This document shows, in pieces, positions 1-64,000 of a stretch of DNA of 64,000 nt. The first letter of the stretch is position 1, and every line of letters begins with the position of its first letter. This DNA is from an uncultured Lachnospiraceae bacterium. Its GTDB lineage: Bacteria; Bacillota; Clostridia; Lachnospirales; Lachnospiraceae. Position numbers and translations under genes: made by a program. The notes under the pieces were generated by a model that made no database searches, had not been told where the DNA came from, and saw only the letters and a program-made list of their open reading frames with translations. The DNA lies in assembly GCA_949840465.1 (NCBI GenBank), contig CATKXE010000007.1, positions 1 through 64,000 of the forward strand, written 5' to 3'.

Positions 1-53
1 GGATTCTTCTTTTTTGCTCTATAAAGGGGAAAAATCGCTATTTCCCGACAGCC

Positions 54-189
54 CCATTCCCGCGAAGCAACGAGCCAGGTGGACATGTTTTTGTATGTCC
101 ATTTGGCGACTGCCGCGAGGGGCACATACCCCGCGGCTTGCCGCGCTGGAAATTTGATGCCTGTCAGCTTGCTGCGGGGTATGTGACTG
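54..189 (+). repeat. Modular intergenic repeat copy 1 (hairpin module A 54-120 + module B 121-189)
   Basis: TTCCCGCGAAGCAACGAGCCAGGTGGACATG-TTTTT-GTATGTCCATTTGGCGACTGCCGCGAGG followed by CACATACCCCGC...GCGGGGTATGTG; nearly the same sequence at 22742-22877 and inverted at 33171-33356. Confidence 0.9.
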
Positions 190-206
190 AACTTCTGCGG
201 ATGCAG

Positions 207-1280
207 TTACATTGTGTCGATTTGAATGTCCCCGGCTTCTGCTTTCACCGTGACAACCCCTTTTCTCTTTCCCTGCGTCTGATAGGTGGCCTCGCCCCCG
301 GAAGAGGAATAAAAGCCTTCGGGCGCCTTGTCCGGTAGCCGGATCGAACCGTACTCTGTATGGGCGTCTATCGTATAATCTGAAAGTTCTTTGGGAAGGA
401 AAAGCTTTACATCCCCGTATTCGTTGCGGCAGGCGAGCGTATCCAATTTATCGGCCTCCAGAAGAAGCGTGCCGGACTGCAGCGTAAATTCCGTTGTATC
501 CGCAGAAAAAGCAGTGAGTTCTATATCGCCGTATTCATTTTCTGCAAGAAAGCTGTCACAGGTAAATGTGTCTGCCTCCAACTGGCCGGATTCTAATTTC
601 ACGTCTGTTTTTTTTGCAGAGGAATCCTTCAGTGTAACATCCCCGAAGTCGTTGACGATCAGAAGGTTGTCCGCGGTAAGCTGCTCGGCTTTCAGGCTGC
701 CGGATTCCAAAGTAAGTCTGGTATCTGCAAAGGAGACGTTCCTGAGCGTGATATTGCCGAACTCATTTTTAAGCTGGGCATCCTGAAACGCCATATGTTC
801 CACCGAGAGATCTCCACAGTCATTAAATACAAAGAGATCTTTCATGTCGTAGCCCTTTGGGATATACAGGTTAATGTACGGATGGAGGCTGCCGGTGGTA
901 GTGACGGAGAAGTTAAAAAAGTAGATGTTGCCGAAATGCGTATCCTTCTGTGTCAGGGTCAGGGTGTCTCCTGTCACATCAAAGGCCGGCTCTTTGTAAT
1001 CGCCGTCCAGCAGGTACTCCAGATAAAATTGCCCGTCCTCAGACGGCAGGATCCGGATGTCCGCATAGGATTCCACGGATAGCCTGATATGGGAGAAGGA
1101 GTCTGTCTTTGTTTTTTTCAAAGTGTAAGGCTCGTTCTGCCTGTAGGGGGAAGTGATCCCGTTTCTGGAAAAGGAAACGCCGGGACGGCCTCCGAACAGC
1201 ATCCCAATGCCTGTGAGGATGGCCCCTGCGATAATCAACAGCAGGGAAATATGGATCAGTTTTTTAGTATTTATTTTCAT
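207..1280 (-). CDS. DUF4097 family beta-strand repeat protein (N-terminal TM, repetitive beta-helix-like ectodomain)
   Basis: ORF 357 aa; N-terminal hydrophobic segment, repeated 'NEFGNITLRNVS..', 'NDFGDVTLKD', 'NEYGDIELTAF' units. Confidence 0.85.
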   Translation of the reverse strand: MKINTKKLIHISLLLIIAGAILTGIGMLFGGRPGVSFSRNGITSPYRQNEPYTLKKTKTDSFSHIRLSVESYADIRILPSEDGQFYLEYLLDGDYKEPAFDVTGDTLTLTQKDTHFGNIYFFNFSVTTTGSLHPYINLYIPKGYDMKDLFVFNDCGDLSVEHMAFQDAQLKNEFGNITLRNVSFADTRLTLESGSLKAEQLTADNLLIVNDFGDVTLKDSSAKKTDVKLESGQLEADTFTCDSFLAENEYGDIELTAFSADTTEFTLQSGTLLLEADKLDTLACRNEYGDVKLFLPKELSDYTIDAHTEYGSIRLPDKAPEGFYSSSGGEATYQTQGKRKGVVTVKAEAGDIQIDTM

Positions 1281-1860
1281 GTTTGCGCCCTCCTTTTGTG
1301 ATCGTTCCTAAAGAACGTGACATTTTCCGTAAAGTCCAGCGGCAGAAGAGGAAAGACCCATATAAAAAGAGGATCCCGGCTCCCAGTGTGAAAAGGCCCG
1401 CCCCGATGGTAGAAAGCCCATCGGAAAATGTGGAAAACAGAAGCGCCACGCCGCCTGCCACTGTGAGTACACCCCCTGCTGTAATGCCTGCCGCGGATAC
1501 AAAGAATGTAAAAATAAAGGCAAATACCGTGATGAGCAGGGCGAATATAACGCATACAAACGCCAGTAAAAGCGGCAGTGCAATGGGGGCGGCACAGACG
1601 CCGAGGATTCCGACCCAGACTGCGTGGAGCCCGCGCTTTACAGTCTTCGGAGGTTCCTGTATATTCTTCTCAGCCAGATCCATGATGAGATCCCGGGAAG
1701 CATCCTCCGGCGAACCCAAGTCGTGGACTGCCTCAGCCTCATGTTCCGGGCCTGCCTCGTTAAAATATTCTTCAAAATACTCCATGGCCCGGTCGAAATC
1801 TTCCCTTGGAAGACGCCTCAGATTGTGGGCCAGTGTTGTCATATACTCTGCTCTGGTCAT
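1264..1860 (-). CDS. DUF1700 (HAAS-type) membrane protein
   Basis: MTRAEYMTTLAHNLRRLPREDFDRAMEYFEEYFNEAG followed by several TM segments; start set at MTRAEYM rather than the upstream ORF start. Confidence 0.85.
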   Translation of the reverse strand: MTRAEYMTTLAHNLRRLPREDFDRAMEYFEEYFNEAGPEHEAEAVHDLGSPEDASRDLIMDLAEKNIQEPPKTVKRGLHAVWVGILGVCAAPIALPLLLAFVCVIFALLITVFAFIFTFFVSAAGITAGGVLTVAGGVALLFSTFSDGLSTIGAGLFTLGAGILFLYGSFLFCRWTLRKMSRSLGTITKGGRKHENKY

Positions 1861-2174
1861 GATGTGGTTCCTCCCTTCACAATGTCGTCGATGGTGGTCT
1901 TGTAGAGCTCCCATTCTCTGGAAAGTTCCTGTTGGTAGCCTCTGCCGGAGGCTGTGATGGTGTAGTACTTGCGGTTGCGTCCCTGGTATTGCTGGTCGTA
2001 GGTTTCTAAAAACCGCTGTTCCTGAAGGCGGCGCAGTACAGGATAGAGTGTGGAATCCTTGGTGTTGGCGGCACGTTTGATGATCTGGCTGATCTGGTAG
2101 CCGTAAGTATCAGATTTGGCGATTACGGACAGGACAAGCAGGTCAAACATCGGTGCATTCAGCGGAAACGTCAT
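1857..2174 (-). CDS. PadR family transcriptional regulator
   Basis: FDLLVLSVIAKSDTYGYQISQIIKR...STLYPVLRRLQEQRFLET...GRNRKYYTIT; start/stop overlap with the DUF1700 gene. Confidence 0.92.
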   Translation of the reverse strand: MTFPLNAPMFDLLVLSVIAKSDTYGYQISQIIKRAANTKDSTLYPVLRRLQEQRFLETYDQQYQGRNRKYYTITASGRGYQQELSREWELYKTTIDDIVKGGTTS

Positions 2175-2296
2175 GATATCAGTCCTTTCTATATATATAA
2201 TTCAATTATATATACTTCATAAGTATATATTTGATTTAAATATATTGTATAGTGTATAATATATTTTGTCAATACAGATATGCAAAAAAATTTGAG

Positions 2297-2346
2297 AAAA
2301 ACAGAAACAGGACTGCGGAATCAAAACGCAGCCCTGTTTCTGTTTT
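2297..2346. terminator. Bidirectional rho-independent terminator 3' of aroB
   Basis: AAAACAGAAACAGGaCTGCG...CGCAGcCCTGTTTCTGTTTT. Confidence 0.8.
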
Positions 2347-2372
2347 ATAGTACGGAAATTGTATAAAATGCG

Positions 2373-3434
2373 TTATACCACTACGGGCTCCGCACCCTGA
2401 AAGAACCCGAGATCAGCCGCCCAGACATAGCTGTCCCCAATTTCATGAAGTAATACAACATTCAAATGGTTGTTCAGGTTCTTTTTATCCAATGTGATTG
2501 CCCCCGTTAGTTCAGAGAGGGCAATTTTGCACGCAGAAGGCAGCCCATATGCAGTAAGCACCTCCCTGATCGATTCTGCGCAGCCTTTGGGAGTCAGCCC
2601 CTTTTCCTCTGCAATTCTGGTGATCTGGTACATCCCGATGGCAACGGCCTCTCCGTGGCTTTCGCGCTCATAATGGAAATACTGTTCAATCGTATGGGCG
2701 AGAGTATGCCCAAAGTTCAGCAGCATCCGCTCCCCGGTATCGAACTGGTCTTTTTCCACGACAATCCGTTTGATATCGACACAGCGGCAGATGACAGAGG
2801 CAAGTTCCTCTTTTAATTGTTCAAAACAGGCATGCTGCTGCAGGGTGCGGAACAGGGATGCATCTTTGATACAGCCATATTTAATGACCTCCCCCATGCC
2901 GTCATGGATAAAACGTTCCGGCAGGGTATCCAGTACATCCGGGTCAATCAGGACCAGGCGGGGATGATAAAAAGCGCCTACAAGGTTTTTTCCCTGCGGA
3001 AGGTCTACCGCGGTTTTTCCGCCCACGGAAGAGTCAACCTGAGCCAGCAGGGATGTGGGAATCTGTACCAGCTTTACCCCGCGAAGGAAACTGGCGGCCG
3101 CAAATCCGGCAAGGTCGCCGATGACGCCGCCGCCCAGGGCGATAATCAGGTCGCTCCGTGAGATTTTTGCATCCAGCAGAGCGGTGTAGATTTGCGGAAG
3201 CGTCTGGAAGCTTTTGGTCTGCTCTCCGTGGGGGAGGACCAGAGTATGGCATTCAAAGGAAGACAAAGTGTCAAGCAGTATCCGGCCATACAGAGGATAT
3301 ACCCTGTCGTCCGAGATGACCATGACCCTCCTGCCCCGGAATACTTGGGAAATATAACTTCCGGCATCTTTTAAAATGCCGTTTTCAATATAGATCGGGT
3401 AACTCGTTTGCTTTAGGTCAACTGTCAATTTCAT
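2373..3434 (-). CDS. aroB: 3-dehydroquinate synthase
   Basis: Conserved GGGVIGDLAGFAAASFLRGV, QIPTSLLAQVDSSVGGKTAVD, LNFGHTLAHTIE motifs. Confidence 0.97.
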   Translation of the reverse strand: MKLTVDLKQTSYPIYIENGILKDAGSYISQVFRGRRVMVISDDRVYPLYGRILLDTLSSFECHTLVLPHGEQTKSFQTLPQIYTALLDAKISRSDLIIALGGGVIGDLAGFAAASFLRGVKLVQIPTSLLAQVDSSVGGKTAVDLPQGKNLVGAFYHPRLVLIDPDVLDTLPERFIHDGMGEVIKYGCIKDASLFRTLQQHACFEQLKEELASVICRCVDIKRIVVEKDQFDTGERMLLNFGHTLAHTIEQYFHYERESHGEAVAIGMYQITRIAEEKGLTPKGCAESIREVLTAYGLPSACKIALSELTGAITLDKKNLNNHLNVVLLHEIGDSYVWAADLGFFQGAEPVVV

Positions 3435-3656
3435 AATGGATTCTCCTGATTATTTTTTACCCTGATTATACCAAAAAGCAATTTCCGTGTAAAGCCGGGC
3501 AGCGAAGGGTTCTGGACAGTCCCTTAGATTGCTCTTGCCGGATTACGGAGAGCGTGTTAAACTGATGTACAGAGCCGCAGGGCCGGCAGGCTTCAAATGG
3601 ACGCGCCGCCGGATTTTATCCCTGCAGTCTGCAAATCTGGAAGATAAGGAGCAAGG

Positions 3657-4214
3657 ATGATAATGATGAAAAAAAAGCTGGATCGGTACAATTTTGATAA
3701 GATCAGCGACAGGATGTCGCAGAAGTACGGAACGCTCCCAAAAGGAGGAGAAGAGGACTATACGACGCTGCTCTTCCCCATGGAATCGAATTTGCTCAAG
3801 CTTCACCGGGAAGATGCCAGGAGAGACAGCCGGAAGGCCATTGAGGCAATCCATATCTGCCTGCTGACCGTCAACGGGTATCTGAACGATATAGAGTATG
3901 ATTTCGGCATCTTTTTGTCCGGGGAAAATAAGGCTCTGGCAAAAGGGCTGCTGATGGGCTTTGACCCGTTTACGAATGAGGAGATCAGGGAGGCTTTGAA
4001 GGATACATACGATCTGGATTCAAAGGAAGGGATGGAAGCCTATTTCAGAGAACCGGTGATGTGCCTGCTGAGACTGGAGAAGTCCATTGAGATGTGGCTC
4101 AGGGCACGGGGAAACGACGGGTATTTCCAGTACATCGAAGATCTCATGGGAGATACCGTGAAACGTGATTTGGAAATGAATTATGCGGTTCTGGCAAAAG
4201 AGGAAGAGGAGTAA
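3657..4214 (+). CDS. Hypothetical protein (185 aa, soluble, acidic)
   Basis: Open frame with AGATAAGGAGCAAGG-type RBS upstream; no family recognised. Confidence 0.7.
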   Translation: MIMMKKKLDRYNFDKISDRMSQKYGTLPKGGEEDYTTLLFPMESNLLKLHREDARRDSRKAIEAIHICLLTVNGYLNDIEYDFGIFLSGENKALAKGLLMGFDPFTNEEIREALKDTYDLDSKEGMEAYFREPVMCLLRLEKSIEMWLRARGNDGYFQYIEDLMGDTVKRDLEMNYAVLAKEEEE

Positions 4215-4248
4215 AGCATTTTTTTTGCCGCCGTTTGTATCCGCCGTA

Positions 4249-4318
4249 TCCCGCGAAGCAGCCACCGAAACAGAGTGTACGCCAAATACCCCGCAGATTG
4301 CCGCGGGGTATTTGACTT
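4249..4318 (+). repeat. Modular intergenic repeat copy 2 (5' end of A, tail of C, short B hairpin)
   Basis: ATCCCGCGAAGCAGCC-ACCGAAACAGAGTGTACGCC-AAATACCCCGCagattGCCGCGGGGTATTTGAC; lies between convergent genes. Confidence 0.8.
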
Positions 4319-4341
4319 CACGGTATCAACAGGCCCGTGTA

Positions 4342-5202
4342 TCAGGAGAGGCGTTTCATATAAATATGCTCCAGTATATTGATCAGGGCGTACAGGAACA
4401 TTGCCATGATGCAGAGGAGGACGATGGACATCAGGAGCCAATCCATTTTAAATACCTGGCTGGAATAAATGATCAGATATCCGAGCCCGCTCCTTGCCGC
4501 CAAAAATTCCCCGATTACAACGCCTACCAGGCACAGCCCGATATTCACCTTCATATTGCTGATGATGGCGGGGATGGAGCTTGGCAGGACGACTTTGGTG
4601 AGTGCATGCCACTGATTGCCGCGCAGGGTATAGATCAGCTTAATCTTTTCCGGGTCTACGCCGACGAAGCTGGTATACAGGTTCAGGATGCTCCCGAAGA
4701 TGGCCACCGACATCCCGGCCACGATGATCGTGGTCTGGGTGGCGCCGAGCCAAACGATGAGAAGGGGCGCAAGGGCGGACTTCGGAAGGCTGTTGAGCAC
4801 CACCAGATAGGGATCCAGAATTTCCGAGAGCTTGCTGCTGCACCAGAGCAGGACGGCGGCCAGGATGCTTACAGCCGTCGTCAGCAGGAAGCTTGCAATC
4901 GTTTCATACAGGGTGCTCCACAGGTGCAGGAAGATGCTTTTGTCCTTTACCATTTCCCAGAAGCATAAGAAGATGCGGGAGGGGCTGCTGAATATGAAAG
5001 AATCAATGATTCCTGTATTGGCGGTAAATTCCCATAAAAAAAGAAAAGCCAGCAGGATTGCGGCGCGCGAGGCACGGACGATACGCCGGTGCTTTTTTCG
5101 GCTGTGAAGGTAATTTTGCTGCCCTGCGGAAAGTTCCGGCAGGCCTTCCCGGTTTCGAGGCAGACCGGGCGTTTTTTGGAGGCCATTATAGATTTCAGGC
5201 AT
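4342..5202 (-). CDS. ABC transporter permease (SsuC/TauC-like)
   Basis: Six-TM BPD permease; 'SSIPAIISNMKVNIGLCLVGVVIGEFLAARSGLGYLI' EAA-loop-like region; start taken at MPEIYNG. Confidence 0.88.
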   Translation of the reverse strand: MPEIYNGLQKTPGLPRNREGLPELSAGQQNYLHSRKKHRRIVRASRAAILLAFLFLWEFTANTGIIDSFIFSSPSRIFLCFWEMVKDKSIFLHLWSTLYETIASFLLTTAVSILAAVLLWCSSKLSEILDPYLVVLNSLPKSALAPLLIVWLGATQTTIIVAGMSVAIFGSILNLYTSFVGVDPEKIKLIYTLRGNQWHALTKVVLPSSIPAIISNMKVNIGLCLVGVVIGEFLAARSGLGYLIIYSSQVFKMDWLLMSIVLLCIMAMFLYALINILEHIYMKRLS

Positions 5203-5962
5203 GGGTATCCAGCTCCTTCCAGATGAGATTGAAATAATGCTTAAATTCCGGTGCATTGCGCCGGCACATGGGGGTATCTTCTTCCAGCTCGAATGAAACG
5301 GCCACTTCTTTTGCGATGGAGGCAGGGCGCGGGGACAGGATGATGACCCGGTCGGCGAGGCTCACGGCCTCGGAAAGGTCGTGGGTTACGAGGATGGCGG
5401 TTTTATGGGCGTCCCGCAGGATCTTCCCGATGTCGTTGCAGACAGACAGCCGGGTCTGGTAATCCAGAGCGGAAAAGGGTTCGTCTAAAAGCAGGATGTC
5501 CGGATCAAGCACCAGAGTCCGGATCAGGGCGGCTCTCTGACGCATGCCGCCGGACAGCTCGGAGGGCTTTGCGTGTTCGAACTGCTTCAGACCGTACAAA
5601 TCCAGAAGCTCATGGGCATGCCCTTTTGCCCTGGCAGAAAGCATGTGCTGGATCTCCAGCCCCAGAAGGACGTTGTGATAGACCGTGCGCCATTCAAATA
5701 GATGGTCATGCTGCAGCATATACCCGATGTTGGTGGTGCTGTCCCTGAGATATTTCCCGTTAAGTTTTATCAGTCCTTTTTCCGGCCCGATGAGGCCGCA
5801 GATGATGGAAAGCAGCGTGGATTTGCCGCATCCGGAGGGTCCGACGATGGCGACAAACTCTCCGGGAAATACAGAGAATGAGATATCTGTCAGTGCTTTG
5901 GTTTCTCCTTCCAGGTTGTGGTATGCATAATTGATATTTTTAAGTTCCAGTATTGGTTCCAT
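5195..5962 (-). CDS. ABC transporter ATP-binding protein (SsuB/TauB-like)
   Basis: Walker A GPSGCGKST, signature LSGGMRQRAA, Walker B ILLLDEPFSALD. Confidence 0.93.
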   Translation of the reverse strand: MEPILELKNINYAYHNLEGETKALTDISFSVFPGEFVAIVGPSGCGKSTLLSIICGLIGPEKGLIKLNGKYLRDSTTNIGYMLQHDHLFEWRTVYHNVLLGLEIQHMLSARAKGHAHELLDLYGLKQFEHAKPSELSGGMRQRAALIRTLVLDPDILLLDEPFSALDYQTRLSVCNDIGKILRDAHKTAILVTHDLSEAVSLADRVIILSPRPASIAKEVAVSFELEEDTPMCRRNAPEFKHYFNLIWKELDTHA

Positions 5963-6100
5963 GCAGACACTCCATTCATTAGATATATATTACTTTATGA
6001 GAAAAAAACAGATAGGTGCATGGGACGGGGGATTCCAGAGGCTCATGCCGGGGTCCGTCATATGGGAAAAGGGCGCCCCCCGGGTGGATGGGAGAAATCA

Positions 6101-6130
6101 AACGAGGAGGATCCGATGATCCTCCTCGTT
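6101..6130. terminator. Rho-independent terminator 3' of the DUF4179 gene
   Basis: AACGAGGAGGATCcgatGATCCTCCTCGTT perfect inverted repeat. Confidence 0.7.
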
Positions 6131-6146
6131 GCTGCAGTCCAGATAG

Positions 6147-7646
6147 CTACTGTTCCACTTTGACATAGACATATTTGTTTCCGCCTTCGGGAACCGGCCA
6201 TCCGCCGTATCCAGAATAGAACTGGAAAAATGTGTCCCCCAGCCTGTCCTCATCCACCACATAGGCAAGGGTGTATTCCATCTCTTCTCCGGGTTCCATA
6301 GGGACAAAATGAGAGTGTGTCAGGCGCTGCATTCCTTCTGTATAGTACATTTTGTCAAAATACACCGGGGATCCGAACTGCAGGTTATATCCTTCATTTG
6401 CCGGATAGTATTCATTGCCTTCCGTATAATTATGAAGGTATTTTCCGTTGGCGTCTTTTTCCAGATATTTCACATACGGGCATACACATACCTCAAAATC
6501 ATCATAGGGATTGACGTCGTTGTTATTTTTCACCTTCATATGCACCACTACAAATTTGGAATCCACGGTCTCCACTGTCGGTTTTGCCGTGGAATTTCCC
6601 GTTTCATCTAATGGAAATTTGAAGCGTTCGTGAGGTTTCAGGCTGCCGTCTTCATTGATCCAGCTTACCATGGATTCTTCATAGTCCGGATAGTTTTCGA
6701 TCGGGAATTCTGAATCGGGGAGGGCGTCTTTGATTTCCACGGATTCGACTGTATAGCGGATATCATCCGGTTTTATCCCGCTTTCTGCCTCGGTAAACGG
6801 TATTTTCAACTCTTCTCCTATGGAAAAGAAATTATTGTCCGCCAGCGGCTCGGGTTTCATTTCATCTTCGATTCTTTCTTTTTCCAGTTCACGCTCCGCC
6901 AGCATGCGTTCGATTTCCGCATCCGTTTTATAAGGAACCGTGGAATCCAAAACGCGGATATCCAATCCCTCTGCAATCCTGACTGTCTCTTCCATCGGAA
7001 GATGGCTGTTCATATTGAAGACCTGTACAAGATATCCTTCGTCTTCATTGAACAGCATTGCGTCCACGGTATTTTTATCACTGTCTACATAAGCGCTTTC
7101 GGACAGGAACAGTGCGACTTTCATACCGTTGATCCGGAGTTCTTGTTTCAGGTTTTCTTCTTTCATCCCATGGGTCAGCAGATCGGTGTCTCCCAGACGG
7201 ATCTGTTCGTCCAGTTCAGCGGCGTTTGATGCGACAATCGAGATCGTGCCGCCTGTTTCGGCATTATGCCATTTTCCGCCCCAGGCGGAATTTTCGTCGC
7301 CCAATTCATAACCCGCCGGCAGATAGGTGGGAGTCACCTCAATTTCATGCGCCGGATGTTCATGGTCTATTGTAAGGTTATAGGTGATGCTTTCCTCACC
7401 TTTCACAAGGTTTGCCGACAAAAACTTATTTGCCGCCAGTACTGCCAGGGATGAGCCGGCCGCCAGCACTGCGGCTGCCGCCAGTACGCGTAACGCCTTC
7501 CGTTTTATGAAAAATGTACGTTTTTTTGTCGTTTGGATACCCAGTTTTTCGTATGCATCCTGCATGCCGAGACTGATTTTCTCCGGAATGACCAGTTCCT
7601 GTTTCAAAATTCTTGCCATTTCCTGCTCTGAATATGTTTTTTTCAT
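6147..7646 (-). CDS. DUF4179 domain-containing anti-sigma-like membrane protein
   Basis: N-terminal cytosolic region, single TM (ALRVLAAAAVLAAGSSLAVLA), extracellular domain; directly downstream of an ECF-like sigma gene. Confidence 0.8.
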   Translation of the reverse strand: MKKTYSEQEMARILKQELVIPEKISLGMQDAYEKLGIQTTKKRTFFIKRKALRVLAAAAVLAAGSSLAVLAANKFLSANLVKGEESITYNLTIDHEHPAHEIEVTPTYLPAGYELGDENSAWGGKWHNAETGGTISIVASNAAELDEQIRLGDTDLLTHGMKEENLKQELRINGMKVALFLSESAYVDSDKNTVDAMLFNEDEGYLVQVFNMNSHLPMEETVRIAEGLDIRVLDSTVPYKTDAEIERMLAERELEKERIEDEMKPEPLADNNFFSIGEELKIPFTEAESGIKPDDIRYTVESVEIKDALPDSEFPIENYPDYEESMVSWINEDGSLKPHERFKFPLDETGNSTAKPTVETVDSKFVVVHMKVKNNNDVNPYDDFEVCVCPYVKYLEKDANGKYLHNYTEGNEYYPANEGYNLQFGSPVYFDKMYYTEGMQRLTHSHFVPMEPGEEMEYTLAYVVDEDRLGDTFFQFYSGYGGWPVPEGGNKYVYVKVEQ

Positions 7647-7684
7647 GTTCTGCCTCCTTTTTTGTTCCCGCGAACCAGAATTTT

Positions 7685-8218
7685 TCAGCGGGCGATCTGC
7701 CTTTGCCCGATGGGCCGTGCCGGTTCAAACCGGTATTCCCGGGCGAGCTGTTTCCGGCCCCGGGAAAGCCTGGTCTTCACGGTATTTTCTTCCAGTTCCA
7801 GTATCTGCGCGATTTCCCGGATTTTAAATCCTTCTACATAATGCAGGATCAAAATGATGCGGTATTTTTCGTCCAGAGAATTTAGCAGTTCATAAAATTC
7901 ATAATTTTCCAGTGACACACAAGTCCCCCCTTGTTCCGGCAGTTGTCCGGTGGGCGCTTCCCTTCGGCCGGCATTTAAGATATCGATGCATTTGTTGATC
8001 AGGATCCGGATCAGCCAGGTCTTAAAAAACTGTTCGTTCTTTAAGGTTTCCAGCTTTTCATAGCAAGCCAGAACCGTCTCCTGGATTGCATCGGCAATAT
8101 CGTCGTCTGAACGCAGATAGCTTCGGGCAACTTTGTACATCGTAAGCTTCTGACTTTCCATTAATTCGACAAAGGCATCATTATCATGCCGTTTGGCCTT
8201 TTTTACTAAAAATCTCAT
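7685..8218 (-). CDS. RNA polymerase sigma-70/ECF-family sigma factor
   Basis: YLRSDDDIADAIQETVLACYEKLETLKNEQFFKTWLIRILINKCID and region 4 'LHYVEGFKIREIAQILELEENTVKTRLSRGRKQL'; start at MRFLVKK. Confidence 0.93.
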   Translation of the reverse strand: MRFLVKKAKRHDNDAFVELMESQKLTMYKVARSYLRSDDDIADAIQETVLACYEKLETLKNEQFFKTWLIRILINKCIDILNAGRREAPTGQLPEQGGTCVSLENYEFYELLNSLDEKYRIILILHYVEGFKIREIAQILELEENTVKTRLSRGRKQLAREYRFEPARPIGQRQIAR

Positions 8219-8327
8219 GGAAAAAACCTCCTTGCTCTTCCTTTGTTCTGGCGCCTTACATTTATTAGACAAACAAAAGTGTCAAATGGTTTCACCCAGG
8301 GCAAAAAAATTTCAGGCCGAAAACGGG

Positions 8328-10040
8328 CTACTTTTGGAGATATTCTTTTGCAGCTTTACGGGCGCGTGCGTGGGCGAAATTCCATTTTCTCAGAGAAGGT
8401 TCCTGACGGCTTAAAATCTGTTCCATATAATATTGGAATTCCGGCTCCAGATAATCCCCCACGGTTTCAAATCCCTGGAGGTCTTCCTGCGACGAATATT
8501 CATAAGGGGTTTCCCGGTAATAAGAGTGGTCGTCTTCCGTAAAACTGTATTTTTCCATATCCACCTGTGACAGCTCTTCTATATAGGGCACGGCATCCTC
8601 TGAAAGTCCATGCATGAGATAAAAAACATCCTGCCAGCTGATCTGTGAGGCATGCTTTATATTGTAGGAGGCAATGAGGCCGTCCACGTTTGCGAAGGAG
8701 AGCCCGATATAGCAGCATGCTACAACGGCCACGGTATATTTGAACAAAGGGAATCCACGGCGGAAAATGCCGGCCGCCACGCCGCCCATGAGGAAGGTGA
8801 GCAGGCCTAAGAACCACAGTACCAGAATCCGCAGGAAGGTGAGATTGTATATTTCGATATAGAGCATCATCCGGTATGCCGCGGATACGGTCATGATGCA
8901 GGTGCAGACGGAAATCACAAGCAGCAGGACATTCAGCGCCCTGTGTGCCTCAAAGACCTGTATGCAGACCAGTACCGTAATGATATTGATCAGGCTTACG
9001 GCCAAAAGCTGCCAGAAGCCCTGATGGGCGTACTGGGAATAGGTCATCCCGTCGGGCAGGCCCCGCCGCAGGAACAGATACAAAATCTGAATCCCGGAGT
9101 AAGGCACATAGAAGAGGGCAAGTATGGCTGTAAATGTAATCCCGGTCAGGGCATTTGCAGTCCGGCGTTTTTTGGGGGGCTCCTCTTTCAGGTTTTGCCT
9201 GAACAGAGCCGCAAAGGATACATAAAGCAGGAGGAAGCCTGCCAGAAAGCAGAAGAACATTCCGATTCCGGAGCCAGGATCCGCGGAGGAAAAACAATTT
9301 AGAAAATACCGGGCAAATACCTGGTCAGAGCCGAGCAGCAGGGGCAGCACAAACAGGAGGAAGAGAGCAGCCATGCCTGCGCCTGCGAGTACGGCCGAAG
9401 CCTGCCTTTTCTCATCGGCATTTTGGCCCGCTTTCTTTTGAGAAATATAGTACAGCAGATGTTCGAATGGTTTGAACAGAGATGTAATCCATGTTCCCAA
9501 TAAAATCAGCAGCTGCTTCATATATACAGGAAAGCTCCAGCGCCCGTCCTCATAAAACTGATGCAGCATTGCCGCGCAGAACAGGAGTACGATGCCTGCG
9601 GTATTGAAAAAATGGAACCAGCTGTTGGCTGTCAGGCAGGTGGAGATTCCCAGAAGCATCATTCCCGTGAAACAGAAAATCAGTCCCCGCTTTACGGACA
9701 GGCCTGCCTTGCGGATCCACAATACGGAAAACAGGATGGTTGCGGCGGTGATCACCGGAAAGGTGATTCCGGCAGGATTGTCATACAGGCAGAAGGTGTA
9801 GAGGAGCGCGTACAGGAATGCAGTCCCGGCAAACCATGAGAAATGGCCTTTCATGAACAGGGTGAGAGGGCTTTCTTCCGGCTGTTTCTCTTCTGCTTTG
9901 CCGTGATGTGTCATGTTGCCTGCCGCTGTATTGCTGTCTGGGATTGCGCCGGAAGTGGGCGCTGTATTGGTATGGGCCGCGCCGTCGTCTGGCGGTGCCG
10001 GATTCTGCATATCAGGGTTTGGAAGATTTGGGTTTTCCAT
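8328..10040 (-). CDS. DUF4173-type multi-pass membrane protein
   Basis: Many TM segments; start at MENPNLPNPD with GGAG RBS rather than the upstream AT-rich ORF extension; C-terminal 'LSRQEPSLRKWNFAHARARKA'. Confidence 0.7.
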   Translation of the reverse strand: MENPNLPNPDMQNPAPPDDGAAHTNTAPTSGAIPDSNTAAGNMTHHGKAEEKQPEESPLTLFMKGHFSWFAGTAFLYALLYTFCLYDNPAGITFPVITAATILFSVLWIRKAGLSVKRGLIFCFTGMMLLGISTCLTANSWFHFFNTAGIVLLFCAAMLHQFYEDGRWSFPVYMKQLLILLGTWITSLFKPFEHLLYYISQKKAGQNADEKRQASAVLAGAGMAALFLLFVLPLLLGSDQVFARYFLNCFSSADPGSGIGMFFCFLAGFLLLYVSFAALFRQNLKEEPPKKRRTANALTGITFTAILALFYVPYSGIQILYLFLRRGLPDGMTYSQYAHQGFWQLLAVSLINIITVLVCIQVFEAHRALNVLLLVISVCTCIMTVSAAYRMMLYIEIYNLTFLRILVLWFLGLLTFLMGGVAAGIFRRGFPLFKYTVAVVACCYIGLSFANVDGLIASYNIKHASQISWQDVFYLMHGLSEDAVPYIEELSQVDMEKYSFTEDDHSYYRETPYEYSSQEDLQGFETVGDYLEPEFQYYMEQILSRQEPSLRKWNFAHARARKAAKEYLQK

Positions 10041-10282
10041 GGGGGGTCTCCTTTCAATGTAAAGAGTGTTTTTATAGGATTTATAGCATTGTATCATCAG
10101 AAAATCAATATAAATCTGGAAAACCACGAAAAATATATGGAATTTCAAATCAAAATGGTCAGATTTTGTCTTCCGGGAGGATTGTAAATATCCGTCTGAA
10201 TCTTTCATTAAAGTATAAAGGGAGTAGTTGCATGTATACAACTACTCCTAAAATGAGAGGATAAATTAAAATATGCACAAAA

Positions 10283-10341
10283 AGTTGTATTCTATTTTGT
10301 GACATATTCCGACTTGAAAAAGCAGAATTTGTACAGTACAA
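10283..10341 (+). promoter_or_regulatory. Putative operator region upstream of chvE
   Basis: AGTTGTATTCTATTTTGT shared with the region upstream of the GntR-type regulator (14477-14494); perfect inverted repeat TTGTACaGTACAA at 10329-10341. Confidence 0.45.
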
Positions 10342-10459
10342 TATAAGCATAAAAAATAGGCGCCTGAATTACAGGGCGCCCAGTGGCCCCAGAAGGAAAG
10401 GCATGAAGCATATGCAGGAAAATCTCCGGGGGCGCGCTTCAAAAAAGGAGGTAGAAAGG

Positions 10460-11563
10460 ATGAAAAAAAGGATTCTCAGCGTAGCTCTGGCAGCAGTCAT
10501 GGCACTTTCTCTCGCATTGACCGGATGCGGGAGCGGCGATCCGGGTGACGGTGGGGAAAAACAGGGAGGCAATGGAAAACTGGTCGGTGTGGCCATGCCG
10601 ACGCAGAGCTCAGAAAGGTGGATCAAGGATGGCAGGAACATGAAGGCGCGGCTGGAAGAACTGGGCTATGAAGTGTTCCTTCAATACGCGGAGGATGATG
10701 TACAGGTACAACTTGCTCAGATCGAGACTATGATTGCCAAAGACGTGGACTGTCTGGTCGTTGCAGCAGTGGATTCCTCGGCGTTGATCAATGCCCTGCA
10801 GACGGCAAAAGAGGAGGGGATTCCCGTGATCTCATATGACCGTCTTCTGATGAACACCGATGCGGTCAGCTATTACGCATCCTTTGACAATGAGGGAGTG
10901 GGCAGGAAGATCGGGGAATACATCGAGGAAAAGGCGGGGCTGGCAGATGCAAAGGAGCCCCGGACTATCGAATTTTTCATGGGTTCGCCGGATGACAACA
11001 ACGCGGTCCTTCTATATAAAGGCGTAATGAGCGTGCTGCAGAAGTATCTGGACGACGGCACGCTGGTATGCAAATCAGGAAGAACCTCATTTGACGACAC
11101 CTGTATTTTAAGATGGTCCCAGGAAGTGGCTCTGCAGAACTGCGAAAATTATCTGTCAGGATTCTATGCGGATGAAAAGCTGGATATCTGCTGCTCTGCA
11201 TTTGACGGATTTGCCTACGGGATCAAGGCGGCGCTGGAGGCGGCCGGATACACGGAAGAGGATTGGCCGATTATCACCGGGCAGGATGCGGAAGTGATGG
11301 CGGTGAAAAATATCATCGAAGGAAAGCAGACCGCGACCATTTTCAAGAATACGGAGCTGCTGGCTCAGAAATGTACAGGGATGGTGGATGCGGTCATCGA
11401 GGGCAGCGAGCCGGAGGTTAACGATACCGAAACCTACGACAACGGAAAGATGGTCGTGCCTTCTTACCTGTGCGAGCCGCTTTCGCTGGATAAAGACAAT
11501 TACAGGGAACTGGTTATTGACAGCGGATATTACAAAGAGGAAGAAATTCAAAATGCAAAATAA
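10460..11563 (+). CDS. chvE: Sugar ABC transporter substrate-binding lipoprotein (ChvE-like, multiple monosaccharide)
   Basis: Lipobox LALTGCGSG; periplasmic binding protein fold; followed by GguA/GguB-like genes. Confidence 0.88.
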   Translation: MKKRILSVALAAVMALSLALTGCGSGDPGDGGEKQGGNGKLVGVAMPTQSSERWIKDGRNMKARLEELGYEVFLQYAEDDVQVQLAQIETMIAKDVDCLVVAAVDSSALINALQTAKEEGIPVISYDRLLMNTDAVSYYASFDNEGVGRKIGEYIEEKAGLADAKEPRTIEFFMGSPDDNNAVLLYKGVMSVLQKYLDDGTLVCKSGRTSFDDTCILRWSQEVALQNCENYLSGFYADEKLDICCSAFDGFAYGIKAALEAAGYTEEDWPIITGQDAEVMAVKNIIEGKQTATIFKNTELLAQKCTGMVDAVIEGSEPEVNDTETYDNGKMVVPSYLCEPLSLDKDNYRELVIDSGYYKEEEIQNAK

Positions 11564-11581
11564 AGGAAAGGAGTTGAGGTA

Positions 11582-13135
11582 ATGTCTGATTATATTCTGG
11601 AGATGAGGCACATTGTTAAGGAATTCTCCGGCGTGAGAGCATTGAATGATGTAAATTTGAAAGTGAAACGCGGCGAGATCCATGCTCTCTGCGGCGAAAA
11701 TGGAGCCGGAAAATCTACCTTGATGAATGTATTGTCCGGAGTCTATCCATTTGGCACCTACACGGGCGATATCGTATACAACGGGGAAGTAGTGAAGAAC
11801 CGCAATATCAAAGACAGCGAGAAAAAAGGAATCGTCATCATCCATCAGGAGTTGGCATTAAGCCCGTACCTGTCTATCGCGGAAAACATTTTTCTGGGCA
11901 ATGAACAGATGAAGATGAAAGGCGTCATTGACTGGACCCGGACCCGGAACGAGGCGCAGAAGATGCTGGAAGAGGTGGGCCTGGGAGGCGAAAACCTGGA
12001 AGCGCCTGTCAATTCTCTTGGTGTGGGAAAGCAGCAGCTTATTGAGATTGCGAAGGCGCTGGCGAAAAAGGTCGACCTCCTGATTCTGGACGAGCCGACG
12101 GCGGCGTTAAACGACGAGGAAAGCGCGCAGCTCCTTGAAATCATGCTGAAGCTGAAATCACAGGGAATCACGAGCATTATCATTTCCCACAAATTAAATG
12201 AGATCAGCTATGTGGCGGATGCGATCACGGTCATCCGAGACGGACAGACCATCGAGACCCTGACCAAGGGCGTGGACGATTTTTCGGAGGACCGGATCAT
12301 TAAAGGCATGGTAGGGCGTGAACTGACCAACCGTTATCCGGAACGCATGGACTGCCCCATCGGGGACGTAGTCATGGAAGTAAAGGACTGGAATGTCTAC
12401 CACCCGGAGGATCCGGACCGTCAGGTGCTAAAGAATATCAATATCAAAGTGAGATCCGGAGAGGTCGTGGGGCTTGCAGGCCTGATGGGCGCCGGAAGGA
12501 CAGAGCTTGCCATGAGCATATTCGGGCAGCAGTACGGCCAGAAGATTTCCGGAGAGATCTTTATGCATGGCAAGCCTGTGAAGATCAGGAGCGTGAAGGA
12601 TGCCATTGACAATAAGATTGCATATACTTCCGAGGATCGGAAAAATTATGGGCTGATCCTGTTCAACGACATCAAATGGAACATGTCTCTGGCAGCCCTG
12701 CGCGGTTTCTTTTCACAGAATGGGATCGTGGATTCCAATAAGGAGATTCTGGAGGCTGAAAAATACAAAGAGCTGATCAATATTAAATCCAACTCCGTCC
12801 ATCAGGCAGTAGGAAACCTGTCAGGAGGAAACCAGCAGAAGGTCATCCTGGCAAAATGGATGCTGACGGAACCGGACGTGCTGATTCTGGACGAACCTAC
12901 CCGGGGGATCGATGTGGGCGCCAAGTATGAGATATACTGTGCCATCAACGATCTGGCAAAAGCAGGAAAAGCGGTCATCGTCATTTCCTCCGAGATGCCG
13001 GAGATCCTTGGCACATGCGACCGGACGTATGTATTGAACGAGGGCTGTATTGCCGGTGAAATATTCAAAGAAGATCTGTCTCAGGAAAGAATCATGAAAT
13101 GCATCATGCAGCATAATAACAGGAAAGGGGAATAA
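11582..13135 (+). CDS. mmsA: Sugar ABC transporter ATP-binding protein, two NBDs (MmsA/GguA-like)
   Basis: [63 protein letters not shown]. Confidence 0.93.
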
Positions 13136-13137
13136 CA

Positions 13138-14307
13138 ATGGAAAAGAAGAAAACCGCAAACTTAAATTTAAAGCAATATGGCATGGTTTTTGCAATGCTT
13201 GCTATTTTTATCGTATTTTATATATTGACAGGAGGCGTCAACGCCACGCCCATGAATATGAATAACCTGATCATGCAGAACAGCTATGTTATCATCCTTG
13301 CAACCGGTATGCTGCTCTGTGTACTGACCGGAAATGTAGACCTGGGCGTGGGTTCCTATGTGGCTCTTTGCGGTGCAGTCGCGGCGAAGCTGATCGTGGA
13401 AAATAACATGAATATCCCATTGGCTTTTTTGATCACCATTTTAGTCGGAGTGGCGTTCGGCGCTTTTAATGGATTCTTCATTGCATATCTGAATATCCCT
13501 CCGTTTGTAGTGACTCTGGCAGGCATGCTGATTGGCCGGGGGCTTACATATACGCTGCTGGAAAATAAGACGGTAGGGCCGCTTCCCAATGCGTACGTAA
13601 AAGTAGGGGCAGGCTTCTTCGCTACAAGCAAGATTGATTTTGGCGGCGGAACACTGGACATTATTACGATTTTGGCTGCCGTGATCGCCACGGTTCTGGT
13701 GATCGGCGCGGAATTAAAAAACATGAAAACGCAGCAGAAATATGGATTTGCAATGGCGCCTGCATGGCAGACCGGTGCGAAGGTTGCGGTTACACTTGCA
13801 ATCCTCTGGTTCTTCTTCTTTAAGATTGCGTCTTACAACGGGATTCCGATCATCCTGATCCTGATGGCTGTGATTGTGGGAATCTACCATTTTATTACAA
13901 GCAAGACGGTTGCCGGGCGACAGGTTTATGCGTTGGGCGGCAATGAAAAGGCTGCAAGGTTGTCCGGTATCGACACGAAAAAGGTGTTCTTCTGGGTATA
14001 TACGAACATGGGGTTCCTTTCTGCTATCGCAGGTATTGTGCTGTCGGCCAGAAATGCTTCCGCTACGCCAAAGGCCGGGGACGGATTTGAGCTGGATGCC
14101 ATCGCGGCATGCTACATCGGCGGGGCTGCTGCATCAGGCGGCATCGGTACGGTAATCGGCGCGGTGATCGGAGCGTTTGTTATGGGAATCCTGAATAACG
14201 GAATGTTCCTCATCGGGTTGTCCACAGACCTTCAGAAAGTTGTAAAGGGATTGGTACTTCTTGGGGCAGTTACATTTGATGTGCTGTCAAGTAAAAAGAA
14301 GAATTAA
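13138..14307 (+). CDS. mmsB: Sugar ABC transporter permease (MmsB/GguB-like)
   Basis: TM-rich; ALGGNEKAARLSGIDTKKV motif, DAIAACYIGGAAASGGIGTVIGAVIGA. Confidence 0.93.
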   Translation: MEKKKTANLNLKQYGMVFAMLAIFIVFYILTGGVNATPMNMNNLIMQNSYVIILATGMLLCVLTGNVDLGVGSYVALCGAVAAKLIVENNMNIPLAFLITILVGVAFGAFNGFFIAYLNIPPFVVTLAGMLIGRGLTYTLLENKTVGPLPNAYVKVGAGFFATSKIDFGGGTLDIITILAAVIATVLVIGAELKNMKTQQKYGFAMAPAWQTGAKVAVTLAILWFFFFKIASYNGIPIILILMAVIVGIYHFITSKTVAGRQVYALGGNEKAARLSGIDTKKVFFWVYTNMGFLSAIAGIVLSARNASATPKAGDGFELDAIAACYIGGAAASGGIGTVIGAVIGAFVMGILNNGMFLIGLSTDLQKVVKGLVLLGAVTFDVLSSKKKN

Positions 14308-14332
14308 GGAATACTGCATATTTTACAGGAGG

Positions 14333-14366
14333 AAAAAACAGAGGCATTTCATGCCTCTGTTTTTTC
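14333..14366. terminator. Rho-independent terminator 3' of mmsB
   Basis: AAAAAACAGAGGCAtttcaTGCCTCTGTTTTTTC. Confidence 0.9.
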
Positions 14367-14590
14367 GGTTTTTGGCATGGAAAAGGCTGCAGGTTTTTTT
14401 AAAATGTGTGGGTGAAGTACTTTTGCACAAAATCAGTATTTGTTTTTTAGTACATTTTGCGAATTGTAAACAATAAAGTTGTATTGTATATTATACATTA
14501 GTTGTTTCGGAAATTGTATTTATATTCAATAATTGGGCAGTGAACCAGTCAGGATGTTGTTTCAGTTATGGAAATTATGGAGGTGGCCAT

Positions 14591-15685
14591 TTGGAGGAAT
14601 CAATCGCAAAATATAAAGAAATCTGTCTATGGATCAGGAACCGTCTGGAGAGCGGTGAACTCAAACCCGGGGATAAAGTGGAATCGGAGTATAAGCTGTG
14701 CAGGCAGTTCCAGGTCAGCAGGCAGACCGTGCGGCACGCCATTGCCGTGCTGGAGGAAGAGGGGATCATACAGAGATACCGGGGGAGCGGCACGTATATC
14801 AGCGACCTGGGAAAGAACGGAGCGCGGCGGGAAAAGACCATGCAGATCGCAGTGATGACAACCTTTGTGCAGGAATACATTTTTTCTTCTATCATCCGCG
14901 AGATGGAGGCACAGTTTTCAAATGCGGAGTACAGCCTTCAGATTTCTGTCACCAATAATTCGGTGGAAAAGGAACGGTTTATTTTAAAAAATATCCTGAA
15001 TAAAAATACAGTGGACGGGGTGATCGCGGAGACGACGAGAAGCGGGCTTCCCAATCCCAACCTGGATATTTACAGAGAGCTTATGGAACGGGGCATCCCT
15101 GTGCTTTTTATTAACAGCCATTATCCCCAGCTGGATGCGCCCCATGTGAGCCTGAACGATAAACTGGCAGGAAAGCAGGTGACCAATTATCTGCTCCAAT
15201 GCGGGCATCGGGATATCGCGGCGATCTTCAAGGGGGACGACGGCCAGGGACATCAGCGTTACGCAGGGTATCTGGAAGCCCTGATGGAGGCCAACATCAG
15301 GATTCAGGACAAACGGGTCGCGTGGCTGGATACGGAAATGCTGTCTGATTTTGAACTGAACGGAGAATGGATCAGCCGCAGGCTGCATGGATGCACGGCC
15401 TGTGTGTGCTATAATGACGTGGTGGCAAGCAAGCTGCTTCCTGTGTGTAAAAAGAAAGGGATCAGAGTTCCCGGCGACCTGTCGGTGATTAGTATTGATA
15501 ATTCGGATATTGCAGCTTTTTGTGAGGTTCCCCTGACATCCGCAGAAAATCCCACAGAGGAGCTGGCAAGGATCGCAGCCATGCAGATGCTGGATATGAT
15601 TGACGGAAAGAGCGTGCCAGAGTCAACGGAACTGGAATCGGAAATTATTACAAGGGTATCCGTGGCAATTTTAAAGAACGGATGA
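14591..15685 (+). CDS. GntR-family transcriptional regulator with LacI-type effector domain (AraR-like)
   Basis: wHTH YKLCRQFQVSRQTVRHAIAVLEEEGIIQRYRGSGTYIS fused to a periplasmic-binding-like domain; TTG start after GGAGGTGGCCAT. Confidence 0.9.
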   Translation: MEESIAKYKEICLWIRNRLESGELKPGDKVESEYKLCRQFQVSRQTVRHAIAVLEEEGIIQRYRGSGTYISDLGKNGARREKTMQIAVMTTFVQEYIFSSIIREMEAQFSNAEYSLQISVTNNSVEKERFILKNILNKNTVDGVIAETTRSGLPNPNLDIYRELMERGIPVLFINSHYPQLDAPHVSLNDKLAGKQVTNYLLQCGHRDIAAIFKGDDGQGHQRYAGYLEALMEANIRIQDKRVAWLDTEMLSDFELNGEWISRRLHGCTACVCYNDVVASKLLPVCKKKGIRVPGDLSVISIDNSDIAAFCEVPLTSAENPTEELARIAAMQMLDMIDGKSVPESTELESEIITRVSVAILKNG

Positions 15686-15803
15686 AACATAAGTTGTGCA
15701 GATGATGCAGCAGACAGATGCTGAGGCAAAAGATGCACAGGTTATGTGCCGTCAGTACTTTAATGTGCCGAAGGTGTAAAGAATTCACAGCCGGGAGAAG
15801 AAA

Positions 15804-16448
15804 ATGCAGACACAGAAAGTAAATTATCAAAAGGAACTGGACAAGATTCTGGAACGGTTAAAGGAAGAGGGGCGTGTGCCGCGGCTTTTGCTTCATAGCT
15901 GCTGCGCGCCCTGCAGCAGTTATGTGCTGGAATATCTGTCAGATTATTTTGAAATCACCGTGTTTTATTATAATCCGAATATTTATCCGGCAAGCGAGTA
16001 CAATCAGCGTGCGGCGGAGCAGCAGATGCTGATCCGCAAACTAAAGACGGTCCATCCGGTTGCTTTTATGGAAGGGATCTATGATCCGGAAAAATTTTAC
16101 CGGATGGCGGAAGGGCTGGAGAAGGTAAATGAGGGAGGCGAGCGGTGTTTCCGGTGCTATGCCCTGCGTCTTTCGGAAGCTGCAGAAAAGGCAAGGGAAG
16201 GCGGATTCGACTATTTTACCACCACGCTCAGCATCAGCCCTTTAAAAAACGCGCAGAAGCTCAACCAGATCGGCCTGGCGCTGGGCAGGGAGGCGGGCGT
16301 CCCTTATCTGGCGTCGGATTTTAAAAAGAAGAACGGATATAAGCGTTCCGTGGAACTGTCGGAAGAATACGGACTGTACCGCCAGGACTATTGCGGTTGT
16401 CAGTTTTCACTGGAAAACCGCCCGGCCAGGGGGGAAAGTACCTCGTAG
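15804..16448 (+). CDS. queH: Epoxyqueuosine reductase QueH
   Basis: LLLHSCCAPCSSYVLEYLSDYF, NPNIYPASEYNQR, RCFRCYALRL, TTLSISPLKNAQKLNQIG, DFKKKNGYKRSVELS. Confidence 0.95.
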   Translation: MQTQKVNYQKELDKILERLKEEGRVPRLLLHSCCAPCSSYVLEYLSDYFEITVFYYNPNIYPASEYNQRAAEQQMLIRKLKTVHPVAFMEGIYDPEKFYRMAEGLEKVNEGGERCFRCYALRLSEAAEKAREGGFDYFTTTLSISPLKNAQKLNQIGLALGREAGVPYLASDFKKKNGYKRSVELSEEYGLYRQDYCGCQFSLENRPARGESTS

Positions 16449-16467
16449 ACAGAAAGGACGAAAACGG

Positions 16468-16508
16468 GGACGGCCGGCTTATAGAAAAAGTCTATAAGCC
16501 GGCTGTCC
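16468..16508 (+). terminator. Rho-independent terminator 3' of queH
   Basis: GGACGGCCGGCTTATAGAaaaagTCTATAAGCCGGCTGTCC then TTATCTTATTTTG. Confidence 0.85.
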
Positions 16509-16596
16509 TTATCTTATTTTGCAATTAGACGGAACCTGAAATAAAAGTTATACTAATAAGCAGTAAGAATAAGGCGGAAACGAAAGGGAAGGGGAT

Positions 16597-17727
16597 ATGA
16601 TTTATTTGGATAATGCGGCGACCACCCTGCAGAAGCCGCGCCGGGTATCGAAAGCTGTGGCGGAGGCTCTGTGTTCGCTGGGAAATGCAGGCCGTGGCGT
16701 CCATGAGGCCACGCTGGGGGCGTCGCGGGTGATATTTGACACGAGGAAGAAGCTGGCGGATTTTTTCCATGCAGAAAGCCCGAAGCAGATGGTATTTACC
16801 ATGAATTCAACGGAGAGCCTGAACATTGCGGTCAAGGGGATCCTGAAAAGCGGGGATCATGTGGTGACGACGGAACTGGAGCACAATTCGGTACTCCGTC
16901 CTTTATATGAAATGGAAAAAAAGGGGGTGGAGCTCACCTTTATCAGGAGTGATAAAAAGGGGTGCGTCAATCCCCGGGATTTTCAACGGGAAATCCGGGA
17001 AAATACACGGGCCATCTTCTGTACCCATGGCTCCAACCTGACAGGGAATTTGGTGGATATCGAAAAGGTTGGAAAAATTGCCCGTGAATACAGGGTGCTA
17101 TTCTGCGTGGATGCCTCCCAGACGGCGGGGATATTTCCCATTGACGTGCAGGCAATGCACATCGACATATTGTGCTTTACCGGGCATAAAAGCCTGTTAG
17201 GGCCTCAGGGGACCGGCGGTATGTATGTGCGGGAAGGCGTGGATGTGCGTCCGCTGCTCAGCGGAGGCAGCGGCGTCCAGACATACAGCCGGGAGCATCC
17301 GGCCCAGATGCCCACGGCTTTGGAGGCCGGCACCCTGAACGGGCACGGGATTGCCGGGCTGAATGCGGCCATAGGCTATATACAGGAGACCGGGATGGAC
17401 GTGATACGGAACCGGGAGCAGGCTTTGATGCGGCGGTTTTATGACGGCGTGAAAAAAATCCCGGGGGTGAAGATATACGGGGACTTTACGGCAGAGCGCC
17501 GCTGCCCCATTGTGGCCTTGAATCTGGGGGATTATGATTCTTCGGAAGTAAGCGACGAATTGTTTATGTCCTACGGGATCGCCACGCGGCCGGGCGCCCA
17601 TTGCGCCCCGTTGATGCATCAGGCGCTGGGCACGGTGGAGCAGGGGGCGGTCCGCTTCAGCTTTTCTCATTTTAATACGGAGGAAGAAATCGACGCCGCG
17701 GCGGCGGCGCTGGGGGAACTGGCGTGA
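16597..17727 (+). CDS. Class V aminotransferase / cysteine desulfurase family protein
   Basis: MIYLDNAATTLQKPRRV, NSTESLNIAVKG, VDASQTAGIFPIDV, CFTGHKSLLGPQGTGG. Confidence 0.92.
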   Translation: MIYLDNAATTLQKPRRVSKAVAEALCSLGNAGRGVHEATLGASRVIFDTRKKLADFFHAESPKQMVFTMNSTESLNIAVKGILKSGDHVVTTELEHNSVLRPLYEMEKKGVELTFIRSDKKGCVNPRDFQREIRENTRAIFCTHGSNLTGNLVDIEKVGKIAREYRVLFCVDASQTAGIFPIDVQAMHIDILCFTGHKSLLGPQGTGGMYVREGVDVRPLLSGGSGVQTYSREHPAQMPTALEAGTLNGHGIAGLNAAIGYIQETGMDVIRNREQALMRRFYDGVKKIPGVKIYGDFTAERRCPIVALNLGDYDSSEVSDELFMSYGIATRPGAHCAPLMHQALGTVEQGAVRFSFSHFNTEEEIDAAAAALGELA

Positions 17728-17735
17728 AGGCTGTA

Positions 17736-17803
17736 ACCCCTGCGGCAACCGCCAAATGGACATACAAAAACATGCCTGCCTGGCTTAGTGCTTCGCGGGA
17801 ATA
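17736..17803 (-). repeat. Modular intergenic repeat copy 3 (module A only, inverted)
   Basis: Reverse complement reads TTCCCGCGAAGCACTAAGCCAGGCAGGCATG-TTTTT-GTATGTCCATTTGGCGGTTGCCGCAGGG. Confidence 0.85.
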
Positions 17804-17832
17804 AAAAATGATAAAAACAAAGGAGAAGAACC

Positions 17833-19104
17833 ATGGCAAATTATGTAGAAATGTGGAAAGAACTGGGGATGGATCTGGAGGCTCACGACGCGCTTTGCGC
17901 CGTGCTTCCGTCGGCATTTGGGGATGTATACCTTTCACAGGAAAACCGCCCTGAGGGCATGGGATTCTGGGACATGGTGGTGGCCGACATCCACGGTATC
18001 CGTCCGGCAGAGCTGATGGAGGCGCAAAAGAAGGGGCAGAAGGTGTTCGGGACATTCTGCGTGTATGTACCGGACGAAGTGGTGGTTGCGGCGGACGGCA
18101 TTGTGACCGGGCTGTGCGGCGGCTCCCAGTTCTGGGTTCCGGGCGGGGAGAAAGTGCTTCCTAAAAGTGTCTGCCCGCTGATCAAGGCATCCGTAGGCGC
18201 GAGGCTTGAGCGAACCTGCCCGTTTTTCCGTATTGCGGACATGTACGTAGGTGAGACGACCTGTGACGGCAAGAAAAAAGCATGGGAGATCCTGGGGAAG
18301 GATGTTCCGATCCATATTATGGACATGCCGCAGATGAAGCGCCCCCAGGATGTGAAAAAGTGGGAAGATGAGATCCGGGAATTTGCAGGCGTTGTAGAGG
18401 AATGTACAGGAAATAAAATCACGCCGGAAAAGTTAGGCGGGGCCATCCATATCATCAATGAAAAGCGAAAAGCCCTTGCCCGCGTGTATGAGGCAAGGAA
18501 AGCAAAGAATATCCCTGTCAGCGGGAGGGACGCGCTGCTGGTTATGCAGATCGCATTTTTTGACGATCCGGTGCGCTGTGCGCAGATGACGAACCGGCTG
18601 GCGGATGAATTAGAGCAGCGTATCGCCGACGGCGTGTCTGTATTCCCGGCGGGGACAAAACGTATCCTGCTGTCCGGGACGCCTATGGCGATTCCGAACT
18701 GGAAGCTGCATCACATCATCGAGACGAGCGGCGCAGCGGTGGTATGTGAAGAAACCTGTACAGGAACACGCTATTTTGAAAATCTGGTGGATGAGGCAAA
18801 GACGGATCTGGACGGGCAGTATGCGGCGATTGCCAGGAGATATATGGGTGTGAACTGCGCATGCTTTACCCCGAATACAGGACGTGTGGATGATATCCTG
18901 CGCCTTGCGGAAGAATATGACGTGGACGGAGTGATTGACGTGAACCTGAAATTCTGCTGTCTGTATGATACAGAAGGCTATACGGTAGAAAAGGCATTGA
19001 AGGATGCCGGTATCCCGGTCCTGGGGATTGAGACGGACTATACGGATGCAGACGCGGAACAGCTTCGGACCAGGATCGAGGCATTTGTGGAGATGTTGGG
19101 ATAA
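17833..19104 (+). CDS. Double-cubane-cluster-type 2-hydroxyacyl-CoA dehydratase-family reductase
   Basis: HgdB/BcrBC-like family: TCPFFRIADMYVGETTCDGKKKAWEIL, Cys-rich VCEETCTGTRYFE..., LKFCCLYDTEGYTVEK. Confidence 0.87.
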   Translation: MANYVEMWKELGMDLEAHDALCAVLPSAFGDVYLSQENRPEGMGFWDMVVADIHGIRPAELMEAQKKGQKVFGTFCVYVPDEVVVAADGIVTGLCGGSQFWVPGGEKVLPKSVCPLIKASVGARLERTCPFFRIADMYVGETTCDGKKKAWEILGKDVPIHIMDMPQMKRPQDVKKWEDEIREFAGVVEECTGNKITPEKLGGAIHIINEKRKALARVYEARKAKNIPVSGRDALLVMQIAFFDDPVRCAQMTNRLADELEQRIADGVSVFPAGTKRILLSGTPMAIPNWKLHHIIETSGAAVVCEETCTGTRYFENLVDEAKTDLDGQYAAIARRYMGVNCACFTPNTGRVDDILRLAEEYDVDGVIDVNLKFCCLYDTEGYTVEKALKDAGIPVLGIETDYTDADAEQLRTRIEAFVEMLG

Positions 19105-19105
19105 T

Positions 19106-19381
19106 ATGGACGGGGAAAGCAGAATCAATTATTATATCCTGTTTGAGAATTATACACAGGGGATGATGCTTCAGGAACTTTTGCGGGGGGAACATATTTC
19201 CTCCCGCATTTCGCCTGCCCCACGTTCCATTCAGGGGGAGTCAGGATGCGGCATGTCCCTTTTGATCCAGCCGGAAGAGATAGGACAGGTGCGGGAGTGC
19301 ATTGAGAAAAATCAGGCGGAATACTATGACATCGTCGCCCTTCCCTGCCAGATCAATCCGCGTAGAGACAGATTTTGTTAG
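19106..19381 (+). CDS. DUF3343 (putative Se/S carrier-like) small protein
   Basis: 91 aa; INYYILFENYTQGMMLQELLRGEHISSRISPAPRSIQGESGCGMSLLI; starts 1 nt after the preceding stop. Confidence 0.8.
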   Translation: MDGESRINYYILFENYTQGMMLQELLRGEHISSRISPAPRSIQGESGCGMSLLIQPEEIGQVRECIEKNQAEYYDIVALPCQINPRRDRFC

Positions 19382-19557
19382 GAACTGTGGAAGTTCCTTA
19401 TAGACAGAGCCCGTGACCTGTGATAATATGTTTTTAAATTTGGTACTGGGAATGTGAAAAAATGATTTGTGCAGATGGACATTCAGATATCAGATGTACA
19501 TGTTTTTTCACGGTTCCAAAACAGCAACTTATATTTTGGAGAAGAGAGGGAACGTAA

Positions 19558-20937
19558 ATGGCACAGTTATGGGGCGGTCGTTTTACGAAAGAGACGGACA
19601 GGCTGGTATATGATTTTAACGCGTCTATCTCATTTGACAAGAGGTTTTATGCACAGGATATCCGGGGCAGCATCGCCCATGTGACGATGCTGGCAAAGCA
19701 GGGGATACTGACCGTAGAAGAGAAAGAGAAGATGATCGAGGGGCTGGAGGGCATCCAAAGAGACGTGGAGGCCGGTACGCTTCCGGTGACAGAGGAATAT
19801 GAGGACATCCACAGCTTTGTGGAGGCGAACCTGATCCACCGGGTCGGGGATGTGGGCAAGAAGCTGCACACAGGGAGGAGCCGCAACGATCAGGTGGCTT
19901 TGGATATGAAGCTGTACATAAGGGATGAGATATTGGAGCTGGACGGACTGTTAAAAAGCCTGCTGGAAGTACTCCTGAAATTAATGAAGGAACACATGGA
20001 GACCTATATGCCCGGATTTACCCATCTGCAGAAGGCGCAGCCGGTTACGCTGTCCCATCATCTGGGGGCGTATTTTGAAATGTTTAAAAGGGACCGTTCG
20101 CGGATGAAGGACATTTACCGCAGGATGAATACATGTCCTCTGGGAGCCGGGGCGCTGGCAGGCACCACCTATCCTCTGGATCGGGAGTATACGGCGGAAC
20201 TGCTGGAGTTTGACGGGCCAACCCTCAACAGTATGGATTCTGTGGCGGATCGGGATTATCTGATCGAGCTGCTTTCGGCGTTATCCACGGTGATGATGCA
20301 TCTAAGCCGGTTTTCGGAGGAAGTGATTATCTGGAATTCCAATGAATACCGGTTTGTGGAGTTGGATGATGCTTACAGCACCGGGAGCAGCATCATGCCT
20401 CAGAAAAAAAATCCGGATATCGCGGAACTGGTACGTGGGAAGACCGGGCGGGTGTATGCGGCGCTTTTGTCCCTGCTGACATCCATGAAAGGGATTCCAC
20501 TGGCATATAATAAGGATATGCAGGAGGATAAGGAACTGACCTTTGACGCGATAGATACCGCCAAGGGGTGTCTCGCGTTATTTACCGGAATGCTGGATAC
20601 CATGAAATTCTCCAGGGAGAGGATGGAAGACAGCGCAAAACTCGGGTTTACCAATGCCACGGACGCTGCGGATTATCTGGTAAAACATGGCGTGCCGTTT
20701 CGGGATGCGCATGGGATTGTCGGGAGGCTGGTACTTTACTGTATTGAGGAAAACAAGCCGCTGGATGCGCTGTCATTGGAAGAATACCGGACAATCTCAC
20801 CGGTGTTCGAGGAGGATGTTTATGAGGCGATCAGCATGAAAACCTGTGTGGAGACGCGCAATACGGTGGGCGCTCCGGGGAAGGCGGCCATGGAAAAGGT
20901 GATCGCGCTGGAAGAGGCGTATCTCGCGGCAGAATAG
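19558..20937 (+). CDS. argH: Argininosuccinate lyase
   Basis: [39 protein letters not shown]. Confidence 0.97.
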
Positions 20938-21036
20938 ACGGCGCGTTCAAAGCAACACAGGGGATTCTATGATGAGCGGTTGAAGAGATCCAAAGATGTG
21001 TACAGATGGGTCAGAAGTCAAAGGAGAGAAGGGAAT

Positions 21037-22128
21037 ATGATGGAGAAAAAATTAAAAGTCGGAATTTTAGGGGCAACAGGAATGGTAGGCCAGAGATTTA
21101 TTTCTCTGCTGGAGGGCCATCCCTGGTTTGAGGTGGTTACGGTGGCGGCCAGCCCGCGTTCCGCAGGGAAAACCTATGAAGAAGCCGTGGGCGGCAGATG
21201 GAAGATGAGCGCGCCTATGCCGGAGGCCGTCAAAAATCTTGTGGTGCTCAATGTCAATGAAGTGGAAAAAGTTGCCGCGACCGTGGATTTCGTGTTCAGC
21301 GCGGTGGATATGTCCAAGGAGGAAATCCGTGCAATCGAGGAAGCATATGCCAGGACAGAGACCCCGGTGGTATCCAATAACAGCGCCCACCGTTGGACGC
21401 CGGACGTGCCCATGGTAGTGCCGGAGATCAATGTGGAGCATTTTGAGGTGATCGCGGATCAGAGGAAACGCCTTGGGACAGAGCGGGGCTTTATTGCTGT
21501 AAAGCCGAACTGCTCCATCCAGAGTTACGCACCCTGCCTTGCCGCATGGAAGGAGTTTGGGCCAAAGGAGGTTGCGGCAACCACATATCAGGCGATTTCC
21601 GGCGCAGGAAAGACGTTCAAAGACTGGCCGGAGATGGTGGAAAATGTGATTCCCTATATCGGCGGGGAAGAGGAAAAGAGCGAGCAGGAGCCCTTACGTA
21701 TTCTGGGCAGGGTGGAAAACGGGCAGATTGTAAAGGCAGAGCTTCCGAAGATTACCTGCCAGTGCATCCGCGTTCCGGTTCTGGACGGACATACGGCGGC
21801 GGTATTTGTGAATTTTGAGAAGAAGCCGACGAAAGAGCAGCTGATTGAAAAGCTGGTGAATTATAAAGGGTTCCCGCAGGAGGCAGGGCTGCCCAGCGCG
21901 CCCGGGCAGTTCATCCAGTATCTGGAAGAGGATAACCGCCCCCAGGTGAAGCTGGATGTGGATTACGAGAATGGCATGGGCGTATCCATCGGGCGGCTGA
22001 GAGAAGACAGCCTGTTTGATTATAAATTTGTCGGGCTGTCCCATAATACGGTCCGGGGGGCAGCAGGCGGCGCGGTGCTGTGCGCGGAGGCTCTGACGGC
22101 AAAAGGATATATTGAAAAGAAAGCGTGA
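21037..22128 (+). CDS. asd: Aspartate-semialdehyde dehydrogenase
   Basis: [43 protein letters not shown]; start at MMEKKLK. Confidence 0.95.
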
Positions 22129-22145
22129 TCTGGGCATGCCGGTTT

Positions 22146-22249
22146 AGCGGCCGCCGGGAGTGTTGCTCCGTGTCGGCGGCACTTGTTTTTGCAGGGAACG
22201 AAAGGGAGTGTACACCAAATCCCCCGCAGCAAGCTGCGGGGGAGATTTT
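22146..22249 (+). repeat. Modular intergenic repeat copy 4 (degenerate C module + short B hairpin that reads as a terminator)
   Basis: GTGTCGGCGGCACTTG...AACGAAAGGGAGTGTACACCAAATCCCCCGCAGcaagCTGCGGGGGAGATTTTT; alignable to the C and B parts of 33171-33356. Confidence 0.7.
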
Positions 22250-22264
22250 TGGGACAAATTTATC

Positions 22265-22326
22265 ATAGCATGCTATGTAATTGTGGGAAGGGGAGAGAAG
22301 AGGCGGTTCTATAGCATGCTATGTAA
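22265..22326. repeat. Two copies of a 16-bp direct repeat ATAGCATGCTATGTAA (each with a 12-bp palindrome), 46 bp apart
   Basis: 22265-22280 and 22311-22326 are identical. Confidence 0.9.
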
Positions 22327-22420
22327 AAAAGATGAGAAATAAAGGGATGATGCTATATGGTTTTTTTTTGGGGTTTGCGGACAGCAGCAACCAGGTACAG
22401 CATCAATTTTAGAAATAGTA

Positions 22421-22449
22421 TTGACAAATCTTTTATCTTGGTTTATCAT
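22421..22449 (+). promoter_or_regulatory. SigA-type promoter candidate
   Basis: TTGACA - 17 nt - TATCAT. Confidence 0.5.
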
Positions 22450-22531
22450 CAACTTACTCGTCTTGGGACAAATCTTATTTCTTTGGGAGTATCATCCCAT
22501 TATCCAAACGCGAGGACATAGCTATGTTATT

Positions 22532-22597
22532 TATTCCCACGAAGCAATGAGCCAGGTGGACTTATTTTTGTATGTCCACCTGGCGACTGACACGAGT
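22532..22597 (+). repeat. Modular intergenic repeat copy 5 (module A only)
   Basis: TATTCCCACGAAGCAATGAGCCAGGTGGACTTATTTTTGTATGTCCACCTGGCGACTGACACGAG. Confidence 0.9.
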
Positions 22598-22670
22598 CTT
22601 GCTTTGTGACGGGCTTGTGAGGGCCAAAGACGCAACATTCCAGAAGGGAGGGATTTTCTGATTTTGTGAG

Positions 22671-22711
22671 AAAAAGCCGTCCCAATTCACGCCCCATACG
22701 GGACGGCTTTG
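22671..22711 (+). terminator. Terminator-like hairpin in the leader region
   Basis: AAAAGCCGTCCC...GGGACGGCTTT. Confidence 0.55.
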
Positions 22712-22741
22712 ATCAGAGTAACACGAAAGGGCATTACGGCT

Positions 22742-22877
22742 TTATTTCCGCGAAGCAACGAGCCAGGTGGACATGTGTTTGTATGTCCATTTGGCGACTG
22801 CCGCGAGGGTCAAATACCCCGCGGCTTGCTGCGCTGGAAATATGATGCCCCGTCAGCTTGCTGCGGGGTATTTGACT
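22742..22877 (+). repeat. Modular intergenic repeat copy 6 (module A 22742-22808 + module B 22809-22877)
   Basis: TTCCGCGAAGCAACGAGCCAGGTGGACATG...GTCAAATACCCCGCGGCTTGCTGCG...GTCAGCTTGCTGCGGGGTATTTGAC. Confidence 0.92.
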
Positions 22878-22938
22878 TTAAGTGGCGCTTCCCCGGTACA
22901 GGTGCAAAAAAGAAGGATTTGTATGGAGGGAAAAGAAT

Positions 22939-25900
22939 ATGAAGCAAGTGTTTTACAGCATGGCAGGTGCGTTCCGGACGGCGGCGGCCTTCCTGTTGAT
23001 TTTTAGCTGCATGGTCACAACAAGCGTGGTTTCCGTGCGGGCTGAAGAAGAGATGGATGCGCCCCTGGCAGAAACAGAGGCGGTTTTGGAAAATACCGGG
23101 CAGGAAAACCAGACCTCCGGCGGCCAGGCCGGTTCTTCCCGGGGTACAGACGATGCAGACCCAGAAGAGGGCGAAGCTTCCGCTCAGAATGTGGATAAAT
23201 CCCAGGAGGACGGGGAAGAAGAGGCTTTGGAATTCCCGAAAGTCCCGCCGGTTGGAAGGCAGTATCTTACCGGACATTATGGAACAGCCTTCGTGGCGGG
23301 CGGCCAGGGGCGCATGATGCGTTCGGCGGTGAACGCGGATTGTACGATCACGCCGGGGACCAGGCACCATTATGGAGGCTGGGAGACCACCGAATTCTAT
23401 GTGGCCACCGGTACGGGAAATTATATGGGTTACTGCGCACAGCCGAAAAAGGCGACCCCGTCGGGCATTTATCAAATATCAAAAATGGAAGGCAATGACC
23501 GTATTAAAATGGCGCTGATGTTCGGCGCAGACGGACCCTGGGCAAAGGAGGCCTCCGCGCTGTTTGGAGGGACGGACAATCCTTATCCCTATATACACGC
23601 CATGATCGGGATTGAGTATACAAACGATACCGACGGGCTGACAGCGGTTCAGATCGCGGCCATGCGGAATGCTTTGGATGAGCAGATGAACAGCGGAAAG
23701 GCGCAGATGCCGGTTTTCCAGGAGTATACGGTATATGTGGCATATAATGATGATCAGGATATTGTCTGGCTGGAATATTCCGGGCCTGTTGACGGAACCG
23801 CCAGGCTGCGCAAAAGCTCGTCCAATCCGTCTCTTACGGCCGGAAATGGCTGCTATTCTTTAGCCGGGGCGGAGTATGGGGTTTATGTGGATGCGCCTTG
23901 TACGCTGCAGGCCGGGACATTTACCACCAATGAAGCAGGGGAAAGCGATTCCGTGGAGTTGGCGGCAGGGGACTATTGGGTGAAAGAAATCCAGGCTCCC
24001 ACGGGATACCGCAGGAACGAGACGGTGTATCCCATCCATGTCAATGCAGGGGAGGAAACGCAAGTACAGGTCAGTGACGTGCCAAAATATGCACCGGGAG
24101 AACTTCGGCTGATGAAAATGGATTCCGAGACGCAGGAGGGGCTGCCGCAGGGAAACGCCGCATTTGCAGGAACTCAGTTTACCGTAAAATATTACAACGG
24201 ATATTATGACAAGGACAGCCTGCCCCGCACACCTGTAAGAACCTGGGTGCTCCAGGTAAGAAAGATGGAAGACCCTGACGGAGGGCCGTCTGGTTACAGG
24301 GCGGCATTGGATGAGCGCCACAAAGTATCGGGCGATGATTTTTACATGCAGGATGGAAATGCCGTGCTGCCCTTCGGAACGGTGACCATTGAAGAGACGA
24401 AGGCTCCGGCAGGGTATCTTCTGGAGCAGTTTTATGTGAAAGCGGAGGGCAGCAAAGAAACACACAGCGGCCTGTATATTTCCCAGATCAGGGAGGGGCA
24501 AAACGGGATTTCGCTGATCGGCGGAAGCCAATATGCCGTCTACGATCAGGTGATCCGCGGAGGCGTGAAGATACGGAAACGGGATTTTGAGACAAAGGGC
24601 GCCCTGCCCCAGGGCGGCGCGGATTTTGAAAAAGCCGTGTTCATCATTGTAAATCTAAATGAAAACCAGGTGACAGTGAACGGAAAATCCTATGGAAGAA
24701 ACGACCAGGTGGCGGTGATGCAGACCGATCAAAACGGCGTGGCGCAGACGGAAAAGGATCTGCTTCCCTATGGGAAATACCGGATTATCGAGACCGGGGC
24801 GCCGGCGGGCTATCTGGAAGAAGGGGTTCTGTGCCAGGAATTTTCCGTCACCGAGAATGGAAAAATTGTGGATCTTACAGAGCCGGAACATTCCATACAG
24901 AATCAGGTGAAGCGGGGGGATTTTGAACTCCGTAAGATTGACGCCGACACCCAGGATGTGATCCGGGGCGTGCAGTTTAGGGTGACCAGTGTAAATACAG
25001 GAGAATCCCATATAATCACAACGGACGAAAACGGTTATTATTGTTCCGAATCTGCGTGGAACAAACATTCCCATAACACTAATCTGGGAGGCAGGGAAGA
25101 CGGGCTTTGGTTCGGGACGGACAGGGAAGGCAATCCGGCGCCGGTCAATGACAAGAAGGGGGCGCTGCCTTATGATACATACACTTTGGAAGAACTCCCG
25201 TCGGATGCCAATGAGGGGAAGGTGATGCTTAATACCACCTTTGTCATCTACAAGGATCGTGTGACCGTCAGCCTTGGGAATCTGGAAAATAAGGGACCCG
25301 ACGAGTGTGTGCCTGCCATCTCCACCAGCGCAAGGAACGAGGCGACGGGCGACCATTATGGAGCGGCAGGCCGTGTGACGGTTATCGATTCCGTGATCTA
25401 CAGCGGGTTAAAAGAGAAAGAGGAATATCTTCTGAAATGCATGCCCATAAGCAAATCGGACGGGAAAGCGGTGACAGACAAGGACGGGAATCCGGTTGTG
25501 TCAGAACAGACATTTACTGCGTCAGCGTCAGCAGGCATCGTGGAAGTGGAATGTACATTTGACGCGTCAGGGCTGGGCGGTTCTGATGTGGTAATTTATG
25601 AGGAATTGTACTGCGGCGGAAAGAAGATTGCAGAGCACAGGGATCGAAAGGACGAAGGACAGACCATCCATTTCCCGAAAATCAGGACAAAGGCAGCGGA
25701 CAAGGCATCCGGAACCAATATGGCAGCGGCAGGGAAAGAGGCCGCTGTTGTGGATACCGTCACCTATGAAAACCTGAAAGCAGGACAGGAATATACATTG
25801 ATCGGTAAATTGATGGACAGGGAGACAGGACAGATTGTAAAAGATGCCGACGGAAGAGACGTGGTTTCGGAGGTAAAATTTGTTCCAGAAGAAAAGGACG

Positions 25901-26916
25901 GGAAAGCAGAGGTTCTGTTTACATTTGACGGCTCCATGCTGGAAGGGAAGACATTGGTTGCGTTTGAACGATTAGAGAAGAACGGCAAACTATATGCAGT
26001 CCACGCGGATATCCGCGACGAGGACCAGACCGTCTGTTTCCCGAAAGTCCGCACGGCGGCGAGGGACGTCCACACGGACAGCCGGAGCGCCAATGCGGCA
26101 GATGGCGCGGTCGTGGTGGATTCGGTATTTTACACCAATCTTAACTCAGGGCAGGAGTATACGGTGGAGGGAATCCTGATGGATAAACAGACACAGGAAC
26201 CGCTTTTGCAGGACGGTAAAGAAATTACCGCCAAGACAACATTTACGCCCGAGGATGGGACAGGAACCGTGGACGTGACGTTTGAATTTGACGCTTCCGC
26301 GCTTGCGGGGAAAACAGCCGTGGCATATGAAAGCGTGACGCAGGACGGAAAAGAGGTGGCTGCCCACAAGGATATTGGCTATGAAGAGCAGACCATCCGT
26401 TTTCCGGAAATCGGGACAAAGGCCAGGGAAAAAGAGAGCGGCGGCCGGGAGGTTACGGCGGCACAGAAGAAAGAAATGACCATTGTGGATGAGGCGGCCT
26501 ATAAAAATCTGATTCCGGGGGAAGAATATACCATAAAAGGGATTTTGATGGATAAAGCCACAGGAAAAGCATTTACGGACGGGGAGAAAGAAGTGACGGC
26601 GGAAAAGACGTTTATCCCCGAACAGGCGGAGGGGACTGTGGAGATAGAATTTACATTCGAAGCCCAGCCGCTTAAGAAGATGGAGATCGTTGTATTTGAA
26701 AAAGTATTATCAGGCGGTGCGGAGGTGGCTGCCCATGAAGACATCCATGATGAGGGGCAGACGATCAGGGTACATATGCCAGGGATGGAGGAACCTGCCG
26801 TAAATCCGGGGAAATCGGTGAAGACAGGGGACGCCATAGGGATTCTTCCGGCAGTCGTTTTCATGCTGCTGTCGCTGGCGGCGCTGGTGGCGGCGGCACG
26901 GAGGAAAATCGGATAA
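22939..26916 (+). CDS. Large surface-anchored protein: thioester-type N-domain, SpaA/Cna-B-like domains, four C-terminal VaFE-type repeats, C-terminal TM anchor
   Basis: Signal peptide (MKQVFYSMAGAFRTAAAFLLIFSCMVTTSVVSVRA); GYCAQPKKATPSGIYQ; repeated EETKAPAGYLLEQ/IETGAPAGYLEE (SpaA-type); repeats ending VIYEEL/VAFERL/VAYESV/VVFEKV; C-term VKTGDAIGILPAVVFMLLSLAALVAAARRK. Confidence 0.9.
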   Translation: MKQVFYSMAGAFRTAAAFLLIFSCMVTTSVVSVRAEEEMDAPLAETEAVLENTGQENQTSGGQAGSSRGTDDADPEEGEASAQNVDKSQEDGEEEALEFPKVPPVGRQYLTGHYGTAFVAGGQGRMMRSAVNADCTITPGTRHHYGGWETTEFYVATGTGNYMGYCAQPKKATPSGIYQISKMEGNDRIKMALMFGADGPWAKEASALFGGTDNPYPYIHAMIGIEYTNDTDGLTAVQIAAMRNALDEQMNSGKAQMPVFQEYTVYVAYNDDQDIVWLEYSGPVDGTARLRKSSSNPSLTAGNGCYSLAGAEYGVYVDAPCTLQAGTFTTNEAGESDSVELAAGDYWVKEIQAPTGYRRNETVYPIHVNAGEETQVQVSDVPKYAPGELRLMKMDSETQEGLPQGNAAFAGTQFTVKYYNGYYDKDSLPRTPVRTWVLQVRKMEDPDGGPSGYRAALDERHKVSGDDFYMQDGNAVLPFGTVTIEETKAPAGYLLEQFYVKAEGSKETHSGLYISQIREGQNGISLIGGSQYAVYDQVIRGGVKIRKRDFETKGALPQGGADFEKAVFIIVNLNENQVTVNGKSYGRNDQVAVMQTDQNGVAQTEKDLLPYGKYRIIETGAPAGYLEEGVLCQEFSVTENGKIVDLTEPEHSIQNQVKRGDFELRKIDADTQDVIRGVQFRVTSVNTGESHIITTDENGYYCSESAWNKHSHNTNLGGREDGLWFGTDREGNPAPVNDKKGALPYDTYTLEELPSDANEGKVMLNTTFVIYKDRVTVSLGNLENKGPDECVPAISTSARNEATGDHYGAAGRVTVIDSVIYSGLKEKEEYLLKCMPISKSDGKAVTDKDGNPVVSEQTFTASASAGIVEVECTFDASGLGGSDVVIYEELYCGGKKIAEHRDRKDEGQTIHFPKIRTKAADKASGTNMAAAGKEAAVVDTVTYENLKAGQEYTLIGKLMDRETGQIVKDADGRDVVSEVKFVPEEKDGKAEVLFTFDGSMLEGKTLVAFERLEKNGKLYAVHADIRDEDQTVCFPKVRTAARDVHTDSRSANAADGAVVVDSVFYTNLNSGQEYTVEGILMDKQTQEPLLQDGKEITAKTTFTPEDGTGTVDVTFEFDASALAGKTAVAYESVTQDGKEVAAHKDIGYEEQTIRFPEIGTKAREKESGGREVTAAQKKEMTIVDEAAYKNLIPGEEYTIKGILMDKATGKAFTDGEKEVTAEKTFIPEQAEGTVEIEFTFEAQPLKKMEIVVFEKVLSGGAEVAAHEDIHDEGQTIRVHMPGMEEPAVNPGKSVKTGDAIGILPAVVFMLLSLAALVAAARRKIG

Positions 26917-27042
26917 AGTGATCCGGTAAAAGTGATCCTTCACTTTCTGCTTTCCTTTCGTGGAATTGTGTGTTAGAATAGCAGACAGAAAACAGAGCGT
27001 TTCTGAAATAAGAAGAGCGCGAAAAATGAGGAGGTTTTCACA

Positions 27043-28320
27043 ATGGGAATGACGATGACACAGAAAATATTGGCAGCCCATGCAGGGCTTGATTCTGTAT
27101 CAGCCGGACAGTTGATAGAAGCAAAGCTGGACGTGGTGATGGCAAATGATATCACCGGGCCGATGGCGCTGCCTATTTTCTGTGAGATGGCAGAAAAGGT
27201 ATATGATAAAGACAAGGTGGTTCTGGTGCCGGATCATTTTACGCCCAATAAGGACATCAAGTCAGCAGAGAATTCCAAAGCAATCCGGGAGTTTGCAAGG
27301 GAACAGGGGCTTAGCTGGTTCTTCGAACAGGGCAAATCCGGGGTGGAGCATGCGCTCCTGCCGGAAGCAGGCGTGGTCACAGCGGGAGAGTGCATTATCG
27401 GCGCGGATTCCCATACCTGTACATACGGCGCGCTGGGCGCATTTTCTACAGGAGTAGGGACCACCGATATTGCCACAGGAATGGCCATGGGGGAACTGTG
27501 GTTCAAAGTTCCGGGCGCAGTTAAGTTCGTGCTTACCGGGAAGCCCGGGCCGTATGTGAGCGGAAAGGATATCATCATCCACATCATCGGTAAGATCGGC
27601 GTGGACGGCGCGCTTTATAAATCCATGGAATTTACAGGGGACGGGATTGCGAACCTGTCCATGGACGATCGGTTTACCATGGCCAACATGGCCATCGAGG
27701 CAGGCGCAAAGAACGGGATTTTCCCTGTGGATGCGCAGGCGGAAAGCTATATTAAGGAACATTGTAAAAAGGAATATCATATTTACGAGGCGGACGAGGA
27801 CGCGGAGTATGACGAGGTTATAGACATCCGGCTGGACGAAGTACGGCCTACCGTCGCATTTCCACATCTTCCGGGCAACGCGAAAACCATTGACGAGATA
27901 GAGGCAATGGAGCCTATCAAGATCGATCAGGTCGTGATCGGCTCCTGTACCAACGGACGTATGGAAGATATGAGGAAGGCTGCGGCTATACTGAAAGGCC
28001 ATACGGTGCATCCTGACGTGAGGGTGATGGTGGTGCCTGCGACGCAGAAGATCTACAAGCAGTGCATTGCAGAAGGTTTGATTGATATTTTTATTGACGC
28101 AGGCTGTGCAGTGAACACACCCAGTTGCGGCCCGTGCATGGGCGGGCATATGGGCGTGATGGCGGCAGGGGAAAAATGTGTGTCCACCACGAACCGGAAT
28201 TTCGTGGGTCGCATGGGGCATGTGGATTCCCTGATCTATCTGGCTTCCCCGGAAGTGGCGGCGGCCAGCGCCGTTGCAGGCTGTATTGCGAATCCAGAGA
28301 AAGTAGGTGGCAAAGCATGA
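27043..28320 (+). CDS. leuC: 3-isopropylmalate dehydratase / homoaconitate hydratase large subunit
   Basis: [66 protein letters not shown]. Confidence 0.95.
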
Positions 28321-28823
28321 AAGCATTGGGACACGTTTTTAAATATGGGGATAATGTAGACACGGATGTGATCATCCCGGCAAGATATCTGAACTCTTTT
28401 GACGCGCAGGAACTGGCGAGCCATGCCATGGTGGATATTGACCCGGAATTTGTGAACAAGGTGCAGCCGGGCGACCTGATCGTGGCAAATAAAAACTTTG
28501 GCTGCGGGTCTTCCAGGGAGCATGCGCCGCTGTGTCTGAAAACAGCAGGAGTAAGCTGCGTGATTGCGGAGACATTTGCAAGAATCTTCTATAGAAATGC
28601 GATCAATATCGGGCTGCCCATTATCGAATGCCCGGAGGCGGCCAGAGGGATCGAAGCCGGGGACGAGGTGGAAGTGGATTTTGACAGTGGAAAGATCTAT
28701 AACCGGACCAGAGGGACGGAGTTCCAGGGACAGGCATTCCCGGAATTTATGCAGAAGCTGATCTCGGCAGGCGGGTTGGTGAAGTATACGAACAATAAAA
28801 AGGCCGAAGAAGCAAATGCCTGA
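28317..28823 (+). CDS. leuD: 3-isopropylmalate dehydratase small subunit
   Basis: [47 protein letters not shown] overlap with leuC. Confidence 0.95.
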
Positions 28824-29010
28824 CGTAAAAGAGTAAAGCGGCAGATTCATAGAGTATTAGCGGCCTGAAAAGGAAACAATACAAGGACAGTGGGAACGAA
28901 GAACGGTTGTACGCTGTCCTTCTGCTATGCTTTAGCATAAGGAAAGCGGATGAACAGAAAATGTAGCTGCCGGAAGGATTTCGCAGCCGGGAGCATGGAG
29001 AGAGAAGAGG

Positions 29011-30507
29011 ATGGAAGATATGAATCTACTATATAAAAGTACACGGGACGTAAAGCTTTCAGTGACGGCTTCAGAGGCAATCCTGAAAGGGCTTGCTCCG
29101 GACGGCGGCCTGTTTGTGCCGGAGTCTGTGCCGGAGCTTGATGTGACGATGGAAGAATTAAAGGAAATGTCCTATCAGGAGACGGCTTACGCTGTGATGA
29201 AGCTGTTTTTGACGGATTTTACGGAGGAAGAATTAAAGCACTGTATCAACAGCGCCTACGATTCCAAATTTGATACCGAGGTGATCGCGCCGCTGGTAAA
29301 GGTGGGGGATACCTATCATCTGGAACTGTTCCATGGGGCGACGATTGCATTTAAGGATATGGCGCTGTCTATTCTGCCCCATCTTCTGACCACGTCGGCC
29401 AAAAAGAATCATGTGGAGAATGAGATCGTCATTCTGACCGCTACCTCCGGCGATACCGGAAAAGCGGCATTGGCCGGGTTTGCGGGTGTGCCCGGGACGC
29501 GGATCATTGTTTTTTATCCGAAAAACGGGGTCAGCCGGGTACAGGAGCTGCAGATGGTGACCCAGAAAGGGAGCAACACGGCGGTGGTGGCGATCCACGG
29601 GAATTTTGACAATGCCCAGAGCGGTGTGAAAGCGCTGTTCGAGGATAAAGCGCTGGAGGAGGAAATGGCGGGGAAGGGATATCAGTTTTCTTCCGCAAAC
29701 TCCATCAATATCGGCCGCCTCATTCCGCAGGTAGTGTACTATGTGTATGCTTATGCAAAATTGCTGGCGAACGGGGAGATCGCATCGGGGGAAGAGATCA
29801 ACGTGACCGTGCCTACCGGGAATTTTGGAAATATCCTGGCAGCCTATTATGCAAAACAGATGGGAGTTCCGATCGCGAAGCTCATCTGTGCCTCCAATGA
29901 GAATAAAGTATTGTTTGATTTCTTCCGCACCGGGACTTATGACCGGAACCGGGAATTTGTACTCACCTCTTCCCCGTCCATGGATATCCTGATCTCCAGC
30001 AATCTGGAAAGGCTGATCTATGCGATCGCCGGAGGGGACGACGGGAAGGACCGGAAGCTGATGGAGGCATTGAAATCTGAGGGCAGGTACGAGATCACTC
30101 CGGAGATGAAAGAACAGCTTTCAGACTTTGCGGGCGGATATGCCACGGAAGAGGAGACCATGGCGGCAATCCATGATACGTATGAATCCACAGGGTATGT
30201 AATGGATACCCATACGGCGGTGGCGTCCCACGTGTGCAGGGCGTACCGGGAGAAGAATCAGGATCACACGAAAGCCCTGGTGGCATCCACGGCAAGCCCG
30301 TACAAATTTGTAAAAAGCGTGATGACAGCCATTGACGGGAAATATAGTTCCATGGATGAATTTGATCTGATCGGCGAATTGAAAAAAGTGTCAGGCACCC
30401 AGGTGCCTCATGCGATCGAGGAGATACAAAATGCAAAGATCCTGCACACAAGGGAATGTGATGTGGATCAGATGAAAGAGACAGTCAGGGAAATATTGGG
30501 GATTTAA
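29011..30507 (+). CDS. thrC: Threonine synthase
   Basis: PDGGLFVPESVPEL, FHGATIAFKDMALSILPHLL, TATSGDTGKAALAGFAG, VPTGNFGNILAAYYAK. Confidence 0.96.
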   Translation: MEDMNLLYKSTRDVKLSVTASEAILKGLAPDGGLFVPESVPELDVTMEELKEMSYQETAYAVMKLFLTDFTEEELKHCINSAYDSKFDTEVIAPLVKVGDTYHLELFHGATIAFKDMALSILPHLLTTSAKKNHVENEIVILTATSGDTGKAALAGFAGVPGTRIIVFYPKNGVSRVQELQMVTQKGSNTAVVAIHGNFDNAQSGVKALFEDKALEEEMAGKGYQFSSANSINIGRLIPQVVYYVYAYAKLLANGEIASGEEINVTVPTGNFGNILAAYYAKQMGVPIAKLICASNENKVLFDFFRTGTYDRNREFVLTSSPSMDILISSNLERLIYAIAGGDDGKDRKLMEALKSEGRYEITPEMKEQLSDFAGGYATEEETMAAIHDTYESTGYVMDTHTAVASHVCRAYREKNQDHTKALVASTASPYKFVKSVMTAIDGKYSSMDEFDLIGELKKVSGTQVPHAIEEIQNAKILHTRECDVDQMKETVREILGI

Positions 30508-30595
30508 ATGTATTCTATATACAGCCGGATGTTGTCAGGGCAAGAATGCACGGACAGCGGGGACCGGCTATAAGGACAGAAAGGCGGTAAAGGAA

Positions 30596-31144
30596 ATGAA
30601 GAGGGCCAGCGTATTTTTGGCAGACGGATTTGAAGAGATCGAAGGGCTTACAGTAGTGGATATCCTTCGCAGGGCAGGGGTGCAGGTGGACACGGTGTCG
30701 GTTACAGGGGACAGGACGATCCATGGCTCCCATCAGATTGACGTGCAGGCGGATTTTTTATTTGAGGAAATGGATTTTACACAGACGGATATGCTGGTAC
30801 TCCCGGGCGGAATGCCGGGGACAAAGTACCTGATGGAGCATAAGGGGCTGAGGTCGCTTTTGCAGGCGTATCATGAGCAGGGGCAGTATATTGCGGCGAT
30901 CTGCGCGGCGCCGAGTATTTTTGGCGGACTGGGTTTTTTGAAAGGACGGAAGGCATGCTGTTACCCCTCTTTTGAAGAAAAGCTCGAAGGCGCAGAGGTT
31001 GTGCAGGATGCAGTCAGCGTGGACGGCCATGTGGTCACCAGCCGGGGGATGGGCACGGCCATTCCGTTTGCATTGAAGCTGACGGGGCTTCTGTGCGGGG
31101 AAGAAAAGGCTGAAGAGATCGGGCGTTCGATCATTTACAGATGA
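30596..31144 (+). CDS. DJ-1/PfpI family protein
   Basis: VFLADGFEEIEGLTVVDILRRAG, LVLPGGMPGTKYLMEH, IAAICAAPSIFGGLGFLKGRKACCYP. Confidence 0.93.
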   Translation: MKRASVFLADGFEEIEGLTVVDILRRAGVQVDTVSVTGDRTIHGSHQIDVQADFLFEEMDFTQTDMLVLPGGMPGTKYLMEHKGLRSLLQAYHEQGQYIAAICAAPSIFGGLGFLKGRKACCYPSFEEKLEGAEVVQDAVSVDGHVVTSRGMGTAIPFALKLTGLLCGEEKAEEIGRSIIYR

Positions 31145-31215
31145 GGCCGCGGCCTGCCTGCCGGGCGGCGGACAGTCACGGACGGGGAAAAGGTATAAAG
31201 GAGGACGGCTGAATT

Positions 31216-31611
31216 TTGGCACAGAGGAGGTCTTTACTGCAGCAATTAATCCGCTTTGGCATTGTCGGGGGCAGTGCTTTTGCAATCGATTATGGCATAT
31301 TGTTTTTACTGACAGAAGTAACCGGACTCAATTATCTGGTATCCGGGGCAATATCATTTGCCGTATCTGTAATATTCAACTATATAATGAGTATAAAATG
31401 GGTTTTTGATGTTGCGGGGGAAAGAAGCCAGACGCAGGATCTGGCGGTATTCCTTATTCTGAGCGTGATTGGATTGGGCATAAACCAGCTTGTTATGTGG
31501 GTGGCGGTGGATCAGTTCCATATTTACTATATGGTATCTAAACTGGGCGCAACCGGCATTGTCATGGTCTATAATTTTGTCACGAGAAAAATATTTTTAG
31601 AAAAGACATAA
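31216..31611 (+). CDS. GtrA family membrane protein
   Basis: LIRFGIVGGSAFAIDYGILFLLTE...ISFAVSVIFNYIMSIKWVF; TTG start. Confidence 0.9.
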   Translation: MAQRRSLLQQLIRFGIVGGSAFAIDYGILFLLTEVTGLNYLVSGAISFAVSVIFNYIMSIKWVFDVAGERSQTQDLAVFLILSVIGLGINQLVMWVAVDQFHIYYMVSKLGATGIVMVYNFVTRKIFLEKT

Positions 31612-31836
31612 AATGTCTGTTCTGTTTTCAGGCTTTCATGAAAAGGCGTATATCCATACAAAAAGTACTGGAAATCAGGGAACTCTTGTGCTATACTTGT
31701 TTAATGATTGTGGGCGAATGCCCGTGCAGAAAAGAGCGGCGGCAGTTTTGCCGTGCAGATGGAGCAGGAACGGCAGGAAAATGGTGTTATTCTCTGCATA
31801 CAGTTCCCTACAAATGTCAAGGAGGAAATTAGAAAG

Positions 31837-33123
31837 ATGAGTCTACAGGTAGAAAAGTTAGAGCATAATATGGCAAAGCTTACGATCGAGGTTGCTGCGG
31901 AGGATGTGGAGAAGGCGCTTCAGGCCGCATATCTGAAGGAGCGTAAGAAGATTTCCATACCGGGTTTCAGAAAAGGGAAAGTGCCGCGACAGATGGTGGA
32001 GAAGATGTACGGCCCGGAGGTGTTTTATGATGAGGCTGTGAACAGCATGATTCCCGGGCATTATGAAAAGGCTTATGATGAATGCGGCCTTGATATCGTG
32101 TCCAATCCGACGATTGACGTAGTCCAGATGGAAAAAGGACAGCCATTTATCTTTACCGCGGAAGTTGCGGTGAAGCCGGAAGTGACATTAGGTGAATATA
32201 AAGGACTGAAAGTGGATAAGATTTCAGTGGAAGTAACAGAAGAGGATGTAGATGCAGAACTCCAGAGAGAGCGTGAGCGCAACGGGCGCACTGTGGAGGT
32301 TACAGACCGGGCGGTTCAGGATCAGGATATGATTACGCTGGATTTTAAAGGATTTGTAGACGGAGAAGCCTTTGAAGGTGGAGAAAGCACAGATTATGCA
32401 CTCACTGTCGGATCCGGTTCCTTTATCCCGGGATTTGAAGAACAGTTGATCGGCGCAGAGATCGGCAAAGAGCTGGAGGTGAACGTGACCTTCCCCGAAC
32501 AATACCATGCGGCAGAACTGGCAGGAAAACCGGCGGTATTTCAATGCACTGTAAAGACGATCAAAGAGAGAGAACTGCCTGAATTGGATGATGAATTTGC
32601 TTCAGACGTATCAGAGTGCGAGACTCTGGAAGCGTACAGGGCAGAGGTGGAGAAGAAACTGCTCGACAGGAAGACGGCGGAAGCACGGGAAAAAGTGGAA
32701 GACCAGGCTGTAGATCAGGCAGCAGAAAACGCTGAGATGGATATTCCGCAGGCAATGATTGATTTTCAGGTAAGGCAGATGCTGGACGATATGTCTTATC
32801 GTCTTAGGATGCAGGGAATGACAAAAGAGATGTATTTCCAGATGACAGGGCTTACAGAGGAGCGTATGAAACAGGATATGGAGAAGCAGGCGGTTCGCTC
32901 CATTAAAACAAGGCTGACTCTGGAAGCGGTTGCCAGGGCAGAGAATATAGAAGTATCCGAGGAACGCCTGGAAGAAGAAATACAGAAGATGGCGGACAAC
33001 TATAAGGTGGAAGCTGCGAAGTTCAAAGAGAATATGGGAGAAAAACAGATAGAAGAATTGAGAGAAAACATTGTCGTACAGGATGCCATTACATTGATCG
33101 CCGATGCAGCGGTGGAAGAATAA
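31837..33123 (+). CDS. tig: Trigger factor
   Basis: KISIPGFRKGKVPRQMVEKMYGPEVFYDEA, DMITLDFKGFVDGEAFEGG, SFIPGFEEQLIG; start at MSLQVEKLEHN after AAGGAGG. Confidence 0.96.
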   Translation: MSLQVEKLEHNMAKLTIEVAAEDVEKALQAAYLKERKKISIPGFRKGKVPRQMVEKMYGPEVFYDEAVNSMIPGHYEKAYDECGLDIVSNPTIDVVQMEKGQPFIFTAEVAVKPEVTLGEYKGLKVDKISVEVTEEDVDAELQRERERNGRTVEVTDRAVQDQDMITLDFKGFVDGEAFEGGESTDYALTVGSGSFIPGFEEQLIGAEIGKELEVNVTFPEQYHAAELAGKPAVFQCTVKTIKERELPELDDEFASDVSECETLEAYRAEVEKKLLDRKTAEAREKVEDQAVDQAAENAEMDIPQAMIDFQVRQMLDDMSYRLRMQGMTKEMYFQMTGLTEERMKQDMEKQAVRSIKTRLTLEAVARAENIEVSEERLEEEIQKMADNYKVEAAKFKENMGEKQIEELRENIVVQDAITLIADAAVEE

Positions 33124-33170
33124 AGAATAGATACATTCCATATCCTTTAGGATGGGAATGGCATGGCAGA

Positions 33171-33356
33171 GTCAAAGACCCCGCAGCAAACTGACGGGGC
33201 GTCAAATTTCCGGCGCAGCAAGCCGCGGGGGATCTGGTCTTCACTCCGTTTCGGTCGTTGCCAGACAAGTGCCGCCGGCACTTAGCAACCCTCGCGGCAG
33301 TCGCCGGATGGACATACAAAAACATGTCCGTCCGGCCCGTTGCTTCGCGGAAATAA
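33171..33356 (-). repeat. Modular intergenic repeat copy 7 (complete A + C + B, inverted)
   Basis: Reverse complement: A CCGCGAAGCAACGGGCCGGACGGACATG-TTTTT-GTATGTCCATCCGGCGACTGCCGCGAGG; C GTTGCTAAGTGCCGGCGGCACTTGTCTGGCAAC; B CCCCCGCGGCTTGCTGCG...TTTGCTGCGGGGTCTTTGAC. Confidence 0.92.
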
Positions 33357-33421
33357 AGATTCCTCAGCCCGCCCGTCAGCCGGACGGGCTGCAAGCATGA
33401 TTTCAGAAGGGAGATTTTCAG

Positions 33422-34003
33422 ATGAGTTTAGTACCTTATGTCATTGAACAGACGAGCCGCGGGGAACGTTCCTATGATATTTATTCCAGATTGCTGAAGG
33501 ATCGGATCATTTTTCTGGGAGAAGAGGTGACAGATGTTTCCGCCAATATCGTAGTGGCCCAGCTTTTGTTTCTGGAGGCGGATGACCCGAATAAGGATAT
33601 CCAGCTCTATATCAACAGTCCGGGCGGTTCTGTGACTGCGGGGCTGGCAATCTATGATACGATGCAGTATATCAAGTGCGACGTGTCTACGGTATGTATC
33701 GGCATGGCAGCCAGCATGGGGTCATTTTTGCTCTCCGGAGGGACCAGGGGCAAGCGGTTCGCACTTCCCAATGCAGAGATCATGATTCATCAGCCTTCCG
33801 GCGGCGCCAGGGGGCAGGCAACGGAAATTCAGATTGCCGCGGAACATATCCTGAGAACCAGAAAGCGGCTGAATGAAATCCTTGCAGCCAATACCGGGCA
33901 GCCTCTGGAGACGATTCAGGTGGACACAGAGAGAGACAATTTTATGTCCGCAGAGGAAGCGAAGGAGTATGGGCTGGTTGACGAAGTCATTGCCAAACAT
34001 TAA
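33422..34003 (+). CDS. clpP: ATP-dependent Clp protease proteolytic subunit
   Basis: [53 protein letters not shown]. Confidence 0.98.
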
Positions 34004-34026
34004 GGGATTATATGAGGTGAAAACAG

Positions 34027-35298
34027 ATGGCAGGAAAAATGATGGAAGAAATTGTAAGATGTTCTTTCTGTAACAAGCCGCAGACGCAGGTCCGCAAGCT
34101 GATCTCGGGGCCTAACGGGGCATTTATCTGTGATGAATGTGTGGAAGTATGTTCTGAGATTATTGAAGAAGAATTAGATTATGAAGAGAGGAATCCTTTT
34201 GCGGACATCAATCTGCTTACACCGGAGGAGATGAAAGCGTTTCTGGATGATTATGTCATCGGACAGGAGGAAGCGAAGAAAGTGCTTTCGGTGGCTGTAT
34301 ATAACCATTATAAGCGGATTTTGGCGGAACAGGATCTGGGTGTGGAACTGCAGAAGAGTAATATTCTGATGCTGGGACCCACGGGATGCGGGAAGACGCT
34401 TCTTGCACAGACCCTTGCAAAAGTATTGAATGTTCCCTTTGCAATCGCGGATGCCACAGCGTTGACTGAGGCAGGCTATGTGGGGGAAGATGTGGAGAAT
34501 ATCCTTTTGAAGGTGATCCAGGCGGCGGACGGAGATATCGAGCGTGCCGAGCATGGGATTATCTACATTGACGAGATTGATAAGATCACAAGAAAATCAG
34601 AAAATCCATCGATTACCCGTGATGTGTCCGGAGAGGGCGTGCAGCAGGCCCTTTTGAAGATTGTAGAGGGGACTGTCGCATCTGTTCCCCCGCAGGGCGG
34701 GAGAAAACACCCCCATCAGGAACTGATTCAGATCGACACGACCAATATCCTGTTCATCTGTGGAGGGGCGTTTGAGGGGCTTGACAAGATCATCGAGACG
34801 AGGCTTGATAGAAAGTCCATCGGATTTAACGCGGAGATCGCAACCCAGCATGAGTATAATGTGGATGTACTCTTAAGGGAAGCGCTTCCCCAGGATTTGG
34901 TGAAGTTTGGGCTGATCCCGGAACTGGTAGGCCGTCTTCCGGTGACGGTTGCTCTGGAGATGCTGGATAAAAAGGCGCTGATCCGGATTCTGACAGAACC
35001 TAAGAGTGCGATTGTCAAGCAGTATCAGAAGCTTTTGGAACTGGACGGCGTCAGGCTGGTATTTGACAGGGATGCATTGACTGCCATTGCAGAGACTACA
35101 TTAGCGCGCAAGACCGGAGCCAGAGGGCTCAGGGCTATTATGGAAGGGATTATGATGGATACCATGTTCCGTGTACCTTCGGATGAGACGATCAAGGAAT
35201 GCAGGATCACGAAGGATACTGTAAAAGGCACGGGGCAGCCTTTGTACGAGTGTGACGGGGAAGAGCGCAGGTCGTTTTTGACGCCTCGCAGTGCGTAA
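34027..35298 (+). CDS. clpX: ATP-dependent Clp protease ATP-binding subunit ClpX
   Basis: Zinc finger CSFCNKPQ...[36 protein letters not shown]. Confidence 0.98.
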
Positions 35299-35548
35299 AT
35301 GCTTTTGGGAAGTAACCTGTAGGGGGGCTCGGCAAAGGGCATTTTGCGGCGGTTTGGAAGATGGCAGGTATATCTTACAGGAATCTTTAAGGAATGAGAA
35401 AATAGGGGCGGGTATTATGGGGAAACCAGGTACCTGCCCTTTCATATAAGATGCATTTTGAGAAAGAATGAGAAGGTTATTCAGTAACAAAGAAACTTTG
35501 CAGCGGCTTAGGAAACAAAAAAGTTGCTGATTTGGAGGATTAACAACC

Positions 35549-37879
35549 ATGAAAAGTGAGAGAAAAAGTCTCCCCATGGTCGCGCTGCGGGGCATGACAA
35601 TTATGCCGGAGATGGTGGTGCATTTCGATATCAGCCGGGAGCGCTCGATTGCGGCAGTACAGGAGGCCATGCTGGAGGATCAGAAGATTTTTCTTGCCAC
35701 ACAACGGGAACAGGAGACGGATGATCCGAACCAGCGGGAGGTGTATGAGGTTGGTACGGTCGCGTCTGTCAAGCAGATTATCAAGCTGCCGAAGAAGCTT
35801 TTGCGGGTTCTTGTGGCAGGGGAGACGAGAGGGATCCTGCAGAATATTGAATACGATACCCCCTATCTGCGCGCAGAAGTGGAGCTCGTCGACGAATCTG
35901 ATTTCCAGCCGCCGGAGGATTCCAACAGGCAGGCCGCCATGGTGCGCAGCCTGAAGGATATCTTCGTGGACTATGCGGCGAAGAATGGGAAGATGTCCAA
36001 GGAGGGGGTTGGGCGGATTCTGGAAATCCAGGATCTGAAAGAACTGGTAGATGAGATTTCCGCGAATATTCCTCTCTATTATATCGACCTGCAGGAGATT
36101 TTAAACCAGATAGAGTTTGGAAAAAGATATGAGATGCTGGCTTTTAAGATGGTCAATGAAGTCCAGATCATGGATATCAAGGATGATATCCGTTCCAAGG
36201 TCAAGGAGCGGGTGGATAAGCACCAGCGGGAATATATCCTCCGGGAGCAGCTGAAGCTCATCCGCGAGGAATTGGGCGATGATACCACATTGTCGGATGC
36301 AGAGGAGTTCGAGCAGGCTGCAAAAAAACTGAAAGCGCCCAGGGAAGTGAAGGAGAAACTGGCAAAGGAGATCAGCCGTTTTAAGAGTTCCCTGAACAGC
36401 CCTGCGGAGAGCGGCGTGCTTCGGACCTATATTGAGACTCTTTTGGAAATGCCCTGGAACAAGTCGGTTAAGGACAGCGGGGATCTGGCCTTTGCCGAGA
36501 AAGTGCTGGAGGAGGATCACTATGGGCTGGAACAAGTGAAGGAACGCGTGCTGGAATTTCTGGCAGTGCGTTCGCTGACGAAAAAAGGGGAAAGCCCGAT
36601 ACTCTGCCTGGTGGGGCCGCCGGGAACAGGAAAGACGTCGATTGCAAAATCCCTGGCCCGGGCGCTGAAAAAGCCCTATGTCCGCATTTCCCTTGGAGGC
36701 GTGCGGGATGAGGCAGAGATCCGGGGGCACCGGAAAACCTATGTGGGAGCCATGCCGGGAAGGATTGCCAATGGAATCCGCCTCGCAGGAGTGAAAAATC
36801 CGCTGTTGCTTTTGGATGAAATTGACAAAGTCAGTACAGACTATAAAGGGGACACGTTCTCTGCGCTTTTGGAGGTTCTGGACAGTGAGCAGAATCAAAA
36901 GTTCCGCGACCACTATCTGGAGGTACCGTTGGATCTGTCGGAGGTTCTTTTCGTGACTACCGCCAATACTACGCAGACCATCCCGCGGCCCCTTTTGGAC
37001 AGGATGGAGGTTATTGAAGTCAGCAGCTATACGGAGAATGAGAAGCTGCATATCGCTGTGGAGCATTTGATTCCAAAACAACTGGGGAAGCACGGGCTGG
37101 ATGCTTCCATGCTGACCTTCAGCAAACAGGCGATCGGAAAGGTGGCCAGACATTATACAAAGGAAGCCGGGGTGCGGCAGCTGGAGAGGGAAATTGGAAA
37201 TATCTGCCGAAAGTCAGCAAAGGAAATACTGACGGAGAACAGGAAAAAAATCACGGTTACTGAGAAGAATATTCAAAAATATCTTGGAAAAGAGAAATTT
37301 TCCTATCAGATGGCCAATACTTCTGACGAGGTGGGGATCGTCAGGGGACTGGCATGGACAAGCGTGGGCGGCGATACGCTTCAGATTGAGGTCAATATCA
37401 TGCCGGGGAAGGGGGATATCCTGCTGACCGGGCAGCTGGGCGATGTAATGAAGGAGTCTGCCCAGACCGGAATCAGTTATATCCGTTCCATCAGCAGCCG
37501 TTATGAGATTGCAGACGATTTTTTTGAAAAGCACGACATCCATGTACATATCCCGGAGGGTGCGGTTCCCAAGGACGGGCCGTCAGCCGGGATCACCATG
37601 GCAACGGCAATGATTTCTGCAATCGCAGGCCGAAAGGCCCGCGCGGATCTGGCCATGACCGGGGAGGTAACGCTCAGGGGGAGGGTGCTTCCTATCGGCG
37701 GCCTCAAGGAAAAACTGCTGGCAGCGAAAAATGCGGGCATTAAAACCGTACTGATTCCGAAGAAAAATAAGGCGGATGTAGAAGAGTTGTCCTCCGAGAT
37801 CACAAAAGGTCTGGAGATTGTTGCAGTGGAGCATATGGATGAAGTATTGGAGCGGACCCTGGTGAATGAAAGCAAATAG
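35549..37879 (+). CDS. lon: Endopeptidase La (Lon)
   Basis: [58 protein letters not shown]. Confidence 0.98.
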
Positions 37880-37888
37880 GAGATCGTT

Positions 37889-38476
37889 ATGGTCATTAAA
37901 AATGTAAATTTGGAAACAGTATGTGGGATTACCAGTACGCTGCCGGACAATGAAAAACCGGAGATTGCATTTGCGGGGAAATCCAATGTAGGAAAGTCCT
38001 CGCTTATCAATGCACTGATGAACCGGAAGTCCTATGCACGGATTTCCGCCACGCCGGGAAAGACGCAGACGATTAATTACTATAATATTAACGGAGAATT
38101 GTATCTGGTAGACCTTCCTGGATATGGGTATGCGAAGGTATCCGGGAAGGAAAAAGAGCAGTGGGGGAAGCTGGTGGAGCGGTATCTCCACGGTTCCTCC
38201 CAGTTAAAGGCGGTCTTTCTTTTGATCGATATCCGCCATGCACCGTCCGGGAATGACAGGATGATGTACCAGTGGATTCTGGAGCAGGGATTTCAGCCGG
38301 TCATTATTGCGACAAAGCTGGATAAACTGAAAAGGAGCCAGGTGCCTAAGCAGCTGAAGGTGTTAAAAGAAGGGCTGATGCTCATTCCGGGTACAAAGCT
38401 GATCCCTTTTTCGTCAGTGACCAGGCAGGGGCGGGAGGAAATCTGGGAATATGCAGAGAAGGAATGCCTTGTATGA
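37889..38476 (+). CDS. yihA: Ribosome biogenesis GTP-binding protein YihA/YsxC
   Basis: [61 protein letters not shown]. Confidence 0.97.
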
Positions 38477-38601
38477 CGGCAACCGTGCAGGGGAAGCTGT
38501 TTTGCCCGTCAGACGGGCAGGAGAATATACCGGTTCTTCCGCGCGGTATTTGCAGTAAATGATGAAGGAAGTTCATGTAAAAAAGCAGAGGTGTTAGGTT
38601 C

Positions 38602-39741
38602 ATGGAAAGTAAGAGGCCGTATTGGCAGGTGGCGGTGAGCCTGGTATTTAGTATTCTGGCCACAGCTGCATTTATCATCATAGGAGTGAAGGCAATCGTT
38701 TTCTTTATGCCCTTTGTAATCGGATGGTGCATCTCCGCCATTGCCGCGCCTGTGGTAAACTGGCTGGAAAAGCATTTCAGGATCGTGAAGAAACTGGGAT
38801 CCGCGCTGATTGTCGTGCTGGTGATCGGGCTGATCGTGTTGGCGTTCTATCTGGCGGTGAGCAGGCTTGTGGCAGAGGTGGGGGATCTTGTCAAGAATAT
38901 ACCGGAGATGTACAGCCAGCTGGAAAGCGGGTTTCGGACGATTGGGAATTCCCTGTCCGGGCTGTTTGAGCGGCTGCCAAAAGAGACCCAGACCGGCCTG
39001 CAGTCCATGATGGATCATTTCAACCGGTACATGGGGGAGCTGATCTCTAAGATCGGGGAGCCGACTGTAACGGCTGCGGGAAACCTAGCCATGCGCCTTC
39101 CCTTCTATCTGGTGTCAGTGCTGGTGGCAGTAATTTCAGCGTATTTTTTTACTGTAGAACGTGAGGAAGTGCTGAACTGGGCAAAGAAGGTGATGCCGCA
39201 GTCCGTTGTAAAGCGGATGACGCTGGTGGCGGACAATCTGCGTTATGCGGTGGGCGGATATTTCCGGGCGCAGTTTAAGATTATGGGAATCGTATTTATC
39301 ATTCTGCTGGCAGGTTTTGCCCTGCTGAGGATCAAGTATTTTGCACTGGTGGCTTTTTTGATCGCATTTTTGGATTTCCTGCCCTTTTTCGGGACAGGCA
39401 CTGCCATGATCCCCTGGGCGGTATACAAGCTTCTGGTGGGGGATTATAAGACGGCGCTGCTGCTGGTTATTATTTATGCCATTACGCAGATCAGCAGACA
39501 GATCCTGCAGCCAAAGCTGGTGGCGGACAGTATGGGGATGAACCCATTGGTCACTTTGTTCCTATTATATGTGGGATACCGGGTCAGCAGCGTGCTGGGT
39601 TTAATTCTTTCCGTGCCCATAGGGATGGTGGTGATCAATATGTGCCAGGCAGGCGCCTTTGACTATATCTTTGACGATGCGCGGATTCTCATCGACGGAA
39701 TCCTCAGGTTGAGGGGGGAACCAGGGGAGAAGAAGGAGTAA
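38602..39741 (+). CDS. AI-2E family transporter (permease, SpoIVJ/YtvI-like)
   Basis: Multi-TM; DFLPFFGTGTAMIPWAVYKLLVGDYKTALLLVIIY, QPKLVADSMGMNPLVTLFLLYVG. Confidence 0.88.
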   Translation: MESKRPYWQVAVSLVFSILATAAFIIIGVKAIVFFMPFVIGWCISAIAAPVVNWLEKHFRIVKKLGSALIVVLVIGLIVLAFYLAVSRLVAEVGDLVKNIPEMYSQLESGFRTIGNSLSGLFERLPKETQTGLQSMMDHFNRYMGELISKIGEPTVTAAGNLAMRLPFYLVSVLVAVISAYFFTVEREEVLNWAKKVMPQSVVKRMTLVADNLRYAVGGYFRAQFKIMGIVFIILLAGFALLRIKYFALVAFLIAFLDFLPFFGTGTAMIPWAVYKLLVGDYKTALLLVIIYAITQISRQILQPKLVADSMGMNPLVTLFLLYVGYRVSSVLGLILSVPIGMVVINMCQAGAFDYIFDDARILIDGILRLRGEPGEKKE

Positions 39742-39869
39742 ACTTATTTCTGGCTTAAGAAATAAATAAAATGTAACTATTTGTAAATAAAATGTAAAAT
39801 TTATATTAATTTGTAATATTTAAGTACCGCGAAACTACAGGTTCCCATAAGAAAAAAATGATCGGACTC

Positions 39870-39937
39870 CTCCTGCCGCATCATAGGAAAAGCCCCGTGG
39901 CTACGGCTGTTTCCTGTGATGCGGCAGGAGATTTTTT
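39870..39937 (+). terminator. Long rho-independent terminator
   Basis: CTCCTGCCGCATCAtAGGAAAaGCC...GGCTGTTTCCTgTGATGCGGCAGGAG-ATTTTTTT. Confidence 0.88.
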
Positions 39938-40070
39938 TGCGGTACGGACAGGAAAAACAGCCTTTTTTTGTGTTTCCCCAGACGCCGGATGTCGAAAAAT
40001 TGTACCTTGAAAGTAAAAGGAGATTGATGTATAATGAAATCCATGCTTGTACAAATAAATAAAATATGAG

Positions 40071-43000
40071 GTGGAAATGATGATGAAAGGGAGAAAGAAG
40101 AAACTCGTTGTTTGGCTTCTTATGCTCAGTTTATTGATGAGTTCGTTTCCCGGCCTGAGCGTCTCAGCGACAGGACCGGCTCTGAACGCTGATCAGACTG
40201 CAGCGGATGGCGATGTTGATTCGGGTACGCCAACTTCGGATGCGGCTGTCACAGAACCGGATACAGAACCGGCAGAAGATGCGACAACGGATCAGCCGAA
40301 AACGGATGACCAGCCAGCCGGAACGGAGGGGGCAGGAGATTCGGATAAAGCCAAAGATCAGGATGAATCCGCAGGTTCGGACACATCGGCGGATCAGGAT
40401 GAATCCGAAGAGCCAAAGGAAGAGAAGGAAGACGAAGAAGAAGAGGTTCAGGAGAGCCTGATCAATTATCTGGCTATCGGCCAGCCACAGATGCAAGCGC
40501 CAGGGGAGCAGTACGTGATTGTATCTTATGGAGACGGGACGGAGGAGATTTCATCCGTCAAGCTGGTACTCACAGGGGAAGAGGGCAAGCAGAAAGAAAT
40601 CCCGTTAACAGAGAAAGAGGACGCCAGTTACCGTTTTGTCAGGGCATTTGAGGAAAGTGAAGCAGGAATTTATCATATAACACGGTTTTCCTACGTACAG
40701 GACGGGCACAGAAAATATATTGATTTCGAAAAGACCGGGATATCCGTAGAGTTTACCGTGCAGGCAGGCGTTGCACAGAGCGATGAGGAAGAGTGTACGC
40801 AGGAGCCGGGGATAGAGGTTAAGGCTCTTACCTCGGATGATATCTCGGACGATATGACAAGCGAGATCCAACAGGTCATTCAGGAGGCTGCGGATGAAGC
40901 GGTTGAGAACGTGCAGGACGGCACGGTTGAATTAGGGTCTTCCAGTACCGACAAGTCCTACGGCAGATCCGGCGTCAGCCTGGAGGCTACAGCAAAAGTG
41001 GACGCGGCAATGAGCTTAGGCGGCGTCAGCACACCGAGGGCATATACGGGAACCACATCGTCGGTTGTAGTCGTTCTGGATCCGGGGCATGGCGGAACGG
41101 ATAACGGCGCGACGGCCAACGGCCTGGTGGAAAAGGATATCAACTTAATTATCGCAAGGTTTTGTAAAAAAGAACTGGAAAAGCATAATGGCATTACGGT
41201 CTATATGACCCGTGATGATGACAGATATGTCAGTTTGGACGCAAGAGTGCAGGCAGCAAAGTTAATGAATGCCACTTTGTTTGTCAGCATACATATGAAT
41301 TCAACTGATCAAAATCAGGATAAAGCGAAGGGAGCGGAAGTCTATTATCCCAATTCGAATTACAACCCGGCGGTCTCTAACGAAGGAAAGGCGGCAGCTC
41401 AGAACATCTTAAATGAATTGGTGCAGTTAGGGCTGGATAACCGGGGAATCAAAATCAGAAATTCGGATGATATGGAATATGCGGACGGTTCTACGGCGGA
41501 CTATTACAAGGTCATCCGGGACAGTAAGCAGAACGGGTTCCCGGGAATCATCGTAGAGCACGCGTTTTTGACCAACGATGATGATGCGGATAATTTCTTT
41601 AATGAAGACGGGACGTTGAACGGAACATTTCTACAGCAGCTGGGACAGGCCGATGCACAGGGAATCCTGAAGTACTGCCAGACAAAGACGGATTATTCTC
41701 CGGTATACGATTTCAGTTATTATGTGAGCCGTTATCCGGATGTGAAAAGCGCTTTTGGCAACAACCCGGTTGGGGCTATGCAGCATTTCATCAATTATGG
41801 TATGAAGGAAGGCCGGCAGGGATGCAAAGACTTCAATGTTGACGCATACAAGGGTCGTTATCCGGATCTGGCGTCAGCTTTTGGGACAAATAATACCTCG
41901 TATTATCTGCATTACATTAATTTTGGCATAAAGGAAGGGCGAGTAGGAACCACGGACGGTTCCGATCCCAATGCCGGTTCCAATGCAGGGGCGAATGTAC
42001 CCAATAACACGGCTACAAATACGATCTATGGCGGGATTGATTACGGGGATGTTTATGATTATGAGTATTATATCACTCGGTATAAAGACCTTGCAGCAGT
42101 ATATACCGGTGATTATGCCGGTGCCCTGAAGCATTTTGTACAATGTGGAATGAATGAGGGAAGACAGGCAAAGGGTACGTTCAATGTTAATGCATATAAG
42201 GAGAATTATCCAGATTTAGCTGAGGCTTTTGGAGTCAACAGAGATAATTTAAAACTATATTATATGCATTATATTGACCATGGGAAAGAAGAGGAACGGA
42301 CACAGACCCTTTTTAAAGATCAGGAAGAAGGTTCAGACAGGGAGCCAGGCGCTACAACAGGGACGACACAGTATGGACTTGTAGATTATGAACTTGTTTA
42401 CAATTTTGATTATTATATTTCGAAGTATCCGGATGTAAGGCAGGCATATGGAAATGACCCTAAAAAGGTTCTTCAGCATTTCATACGTCATGGTATGGAC
42501 GAGGGACGCAGCGGCAATGACGTGTTCAATGTTTATGGCTATCAGAGCAGATACAGCGACCTGCGCGCGGCATTTGGGAACGATTTGAAAAAATATTACC
42601 TGCATTATATTAATCATGGAGCAGGTGAAAAACGTAAGTGTGATATGCCGAAGGTTACTTCCTATCAGGGTACGGATTATTCAGATGTCTATGAATTTGA
42701 TTATTATATGAAGAAATATTCGGATCTGGAAGCCGCGTTTGGTACCAATCCTGCAGGGGCAATAGAGCACTTTATCAAATTCGGAATCAACGAAGGCCGG
42801 CAGGCCATCGGAAGCTTCAGTGTGAGCGCATATAAAAATAACTATGCAGACTTGAGGAGAGCTTTCGGCGACAATAATCTGGCGTATGTAAGACACTATA
42901 TCGAAATCGGAAAAAGTGAAGGAAGAGATAACACAAGCTCACCGATCTATCATCGGATTATGCTGGATAGCAGCGAAGTGAATACATATACTTCTCAGAA

Positions 43001-43517
43001 AACCAGCCGGGTAAACCAGATGGCGACATACTTCCTGGCAAATTCAACCTATCCGACCTATTATGCGAACAACACAAATGTAAAGAATATCAAGCAGTTC
43101 TGCCAGTTATATTATGAGGAATGCCTGAAAAATAAAGTCAATCCAGAAGTTGCATTCTGTCAGGCAATGAAGGAGACAGGCTTCCTGAAATTCGGCGGAG
43201 ACGTAAAGAAAGAGCAGTATAACTTTGCAGGCCTTGGAGCGACGGGCGGCGGCGCATCCGGAGCAAGCTTCAGAAGTATTCAGGAAGGGATCAGGGCGCA
43301 GGTTCAGCACCTGGCAGCTTACGCGACGGAAGGCTTAGAGCAGAGCGATCTGGCGGACGCTTGTGTTGACCCACGGTTTGACTATGTGAAAAAAGGAAGC
43401 GCTATTTATGTGGAATGGCTTGGCCAGAAGGAAAATCCGTTTGGTGAAGGCTGGGCTACGGCAGAAGGATATGGAACCAGTATTGTGGATTATATGAATA
43501 AGCTGTCGTTATACTAA
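40071..43517 (+). CDS. Secreted bifunctional peptidoglycan hydrolase: N-acetylmuramoyl-L-alanine amidase (Amidase_3) + 8 tandem repeats + glucosaminidase domain
   Basis: Signal peptide; VVLDPGHGGTDNGATANGLVEKDINL...FVSIHMNS...GIIVEHAFLTN; repeats YDFSYYVSRYPDVKSAFG..GMKEGRQ; C-term VNPEVAFCQAMKETGFLKFGGDVKKEQYNFAGLGATGG. Confidence 0.93.
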   Translation: MEMMMKGRKKKLVVWLLMLSLLMSSFPGLSVSATGPALNADQTAADGDVDSGTPTSDAAVTEPDTEPAEDATTDQPKTDDQPAGTEGAGDSDKAKDQDESAGSDTSADQDESEEPKEEKEDEEEEVQESLINYLAIGQPQMQAPGEQYVIVSYGDGTEEISSVKLVLTGEEGKQKEIPLTEKEDASYRFVRAFEESEAGIYHITRFSYVQDGHRKYIDFEKTGISVEFTVQAGVAQSDEEECTQEPGIEVKALTSDDISDDMTSEIQQVIQEAADEAVENVQDGTVELGSSSTDKSYGRSGVSLEATAKVDAAMSLGGVSTPRAYTGTTSSVVVVLDPGHGGTDNGATANGLVEKDINLIIARFCKKELEKHNGITVYMTRDDDRYVSLDARVQAAKLMNATLFVSIHMNSTDQNQDKAKGAEVYYPNSNYNPAVSNEGKAAAQNILNELVQLGLDNRGIKIRNSDDMEYADGSTADYYKVIRDSKQNGFPGIIVEHAFLTNDDDADNFFNEDGTLNGTFLQQLGQADAQGILKYCQTKTDYSPVYDFSYYVSRYPDVKSAFGNNPVGAMQHFINYGMKEGRQGCKDFNVDAYKGRYPDLASAFGTNNTSYYLHYINFGIKEGRVGTTDGSDPNAGSNAGANVPNNTATNTIYGGIDYGDVYDYEYYITRYKDLAAVYTGDYAGALKHFVQCGMNEGRQAKGTFNVNAYKENYPDLAEAFGVNRDNLKLYYMHYIDHGKEEERTQTLFKDQEEGSDREPGATTGTTQYGLVDYELVYNFDYYISKYPDVRQAYGNDPKKVLQHFIRHGMDEGRSGNDVFNVYGYQSRYSDLRAAFGNDLKKYYLHYINHGAGEKRKCDMPKVTSYQGTDYSDVYEFDYYMKKYSDLEAAFGTNPAGAIEHFIKFGINEGRQAIGSFSVSAYKNNYADLRRAFGDNNLAYVRHYIEIGKSEGRDNTSSPIYHRIMLDSSEVNTYTSQKTSRVNQMATYFLANSTYPTYYANNTNVKNIKQFCQLYYEECLKNKVNPEVAFCQAMKETGFLKFGGDVKKEQYNFAGLGATGGGASGASFRSIQEGIRAQVQHLAAYATEGLEQSDLADACVDPRFDYVKKGSAIYVEWLGQKENPFGEGWATAEGYGTSIVDYMNKLSLY
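41706..42930 (+). repeat. Protein-coding tandem repeat region, 8 units in 4 alternating A/B pairs
   Basis: A: Y[DE]xxYYxxxYxDxxxAxGxxxxxAxxHFxxxGMxEGRx; B: FNVxAYKxxYPDLxxAFGxxxxxYYLHYIxxGxxExR. Confidence 0.9.
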
Positions 43518-43559
43518 AGAACGCTCCGTAACCTTTATCGGAACAGAACAGACAGGAAT

Positions 43560-43597
43560 AAAAATGCTGATGGCGTCTGCCATCAGCATTTTTTACC
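43560..43597. terminator. Bidirectional terminator between convergent genes
   Basis: AAAATGCTGATGGCgtctGCCATCAGCATTTTTT. Confidence 0.9.
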
Positions 43598-44699
43598 TGT
43601 GAGGGATTGCATAGAGCGTCAGGCACTCTGTAACAGCGTTGGTAAAGCGTAAATAATATTGATAGTTCCCTGTCCCCGCCGCCTTTTCGATAAAAGGAAT
43701 ATAATCGATCAACGCCCTCTGGTCGATCCCGGCGGATATGATCATTTTGGGAAGATGCTTTTTAATAGTCAATTCTGCGCCTCTCAGAATGGGGAGGATG
43801 GTATTCCCGATACAGATTTTTATGAGGGTTACATCTGTAAGGGGGGCGGTGAGGAGATCTACGGTCGTGACTTGTACAGATTCACCATTGTGCTTGGATA
43901 TGCAGGTACTCTGGTCGTCAAAGTGGAAATAGTCGGTTCCTTCATGGTCGCTGATTCCGATATTTTCGATCTGAATCTGATCGTTTTGACCCCATTTTTC
44001 CAGAAGCTGTTCATACATGTGGGGCTGGACCTCCACGCAAAGGACTTTCTGATAGCCTTGCTGTACCCGGAGAAATTCCTGCAGTGACCTGCCGTCATAC
44101 GAACCCAGGTCGAGATATACTTCATCCGGCTCCATATGTATCACATCATTGGAAAAGTAGGTGGATGGGCCGGTGAAGTCTTTGATGATCCAGGAGTCGT
44201 CATAATTGATTTTTGCATTCAAATAAGCGGCCATGTTTTTTCGGGACAGGGGGTCTGCCAGCGCCTGATAAACTTCCTCAAACTGCGGCAGATTTTCTTT
44301 TAAAAAGTCTGCCGTGATATCGTCGTCATCTCTCACGGCGCCGGAAAGAAACCAGACATGGTCAACCGGCTCCAGTTCTTCCATCTGATAGGCCAATTCA
44401 TAATGGGAGTGGCCCATGACTACCGAAAAATGCTCTTGTTTTTGTAAAAGGTCATCCAACAGAAAGATGGGGATGTTTAATTTTTTGATCCGGGAGTCCA
44501 GATTGTATCCGTTGACATTGACAAAGCAGCCGGCCACCTGAATGCCGGAGCGTATCAGTTCCCGCGCAGCCCCGGCAGCCACGCTGCCTGTTCCCCAGAT
44601 ATATAATTTTTGTTCGGGGTTCTTCCCGTTCCACGCTTTGATTTCTTCCAGAGGTTTTTTTGCACGGTCAAAAAAAAGTGCTTGAGATAATTTGCTCAT
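43593..44699 (-). CDS. FkbM-family methyltransferase with N-terminal PglD-like nucleotide-binding-type domain
   Basis: KLYIWGTGSVAAGAARELIRSGIQVAGCFVN (Rossmann-like) then DEVYLDLGSYDGRSLQEFL...VLCVEVQPHMYEQL; start at MSKLSQ. Confidence 0.85.
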   Translation of the reverse strand: MSKLSQALFFDRAKKPLEEIKAWNGKNPEQKLYIWGTGSVAAGAARELIRSGIQVAGCFVNVNGYNLDSRIKKLNIPIFLLDDLLQKQEHFSVVMGHSHYELAYQMEELEPVDHVWFLSGAVRDDDDITADFLKENLPQFEEVYQALADPLSRKNMAAYLNAKINYDDSWIIKDFTGPSTYFSNDVIHMEPDEVYLDLGSYDGRSLQEFLRVQQGYQKVLCVEVQPHMYEQLLEKWGQNDQIQIENIGISDHEGTDYFHFDDQSTCISKHNGESVQVTTVDLLTAPLTDVTLIKICIGNTILPILRGAELTIKKHLPKMIISAGIDQRALIDYIPFIEKAAGTGNYQYYLRFTNAVTECLTLYAIPHR

Positions 44700-44784
44700 T
44701 ATAAATTCCTTTCCTGTTTTTTGGATAAAATGCCTCACATGGCAGAATGAAATTCCGACAAGTGAAACAGAAGGTTTGGATGCT

Positions 44785-45813
44785 TCAGGCCAGTTTCATC
44801 ATGGAAATATCTTTCTGCGCCATCACCCCGGCCTGCGGGGTCAGTATCAGGGAATCAACCGTCTCTCCTCTGAGCCATTTTACGACCGCAAGAGGCAGAT
44901 TTGCGCCAGCGGTATGGCTGAAAGGATAGCCGCCTCCGAAGCGGGCGTTCATTTCCAGAATATAGATATCGCTGCCGGAGATAAAGACGTCCACATCCAT
45001 ATCTGCGGCATGGCGGGTGAGCAGAGCCAGTTTTTCACCCACGGCCTTTAGTTCGGGCGCATCTACAATCTGCGCGTAATCAGTCTCTCCTGAGCGCATG
45101 CCGCCTTTTTTCTTTGTGAGGGTGGTGCAGTAGTTTCCGTCCAGATCGCAGATTACATCCAGGCCGTATTCTTGTCCGGGGATTTTTTCCTGGATCAGGA
45201 CGCTTCCTTCCATATCAGCCTCTGATTCAAATTTCAGATATAATCGGAAGATCTCGCGTTTTACCTTGCGGTACAGCACCCGCAGCTCCTGTTCGTCTTC
45301 CGCCTCGTAAACCGCGATGGAACCCATTCCCCATCTTGGCTTGATGATGACGGGAAACTGCATGGCTCCCTCTTCTATCGCTGTTTCTGCTTCCGATAAA
45401 CGGATAAATGTAGAGGGAACGGCAAACCCATTCTCCTTTAAAAATTGAAAAGTTTTCCATTTATCATTGCAGATATCCACAATCTTAGAATCCGCCACAA
45501 TGAGCCTTGTGCCGGCCTCTTCAAACTCCTTCCTGTGCCGTGCCAGAACCGGCAGGTCAATATCAAAGAGGGGAATGACCGCCGCAATCTTATGTTCCCT
45601 GCAATATCGGAGCAGAAAAGGAATATACTCAGGATCATAGATCAGCGGAGTAATCACAGAATGGTCAGCCGCCTGCAGTGCCGTTGAGATCCTGGAGCTG
45701 TTGGCGGCATGTACGGTTCCGCCGCCCGCAAGGGCCTGCTGAAAATATTTGATCAGATAGCTCCGCCTTCCCGCAGACGTGAAAAGGAGATTCAGGATTT
45801 TCGGATCGTTCAT
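44785..45813 (-). CDS. ATP-grasp domain protein (carbamoyl-phosphate synthase large subunit-like)
   Basis: NLLFTSAGRRSYLIKYFQQAL, FPVIIKPRWGMGSIAVYEA, EYGLDVICDLDGNY, ILEMNARFGGGYPFSH; start at MNDPKIL. Confidence 0.9.
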   Translation of the reverse strand: MNDPKILNLLFTSAGRRSYLIKYFQQALAGGGTVHAANSSRISTALQAADHSVITPLIYDPEYIPFLLRYCREHKIAAVIPLFDIDLPVLARHRKEFEEAGTRLIVADSKIVDICNDKWKTFQFLKENGFAVPSTFIRLSEAETAIEEGAMQFPVIIKPRWGMGSIAVYEAEDEQELRVLYRKVKREIFRLYLKFESEADMEGSVLIQEKIPGQEYGLDVICDLDGNYCTTLTKKKGGMRSGETDYAQIVDAPELKAVGEKLALLTRHAADMDVDVFISGSDIYILEMNARFGGGYPFSHTAGANLPLAVVKWLRGETVDSLILTPQAGVMAQKDISMMKLA

Positions 45814-46123
45814 ATATGTTTCCTTTCTATAACCAAAATGTATCGATATGCCCAAAAGTGTACCTGCCAGGCCGCTGCCTGACAATTTTTAAGTATAACA
45901 CCATATATAGGAAAAGTACAGGAGAAAATAAAGGGGGCATGAACCTGTTAAGTTACAAAAATATTACAAAACAGTGAATAGAAATGTGTAAAATGTATGT
46001 TTGGACTTGTCCTTTTATGGAAAATATTATATGATATTACACGAACTGGAAAAAGAATGTCTATAGATGGAATCTGTCCAGGCTTTGTACGAATGATTGT
46101 TGATTGGAAGAAGGAAGTAAGCG

Positions 46124-47527
46124 GTGATAAAAGAGAATCAAAAGCTTTTGAACAGGCTGCAGGTCGTTCTGGATGGGATGACGATCGTAGCCTCATATAT
46201 GCTGGCATGGTATATTCGGTTCCAGACGGGAATTTTTGAACAGGATCCATGGACGCTTTCCACGGAGAAGTATATGCAGCTTCTGCTGTTGATCGTGCCG
46301 GGATTTTTAATCTTATATTATGCGTTCAGGCTGTATGAGCCCAAAAGAGTATTGGGAAGAAGGCTGGAAGCCTGGAGAGTGATCCAGGCCAATGTACTTG
46401 GCGTTATGATCCTGATCCTGCTTTTATACCTGATCAGGCAGTTTGATATTTCCAGAAATATGCTTTTCGTATTTGCCTGTACGGATATTTTCATGGGAGT
46501 GCTGGAGCGCAACATTGTCCGGTATATCCTGCGCCGCATGCGTAAGAACGGCCACAACTTAAAGCATATTATTCTGGTCGGATACAGCCGTGCGGCGGAG
46601 CAGTATATAGACAGGATCATGGTCAACCCGGAATGGGGGTATTATGTGCGTGGGATTCTGGATGACACTATGCCGCATGGTATGGAATACAGAGGGATCA
46701 AAGTGCTTGGCAGTATTGACAACCTCAATATCATCCTGCCCCAGAACAGGCTGGACGAGATTGTGATCACGCTGGGATTGAGCGAATACCATAAGCTGGA
46801 GCGGATCGTGGGCATGTGTGAAAAGTCCGGCGTGCATACAAAATTTATTCCAGATTATAATAATATTATCCCGACGAAGCCATATACGGAAGATATTCAG
46901 GGAATCCCTGTCATCAACATCCGGCACGTCCCCCTGAATAATACGCTGAACTGGATCTCAAAGCGGATGATGGATGTTTTTGGCTCATTGTTTGCCATTG
47001 TCCTGTTTTCGCCGGTGATGCTGATCGTTGCCCTGACGATAAAAATAACCGATCCCGGGCCTCTGATTTTTAAGCAGGAGAGGATTGGGCTGAAAAATAA
47101 ACCTTTTTATATGTATAAGTTCCGTTCCATGGTCATGCAGAGTGAATCCGATGAGGAAAAAGGGTGGACGCGGAAGGATGATCCCCGTGTGACGCCCATC
47201 GGGCATTTTATCCGAAAGACAAGTATTGACGAGCTTCCGCAGCTGTTCAATATCCTCAAAGGAGATATGAGCCTGGTGGGGCCAAGGCCGGAACGGCCGC
47301 AGTTCGTGGAGAAGTTTAAGGAGGAAATCCCCAGATATATGATTAAGCACCAGGTCAGGCCGGGGCTGACCGGATGGGCTCAGGTGAAGGGATATCGGGG
47401 GGATACTTCTATCCGGGGGCGGATCGAATGCGACCTGTACTATATTGAGAACTGGACGCTGGGACTTGACCTGAAGATTATCATCCTGACGTTTTTTAAA
47501 GGATTTATCAACAAAAATGCCTATTGA
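46124..47527 (+). CDS. Undecaprenyl-phosphate sugar phosphotransferase (polyprenyl glycosylphosphotransferase)
   Basis: Five TM + C-terminal KRMMDVFGSLFAIVLFSPVMLIVALTIK, FYMYKFRSMV, RPGLTGWAQVKGYRGDT. Confidence 0.95.
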   Translation: MIKENQKLLNRLQVVLDGMTIVASYMLAWYIRFQTGIFEQDPWTLSTEKYMQLLLLIVPGFLILYYAFRLYEPKRVLGRRLEAWRVIQANVLGVMILILLLYLIRQFDISRNMLFVFACTDIFMGVLERNIVRYILRRMRKNGHNLKHIILVGYSRAAEQYIDRIMVNPEWGYYVRGILDDTMPHGMEYRGIKVLGSIDNLNIILPQNRLDEIVITLGLSEYHKLERIVGMCEKSGVHTKFIPDYNNIIPTKPYTEDIQGIPVINIRHVPLNNTLNWISKRMMDVFGSLFAIVLFSPVMLIVALTIKITDPGPLIFKQERIGLKNKPFYMYKFRSMVMQSESDEEKGWTRKDDPRVTPIGHFIRKTSIDELPQLFNILKGDMSLVGPRPERPQFVEKFKEEIPRYMIKHQVRPGLTGWAQVKGYRGDTSIRGRIECDLYYIENWTLGLDLKIIILTFFKGFINKNAY

Positions 47528-48987
47528 ACGTGAAGGGCATCCGCATGGATTCAGGCTTTTGCAAAGATGTATCGGAAACGGATTATTGGAGGCTCTGTTC
47601 CGGGTATTTTCAGAATCAGAAAGGGAACGCTATGCATCAGAAAGAAAAACAGGTGGATTATATTTCCTATGCTGTAACCTATATACTGTCTTTTACGGCG
47701 TCCAGAACAGGGGCGGTGTATCTGGCCGGAACCGTGCTGATGGCGGAAGCGCTGTTTTTATATCTGCGCAGCTATGGGAGAACCGGGAATCTGGTGGATC
47801 TGCGGGGGCTTTTCTCCCTGTCCTGGGTGGGCGGGGAAGGGATCGCCTGCCTGCAATTAAGCAGGCTCCAGAGAGATTGGGAGATTGTGACGTGGATCTG
47901 TTTTTTTCTGGCATACATTTTCTTTTCGGCAGGATATGATTTTGCGGGCAGGAAGCCGCAGCCCCCTGCAGGGCTTGGGGAAAAGGAGGAAGAATCTGAA
48001 AAAAAACGGCCTATGCAGGCAGGCAGAATCCTGATCTGCATCATCCTTCTGGGGGCCGGTTCCCTGTTTTGCTTTCTGCTCGAGGCCGTTGTCCTGGGGT
48101 TTATTCCCCTGTTTTCGCCGGAACCGCATGCTTATTCTTACTTCCATATCTCCGGGGTGCATTATTTTACAGTAAGCTGCATCCTGATTCCTGCGCTGAC
48201 GGTATTGTATGTCAGGCTGAATGACAGGTGGAATGCCTTTAGGATTGCAGTACTGGCGGCGGGGAATCTGCTGGCGGCAGGGATTCCGATTCTCTGTGTG
48301 TCCCGGTTCCAGCTGTTGTTTGCAGTGGGGTTTGCCGCGGTGGTCTATCTCATGCTGTACCGGCATGTGACCTGGAAAATGATTGTGGCAATGGTGGTCA
48401 TCCTGATTCCGGTCTACGTGCTTCTGACGGTGGCGCGGCGGCATGATATCACATATCTCAACGGTATTTTTGAGATGAAGTACAGTAAGATGCCGATTTT
48501 TATCACACAGCCCTATATTTATGTAGCGAATAATTATGAGAACTTTAACTGCATGGTGCGGGAACTTCCGGAATTTGCGATGGGGCTTCGGATGCTGTTT
48601 CCGTTTTTTGCCCTGACAGGGTTGAAATTTCTATTTCCACAGGTGACGGCGTTTCCGATTTATACGACGAAAGAGGAACTGACAACGGTTACTTTATTTT
48701 ATGACGCCTATTATGATTTCGGCATCGCGGGTATCATCCTGTTAGCGGCCGTCACAGGCTGTGCCGCCGCCTGGCTGGGCCGATGGGTGGAAAAAAGCAG
48801 GAATCCTGTGGTGTACTTGTTTTACGGACAGGCCGCAATCTATCTGGGACTTTCCTTTTTTACCACATGGTTCAGCAACCCGACCACCTGGTTCTGGCTG
48901 GCGCTGACATCTGCAATGTACCTGTTTATCGGGTATGGAGAAAAGAAGCTGTTTATGAAAAGGGGGAAGAAGACATGCCAAAGGTAA
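47524..48987 (+). CDS. O-antigen/oligosaccharide repeat-unit polymerase-like membrane protein
   Basis: About 10-12 TM segments; large loop 'YDAYYDFGIAGIILLA'; alternative start ATG near 47632. Confidence 0.75.
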   Translation: MNVKGIRMDSGFCKDVSETDYWRLCSGYFQNQKGNAMHQKEKQVDYISYAVTYILSFTASRTGAVYLAGTVLMAEALFLYLRSYGRTGNLVDLRGLFSLSWVGGEGIACLQLSRLQRDWEIVTWICFFLAYIFFSAGYDFAGRKPQPPAGLGEKEEESEKKRPMQAGRILICIILLGAGSLFCFLLEAVVLGFIPLFSPEPHAYSYFHISGVHYFTVSCILIPALTVLYVRLNDRWNAFRIAVLAAGNLLAAGIPILCVSRFQLLFAVGFAAVVYLMLYRHVTWKMIVAMVVILIPVYVLLTVARRHDITYLNGIFEMKYSKMPIFITQPYIYVANNYENFNCMVRELPEFAMGLRMLFPFFALTGLKFLFPQVTAFPIYTTKEELTTVTLFYDAYYDFGIAGIILLAAVTGCAAAWLGRWVEKSRNPVVYLFYGQAAIYLGLSFFTTWFSNPTTWFWLALTSAMYLFIGYGEKKLFMKRGKKTCQR

Positions 48988-50528
48988 GCATATGGCTCAC
49001 ATCCTATAACCATGGAGAATTGCTGAGGGAGAGTATTGAAAGCGCCCTGAATCAGACTTATCAGGATTATGAACTGGTGATCGTTGACGACTGTTCCACG
49101 GACAACAGCCGGGATATTATCCGGGAATATGCGCAGAAGGATTCCAGAATCAGAATGGTGTTCCATGAGAAGAATATGGGACACAGCGGTTTAAAAGAAG
49201 AAGTGGACAATTTTGCGGGAGAGTATGTGGCGATCCTGTGCGGGGACGATAAATGGAAGGAAGATAAACTGGAAAAACAGGTAGAAGTGCTGGAAAGGCA
49301 CGGCAATGTCGCCGCCTGTTTTACCGGTGTGCAGGCCATCGGCCTGGATGGAAAAGTATATACGGGAAGCCAGGCGGGGGCGAAGGTTTTTCAGGCGGAG
49401 AACCGGACACGTTTTGAGTGGCTGCGCTATTTTTTTTATCACAGCAACTGTCTGTGCCATCCAAGCCTGCTGATCAGGAAAAATGCGTATAAAGAATACG
49501 GGATTTTGAAGGTAGGTCTTCTGACAAGCCTGCCGGATTTTTATGAATGGGTAAAATTGTGTTTCCATGCTGATATCCACGTTATCCCCGAGGCGCTCAC
49601 ACTGTTTCGGATCCATGAGGATGAGACAAGCCAGAGCGGTGAGACGGAGGGAAAGCTGAACCGGACCTTTATGGAAGAGTATTATATATATCAGGCCTAT
49701 TTTGGGATTCACGATTTAAGGACTCTGACAGATATATTCCCTGAAAGCAGGGAATATATCAAGGACAAAGAGTGTGTGGTGGAGTTTGCACTGGCGAAAA
49801 TCTTTCTGGAAGCGCCGAGAAAATCCCAGAAACTGCTGGGGCTTACCAGGATCGGCGAACTGTTGGAGGACGAGGAAACAAAGAGGAAGCTGGAAGACCT
49901 GTATGGCTATGGAGAGCGGGAATATCATCTGGAAAAGCAGAGGTTTGATATTTTCGGAAACATAGGCAGGGAAAGATTTTTAACGACTTCTTTGTTTGTA
50001 GACACCGGGGAGGGATACCATGAGAAGGAATGCATCAGGCAGCATGTATTTATTCCGGGCACAAAGATTGTAAGGCTTGTATATGATCTGAGCGGTTTTT
50101 CAGGAAGGAAGATCCTGAGGCTCCGTTTTGACCCGGATGAAGAGATGTACAGGATCTGTACTGTCATCAAGGCCTGGTGGGAGGATGGGGAGGATGCAAA
50201 GATCCATCCGGCCAACGGCGTCAGGGAAGAAGGAAGGGATTGTTTTTATACATTGGATCCGCAGTATGAGATCGAGCCAGAGGGGCAGAAGGCGCTTCAT
50301 CTGATCCTGAAAGCAGGAGTCCTTCCGGCGGCAGATGTGGAGAGATACCGGGTAACACAGGAGGAGAAGGCCAGGGAACTGGAACAGAGGCTTATGGAAG
50401 CTAAGGCAGATGTATACCATTACCGCAAGATGTTTGGGGAACACAAACGGCTGCTGGACGAGTACCGTTCTTCCCTCGCCATCCGCGCCCTGCATAAGCT
50501 TCAGAAGGGAATTCACAGAGGGAAATGA
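48975..50528 (+). CDS. Glycosyltransferase family 2
   Basis: MPKVSIWLTSYNHGELLRESIESALNQTYQDYELVIVDDCSTDNS; start inside the end of the preceding ORF. Confidence 0.93.
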   Translation: MPKVSIWLTSYNHGELLRESIESALNQTYQDYELVIVDDCSTDNSRDIIREYAQKDSRIRMVFHEKNMGHSGLKEEVDNFAGEYVAILCGDDKWKEDKLEKQVEVLERHGNVAACFTGVQAIGLDGKVYTGSQAGAKVFQAENRTRFEWLRYFFYHSNCLCHPSLLIRKNAYKEYGILKVGLLTSLPDFYEWVKLCFHADIHVIPEALTLFRIHEDETSQSGETEGKLNRTFMEEYYIYQAYFGIHDLRTLTDIFPESREYIKDKECVVEFALAKIFLEAPRKSQKLLGLTRIGELLEDEETKRKLEDLYGYGEREYHLEKQRFDIFGNIGRERFLTTSLFVDTGEGYHEKECIRQHVFIPGTKIVRLVYDLSGFSGRKILRLRFDPDEEMYRICTVIKAWWEDGEDAKIHPANGVREEGRDCFYTLDPQYEIEPEGQKALHLILKAGVLPAADVERYRVTQEEKARELEQRLMEAKADVYHYRKMFGEHKRLLDEYRSSLAIRALHKLQKGIHRGK

Positions 50529-51658
50529 TGAAGGGGGACGTACCGTATATGGATAGCAAGATTCTGGTGACCCGCTCCTCCATGCCCGGCATGGAGGAGT
50601 ATATAGATGAGATCAGGGAGATGTGGGACAGCCATTGGCTGACCAATATGGGACCGAAGCATCAGAAGCTGGAAGAAGAGTTAAAGAAATATTTGGGCCT
50701 GGATCATATCGAGCTTCTGGTCAACGGACATATGGCGCTGGAACTGACCCTGCAGGCCATGAACCTGCAGGGGGAGGTCATCACCACGCCCTTCACGTTT
50801 GCATCCACCACACACGCGATTGTGCGCAATGGGCTGAAACCGGTATTCTGCGACATTGATCCGGTTACATATACGATGGACGCCGGGAAGCTGGAAAAAC
50901 TGATTACAGATTATACCTGCGCGGTGCTTCCGGTGCATGTGTACGGCAATATCTGTAATATAGAAGAGATTGAGCGCATCGCGCATAAATATGAATTAAA
51001 AGTCATTTATGACGCGGCGCATGCGTTTGGGGAGACTTACCATGGAAAGGGAATCGGCAGCTTTGGGGACGCCTCCTGTTTTAGTTTCCATGCCACCAAA
51101 GTATTCAACAGTATTGAAGGGGGAGCGGTGAGCTACCGGGAGAAATGGCTGGGCGACTATCTCTATGAATTGAAGAATTTCGGCTTCCACGGACCGGAGG
51201 AGGTCAGCGAGGTAGGGGCGAATGCAAAGCTCAATGAGTTCAGTGCGTCCATGGGCCTGTGCAACCTCCGCCATGTGGACGAGGAGATCCAGAAGCGGAA
51301 AAAGATTGTGGAGCGCTATCGGGAACGGCTGGAGGGAATCGACGGAATCCGGTTAAATGTGGTTCAGGACGGGGTAAAATCCAACTATTCCTATTTTCCG
51401 GTGGTCTTTGAGGAAAAGCAGTTTGGAGCCAGCAGGGCCGAAGTGTTTGACCGGCTGGCGGAGCATGGGATCGGCGCAAGAAAATATTTTTACCCGCTGA
51501 CCAATACGTTTTCCTGCTTCCATCGGAGGTTTGATGTGTCAAAGACCCCCGCAGCCCTTCATATCAGTAAGAGGGTGCTGACGCTGCCGCTGTACGCAGG
51601 ACTGGGGCTTTCGGATGTGGATCGCATCTGTGATGTGGTGGTAAGCTGTAAAGGATAA
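50525..51658 (+). CDS. DegT/DnrJ/EryC1/StrS-family aminotransferase
   Basis: LTNMGPKHQKLEEELKKYLG, TPFTFASTTHAIVRNGLKPVFCDID, YDAAHAFG, SFHATKVFNSIEGGAV. Confidence 0.95.
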   Translation: MMKGDVPYMDSKILVTRSSMPGMEEYIDEIREMWDSHWLTNMGPKHQKLEEELKKYLGLDHIELLVNGHMALELTLQAMNLQGEVITTPFTFASTTHAIVRNGLKPVFCDIDPVTYTMDAGKLEKLITDYTCAVLPVHVYGNICNIEEIERIAHKYELKVIYDAAHAFGETYHGKGIGSFGDASCFSFHATKVFNSIEGGAVSYREKWLGDYLYELKNFGFHGPEEVSEVGANAKLNEFSASMGLCNLRHVDEEIQKRKKIVERYRERLEGIDGIRLNVVQDGVKSNYSYFPVVFEEKQFGASRAEVFDRLAEHGIGARKYFYPLTNTFSCFHRRFDVSKTPAALHISKRVLTLPLYAGLGLSDVDRICDVVVSCKG

Positions 51659-51659
51659 G

Positions 51660-51703
51660 AAAAAGAGCCGTTTTTGGGGCACCCTCCGTAAGGAAGGTGC
51701 CCC
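51660..51703 (-). repeat. Left terminal inverted repeat / terminator-like element of the defence island
   Basis: Minus strand: GGGGCACCTTCCTTACGGAGGGTGCCCC-AAAAA-CGGCTCTTTTT. Confidence 0.5.
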
Positions 51704-51757
51704 AAGGCTTTGCATCTCAAATTAAGTATTGTTGTATGAAAACGGTGTAGCAAGTTG

Positions 51758-51940
51758 CTATGTCGTTTTTGTTGCTCTTGCAGCTTTGTTCTGCATATGC
51801 TCTTGGAAATATTCTTCCATTTCTTCGGGGGAAGGCTCTCTGATAATGCCGATTCCGTTATAGCGGATTTCGACACTTTGGTAACGCTTGCTTTTAAATT
51901 TTCCTGCTCGCGTTCCAAAGACATTGACATTGTAGCGGTT
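51758..51940 (-). pseudogene. Decayed C-terminal fragment, probably of a serine recombinase/integrase
   Basis: Minus-strand frame not in the ORF track: NRYNVNVFGTRAGKFKSKRYQSVEIRYNGIGIIREPSPEEMEEYFQEHMQNKAARATKTT* with an in-frame stop immediately upstream and no start. Confidence 0.5.
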
Positions 51941-52167
51941 TTAGTCCCTTGCTTACGAGGAATTATATTATACATTACAGAGTGATTGCTCGTTAAGATA
52001 TTAAAAGCATACTTTTACCTATACTTTTAAAAATATTGGAAATAATATTTTTGATTTGCTTTTTCAAGAAACTGTGTATTAAAAATTGTTGATATCCACT
52101 CTCTTTTGTGTTAGAATATTTTCAGAACACAGTTTTAGATAATTGTAATTTGAAAGTTGGTGTATAA

Positions 52168-52773
52168 ATGGACAAAAAGAAAACTGCTGAAAAGGTAATA
52201 AGTAATACAGGTGGTATTGTTAAAACTTCCGAATTTGTTTCCGCAGGGCTTTCGAATTTTGATGTTGCCAATTTGTGCAATGATGGATATATCGAGCGTA
52301 TACGACACGGTTATTATCAGCTTGCAGGAAAAGAAGATATAAAAGAGGAACAAATACTTGCATCGCTTCTTCCTGAAGGTATTGTTTGTGTTGAGTCTGC
52401 ACTTTTTTATTATGGATACAGTGATTTTGCACCAAGGCAATGGTCTATCGCTGTTCCAAGGACATTTTCAAGAACAAGGCTGAAATTTGATACTTTGCCT
52501 ATGAAAATATATTACATTCAAAATTCTCAATTTGAAATAGGAAAAGCAAAAAGCAATTTTAATGGCGTGAAACTTGCTGTTTATGACCGTGAACGCACCA
52601 TTTGCGACTGTTTCAAATATCGCACAAAGCTCGACAATGAGCTGTTTAATAAAGCTCTTAATGCCTATGTCGCAGATGATAAGAAAAATTTAGGCAATCT
52701 TTCAAAATACGCAAAGGAAATGCGAGTTTACACAAAACTGATGAATATAATGGAGGTGCTTCTTAATGGCTGA
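52168..52773 (+). CDS. Type IV toxin-antitoxin AbiEi-family antitoxin
   Basis: wHTH GGIVKTSEFVSAGLSNFDVANLCNDGYIERIRHGYYQL; overlaps AbiEii by 8 nt. Confidence 0.9.
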   Translation: MDKKKTAEKVISNTGGIVKTSEFVSAGLSNFDVANLCNDGYIERIRHGYYQLAGKEDIKEEQILASLLPEGIVCVESALFYYGYSDFAPRQWSIAVPRTFSRTRLKFDTLPMKIYYIQNSQFEIGKAKSNFNGVKLAVYDRERTICDCFKYRTKLDNELFNKALNAYVADDKKNLGNLSKYAKEMRVYTKLMNIMEVLLNG

Positions 52774-53662
52774 TATGGCTGTGTCCGTACTTGCAAGACT
52801 AAAAAACAAAGCAAAAGAAAGTGGTAGAAGTTATCAGCTCTGCTTGCAGCTTTTTTGCCAAGAGGAGTTTCTGCGCCGTTTAGAAAAATCAAAGTATGCA
52901 GAAAATCTTGTATTAAAAGGTGGATTGTTTATTTATTCTGTTACTGATTTTGACAGCCGGGTAACGGTGGATGTAGATTTTCTTCTTCAGAAAGTTCCCA
53001 ATACTCCTGAACAGTTAAAAGTTGTGTTAGAGGAAATCATTGCTACTCCGACAAAAAATGATTTTATTACCTTTGAAATTAAAGACATTGCACCGATTGC
53101 TATTCAAAAGAAGTATGCAGGTATCGGTGCTTCACTTGTAGCATATATCAAAAATACCAAAACGCCATTCAGCATTGATTTCGGTGTAGGGGATGTTATT
53201 GTGCCGAAGCAGGAAAAACGAAAAATTCCTACACAACTTGATGATTTTACTGCCCCGACGGTAAATACATATTCTCTCGAAACGACCATTGCCGAGAAGC
53301 TTGATGCAATTCTCAGCCTAATGGAATTTTCAAGCCGAATGAAAGATTATTACGATATTCATTATCTTGCAAATAAGTTTGATTTTGATGGCGATGTCTT
53401 GACCGAAGCGCTTAAAAAGACTTTTGAAAACCGTGGACACGCATTTACGATTGAACAGTTTGAGCGGATTATGGGTTTTGCCGATGATTCCGTCATGCAG
53501 AAAAAGTGGAGAGCCTTTACCCGTAAGATAGATACGAAAACTGCTGTTTTCGACACAGTGCTTAAAACAATAAATGCATTTCTTACGAAACCATTCACAG
53601 CAGCAGTACAAAATGAAGAATACGTTAAACAATGGTCAGCTTCCGTTTGCGAATGGAAGTAA
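52766..53662 (+). CDS. Nucleotidyltransferase AbiEii/AbiGii toxin family protein
   Basis: VLKGGLFIYSVTDFDSRVTVDVDFLLQ (GG..D.D NTase), PFSIDFGVGDVI, TYSLETTIAEKLDAILS. Confidence 0.93.
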   Translation: MADMAVSVLARLKNKAKESGRSYQLCLQLFCQEEFLRRLEKSKYAENLVLKGGLFIYSVTDFDSRVTVDVDFLLQKVPNTPEQLKVVLEEIIATPTKNDFITFEIKDIAPIAIQKKYAGIGASLVAYIKNTKTPFSIDFGVGDVIVPKQEKRKIPTQLDDFTAPTVNTYSLETTIAEKLDAILSLMEFSSRMKDYYDIHYLANKFDFDGDVLTEALKKTFENRGHAFTIEQFERIMGFADDSVMQKKWRAFTRKIDTKTAVFDTVLKTINAFLTKPFTAAVQNEEYVKQWSASVCEWK

Positions 53663-53676
53663 TTTAGGAGGATATT

Positions 53677-55542
53677 ATGAACAGATTTGATATTATAAAT
53701 AGGATTGGCGATCAATACCGTATAGGTAATACTGAAACTGGTGAGTTCAGCTATACACAAGCCTTGAAAACTGTTGGTAAAGATATTAGGGATTACCAAA
53801 AAGCCACAACAGGAACCCAACACCAGTTTCTGGATATTCGTTTTGAAAACGAACGACTTACTGTTCTTGTAGAATGCAAAAATAAATTCAGTCGTTGGGA
53901 CAAGGCAAAAATTCAAGGGCAATTGCAAGACTATGTGCGTTTTGAGAAAGCATATTCCGATAAAAAGATTGTCGCTATACTTGCTGAAACCGACGGAGAC
54001 GATGTATGGGTATGGTATGGTCAGTCTGTTATTATCGATGACGAACACCGTAGGGAAGAAGAGACCGTCCTTCGCCCATTTGAAGAATATGAAAATTTGT
54101 GCTTTGGTAGAGTTAACGACAAAATTAAGGTTGTTGATTCTATTAAAACACTTAACGAAAAGCTTCATTCTGATGGCATCAACGAGAAATTACGCAGTCA
54201 ATTTGTTGGTACTTGCCTTCTTGCACTAAAAAACGGTCTTGTTTATAAAAATGTAAAAGAAACGTTGGATCCGAAAACGGGAAAGAAGCTTGTGCCTGAA
54301 AGAGTTGTTTTGAAGAGTGTCAAAGATATTCTTGAAGGTTTGCTAACCCGTGGTGGTAGCCTGAATAAGGCTGGAAAACTTGCTGTATTGAACAGTAAAG
54401 TCCTTGATGACCAAGATGTTACAAGCCTGACCTATAAAGAACTCGAAGATATACTGCAATTTATCGACAATAATGTGGTTCCATATATCAATGATAAAAG
54501 TACAGCAGGACAGGACTTACTGAATTTGTTTTTTACAACATTCAACAAATATGTTGGTAAATCCGATAAGAACCAGGCATTTACACCTGATCATATTTGC
54601 GATTTTATGAGCAAGGCAGTTGGCGTAAATAAAAACTCTCGTGTTTTGGATCCCTGTTGCGGAAGTGGAGCTTTCCTTGTCAGAGCAATGACAGATGCAA
54701 TGGATGATTGCGACACTGAAGAAGAACGTGAAGAAGTAAAGAAAAATCAAATTTTCGGCATTGAATATGAGGAAGGTGCATTTGGTTTGTCCTCAACTAA
54801 TATGCTAATTCACGGTGACGGCAACTCTAATGTTGTTCAGGATTCTATGTTTAAACGAGCTAATTGGATTGCAGAAAACAATATTAACATCGTATTAATG
54901 AATCCACCATACAACGCTACTAAAAAATGCTGCGACCCGGATTATACAAAGAGATGGGCTGCAAAGAAAAAGGAAGACCCATCTAAGGGACTGCACTTTG
55001 TTGAATGGGTAGCTCGTCACGTTCCTTCTACTTGTAAAATGGCGGTTTTGCTTCCTATGCAGGCAGCTATAGGTAATGCTGGTGATGTAAAAGACTTCAA
55101 AAAGAAAATGCTGGATAACTATACTCTTGATGCAGTGTTTTCTCTTCCCGTGGAAATGTTTTATCCCGGCGCTGCAGCGGTTGCCTGCTGTATGATTTTT
55201 GACCTTTCGCAGAAACACGAAAAAGCAAATAAAGATACTTTCTTTGGTTATTTCAAAGACGATAAATTTATAAAGAGAAAAGGGCTTGGTCGTATTGAGC
55301 GCACTGATTCCGATGGGAATAGCTTATGGGTTAAGACGAAGGAACAGTGGCTTAACCTTTATAAGAATAAGAGAGAGGTTCCGGGCTTATCTGTTATGCA
55401 CCGTGTTACTTGGAAAGATGAGTGGCTTGCAGAAGCATATATGGAAACTGATTATAGTACATTACAGGAGGCTGATTTCCAAAAAGTACTTAATGATTAC
55501 TTATCGTATCTTGTGAAAAGCGGAGGGGTAATCAATGATTGA
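53677..55542 (+). CDS. N-6 DNA methylase fused to an N-terminal PD-(D/E)XK-type nuclease domain (BcgI-like / type IIB or IIG RM subunit)
   Basis: N-term LDIRFENERLTVLVECKNKF; methylase motifs VLDPCCGSGAFLVRAM and IVLMNPPYNATKK. Confidence 0.85.
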   Translation: MNRFDIINRIGDQYRIGNTETGEFSYTQALKTVGKDIRDYQKATTGTQHQFLDIRFENERLTVLVECKNKFSRWDKAKIQGQLQDYVRFEKAYSDKKIVAILAETDGDDVWVWYGQSVIIDDEHRREEETVLRPFEEYENLCFGRVNDKIKVVDSIKTLNEKLHSDGINEKLRSQFVGTCLLALKNGLVYKNVKETLDPKTGKKLVPERVVLKSVKDILEGLLTRGGSLNKAGKLAVLNSKVLDDQDVTSLTYKELEDILQFIDNNVVPYINDKSTAGQDLLNLFFTTFNKYVGKSDKNQAFTPDHICDFMSKAVGVNKNSRVLDPCCGSGAFLVRAMTDAMDDCDTEEEREEVKKNQIFGIEYEEGAFGLSSTNMLIHGDGNSNVVQDSMFKRANWIAENNINIVLMNPPYNATKKCCDPDYTKRWAAKKKEDPSKGLHFVEWVARHVPSTCKMAVLLPMQAAIGNAGDVKDFKKKMLDNYTLDAVFSLPVEMFYPGAAAVACCMIFDLSQKHEKANKDTFFGYFKDDKFIKRKGLGRIERTDSDGNSLWVKTKEQWLNLYKNKREVPGLSVMHRVTWKDEWLAEAYMETDYSTLQEADFQKVLNDYLSYLVKSGGVIND

Positions 55543-56599
55543 TACATCTCAATGGAAGTTTTTTGATTTAATTGGCGATAACGGAATATTTAGAATTGAG
55601 TCTTGCAAGTGTAGTAATGCAGGAGAACTTCTGGAAGACGGAACAGATATTGAATATATCGGTGCTAAAAAAGATGATAATGGGGTTATGACTCTTGTTA
55701 AGTACAACCAAAACCTTGTTACGAAAGGGAATTGTATTATTTTTATTTGCGATGGACAGGGCTCAGTAGGATATGCCAATTATATAAATCACGATTTTAT
55801 AGGCTCAACTACATTGTCTGCAGGTTATAATAGTCATTTGAATGAGAAAAATGGCTTGTTTATAGTTACTGTCCTTGATCTGGAGCGTTATAGATATTCA
55901 TTTGGACGCAAATATAAGCCCAATTTACCAAAGGCAAAAATCAAATTACCTTCTACCCCTACTGGTGAGCCAGATTGGGCGTATATGGAAAAATATATTG
56001 ATTCTTTGAGCTTTCATCCAATAACAACAAGTATACATAAAGGCAATTCAGTTTTGTTGGATACAAAAGAGTGGAAAAAGTTTTATCTACACAAGCTATT
56101 TGTTGCAAGTATGGGTAACGGTATTGATGCCATTCTTACCACAAGCGATGACCCCAAATACAATTATGTTTCCCGGGATAGCAACGGAAATGGTGTAGTG
56201 GGATTCGTAGATGAGATTGAGGGTGAAGAACCTTTTCCTGCTGGGGCAATGTCATTAGCTTTGGGCGGAAGTTTTTTGGGGTCTTGCTTTATTCAGAAGA
56301 AAACATTCTATACTGCTCAAAATGTTGCTGTACTACAAGAAAAGATTCCTTTAACTAATCATACAAAGTTGTTTATTGCAACGCTTATTAGAAACGAATG
56401 TAAGATAAAATATCAAGCGTTTGGTCGAGAACTTAATGCACATTTTCGAAAAGATTTTACCATTAAGTTGCCTGTTAAGTCCGATGCAAACGGTATAGTG
56501 TATAATGAAACGCATGAGTTTTCGGACGAGGGCTATATTCCTGATTGGGATTGGATGGACAAATATATGAAATCCTTGCCGTATAGTGACAGGATATAG
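55535..56599 (+). CDS. Restriction-modification specificity (S) subunit
   Basis: Two TRD-like halves each ending in a PDWxxMxKYxxSL helix (GEPDWAYMEKYIDSL; YIPDWDWMDKYMKSL); overlaps the methylase stop. Confidence 0.87.
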   Translation: MIDTSQWKFFDLIGDNGIFRIESCKCSNAGELLEDGTDIEYIGAKKDDNGVMTLVKYNQNLVTKGNCIIFICDGQGSVGYANYINHDFIGSTTLSAGYNSHLNEKNGLFIVTVLDLERYRYSFGRKYKPNLPKAKIKLPSTPTGEPDWAYMEKYIDSLSFHPITTSIHKGNSVLLDTKEWKKFYLHKLFVASMGNGIDAILTTSDDPKYNYVSRDSNGNGVVGFVDEIEGEEPFPAGAMSLALGGSFLGSCFIQKKTFYTAQNVAVLQEKIPLTNHTKLFIATLIRNECKIKYQAFGRELNAHFRKDFTIKLPVKSDANGIVYNETHEFSDEGYIPDWDWMDKYMKSLPYSDRI

Positions 56600-56613
56600 A
56601 AGGAGGCACATTG

Positions 56614-56667
56614 ATGAACGAATTGCGAATGACAGCGCTTCCTGTTGCTGAAATTACTATAATGTAA
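56614..56667 (+). pseudogene. 17-codon ORF with strong RBS directly after the S subunit; probable truncated downstream gene
   Basis: AGAAGGAGGCACATTG-ATGAACGAATTGCGAATGACAGCG... = MNELRMTALPVAEITIM*. Confidence 0.4.
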
Positions 56668-56717
56668 ATTAACCGTTGCCCCTATATTCCTATGGATTTA
56701 TTTTTTTTCGATTGGGA

Positions 56718-56763
56718 GAAGCTACTTCCTTATGTAGCCTCCCCCTTGTGCGGCTCTTTTTTT
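56718..56763 (+). repeat. Right terminal inverted repeat / terminator-like element of the defence island
   Basis: GAAGCTACTTCCTTATGTAGCCTCCCCCTTGTGCGGCTCTTTTTTT; shares CTTCCTTA-N18-CGGCTCTTTTT with the minus strand of 51660-51696. Confidence 0.5.
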
Positions 56764-56826
56764 GTGGCTGCGCTGATACAAAGAAGAAGGATGCAGGCTG
56801 CTTCCCGGGGGAGACTGGCGTAAATA

Positions 56827-58863
56827 TCATTCGATCACCAGTACTTCCGGGAGATGTGCATAATAATCGTAATCCACGATATCAGCCGAAACCTGTATCT
56901 TATTTTCTACAATGGCGCTTACCTCTGCAATATAGTCTTCTTCGGTCTCTTCATCGTCAAAAGACGCCCCTTCAAAGGGGGTAAATTCTTCTGTAGAATT
57001 CTGATAAATGCCTTTTCCGGTTATCCAGCTTCTGTCCGGGAATATGACGAACTGCTCCGCATCGGACAGGATATCGCGTCCGGCCAGCAATCGGGAGTCG
57101 TATTCCAGCCCCATCAGGTTCGCTACTGTGGGGAAGATATCAATACTGCTGCAGTATTTGGGGACTTCAACCGGTTCCTGCATGGATGCAGACCAGACCA
57201 CCAGAGAACTGTGATACCATTCCAGGCTATCCTCAAGGTCTTCCCCCGCCAGTTCACTGCACATGTCCTGAAAACCATAAGGAATATGATCCGGCCCGAT
57301 TACAAATAATGTGTGATCCAGCATTCCTTTTTCCTCCAGCCGTTCGATCAGATATTCTACCGCCAGTTCCAGTTCATAATTGCAGGCCAGATATTTTTTT
57401 GCTTCATCGGAATAGGGAAGGTCTTTCACCAGATCCCAGTGCCTGGCCGACATATCATTGGAATCGTCATAGTTGGCGTGGCCGCTGAAGCTCATGTAAT
57501 TCGTGTAGAAAGGCTCCAGTCCCGGATCCCCATATACATCGAATGTATCTGACACCAGTTTGAGATCCGACTGGGGCCAGAGGACCTTGCCGTCTTCGTG
57601 CGTTTCAAACTGATATCCGCCGTTGCCCGCAGCATACCATTCGAATCCCATATTGGGATGGGATTTATTCCTGAAATAAAAATCATGGAGATAGCTGTGG
57701 AAAGCCCGGACTCCATATCCTTCTTTCAATAGCAGCCGGCTTAATGTAAACTGCATGTTATTTTCATTTTCCCCGGTCTCCACCATGCTGAAGGGGCCGC
57801 TTTCCTTGGGGATCAGCCCGGTCAGGTTGGCGAATTCACCGCCGATGGTGCTTCCGTTCCACAGAGGCGTATAGTAATTTTCAAAGACAAACCCTTCATG
57901 GAGGAGTTTGTACAGGGTCGGGGTCAGGTCCTCACGAACCGCGTATTTCCACCATCCTTCCGCAGTAATGAAGATCAGGTTGTATCCTTCAAACATCCCG
58001 GTATACGCATTCTGATAGGTAGGATCCTCATTCTTCATATATTCATGAAGGGATCGGATTTTTTTATTCGTGGTGTGGCTTATCAGCATATCAAAATCAT
58101 AGTCGATCATATTGGGTTCCCTGGCTTCGCCCTCTTCCTCTCCTGCGCTGCCCTGGTCAATCACGTTGCTGTTGTCCATCATCCCATAGAACAGCGAGTC
58201 GTATCCGGTCAGCCCCTTCAATGTGACCCGGAAGAAATCCTGGGAAATCCCTGTGAAAAGCCCCAGGGTCTGGATATTGTGATTAATCTGGGTGCTGTAA
58301 AAATAAGTATACAGGGGGGATTTCAGTCCAGTTCCAAAGGGCAGCAGGCAGAAAAGGCCTGCTATATATAGAAGGAAAGCGGCGGCCCAGCCTTTTTTGA
58401 CCGTACGTTTGGAAACGGGGTTGCAGATCAATTTGAACACGCATAAAAAAGCGTACAGGACGCAGGGGAGGAAGCATACGATCAGCTTTCCAGTATGTTT
58501 CCCAATATATTCAAACAGTACATTCTGAAAATCCACTGCATTGCCGGCCATCGCGATGCTGCTGAAAGGAGCCAGGAGCGTGTGGAAAATACCGTAATAG
58601 ATCATCTCCATGACGCAGAAAGCGCATACGAGAAAGGTAATGAGCGCTCCGATTGCGATATTGAGCCTCCGGGAGAAACAGGAGCATAAAAAAGCCGCAA
58701 ATATTACCACAGGAAGACATAATATGAACGGGATCAGGATATTGCCATCTTTAAATATGTTCAAATGTAAATAAATCTCACTGAAACTATATAGAAATAA
58801 AAACCAAAGAATAGTAAATGCGGCTGGCCTTAATACCAGGACTTTTTGACTGTGCAACTGCAT
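56827..58863 (-). CDS. LTA synthase/sulfatase-family membrane protein
   Basis: N-terminal TMs, then YNLIFITAEGWWKYAVREDLTPTLYKLLHEGFVFENYYTPLWNGSTIGGEFANLTGL, FVIGPDHIPYG. Confidence 0.9.
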   Translation of the reverse strand: MQLHSQKVLVLRPAAFTILWFLFLYSFSEIYLHLNIFKDGNILIPFILCLPVVIFAAFLCSCFSRRLNIAIGALITFLVCAFCVMEMIYYGIFHTLLAPFSSIAMAGNAVDFQNVLFEYIGKHTGKLIVCFLPCVLYAFLCVFKLICNPVSKRTVKKGWAAAFLLYIAGLFCLLPFGTGLKSPLYTYFYSTQINHNIQTLGLFTGISQDFFRVTLKGLTGYDSLFYGMMDNSNVIDQGSAGEEEGEAREPNMIDYDFDMLISHTTNKKIRSLHEYMKNEDPTYQNAYTGMFEGYNLIFITAEGWWKYAVREDLTPTLYKLLHEGFVFENYYTPLWNGSTIGGEFANLTGLIPKESGPFSMVETGENENNMQFTLSRLLLKEGYGVRAFHSYLHDFYFRNKSHPNMGFEWYAAGNGGYQFETHEDGKVLWPQSDLKLVSDTFDVYGDPGLEPFYTNYMSFSGHANYDDSNDMSARHWDLVKDLPYSDEAKKYLACNYELELAVEYLIERLEEKGMLDHTLFVIGPDHIPYGFQDMCSELAGEDLEDSLEWYHSSLVVWSASMQEPVEVPKYCSSIDIFPTVANLMGLEYDSRLLAGRDILSDAEQFVIFPDRSWITGKGIYQNSTEEFTPFEGASFDDEETEEDYIAEVSAIVENKIQVSADIVDYDYYAHLPEVLVIE

Positions 58864-59138
58864 TTTATATGATCTCCTTATCTAAGGTTAAGGTGCGCAG
58901 GGAACTGGGTACGCCATGATTCCATGCGGCTCCCTGAAAAGTCCCACAAAAAGCGGGGCAAAAAAACAATATTTATGCTACATTATAATGTCAGAAATGT
59001 CAATGAAATATTCAGTTTTTCCAGAGCCAAAAAGAATTAAGGTTTACAAGAGTTGATTTTGTGCAATACTAATGCTATAATTGGAAAATAATCAGGAAAT
59101 GGAAAAAATAAGAAGATGTAATTGATGGAGGAGAGACT

Positions 59139-60221
59139 ATGCGGACGTACCTTGTAACCGGCGGCGCCGGATTTATTGGTTCTAATTATATACATTATAT
59201 GTTAAAAAAATATCAGGATGAGATCCGGATTATCAATGTAGACAAGCTGACCTATGCGGGCAATCTGGAGAATCTGAAGGGCGTGGAGGGCCGCGGCAAC
59301 TATACATTTATCAAGGCGGATATCTGTGATTCCGGCGCGATCCGCCGGATTTTTGCGGAATATGATATTGACAGGGTGGTTCATTTTGCGGCGGAGAGCC
59401 ATGTGGATCGGAGTATCCGGGATCCGGAAGTGTTCGTGAAGACGAATGTGCTGGGAACCCTGGTTATGCTCAATGCGGCGAAAGAAGCCTGGGAACTTCC
59501 GGATGGGACATTTAAGGAAGGCAAGAAGTTCCTTCATGTATCCACAGACGAGGTGTATGGATCTTTGGAGGATGAGAATGCGTATTTCTATGAGACTACG
59601 CCATATGATCCGCACAGCCCGTATTCTGCCAGCAAAGCATCGTCGGATATGCTGGTGAAGTCCTATATGGATACTTACAGATTTCCGGCGAATATCACGA
59701 ACTGCAGCAATAACTACGGACCCTACCAGTTCCCGGAAAAGCTGATCCCATTGATTATTCATAATGCGCTGCAGGGCAGGAAGCTGCCGGTATACGGCGA
59801 CGGCAAGAATGTCCGTGACTGGCTTTATGTGGAAGACCATGCAAAAGGGATCGATATGGTCCAGGAAAAGGGACGCCTCTTTGAGACTTACAATATCGGC
59901 GGCCATAATGAGAAGCAGAATATCCAGATCATCCATATTATTCTTGATACGCTTCAGGAGATGCTGCCAGAGGAAGACCCCAGGAGAGAGCTGGTCAGTG
60001 AAGGGCTGATTACCTATGTGGAAGACCGCAAAGGGCACGACAGGCGTTACGCAATAGCGCCGGATAAGATTAAGGCGGAAATAGGCTGGTATCCTGAGAC
60101 GAAGTTTGAAGACGGAATCAGGAGGACGATCCAGTGGTTTTTTGAACACGAAGAATGGATGAAGAATGTTACAAGCGGGGACTATCAGAAATACTATGAA
60201 GAGATGTATTGCGGGAAGTAA
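59139..60221 (+). CDS. rfbB: dTDP-glucose 4,6-dehydratase
   Basis: [68 protein letters not shown]. Confidence 0.97.
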
Positions 60222-60262
60222 CTCAGATCCCCGGTTCGATTTTACACAGGAGGTTTCATTTT

Positions 60263-61144
60263 ATGAAGGGAATTATTCTGGCAGGAGGCTCAGGGACAAG
60301 GCTTTACCCTCTGACTCAGGTGACAAGCAAGCAGCTCCTGCCGATTTATGACAAGCCCATGGTTTATTACCCGCTCAGTATTTTGATGGAGGCAGGAATC
60401 CGGGAGATCCTGATTATATCCACCCCGGAGGACACGCCGCGCTTCGAGGAACTTTTAGGAGACGGGGAGCAGTTCGGCATTCAGCTAAGCTATAAGGTAC
60501 AGCCTTCTCCGGATGGCCTGGCCCAGGCGTTTTTACTGGGGGAAGAGTTTATTGACGGGGATAGCTGCGCGATGATTCTTGGAGACAATATTTTCCACGG
60601 GCACGGGCTTAGAAAGCGTCTTAAAGCGGCAGCGGCGAAGGAGGAAGGCGCCACTGTATTCGGTTATTATGTGGACGACCCGGAGCGGTTTGGAGTGGTG
60701 GAATTTGACCGCGAGGGAAAGGCGGTCTCTCTGGAGGAGAAGCCGGAGCATCCCAAGTCCAATTATGCGGTGACAGGGCTGTATTTTTATGACAGCCATG
60801 TGGTGGAGTATGCAAAGCAGATTCAGCCCAGCGCCAGAGGGGAACTGGAGATTACGGATCTGAACCGCATCTATCTGGAAAAAGAGAATCTGGACGTGAC
60901 GCTTTTAGGGCAGGGATTTACCTGGCTGGATACAGGGACCCACGAGTCTCTGGTGGACGCCACCAACTTTATTAAGACAGTGGAGTCCCATCAGAACCGG
61001 AAGATTGCCTGCCTGGAAGAAATCGCGTATAACAACGGATGGATCGACGAGGAGAAATTAGGCCAGGCCTGCATGCTTTATCAGAAAAATCAGTACGGCA
61101 GATATCTGAAAGATGTATTGGACGGAAAATATATTGATCAATAA
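60263..61144 (+). CDS. rfbA: Glucose-1-phosphate thymidylyltransferase
   Basis: [55 protein letters not shown] at 60263 after ACAGGAGG. Confidence 0.97.
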
Positions 61145-61167
61145 AGAAACCAGAGAGGACTTACATT

Positions 61168-61716
61168 ATGGGAAAAATTACGGTTGAAACATGCGGCATT
61201 GAGGGACTGAAGGTGATTACCCCCACCGTGTTCGGAGATGAACGGGGATATTTTGTGGAGACTTATAACTATCAGGATTACGAAGCGGCAGGCATTGACA
61301 TGGAATTTGTGCAGGACAACCAGTCAGGCTCGAAAAAGGGCGTGCTGCGCGGACTGCATTTTCAGATTCACTATCCTCAGGACAAGCTTGTGCGGGTGAT
61401 CAACGGAGAAGTGTTTGACGTGGCGGTGGATCTTCGGGAAGGTTCTGCTACCTATGGAAAATGGCACGGGGTCGTCCTGTCTGCGGAGAATAAAAAGCAG
61501 TTTTTTATTCCAAAGGGTTTTGCGCATGGATTTCTGGTATTGTCGGATACTGCGGAATTTGCCTATAAGTGTACGGATTTTTATCATCCCAATGACGAAG
61601 GGGGCTTAAAATGGGATGATCCGGATATCGGAGTGGACTGGCCGATTCCAGAAGGCATGGAACTGACCATCTCAGAAAAGGATCAGCATTGGGGCGGCAT
61701 CAAAGATCTGAAGTAA
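61168..61716 (+). CDS. rfbC: dTDP-4-dehydrorhamnose 3,5-epimerase
   Basis: TVFGDERGYFVETYN, QDNQSGSKKGVLRGLHFQ, FIPKGFAHGFLVLSDTAEFAYKCTDFY. Confidence 0.96.
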   Translation: MGKITVETCGIEGLKVITPTVFGDERGYFVETYNYQDYEAAGIDMEFVQDNQSGSKKGVLRGLHFQIHYPQDKLVRVINGEVFDVAVDLREGSATYGKWHGVVLSAENKKQFFIPKGFAHGFLVLSDTAEFAYKCTDFYHPNDEGGLKWDDPDIGVDWPIPEGMELTISEKDQHWGGIKDLK

Positions 61717-61735
61717 AGATTTCCGGAGGAAGATT

Positions 61736-62512
61736 GTGTCAACATATATCAAAAATTTTTTGAAATTTCAGCCCCTGCTGTCTGAGTTGGTTGCAAGGGA
61801 TGTAAAAATCAAATATAGGCGTTCTGTTCTGGGAGTGCTGTGGACGCTTTTGAACCCGCTTTGCATGATGGTGATTCTCTCGGTGGTATTTTCCAATATT
61901 TTCAAATTTGATGTGGAGAATTTTCCTTTATATGTCCTGAGCGGACAGGTGATTTTCAATTTTTTCAATGATGCGACAACCAGTTCCATGACGTCCATTA
62001 TCAGTAATGCGGCCCTGTTAAAAAAAATATATGTTCCGAAATATCTTTTTGTCCTGGCAAGGGTGTTTTCCAGCTTCATCAACCTGATGGCGTCTTTTAC
62101 CGCGCTTTTGCTTGTGATGGTGGCAGTCAGGGCGGAGCTGCACTGGACGTTAGTGTTATCCGCTATCCCGCTGCTGCTGGTGGTGGCGTTCTCGCTGGGC
62201 GTGGGAATGCTGCTGGCAGCCCTGACGGTGCGGTTCCGGGATATCATGCATTTATACTCTGTGTTTACCACAGGGCTTATGTACCTGACTCCGGTGATTT
62301 ATCCGATGTCCATGCTGCCCTCCGGGATCAAGTCTGTGGTGCTTTTAAATCCTCTGACCAATTATGTGACCATGTTCAGGGATTTGGCGTTTAACAGTAC
62401 GATTCCCTCCTTCGGTTCTATGATCCTGGGGATCGTGGAGTGTCTGGCTGCCATAGTTCTTGGGGTTTATGTATTCTATAAAAATCAGGATGAGTTCATA
62501 TTAAATATATAG
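61736..62512 (+). CDS. ABC-2 type polysaccharide/polyol phosphate exporter permease (Wzm/TagG-like)
   Basis: RDVKIKYRRSVLGVLWTLLNPLCMMVILSVVFSNIFKF; six TMs. Confidence 0.93.
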   Translation: MSTYIKNFLKFQPLLSELVARDVKIKYRRSVLGVLWTLLNPLCMMVILSVVFSNIFKFDVENFPLYVLSGQVIFNFFNDATTSSMTSIISNAALLKKIYVPKYLFVLARVFSSFINLMASFTALLLVMVAVRAELHWTLVLSAIPLLLVVAFSLGVGMLLAALTVRFRDIMHLYSVFTTGLMYLTPVIYPMSMLPSGIKSVVLLNPLTNYVTMFRDLAFNSTIPSFGSMILGIVECLAAIVLGVYVFYKNQDEFILNI

Positions 62513-62522
62513 GAGCGATAGT

Positions 62523-63257
62523 ATGGGGAATGACGCAATCGTGACGGTTGATCACGTGTCCATGAAGTTCAATCTGTCTTCGGAGAAATTTGACAGCTTC
62601 AAGGAATATGTCATAAAAAGTATAAAAAGACAGGTTTCTTACGATGAATTCTGGGCATTGCAGGACGTCTCTTTTGAGGTAAAGCGCGGGCAGTCCCTTG
62701 GGCTTGTGGGGCTCAACGGGAGCGGAAAAAGCACCATGCTGAAAATCATAGCGGGCGTATTGAAACCCACCAAAGGACGTGTGGCCGTAGGCGGGAATAT
62801 GGCGCCTCTGATCGAACTGGGAGCCGGGTTTGATATGGATCTGACTGCAAGGGAGAATGTATTTCTGAACGGAGCGCTTTTGGGTTATAACCGTGCGCAA
62901 ATGGAAGCACAATATGAGGATATCGTACATTTTTCCGAGTTAGGCGAATTTATGAATGTCCCTGTTAAAAACTTCTCTTCCGGTATGGTATCCAGGCTGG
63001 CATTCGCCATTGCCACGATCGGGGTGCCGGACATTTTGATCTGCGATGAGGTCCTGTCTGTGGGCGACTTCCGTTTTCAGGAAAAGTGTGAGGAGCGGAT
63101 TGGGAATATGAAGGAAAAAGGAACCACGATCCTGTTCGTATCCCACAGCCTGACGCAGGTGGAAAAAATCTGCGACAAGATTGTGTGGCTGGAGAAAGGG
63201 CATCTGAAAAAGTTTGGAGATGCAGAAGAAATCTGCAGGATTTATGCCGGCTCGTAG
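62523..63257 (+). CDS. Polysaccharide ABC transporter ATP-binding protein (Wzt/TagH-like)
   Basis: GLVGLNGSGKSTMLKIIAGVLKPTKGRVAVGGNMAPLIELGAGFDMDLTARENVFLNG; FSSGMVSRLAFA. Confidence 0.94.
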   Translation: MGNDAIVTVDHVSMKFNLSSEKFDSFKEYVIKSIKRQVSYDEFWALQDVSFEVKRGQSLGLVGLNGSGKSTMLKIIAGVLKPTKGRVAVGGNMAPLIELGAGFDMDLTARENVFLNGALLGYNRAQMEAQYEDIVHFSELGEFMNVPVKNFSSGMVSRLAFAIATIGVPDILICDEVLSVGDFRFQEKCEERIGNMKEKGTTILFVSHSLTQVEKICDKIVWLEKGHLKKFGDAEEICRIYAGS

Positions 63258-63296
63258 GAAACACATGAAAAGAAGTTCATTGGGGATTTACGGAAT

Positions 63297-63902
63297 ATGA
63301 AAAAAAAATGGAGCTTTATCTTACTGGGCATCTGCCTGTTTGCATGTGCATATTTATATGCACATATTGACAAAAACACCTATTTGTATGACCGGAATAC
63401 GGATTCGGCTGATTTTATCGGAACCGGGATCCTGAAGGAAGGGGAAGAGATTACGCAGACCTTTACCTGCCCGGAAAATTCACTGGACGGAATCAATCTG
63501 AAAGCCACTTTGATTGGCAGCGCAGAAGCCGTAAAAATAGAATATTCCCTGATAGATTTAGAAAGCGGCGATGAGGTCAGGACGGCGTCTGCAGCGGGAA
63601 GTGAGATCAAAAACAATAAATTTAACAAATTGGATTTTGAGGTTTTGCCGGGAACGAAAGGGAAGCGTTATATGCTGCGGCTTAAGGAATCCGGGACAGA
63701 CGATATGGCAGGCGTCAGCTTTTATGTGACTGAAGGGGGCGGGAATGAGGAAACGCTTTCCATCAAAGGGAGTGAGACGAAAGGAACGCTGATTGTCAGA
63801 ATGCTCACGCACAGGTTTGACCTGGAGACCTTTGTGGTCCTGCTGGGAATTGCGGCCTTTATTGCCGGCTTTATGGGCATGCTTTACAGGTTATTTAAAT
63901 AA
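63297..63902 (+). CDS. Hypothetical membrane protein with extracellular beta-rich domain, in glycan locus
   Basis: Signal/TM N-terminus (WSFILLGICLFACAYLYA), C-terminal TM (FVVLLGIAAFIAGFMGMLYRLF). Confidence 0.7.
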   Translation: MKKKWSFILLGICLFACAYLYAHIDKNTYLYDRNTDSADFIGTGILKEGEEITQTFTCPENSLDGINLKATLIGSAEAVKIEYSLIDLESGDEVRTASAAGSEIKNNKFNKLDFEVLPGTKGKRYMLRLKESGTDDMAGVSFYVTEGGGNEETLSIKGSETKGTLIVRMLTHRFDLETFVVLLGIAAFIAGFMGMLYRLFK

Positions 63903-63929
63903 TTACAGATATAAGGGGAAGAAAATACC

Positions 63930-64000
63930 ATGGAGAATAAATTTTTTGTGACAACATGCAGGTTTCACACAAAAGTAAAGAACAAGCTGCTGATCATAGG
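63930..64000 (+). CDS. Partial CDS truncated by window end
   Basis: ATGGAGAATAAATTTTTTGTG... (MENKFFVTTCRFHTKVKNKLLII) after GGGGAAG RBS. Confidence 0.45.
   Translation, partial: MENKFFVTTCRFHTKVKNKLLII

Follow-up and report, generated by a model that had tools for sequence, protein, structure and literature searches.

A high-copy family of modular, hairpin-rich intergenic elements in Lachnospiraceae, probably spread as non-autonomous mobile DNA

Copies in the window and in the genome

Positions 33171 to 33356 of the window, by which we mean the entire 64,000-nucleotide stretch of DNA analysed here, hold a structured repeat and raise the question of what kind of sequence is dispersed in this form between bacterial genes, and by what means. 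The host genome (3.69 Mb, 206 contigs) belongs to the genus of Schaedlerella in the Lachnospiraceae. The window copies are best read as degraded members of a large family of gene-less, hairpin-rich, modular elements. An earlier inspection of the letters alone (the sequence-only reading) had claimed seven copies in the window, and all of them are present, with ungapped repeat identities of 64-94%. They are listed in Table 1 together with the modules of the single full-length copy.

Table 1. Copies of the element in the window and modules of copy 7
Feature	Position	Strand	Remarks
Copy 1	54..189	+	A + long B, without C; right stem CACATACCCC/GGGGTATGTG
Copy 2	4249..4318	+	internal deletion; A 5' end joined at AGCA(A/G)C to the tail of C; short B follows
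Copy 3	17736..17804	-	A only
Copy 4	22146..22249	+	decayed C (22163-22218) + short B
Copy 5	22531..22596	+	A only
Copy 6	22742..22877	+	A (22742-22807) + long B (22817-22876), without C
Copy 7	33171..33356	-	full-length A-C-long B; TTTATT target adjoins left (high-coordinate) end
Copy 7, module A	33291..33356	-	left end, stems P1 and P2
Copy 7, module C	33235..33288	-	hairpin plus tail CGACCGAAACGGAGTGAAGACC
Copy 7, module long B	33171..33230	-	right end, terminus TTTGACT

The genome-wide search that the sequence-only reading had proposed reveals a high-copy family. The full copy has 47 BLAST matches in its own genome, down to E=1e-101, which rules out chance resemblance, and for the 5' end of module A (TTATTCCCGCGAAGCAA, 2 mismatches or fewer) that genome has 104 occurrences, against 0 for the reversed pattern. 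Matches to the element are found in all 11 other genomes of the genus and in some other Lachnospiraceae genera; the phage and plasmid collections searched gave zero matches. The earlier reader had recognised no named family, in agreement with the Rfam search of the window (0 matches), and the full element is not an Rfam family. Our search of the open-access literature found no report of such Lachnospiraceae repeats, and queries with the conserved strings returned only an unrelated C. elegans paper. Hundreds of gene-less intergenic elements in a major gut bacterial family are without a matching entry found in Rfam or the literature.

In 0.86 Mb of the host genome, a sample partly picked for holding copies, we resolved 72 elements. 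Their composition is A 32, A-BL 7, BL 6, A-C-BL 5, A-C-BS 4, BS 4, A-BS 3, A-C 3, C 3, C-BS 2, C-BL 2 and A-BS-A 1 (BL and BS, long and short B). All copies had been described as intergenic, and this holds as a rule; a few touch gene ends, and most apparent overlaps are with short, unlikely ORFs. Copies lie closer to gene 3' ends (median 27-41 nt) than to 5' ends (96-109 nt), and neither orientation to the upstream gene prevails (21 vs 21). The G-rich strand, the expected lagging template, carries 47 of the 72 copies, a bias that is confounded by gene direction.

Organization of the element

A full element is about 190 nt long and consists, to the right of TTTATT, of modules A, C and B, ending in TTTGACT. 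The consensus, drawn from thirty copies of the host genome and the 72 elements in 0.86 Mb, reads TTTATT, then CCCGCGAAGCAACGAGCC-hairpin-GGCGACTGCCGCGAGGG (A), TTGCTAAGTGCCnnnGGCACTTGTTnAGCAACGACCGAAACGGAGTGTAGACC (C) and AAATACCCCGC...GGGGTATTTGACT (B). Family members range from about 60 to 190 nt, with no gene inside. Both termini are constant (CCCGCG directly after TTTATT on the left, TTTGACT on the right) and the interior is variable. Two forms of module B exist: the long one contains two CUUG-loop hairpins, the short one a single such hairpin.

The mix-and-match composition noticed from the window is real, and mostly comes down to the presence or absence of C and to deletions between short direct repeats; most variants can be traced to three events. 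In the first, C is there or missing as one unit at the A/B joint: in the host genome A and B stand 7 nt apart if C is missing, and mostly 58 nt apart if it is there. In the second, deletion between the copies of a direct repeat common to A and C (AGCAACGA) gives rise to the A-5'/C-tail fusions that are found at 4249-4318 and at two other loci. Finally, long B, in which GCTTGCTGCG occurs twice, would collapse to short B by deletion between these repeats; both forms are seen directly in the sequences, and the deletion itself is what we infer. The right end has left a remnant (e.g. GGTCTTTGAC) at the terminus of some A-only copies, which are therefore internal deletions; other A-only copies are truncated.

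Module C in other repeats and RNAs

Module C, a covarying hairpin followed by a near-invariant 20-nt tail, is common to other repeat families, a side of the module sharing that the earlier reader could not see. Of 150 Lachnospiraceae genomes, one for each genus, 64 have matches to its covariance model, and the number of copies reaches 34. The flanks collected fall into some 42-47 clearly distinct contexts, and both filled and empty sites exist. Across these backgrounds the hairpin covaries strongly, with 97-98% of cells paired, a level reached by 0 of 500 shuffles (in this as in our other covariation tests, the shuffles leave relatedness in the data). Positions 9 and 15 of the tail are A-T (20) or G-C (15), with one G-T and zero A-C, which implies a mini-hairpin (A/G)C-GGA-G(T/C). 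Tandem C hairpins also occur.

The A/B element is present in both C-filled and C-empty forms. In the A element of Coprococcus catus, C replaces ACT at GGCG-ACT-GCCGCG, and classes of 93 nt (without C) and 142 nt (with C) coexist; with filled and empty sites in one genome, the question can be put to the test in a strain that grows in culture. The Clostridiales-1 RNA (RF01699) is itself a high-copy dispersed repeat, with at least 38 matches in one genome; members at L042:1421-1640, L163:4190-4406 and L372-L374 carry C, which enters this RNA at two different positions, and the RNA also occurs empty. Filled and empty forms are likewise seen for a further dispersed repeat (around CCTCCGGCAG; TGATATAGCCTCCGGCAG...), with C in L166, L191 and L240 and without it in L426 and L430. 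In its C-free form this repeat separates tnpA from tnpB in an IS605-type element of C. catus; the IS605 spacer was accordingly rejected as a host of C, being a dispersed repeat in its own right. At L150:755-931, C fills the terminal loop of a yjdF (azaaromatic) riboswitch, upstream of a gene that we take to be yjdF. The presence of C in unrelated repeats, in an Rfam 'sRNA' family and in a riboswitch has a bearing on how far catalogued 'structured RNAs' could in truth be mobile DNA.

Three further occurrences deserve mention. In G087 (L378-L382), C lies within a TGTCATTCTGAGCGAA...-type repeat present in five near-identical copies. C is also found at L165:1054-1073, in a MAG labelled Muribaculaceae (Bacteroidota), possibly through a binning error. 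A string match to the C tail at L239:3437-3488, with a poor hairpin and apparently within a coding region, is probably due to chance.

Loops and junctions recur among the hosts of C. The idea of an obligatory stem of flanking sequence around C was rejected (14%, against 8.5% among shuffled flank pairs; p=0.19), and because this general test came out negative the loop preference may reflect survival rather than targeting. A reading in which C is itself a mobile unit is tentative and, in our judgement, rather unlikely: this 50-55 nt hairpin with its mini-hairpin tail would enter loops and junctions of folded elements, a riboswitch included, by a structure-guided single-strand mechanism, and so build composite RNAs and repeats across the Lachnospiraceae.

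Insertion site

The six positions to the left of the element (-6 to -1) in the host genome are T.75, T.89, T.78, A.95, T.94 and T.97 (n=80), and TTTATT precedes CCCGCG in most copies of other genomes as well (n=35). At four tandem junctions TTTGACT is followed directly by CCCGCG, TCCGCG, CCCACG or GCCGCG, with no TTTATT between them; TTTATT is therefore the target and not part of the element. The element is missing at four loci from relatives in which the neighbouring genes are the same, the intergenic flanks of these relatives being too diverged for base-exact empty sites; in one of these four gaps G001 carries an A element of its own at a different position.

In C. catus nearly every C-bearing copy begins where the T-tract of an intrinsic terminator stops. 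Of 18 flanks, 17 have a strong hairpin and, behind it, a T-tract that runs up to the insertion point with ATT or similar as its last bases; this count leaves out two further flanks which were false positives of the pattern. Among control TTTATT sites, 10-17% have a strong hairpin. In a wider C. catus set, 27 of 31 have a hairpin of -10 kcal/mol or below, not all of them good terminators. In Limivivens the pattern is seen by eye in about half of the copies. The signal in the host genome is weak (27% vs 16.5% of controls; by another measure 15% vs 5%, p=0.035). Terminator targeting was consequently rejected as a general rule, since it applies to C. catus, partly to Limivivens and hardly at all to other members of the genus. 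The modular build, the terminator target in C. catus and the sharing of C bear on how short mobile DNA arises.

Mode of spread

We consider it probable that this is a non-autonomous mobile DNA family which inserts 3' of TTTATT and would be mobilised in trans by a hairpin-recognising enzyme of Y1/HUH type. A composite MITE-like element was one of the two options offered by the sequence-only reading, and it is supported by the fixed termini, the variable interior, the empty sites, the target preference and the high copy number. Insertion would take place 3' of TTTATT, which often belongs to the T-tract of an intrinsic terminator, and the element's hairpins would be recognised as folded single-stranded DNA by an IS200/IS605-like enzyme supplied in trans. 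Module C would be a separable hairpin unit, independently joined to many other repeats and RNAs. After insertion, existing copies would decay at their sites. A Y1 (IS200/IS605-type) single-strand route is the most likely but unproven mobilising mechanism, because there are no clear duplications, the tandem junctions are target-free, hairpins lie at both ends and there is a modest strand excess (47/72); the tandem copies could have come from recombination.

No mobilising transposase with matching ends was found. The only Y1 gene of the host genome belongs to an IS200 whose ends are different, and no Y1 genes were detected in the carriers G002, G010, G102, G125 and G013. Of 30 Y1 loci scanned in the genus, none lies between A and B ends that match; at five, all in G007, there are B-like hairpins only. 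No autonomous IS200/IS605 relative with both ends common to the element was found, and no long LE..RE pair within 3 kb was seen in C. catus.

It is improbable that the copies are MITEs moved by a DDE transposase, in which case TTTATT would belong to the end of the element and the duplication would have become unrecognisable in old copies through decay. MITEs such as BOX have duplications (PMC3049150), and a scan of 19 old full copies gave a weak excess of flank matches (best z 3.4 over 315 offsets), unconvincing as a duplication yet not plainly noise, if TTTATT is counted as element; however, CCCGCG and TTTGACT form no terminal inverted repeat, no duplication was seen by eye in the young, near-identical C. 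catus copies, and TTTATT is missing from the tandem junctions.

Structure bears on whether the copies are instead functional structured RNAs (an sRNA, a 3'UTR element or a terminator cassette) selected at each site, which we regard as quite improbable. The full copy folds exceptionally well as RNA (z -3.6) but equally so as DNA (z -4.9). The arms of B covary between copies: within copies they are paired in 107 of 114 cases, vs 94.4 in shuffles. C covaries between families, and A does so between species, its observed pairing being reached by 0 of 500 shuffles; a small correction to the three-hairpin structure described earlier is that the A hairpin shows no covariation beyond shuffles among copies of the host genome. 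A strand-specific wobble (G.T vs A.C) was rejected, with p only about 0.05. The stable RNA fold, the covariation of A and C, the proximity to gene 3' ends and the presence of C inside known RNAs favour a functional RNA. Against it, the pairs of A are lost on decay, orientation to the upstream gene is not fixed, the window copy has no promoter or terminator match, copies are missing at orthologous sites, and C. catus copies start just past terminators, where transcription has normally stopped. The second option of the sequence-only reading, a structured RNA or terminator cassette, is not supported, in view of the same loss of A pairs, even orientation, lack of promoter and terminator, and position beyond the terminator. 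We read the hairpin structure as serving the spread of source copies, rather than service at each site.

Spread by a reverse transcriptase, which would insert copies of a SINE-like RNA at the T-tracts of terminators, has a similarly low probability. Group IIC introns target terminators, the C. catus insertions lie at the end of terminator T-tracts, the structure is RNA-like and C. catus has one group II RT. In the host genome, however, no group II RT was detected, only a protein of PrimPol-RT type; the window copy has no group II intron match in Rfam (E up to 10); its 5' end is CCCGCG, not GTGYG; and most copies outside C. catus and Limivivens are not at terminators. The sole RVT_1 match in the host genome (L385:946-3354, minus strand) is an 802-aa putative primase-polymerase/RT fusion, overlapped downstream by another protein. 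An omega-RNA of TnpB was dismissed, PF07282 being absent from the host genome.

Comparison with known systems

By its build the family is most like BOX (PMC3049150), and by its presumed mode most like REP or IS200-derived elements (PMC2817692, PMC6006769), yet for each of these classes it lacks a defining feature that was tested. BOX elements of Streptococcus pneumoniae and S. suis have terminal inverted repeats, target duplications and tandem boxB arrays; they share with our element the end modules with an optional internal module, the intergenic, high-copy, structured and gene-less state, and co-occurrence with and insertion into other repeats (PMC3049150). The Lachnospiraceae element differs in having no inverted repeat or clear duplication, in its target TTTATT, in a C that is usually single and in its unrelated sequence.

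REP/BIME sequences, which go with RAYT transposases, are likewise short intergenic hairpins in more than 100 copies, with in-trans Y1 mobilisation on single-stranded DNA inferred (PMC2817692, PMC6006769). Their definition includes a tetranucleotide, GTAG or GTGG, on the 5' side of the hairpin foot (PMC6006769), whereas the present element is larger, has TTTATT before CCCGCG and no apparent GTAG/GTGG, and no RAYT was found beside its copies. Group IIC introns resemble it in terminator insertion and differ in their ends; the element has no intron domains or RT. The Clostridiales-1 RNA is also a dispersed, high-copy structured repeat of the same bacteria, some members of which carry C, but A and B are not Clostridiales-1, and RF01699 has 0 matches in the window and 0 in the host genome.

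IS200/IS605 elements make no target duplication and have a fixed AT-rich target on the left, features that the Lachnospiraceae element may share, and like it they have hairpins near both ends; the Lachnospiraceae element differs in having no internal transposase, and the ends of the G007 IS200 are different (TTTAATCTCTC...GTTTATT). This IS200-type element of G007, with five copies (L110:1320-1995 and L111-L114), has B-like CCCCGCAGCTTGCTGCG hairpins at both ends and is the nearest lead.
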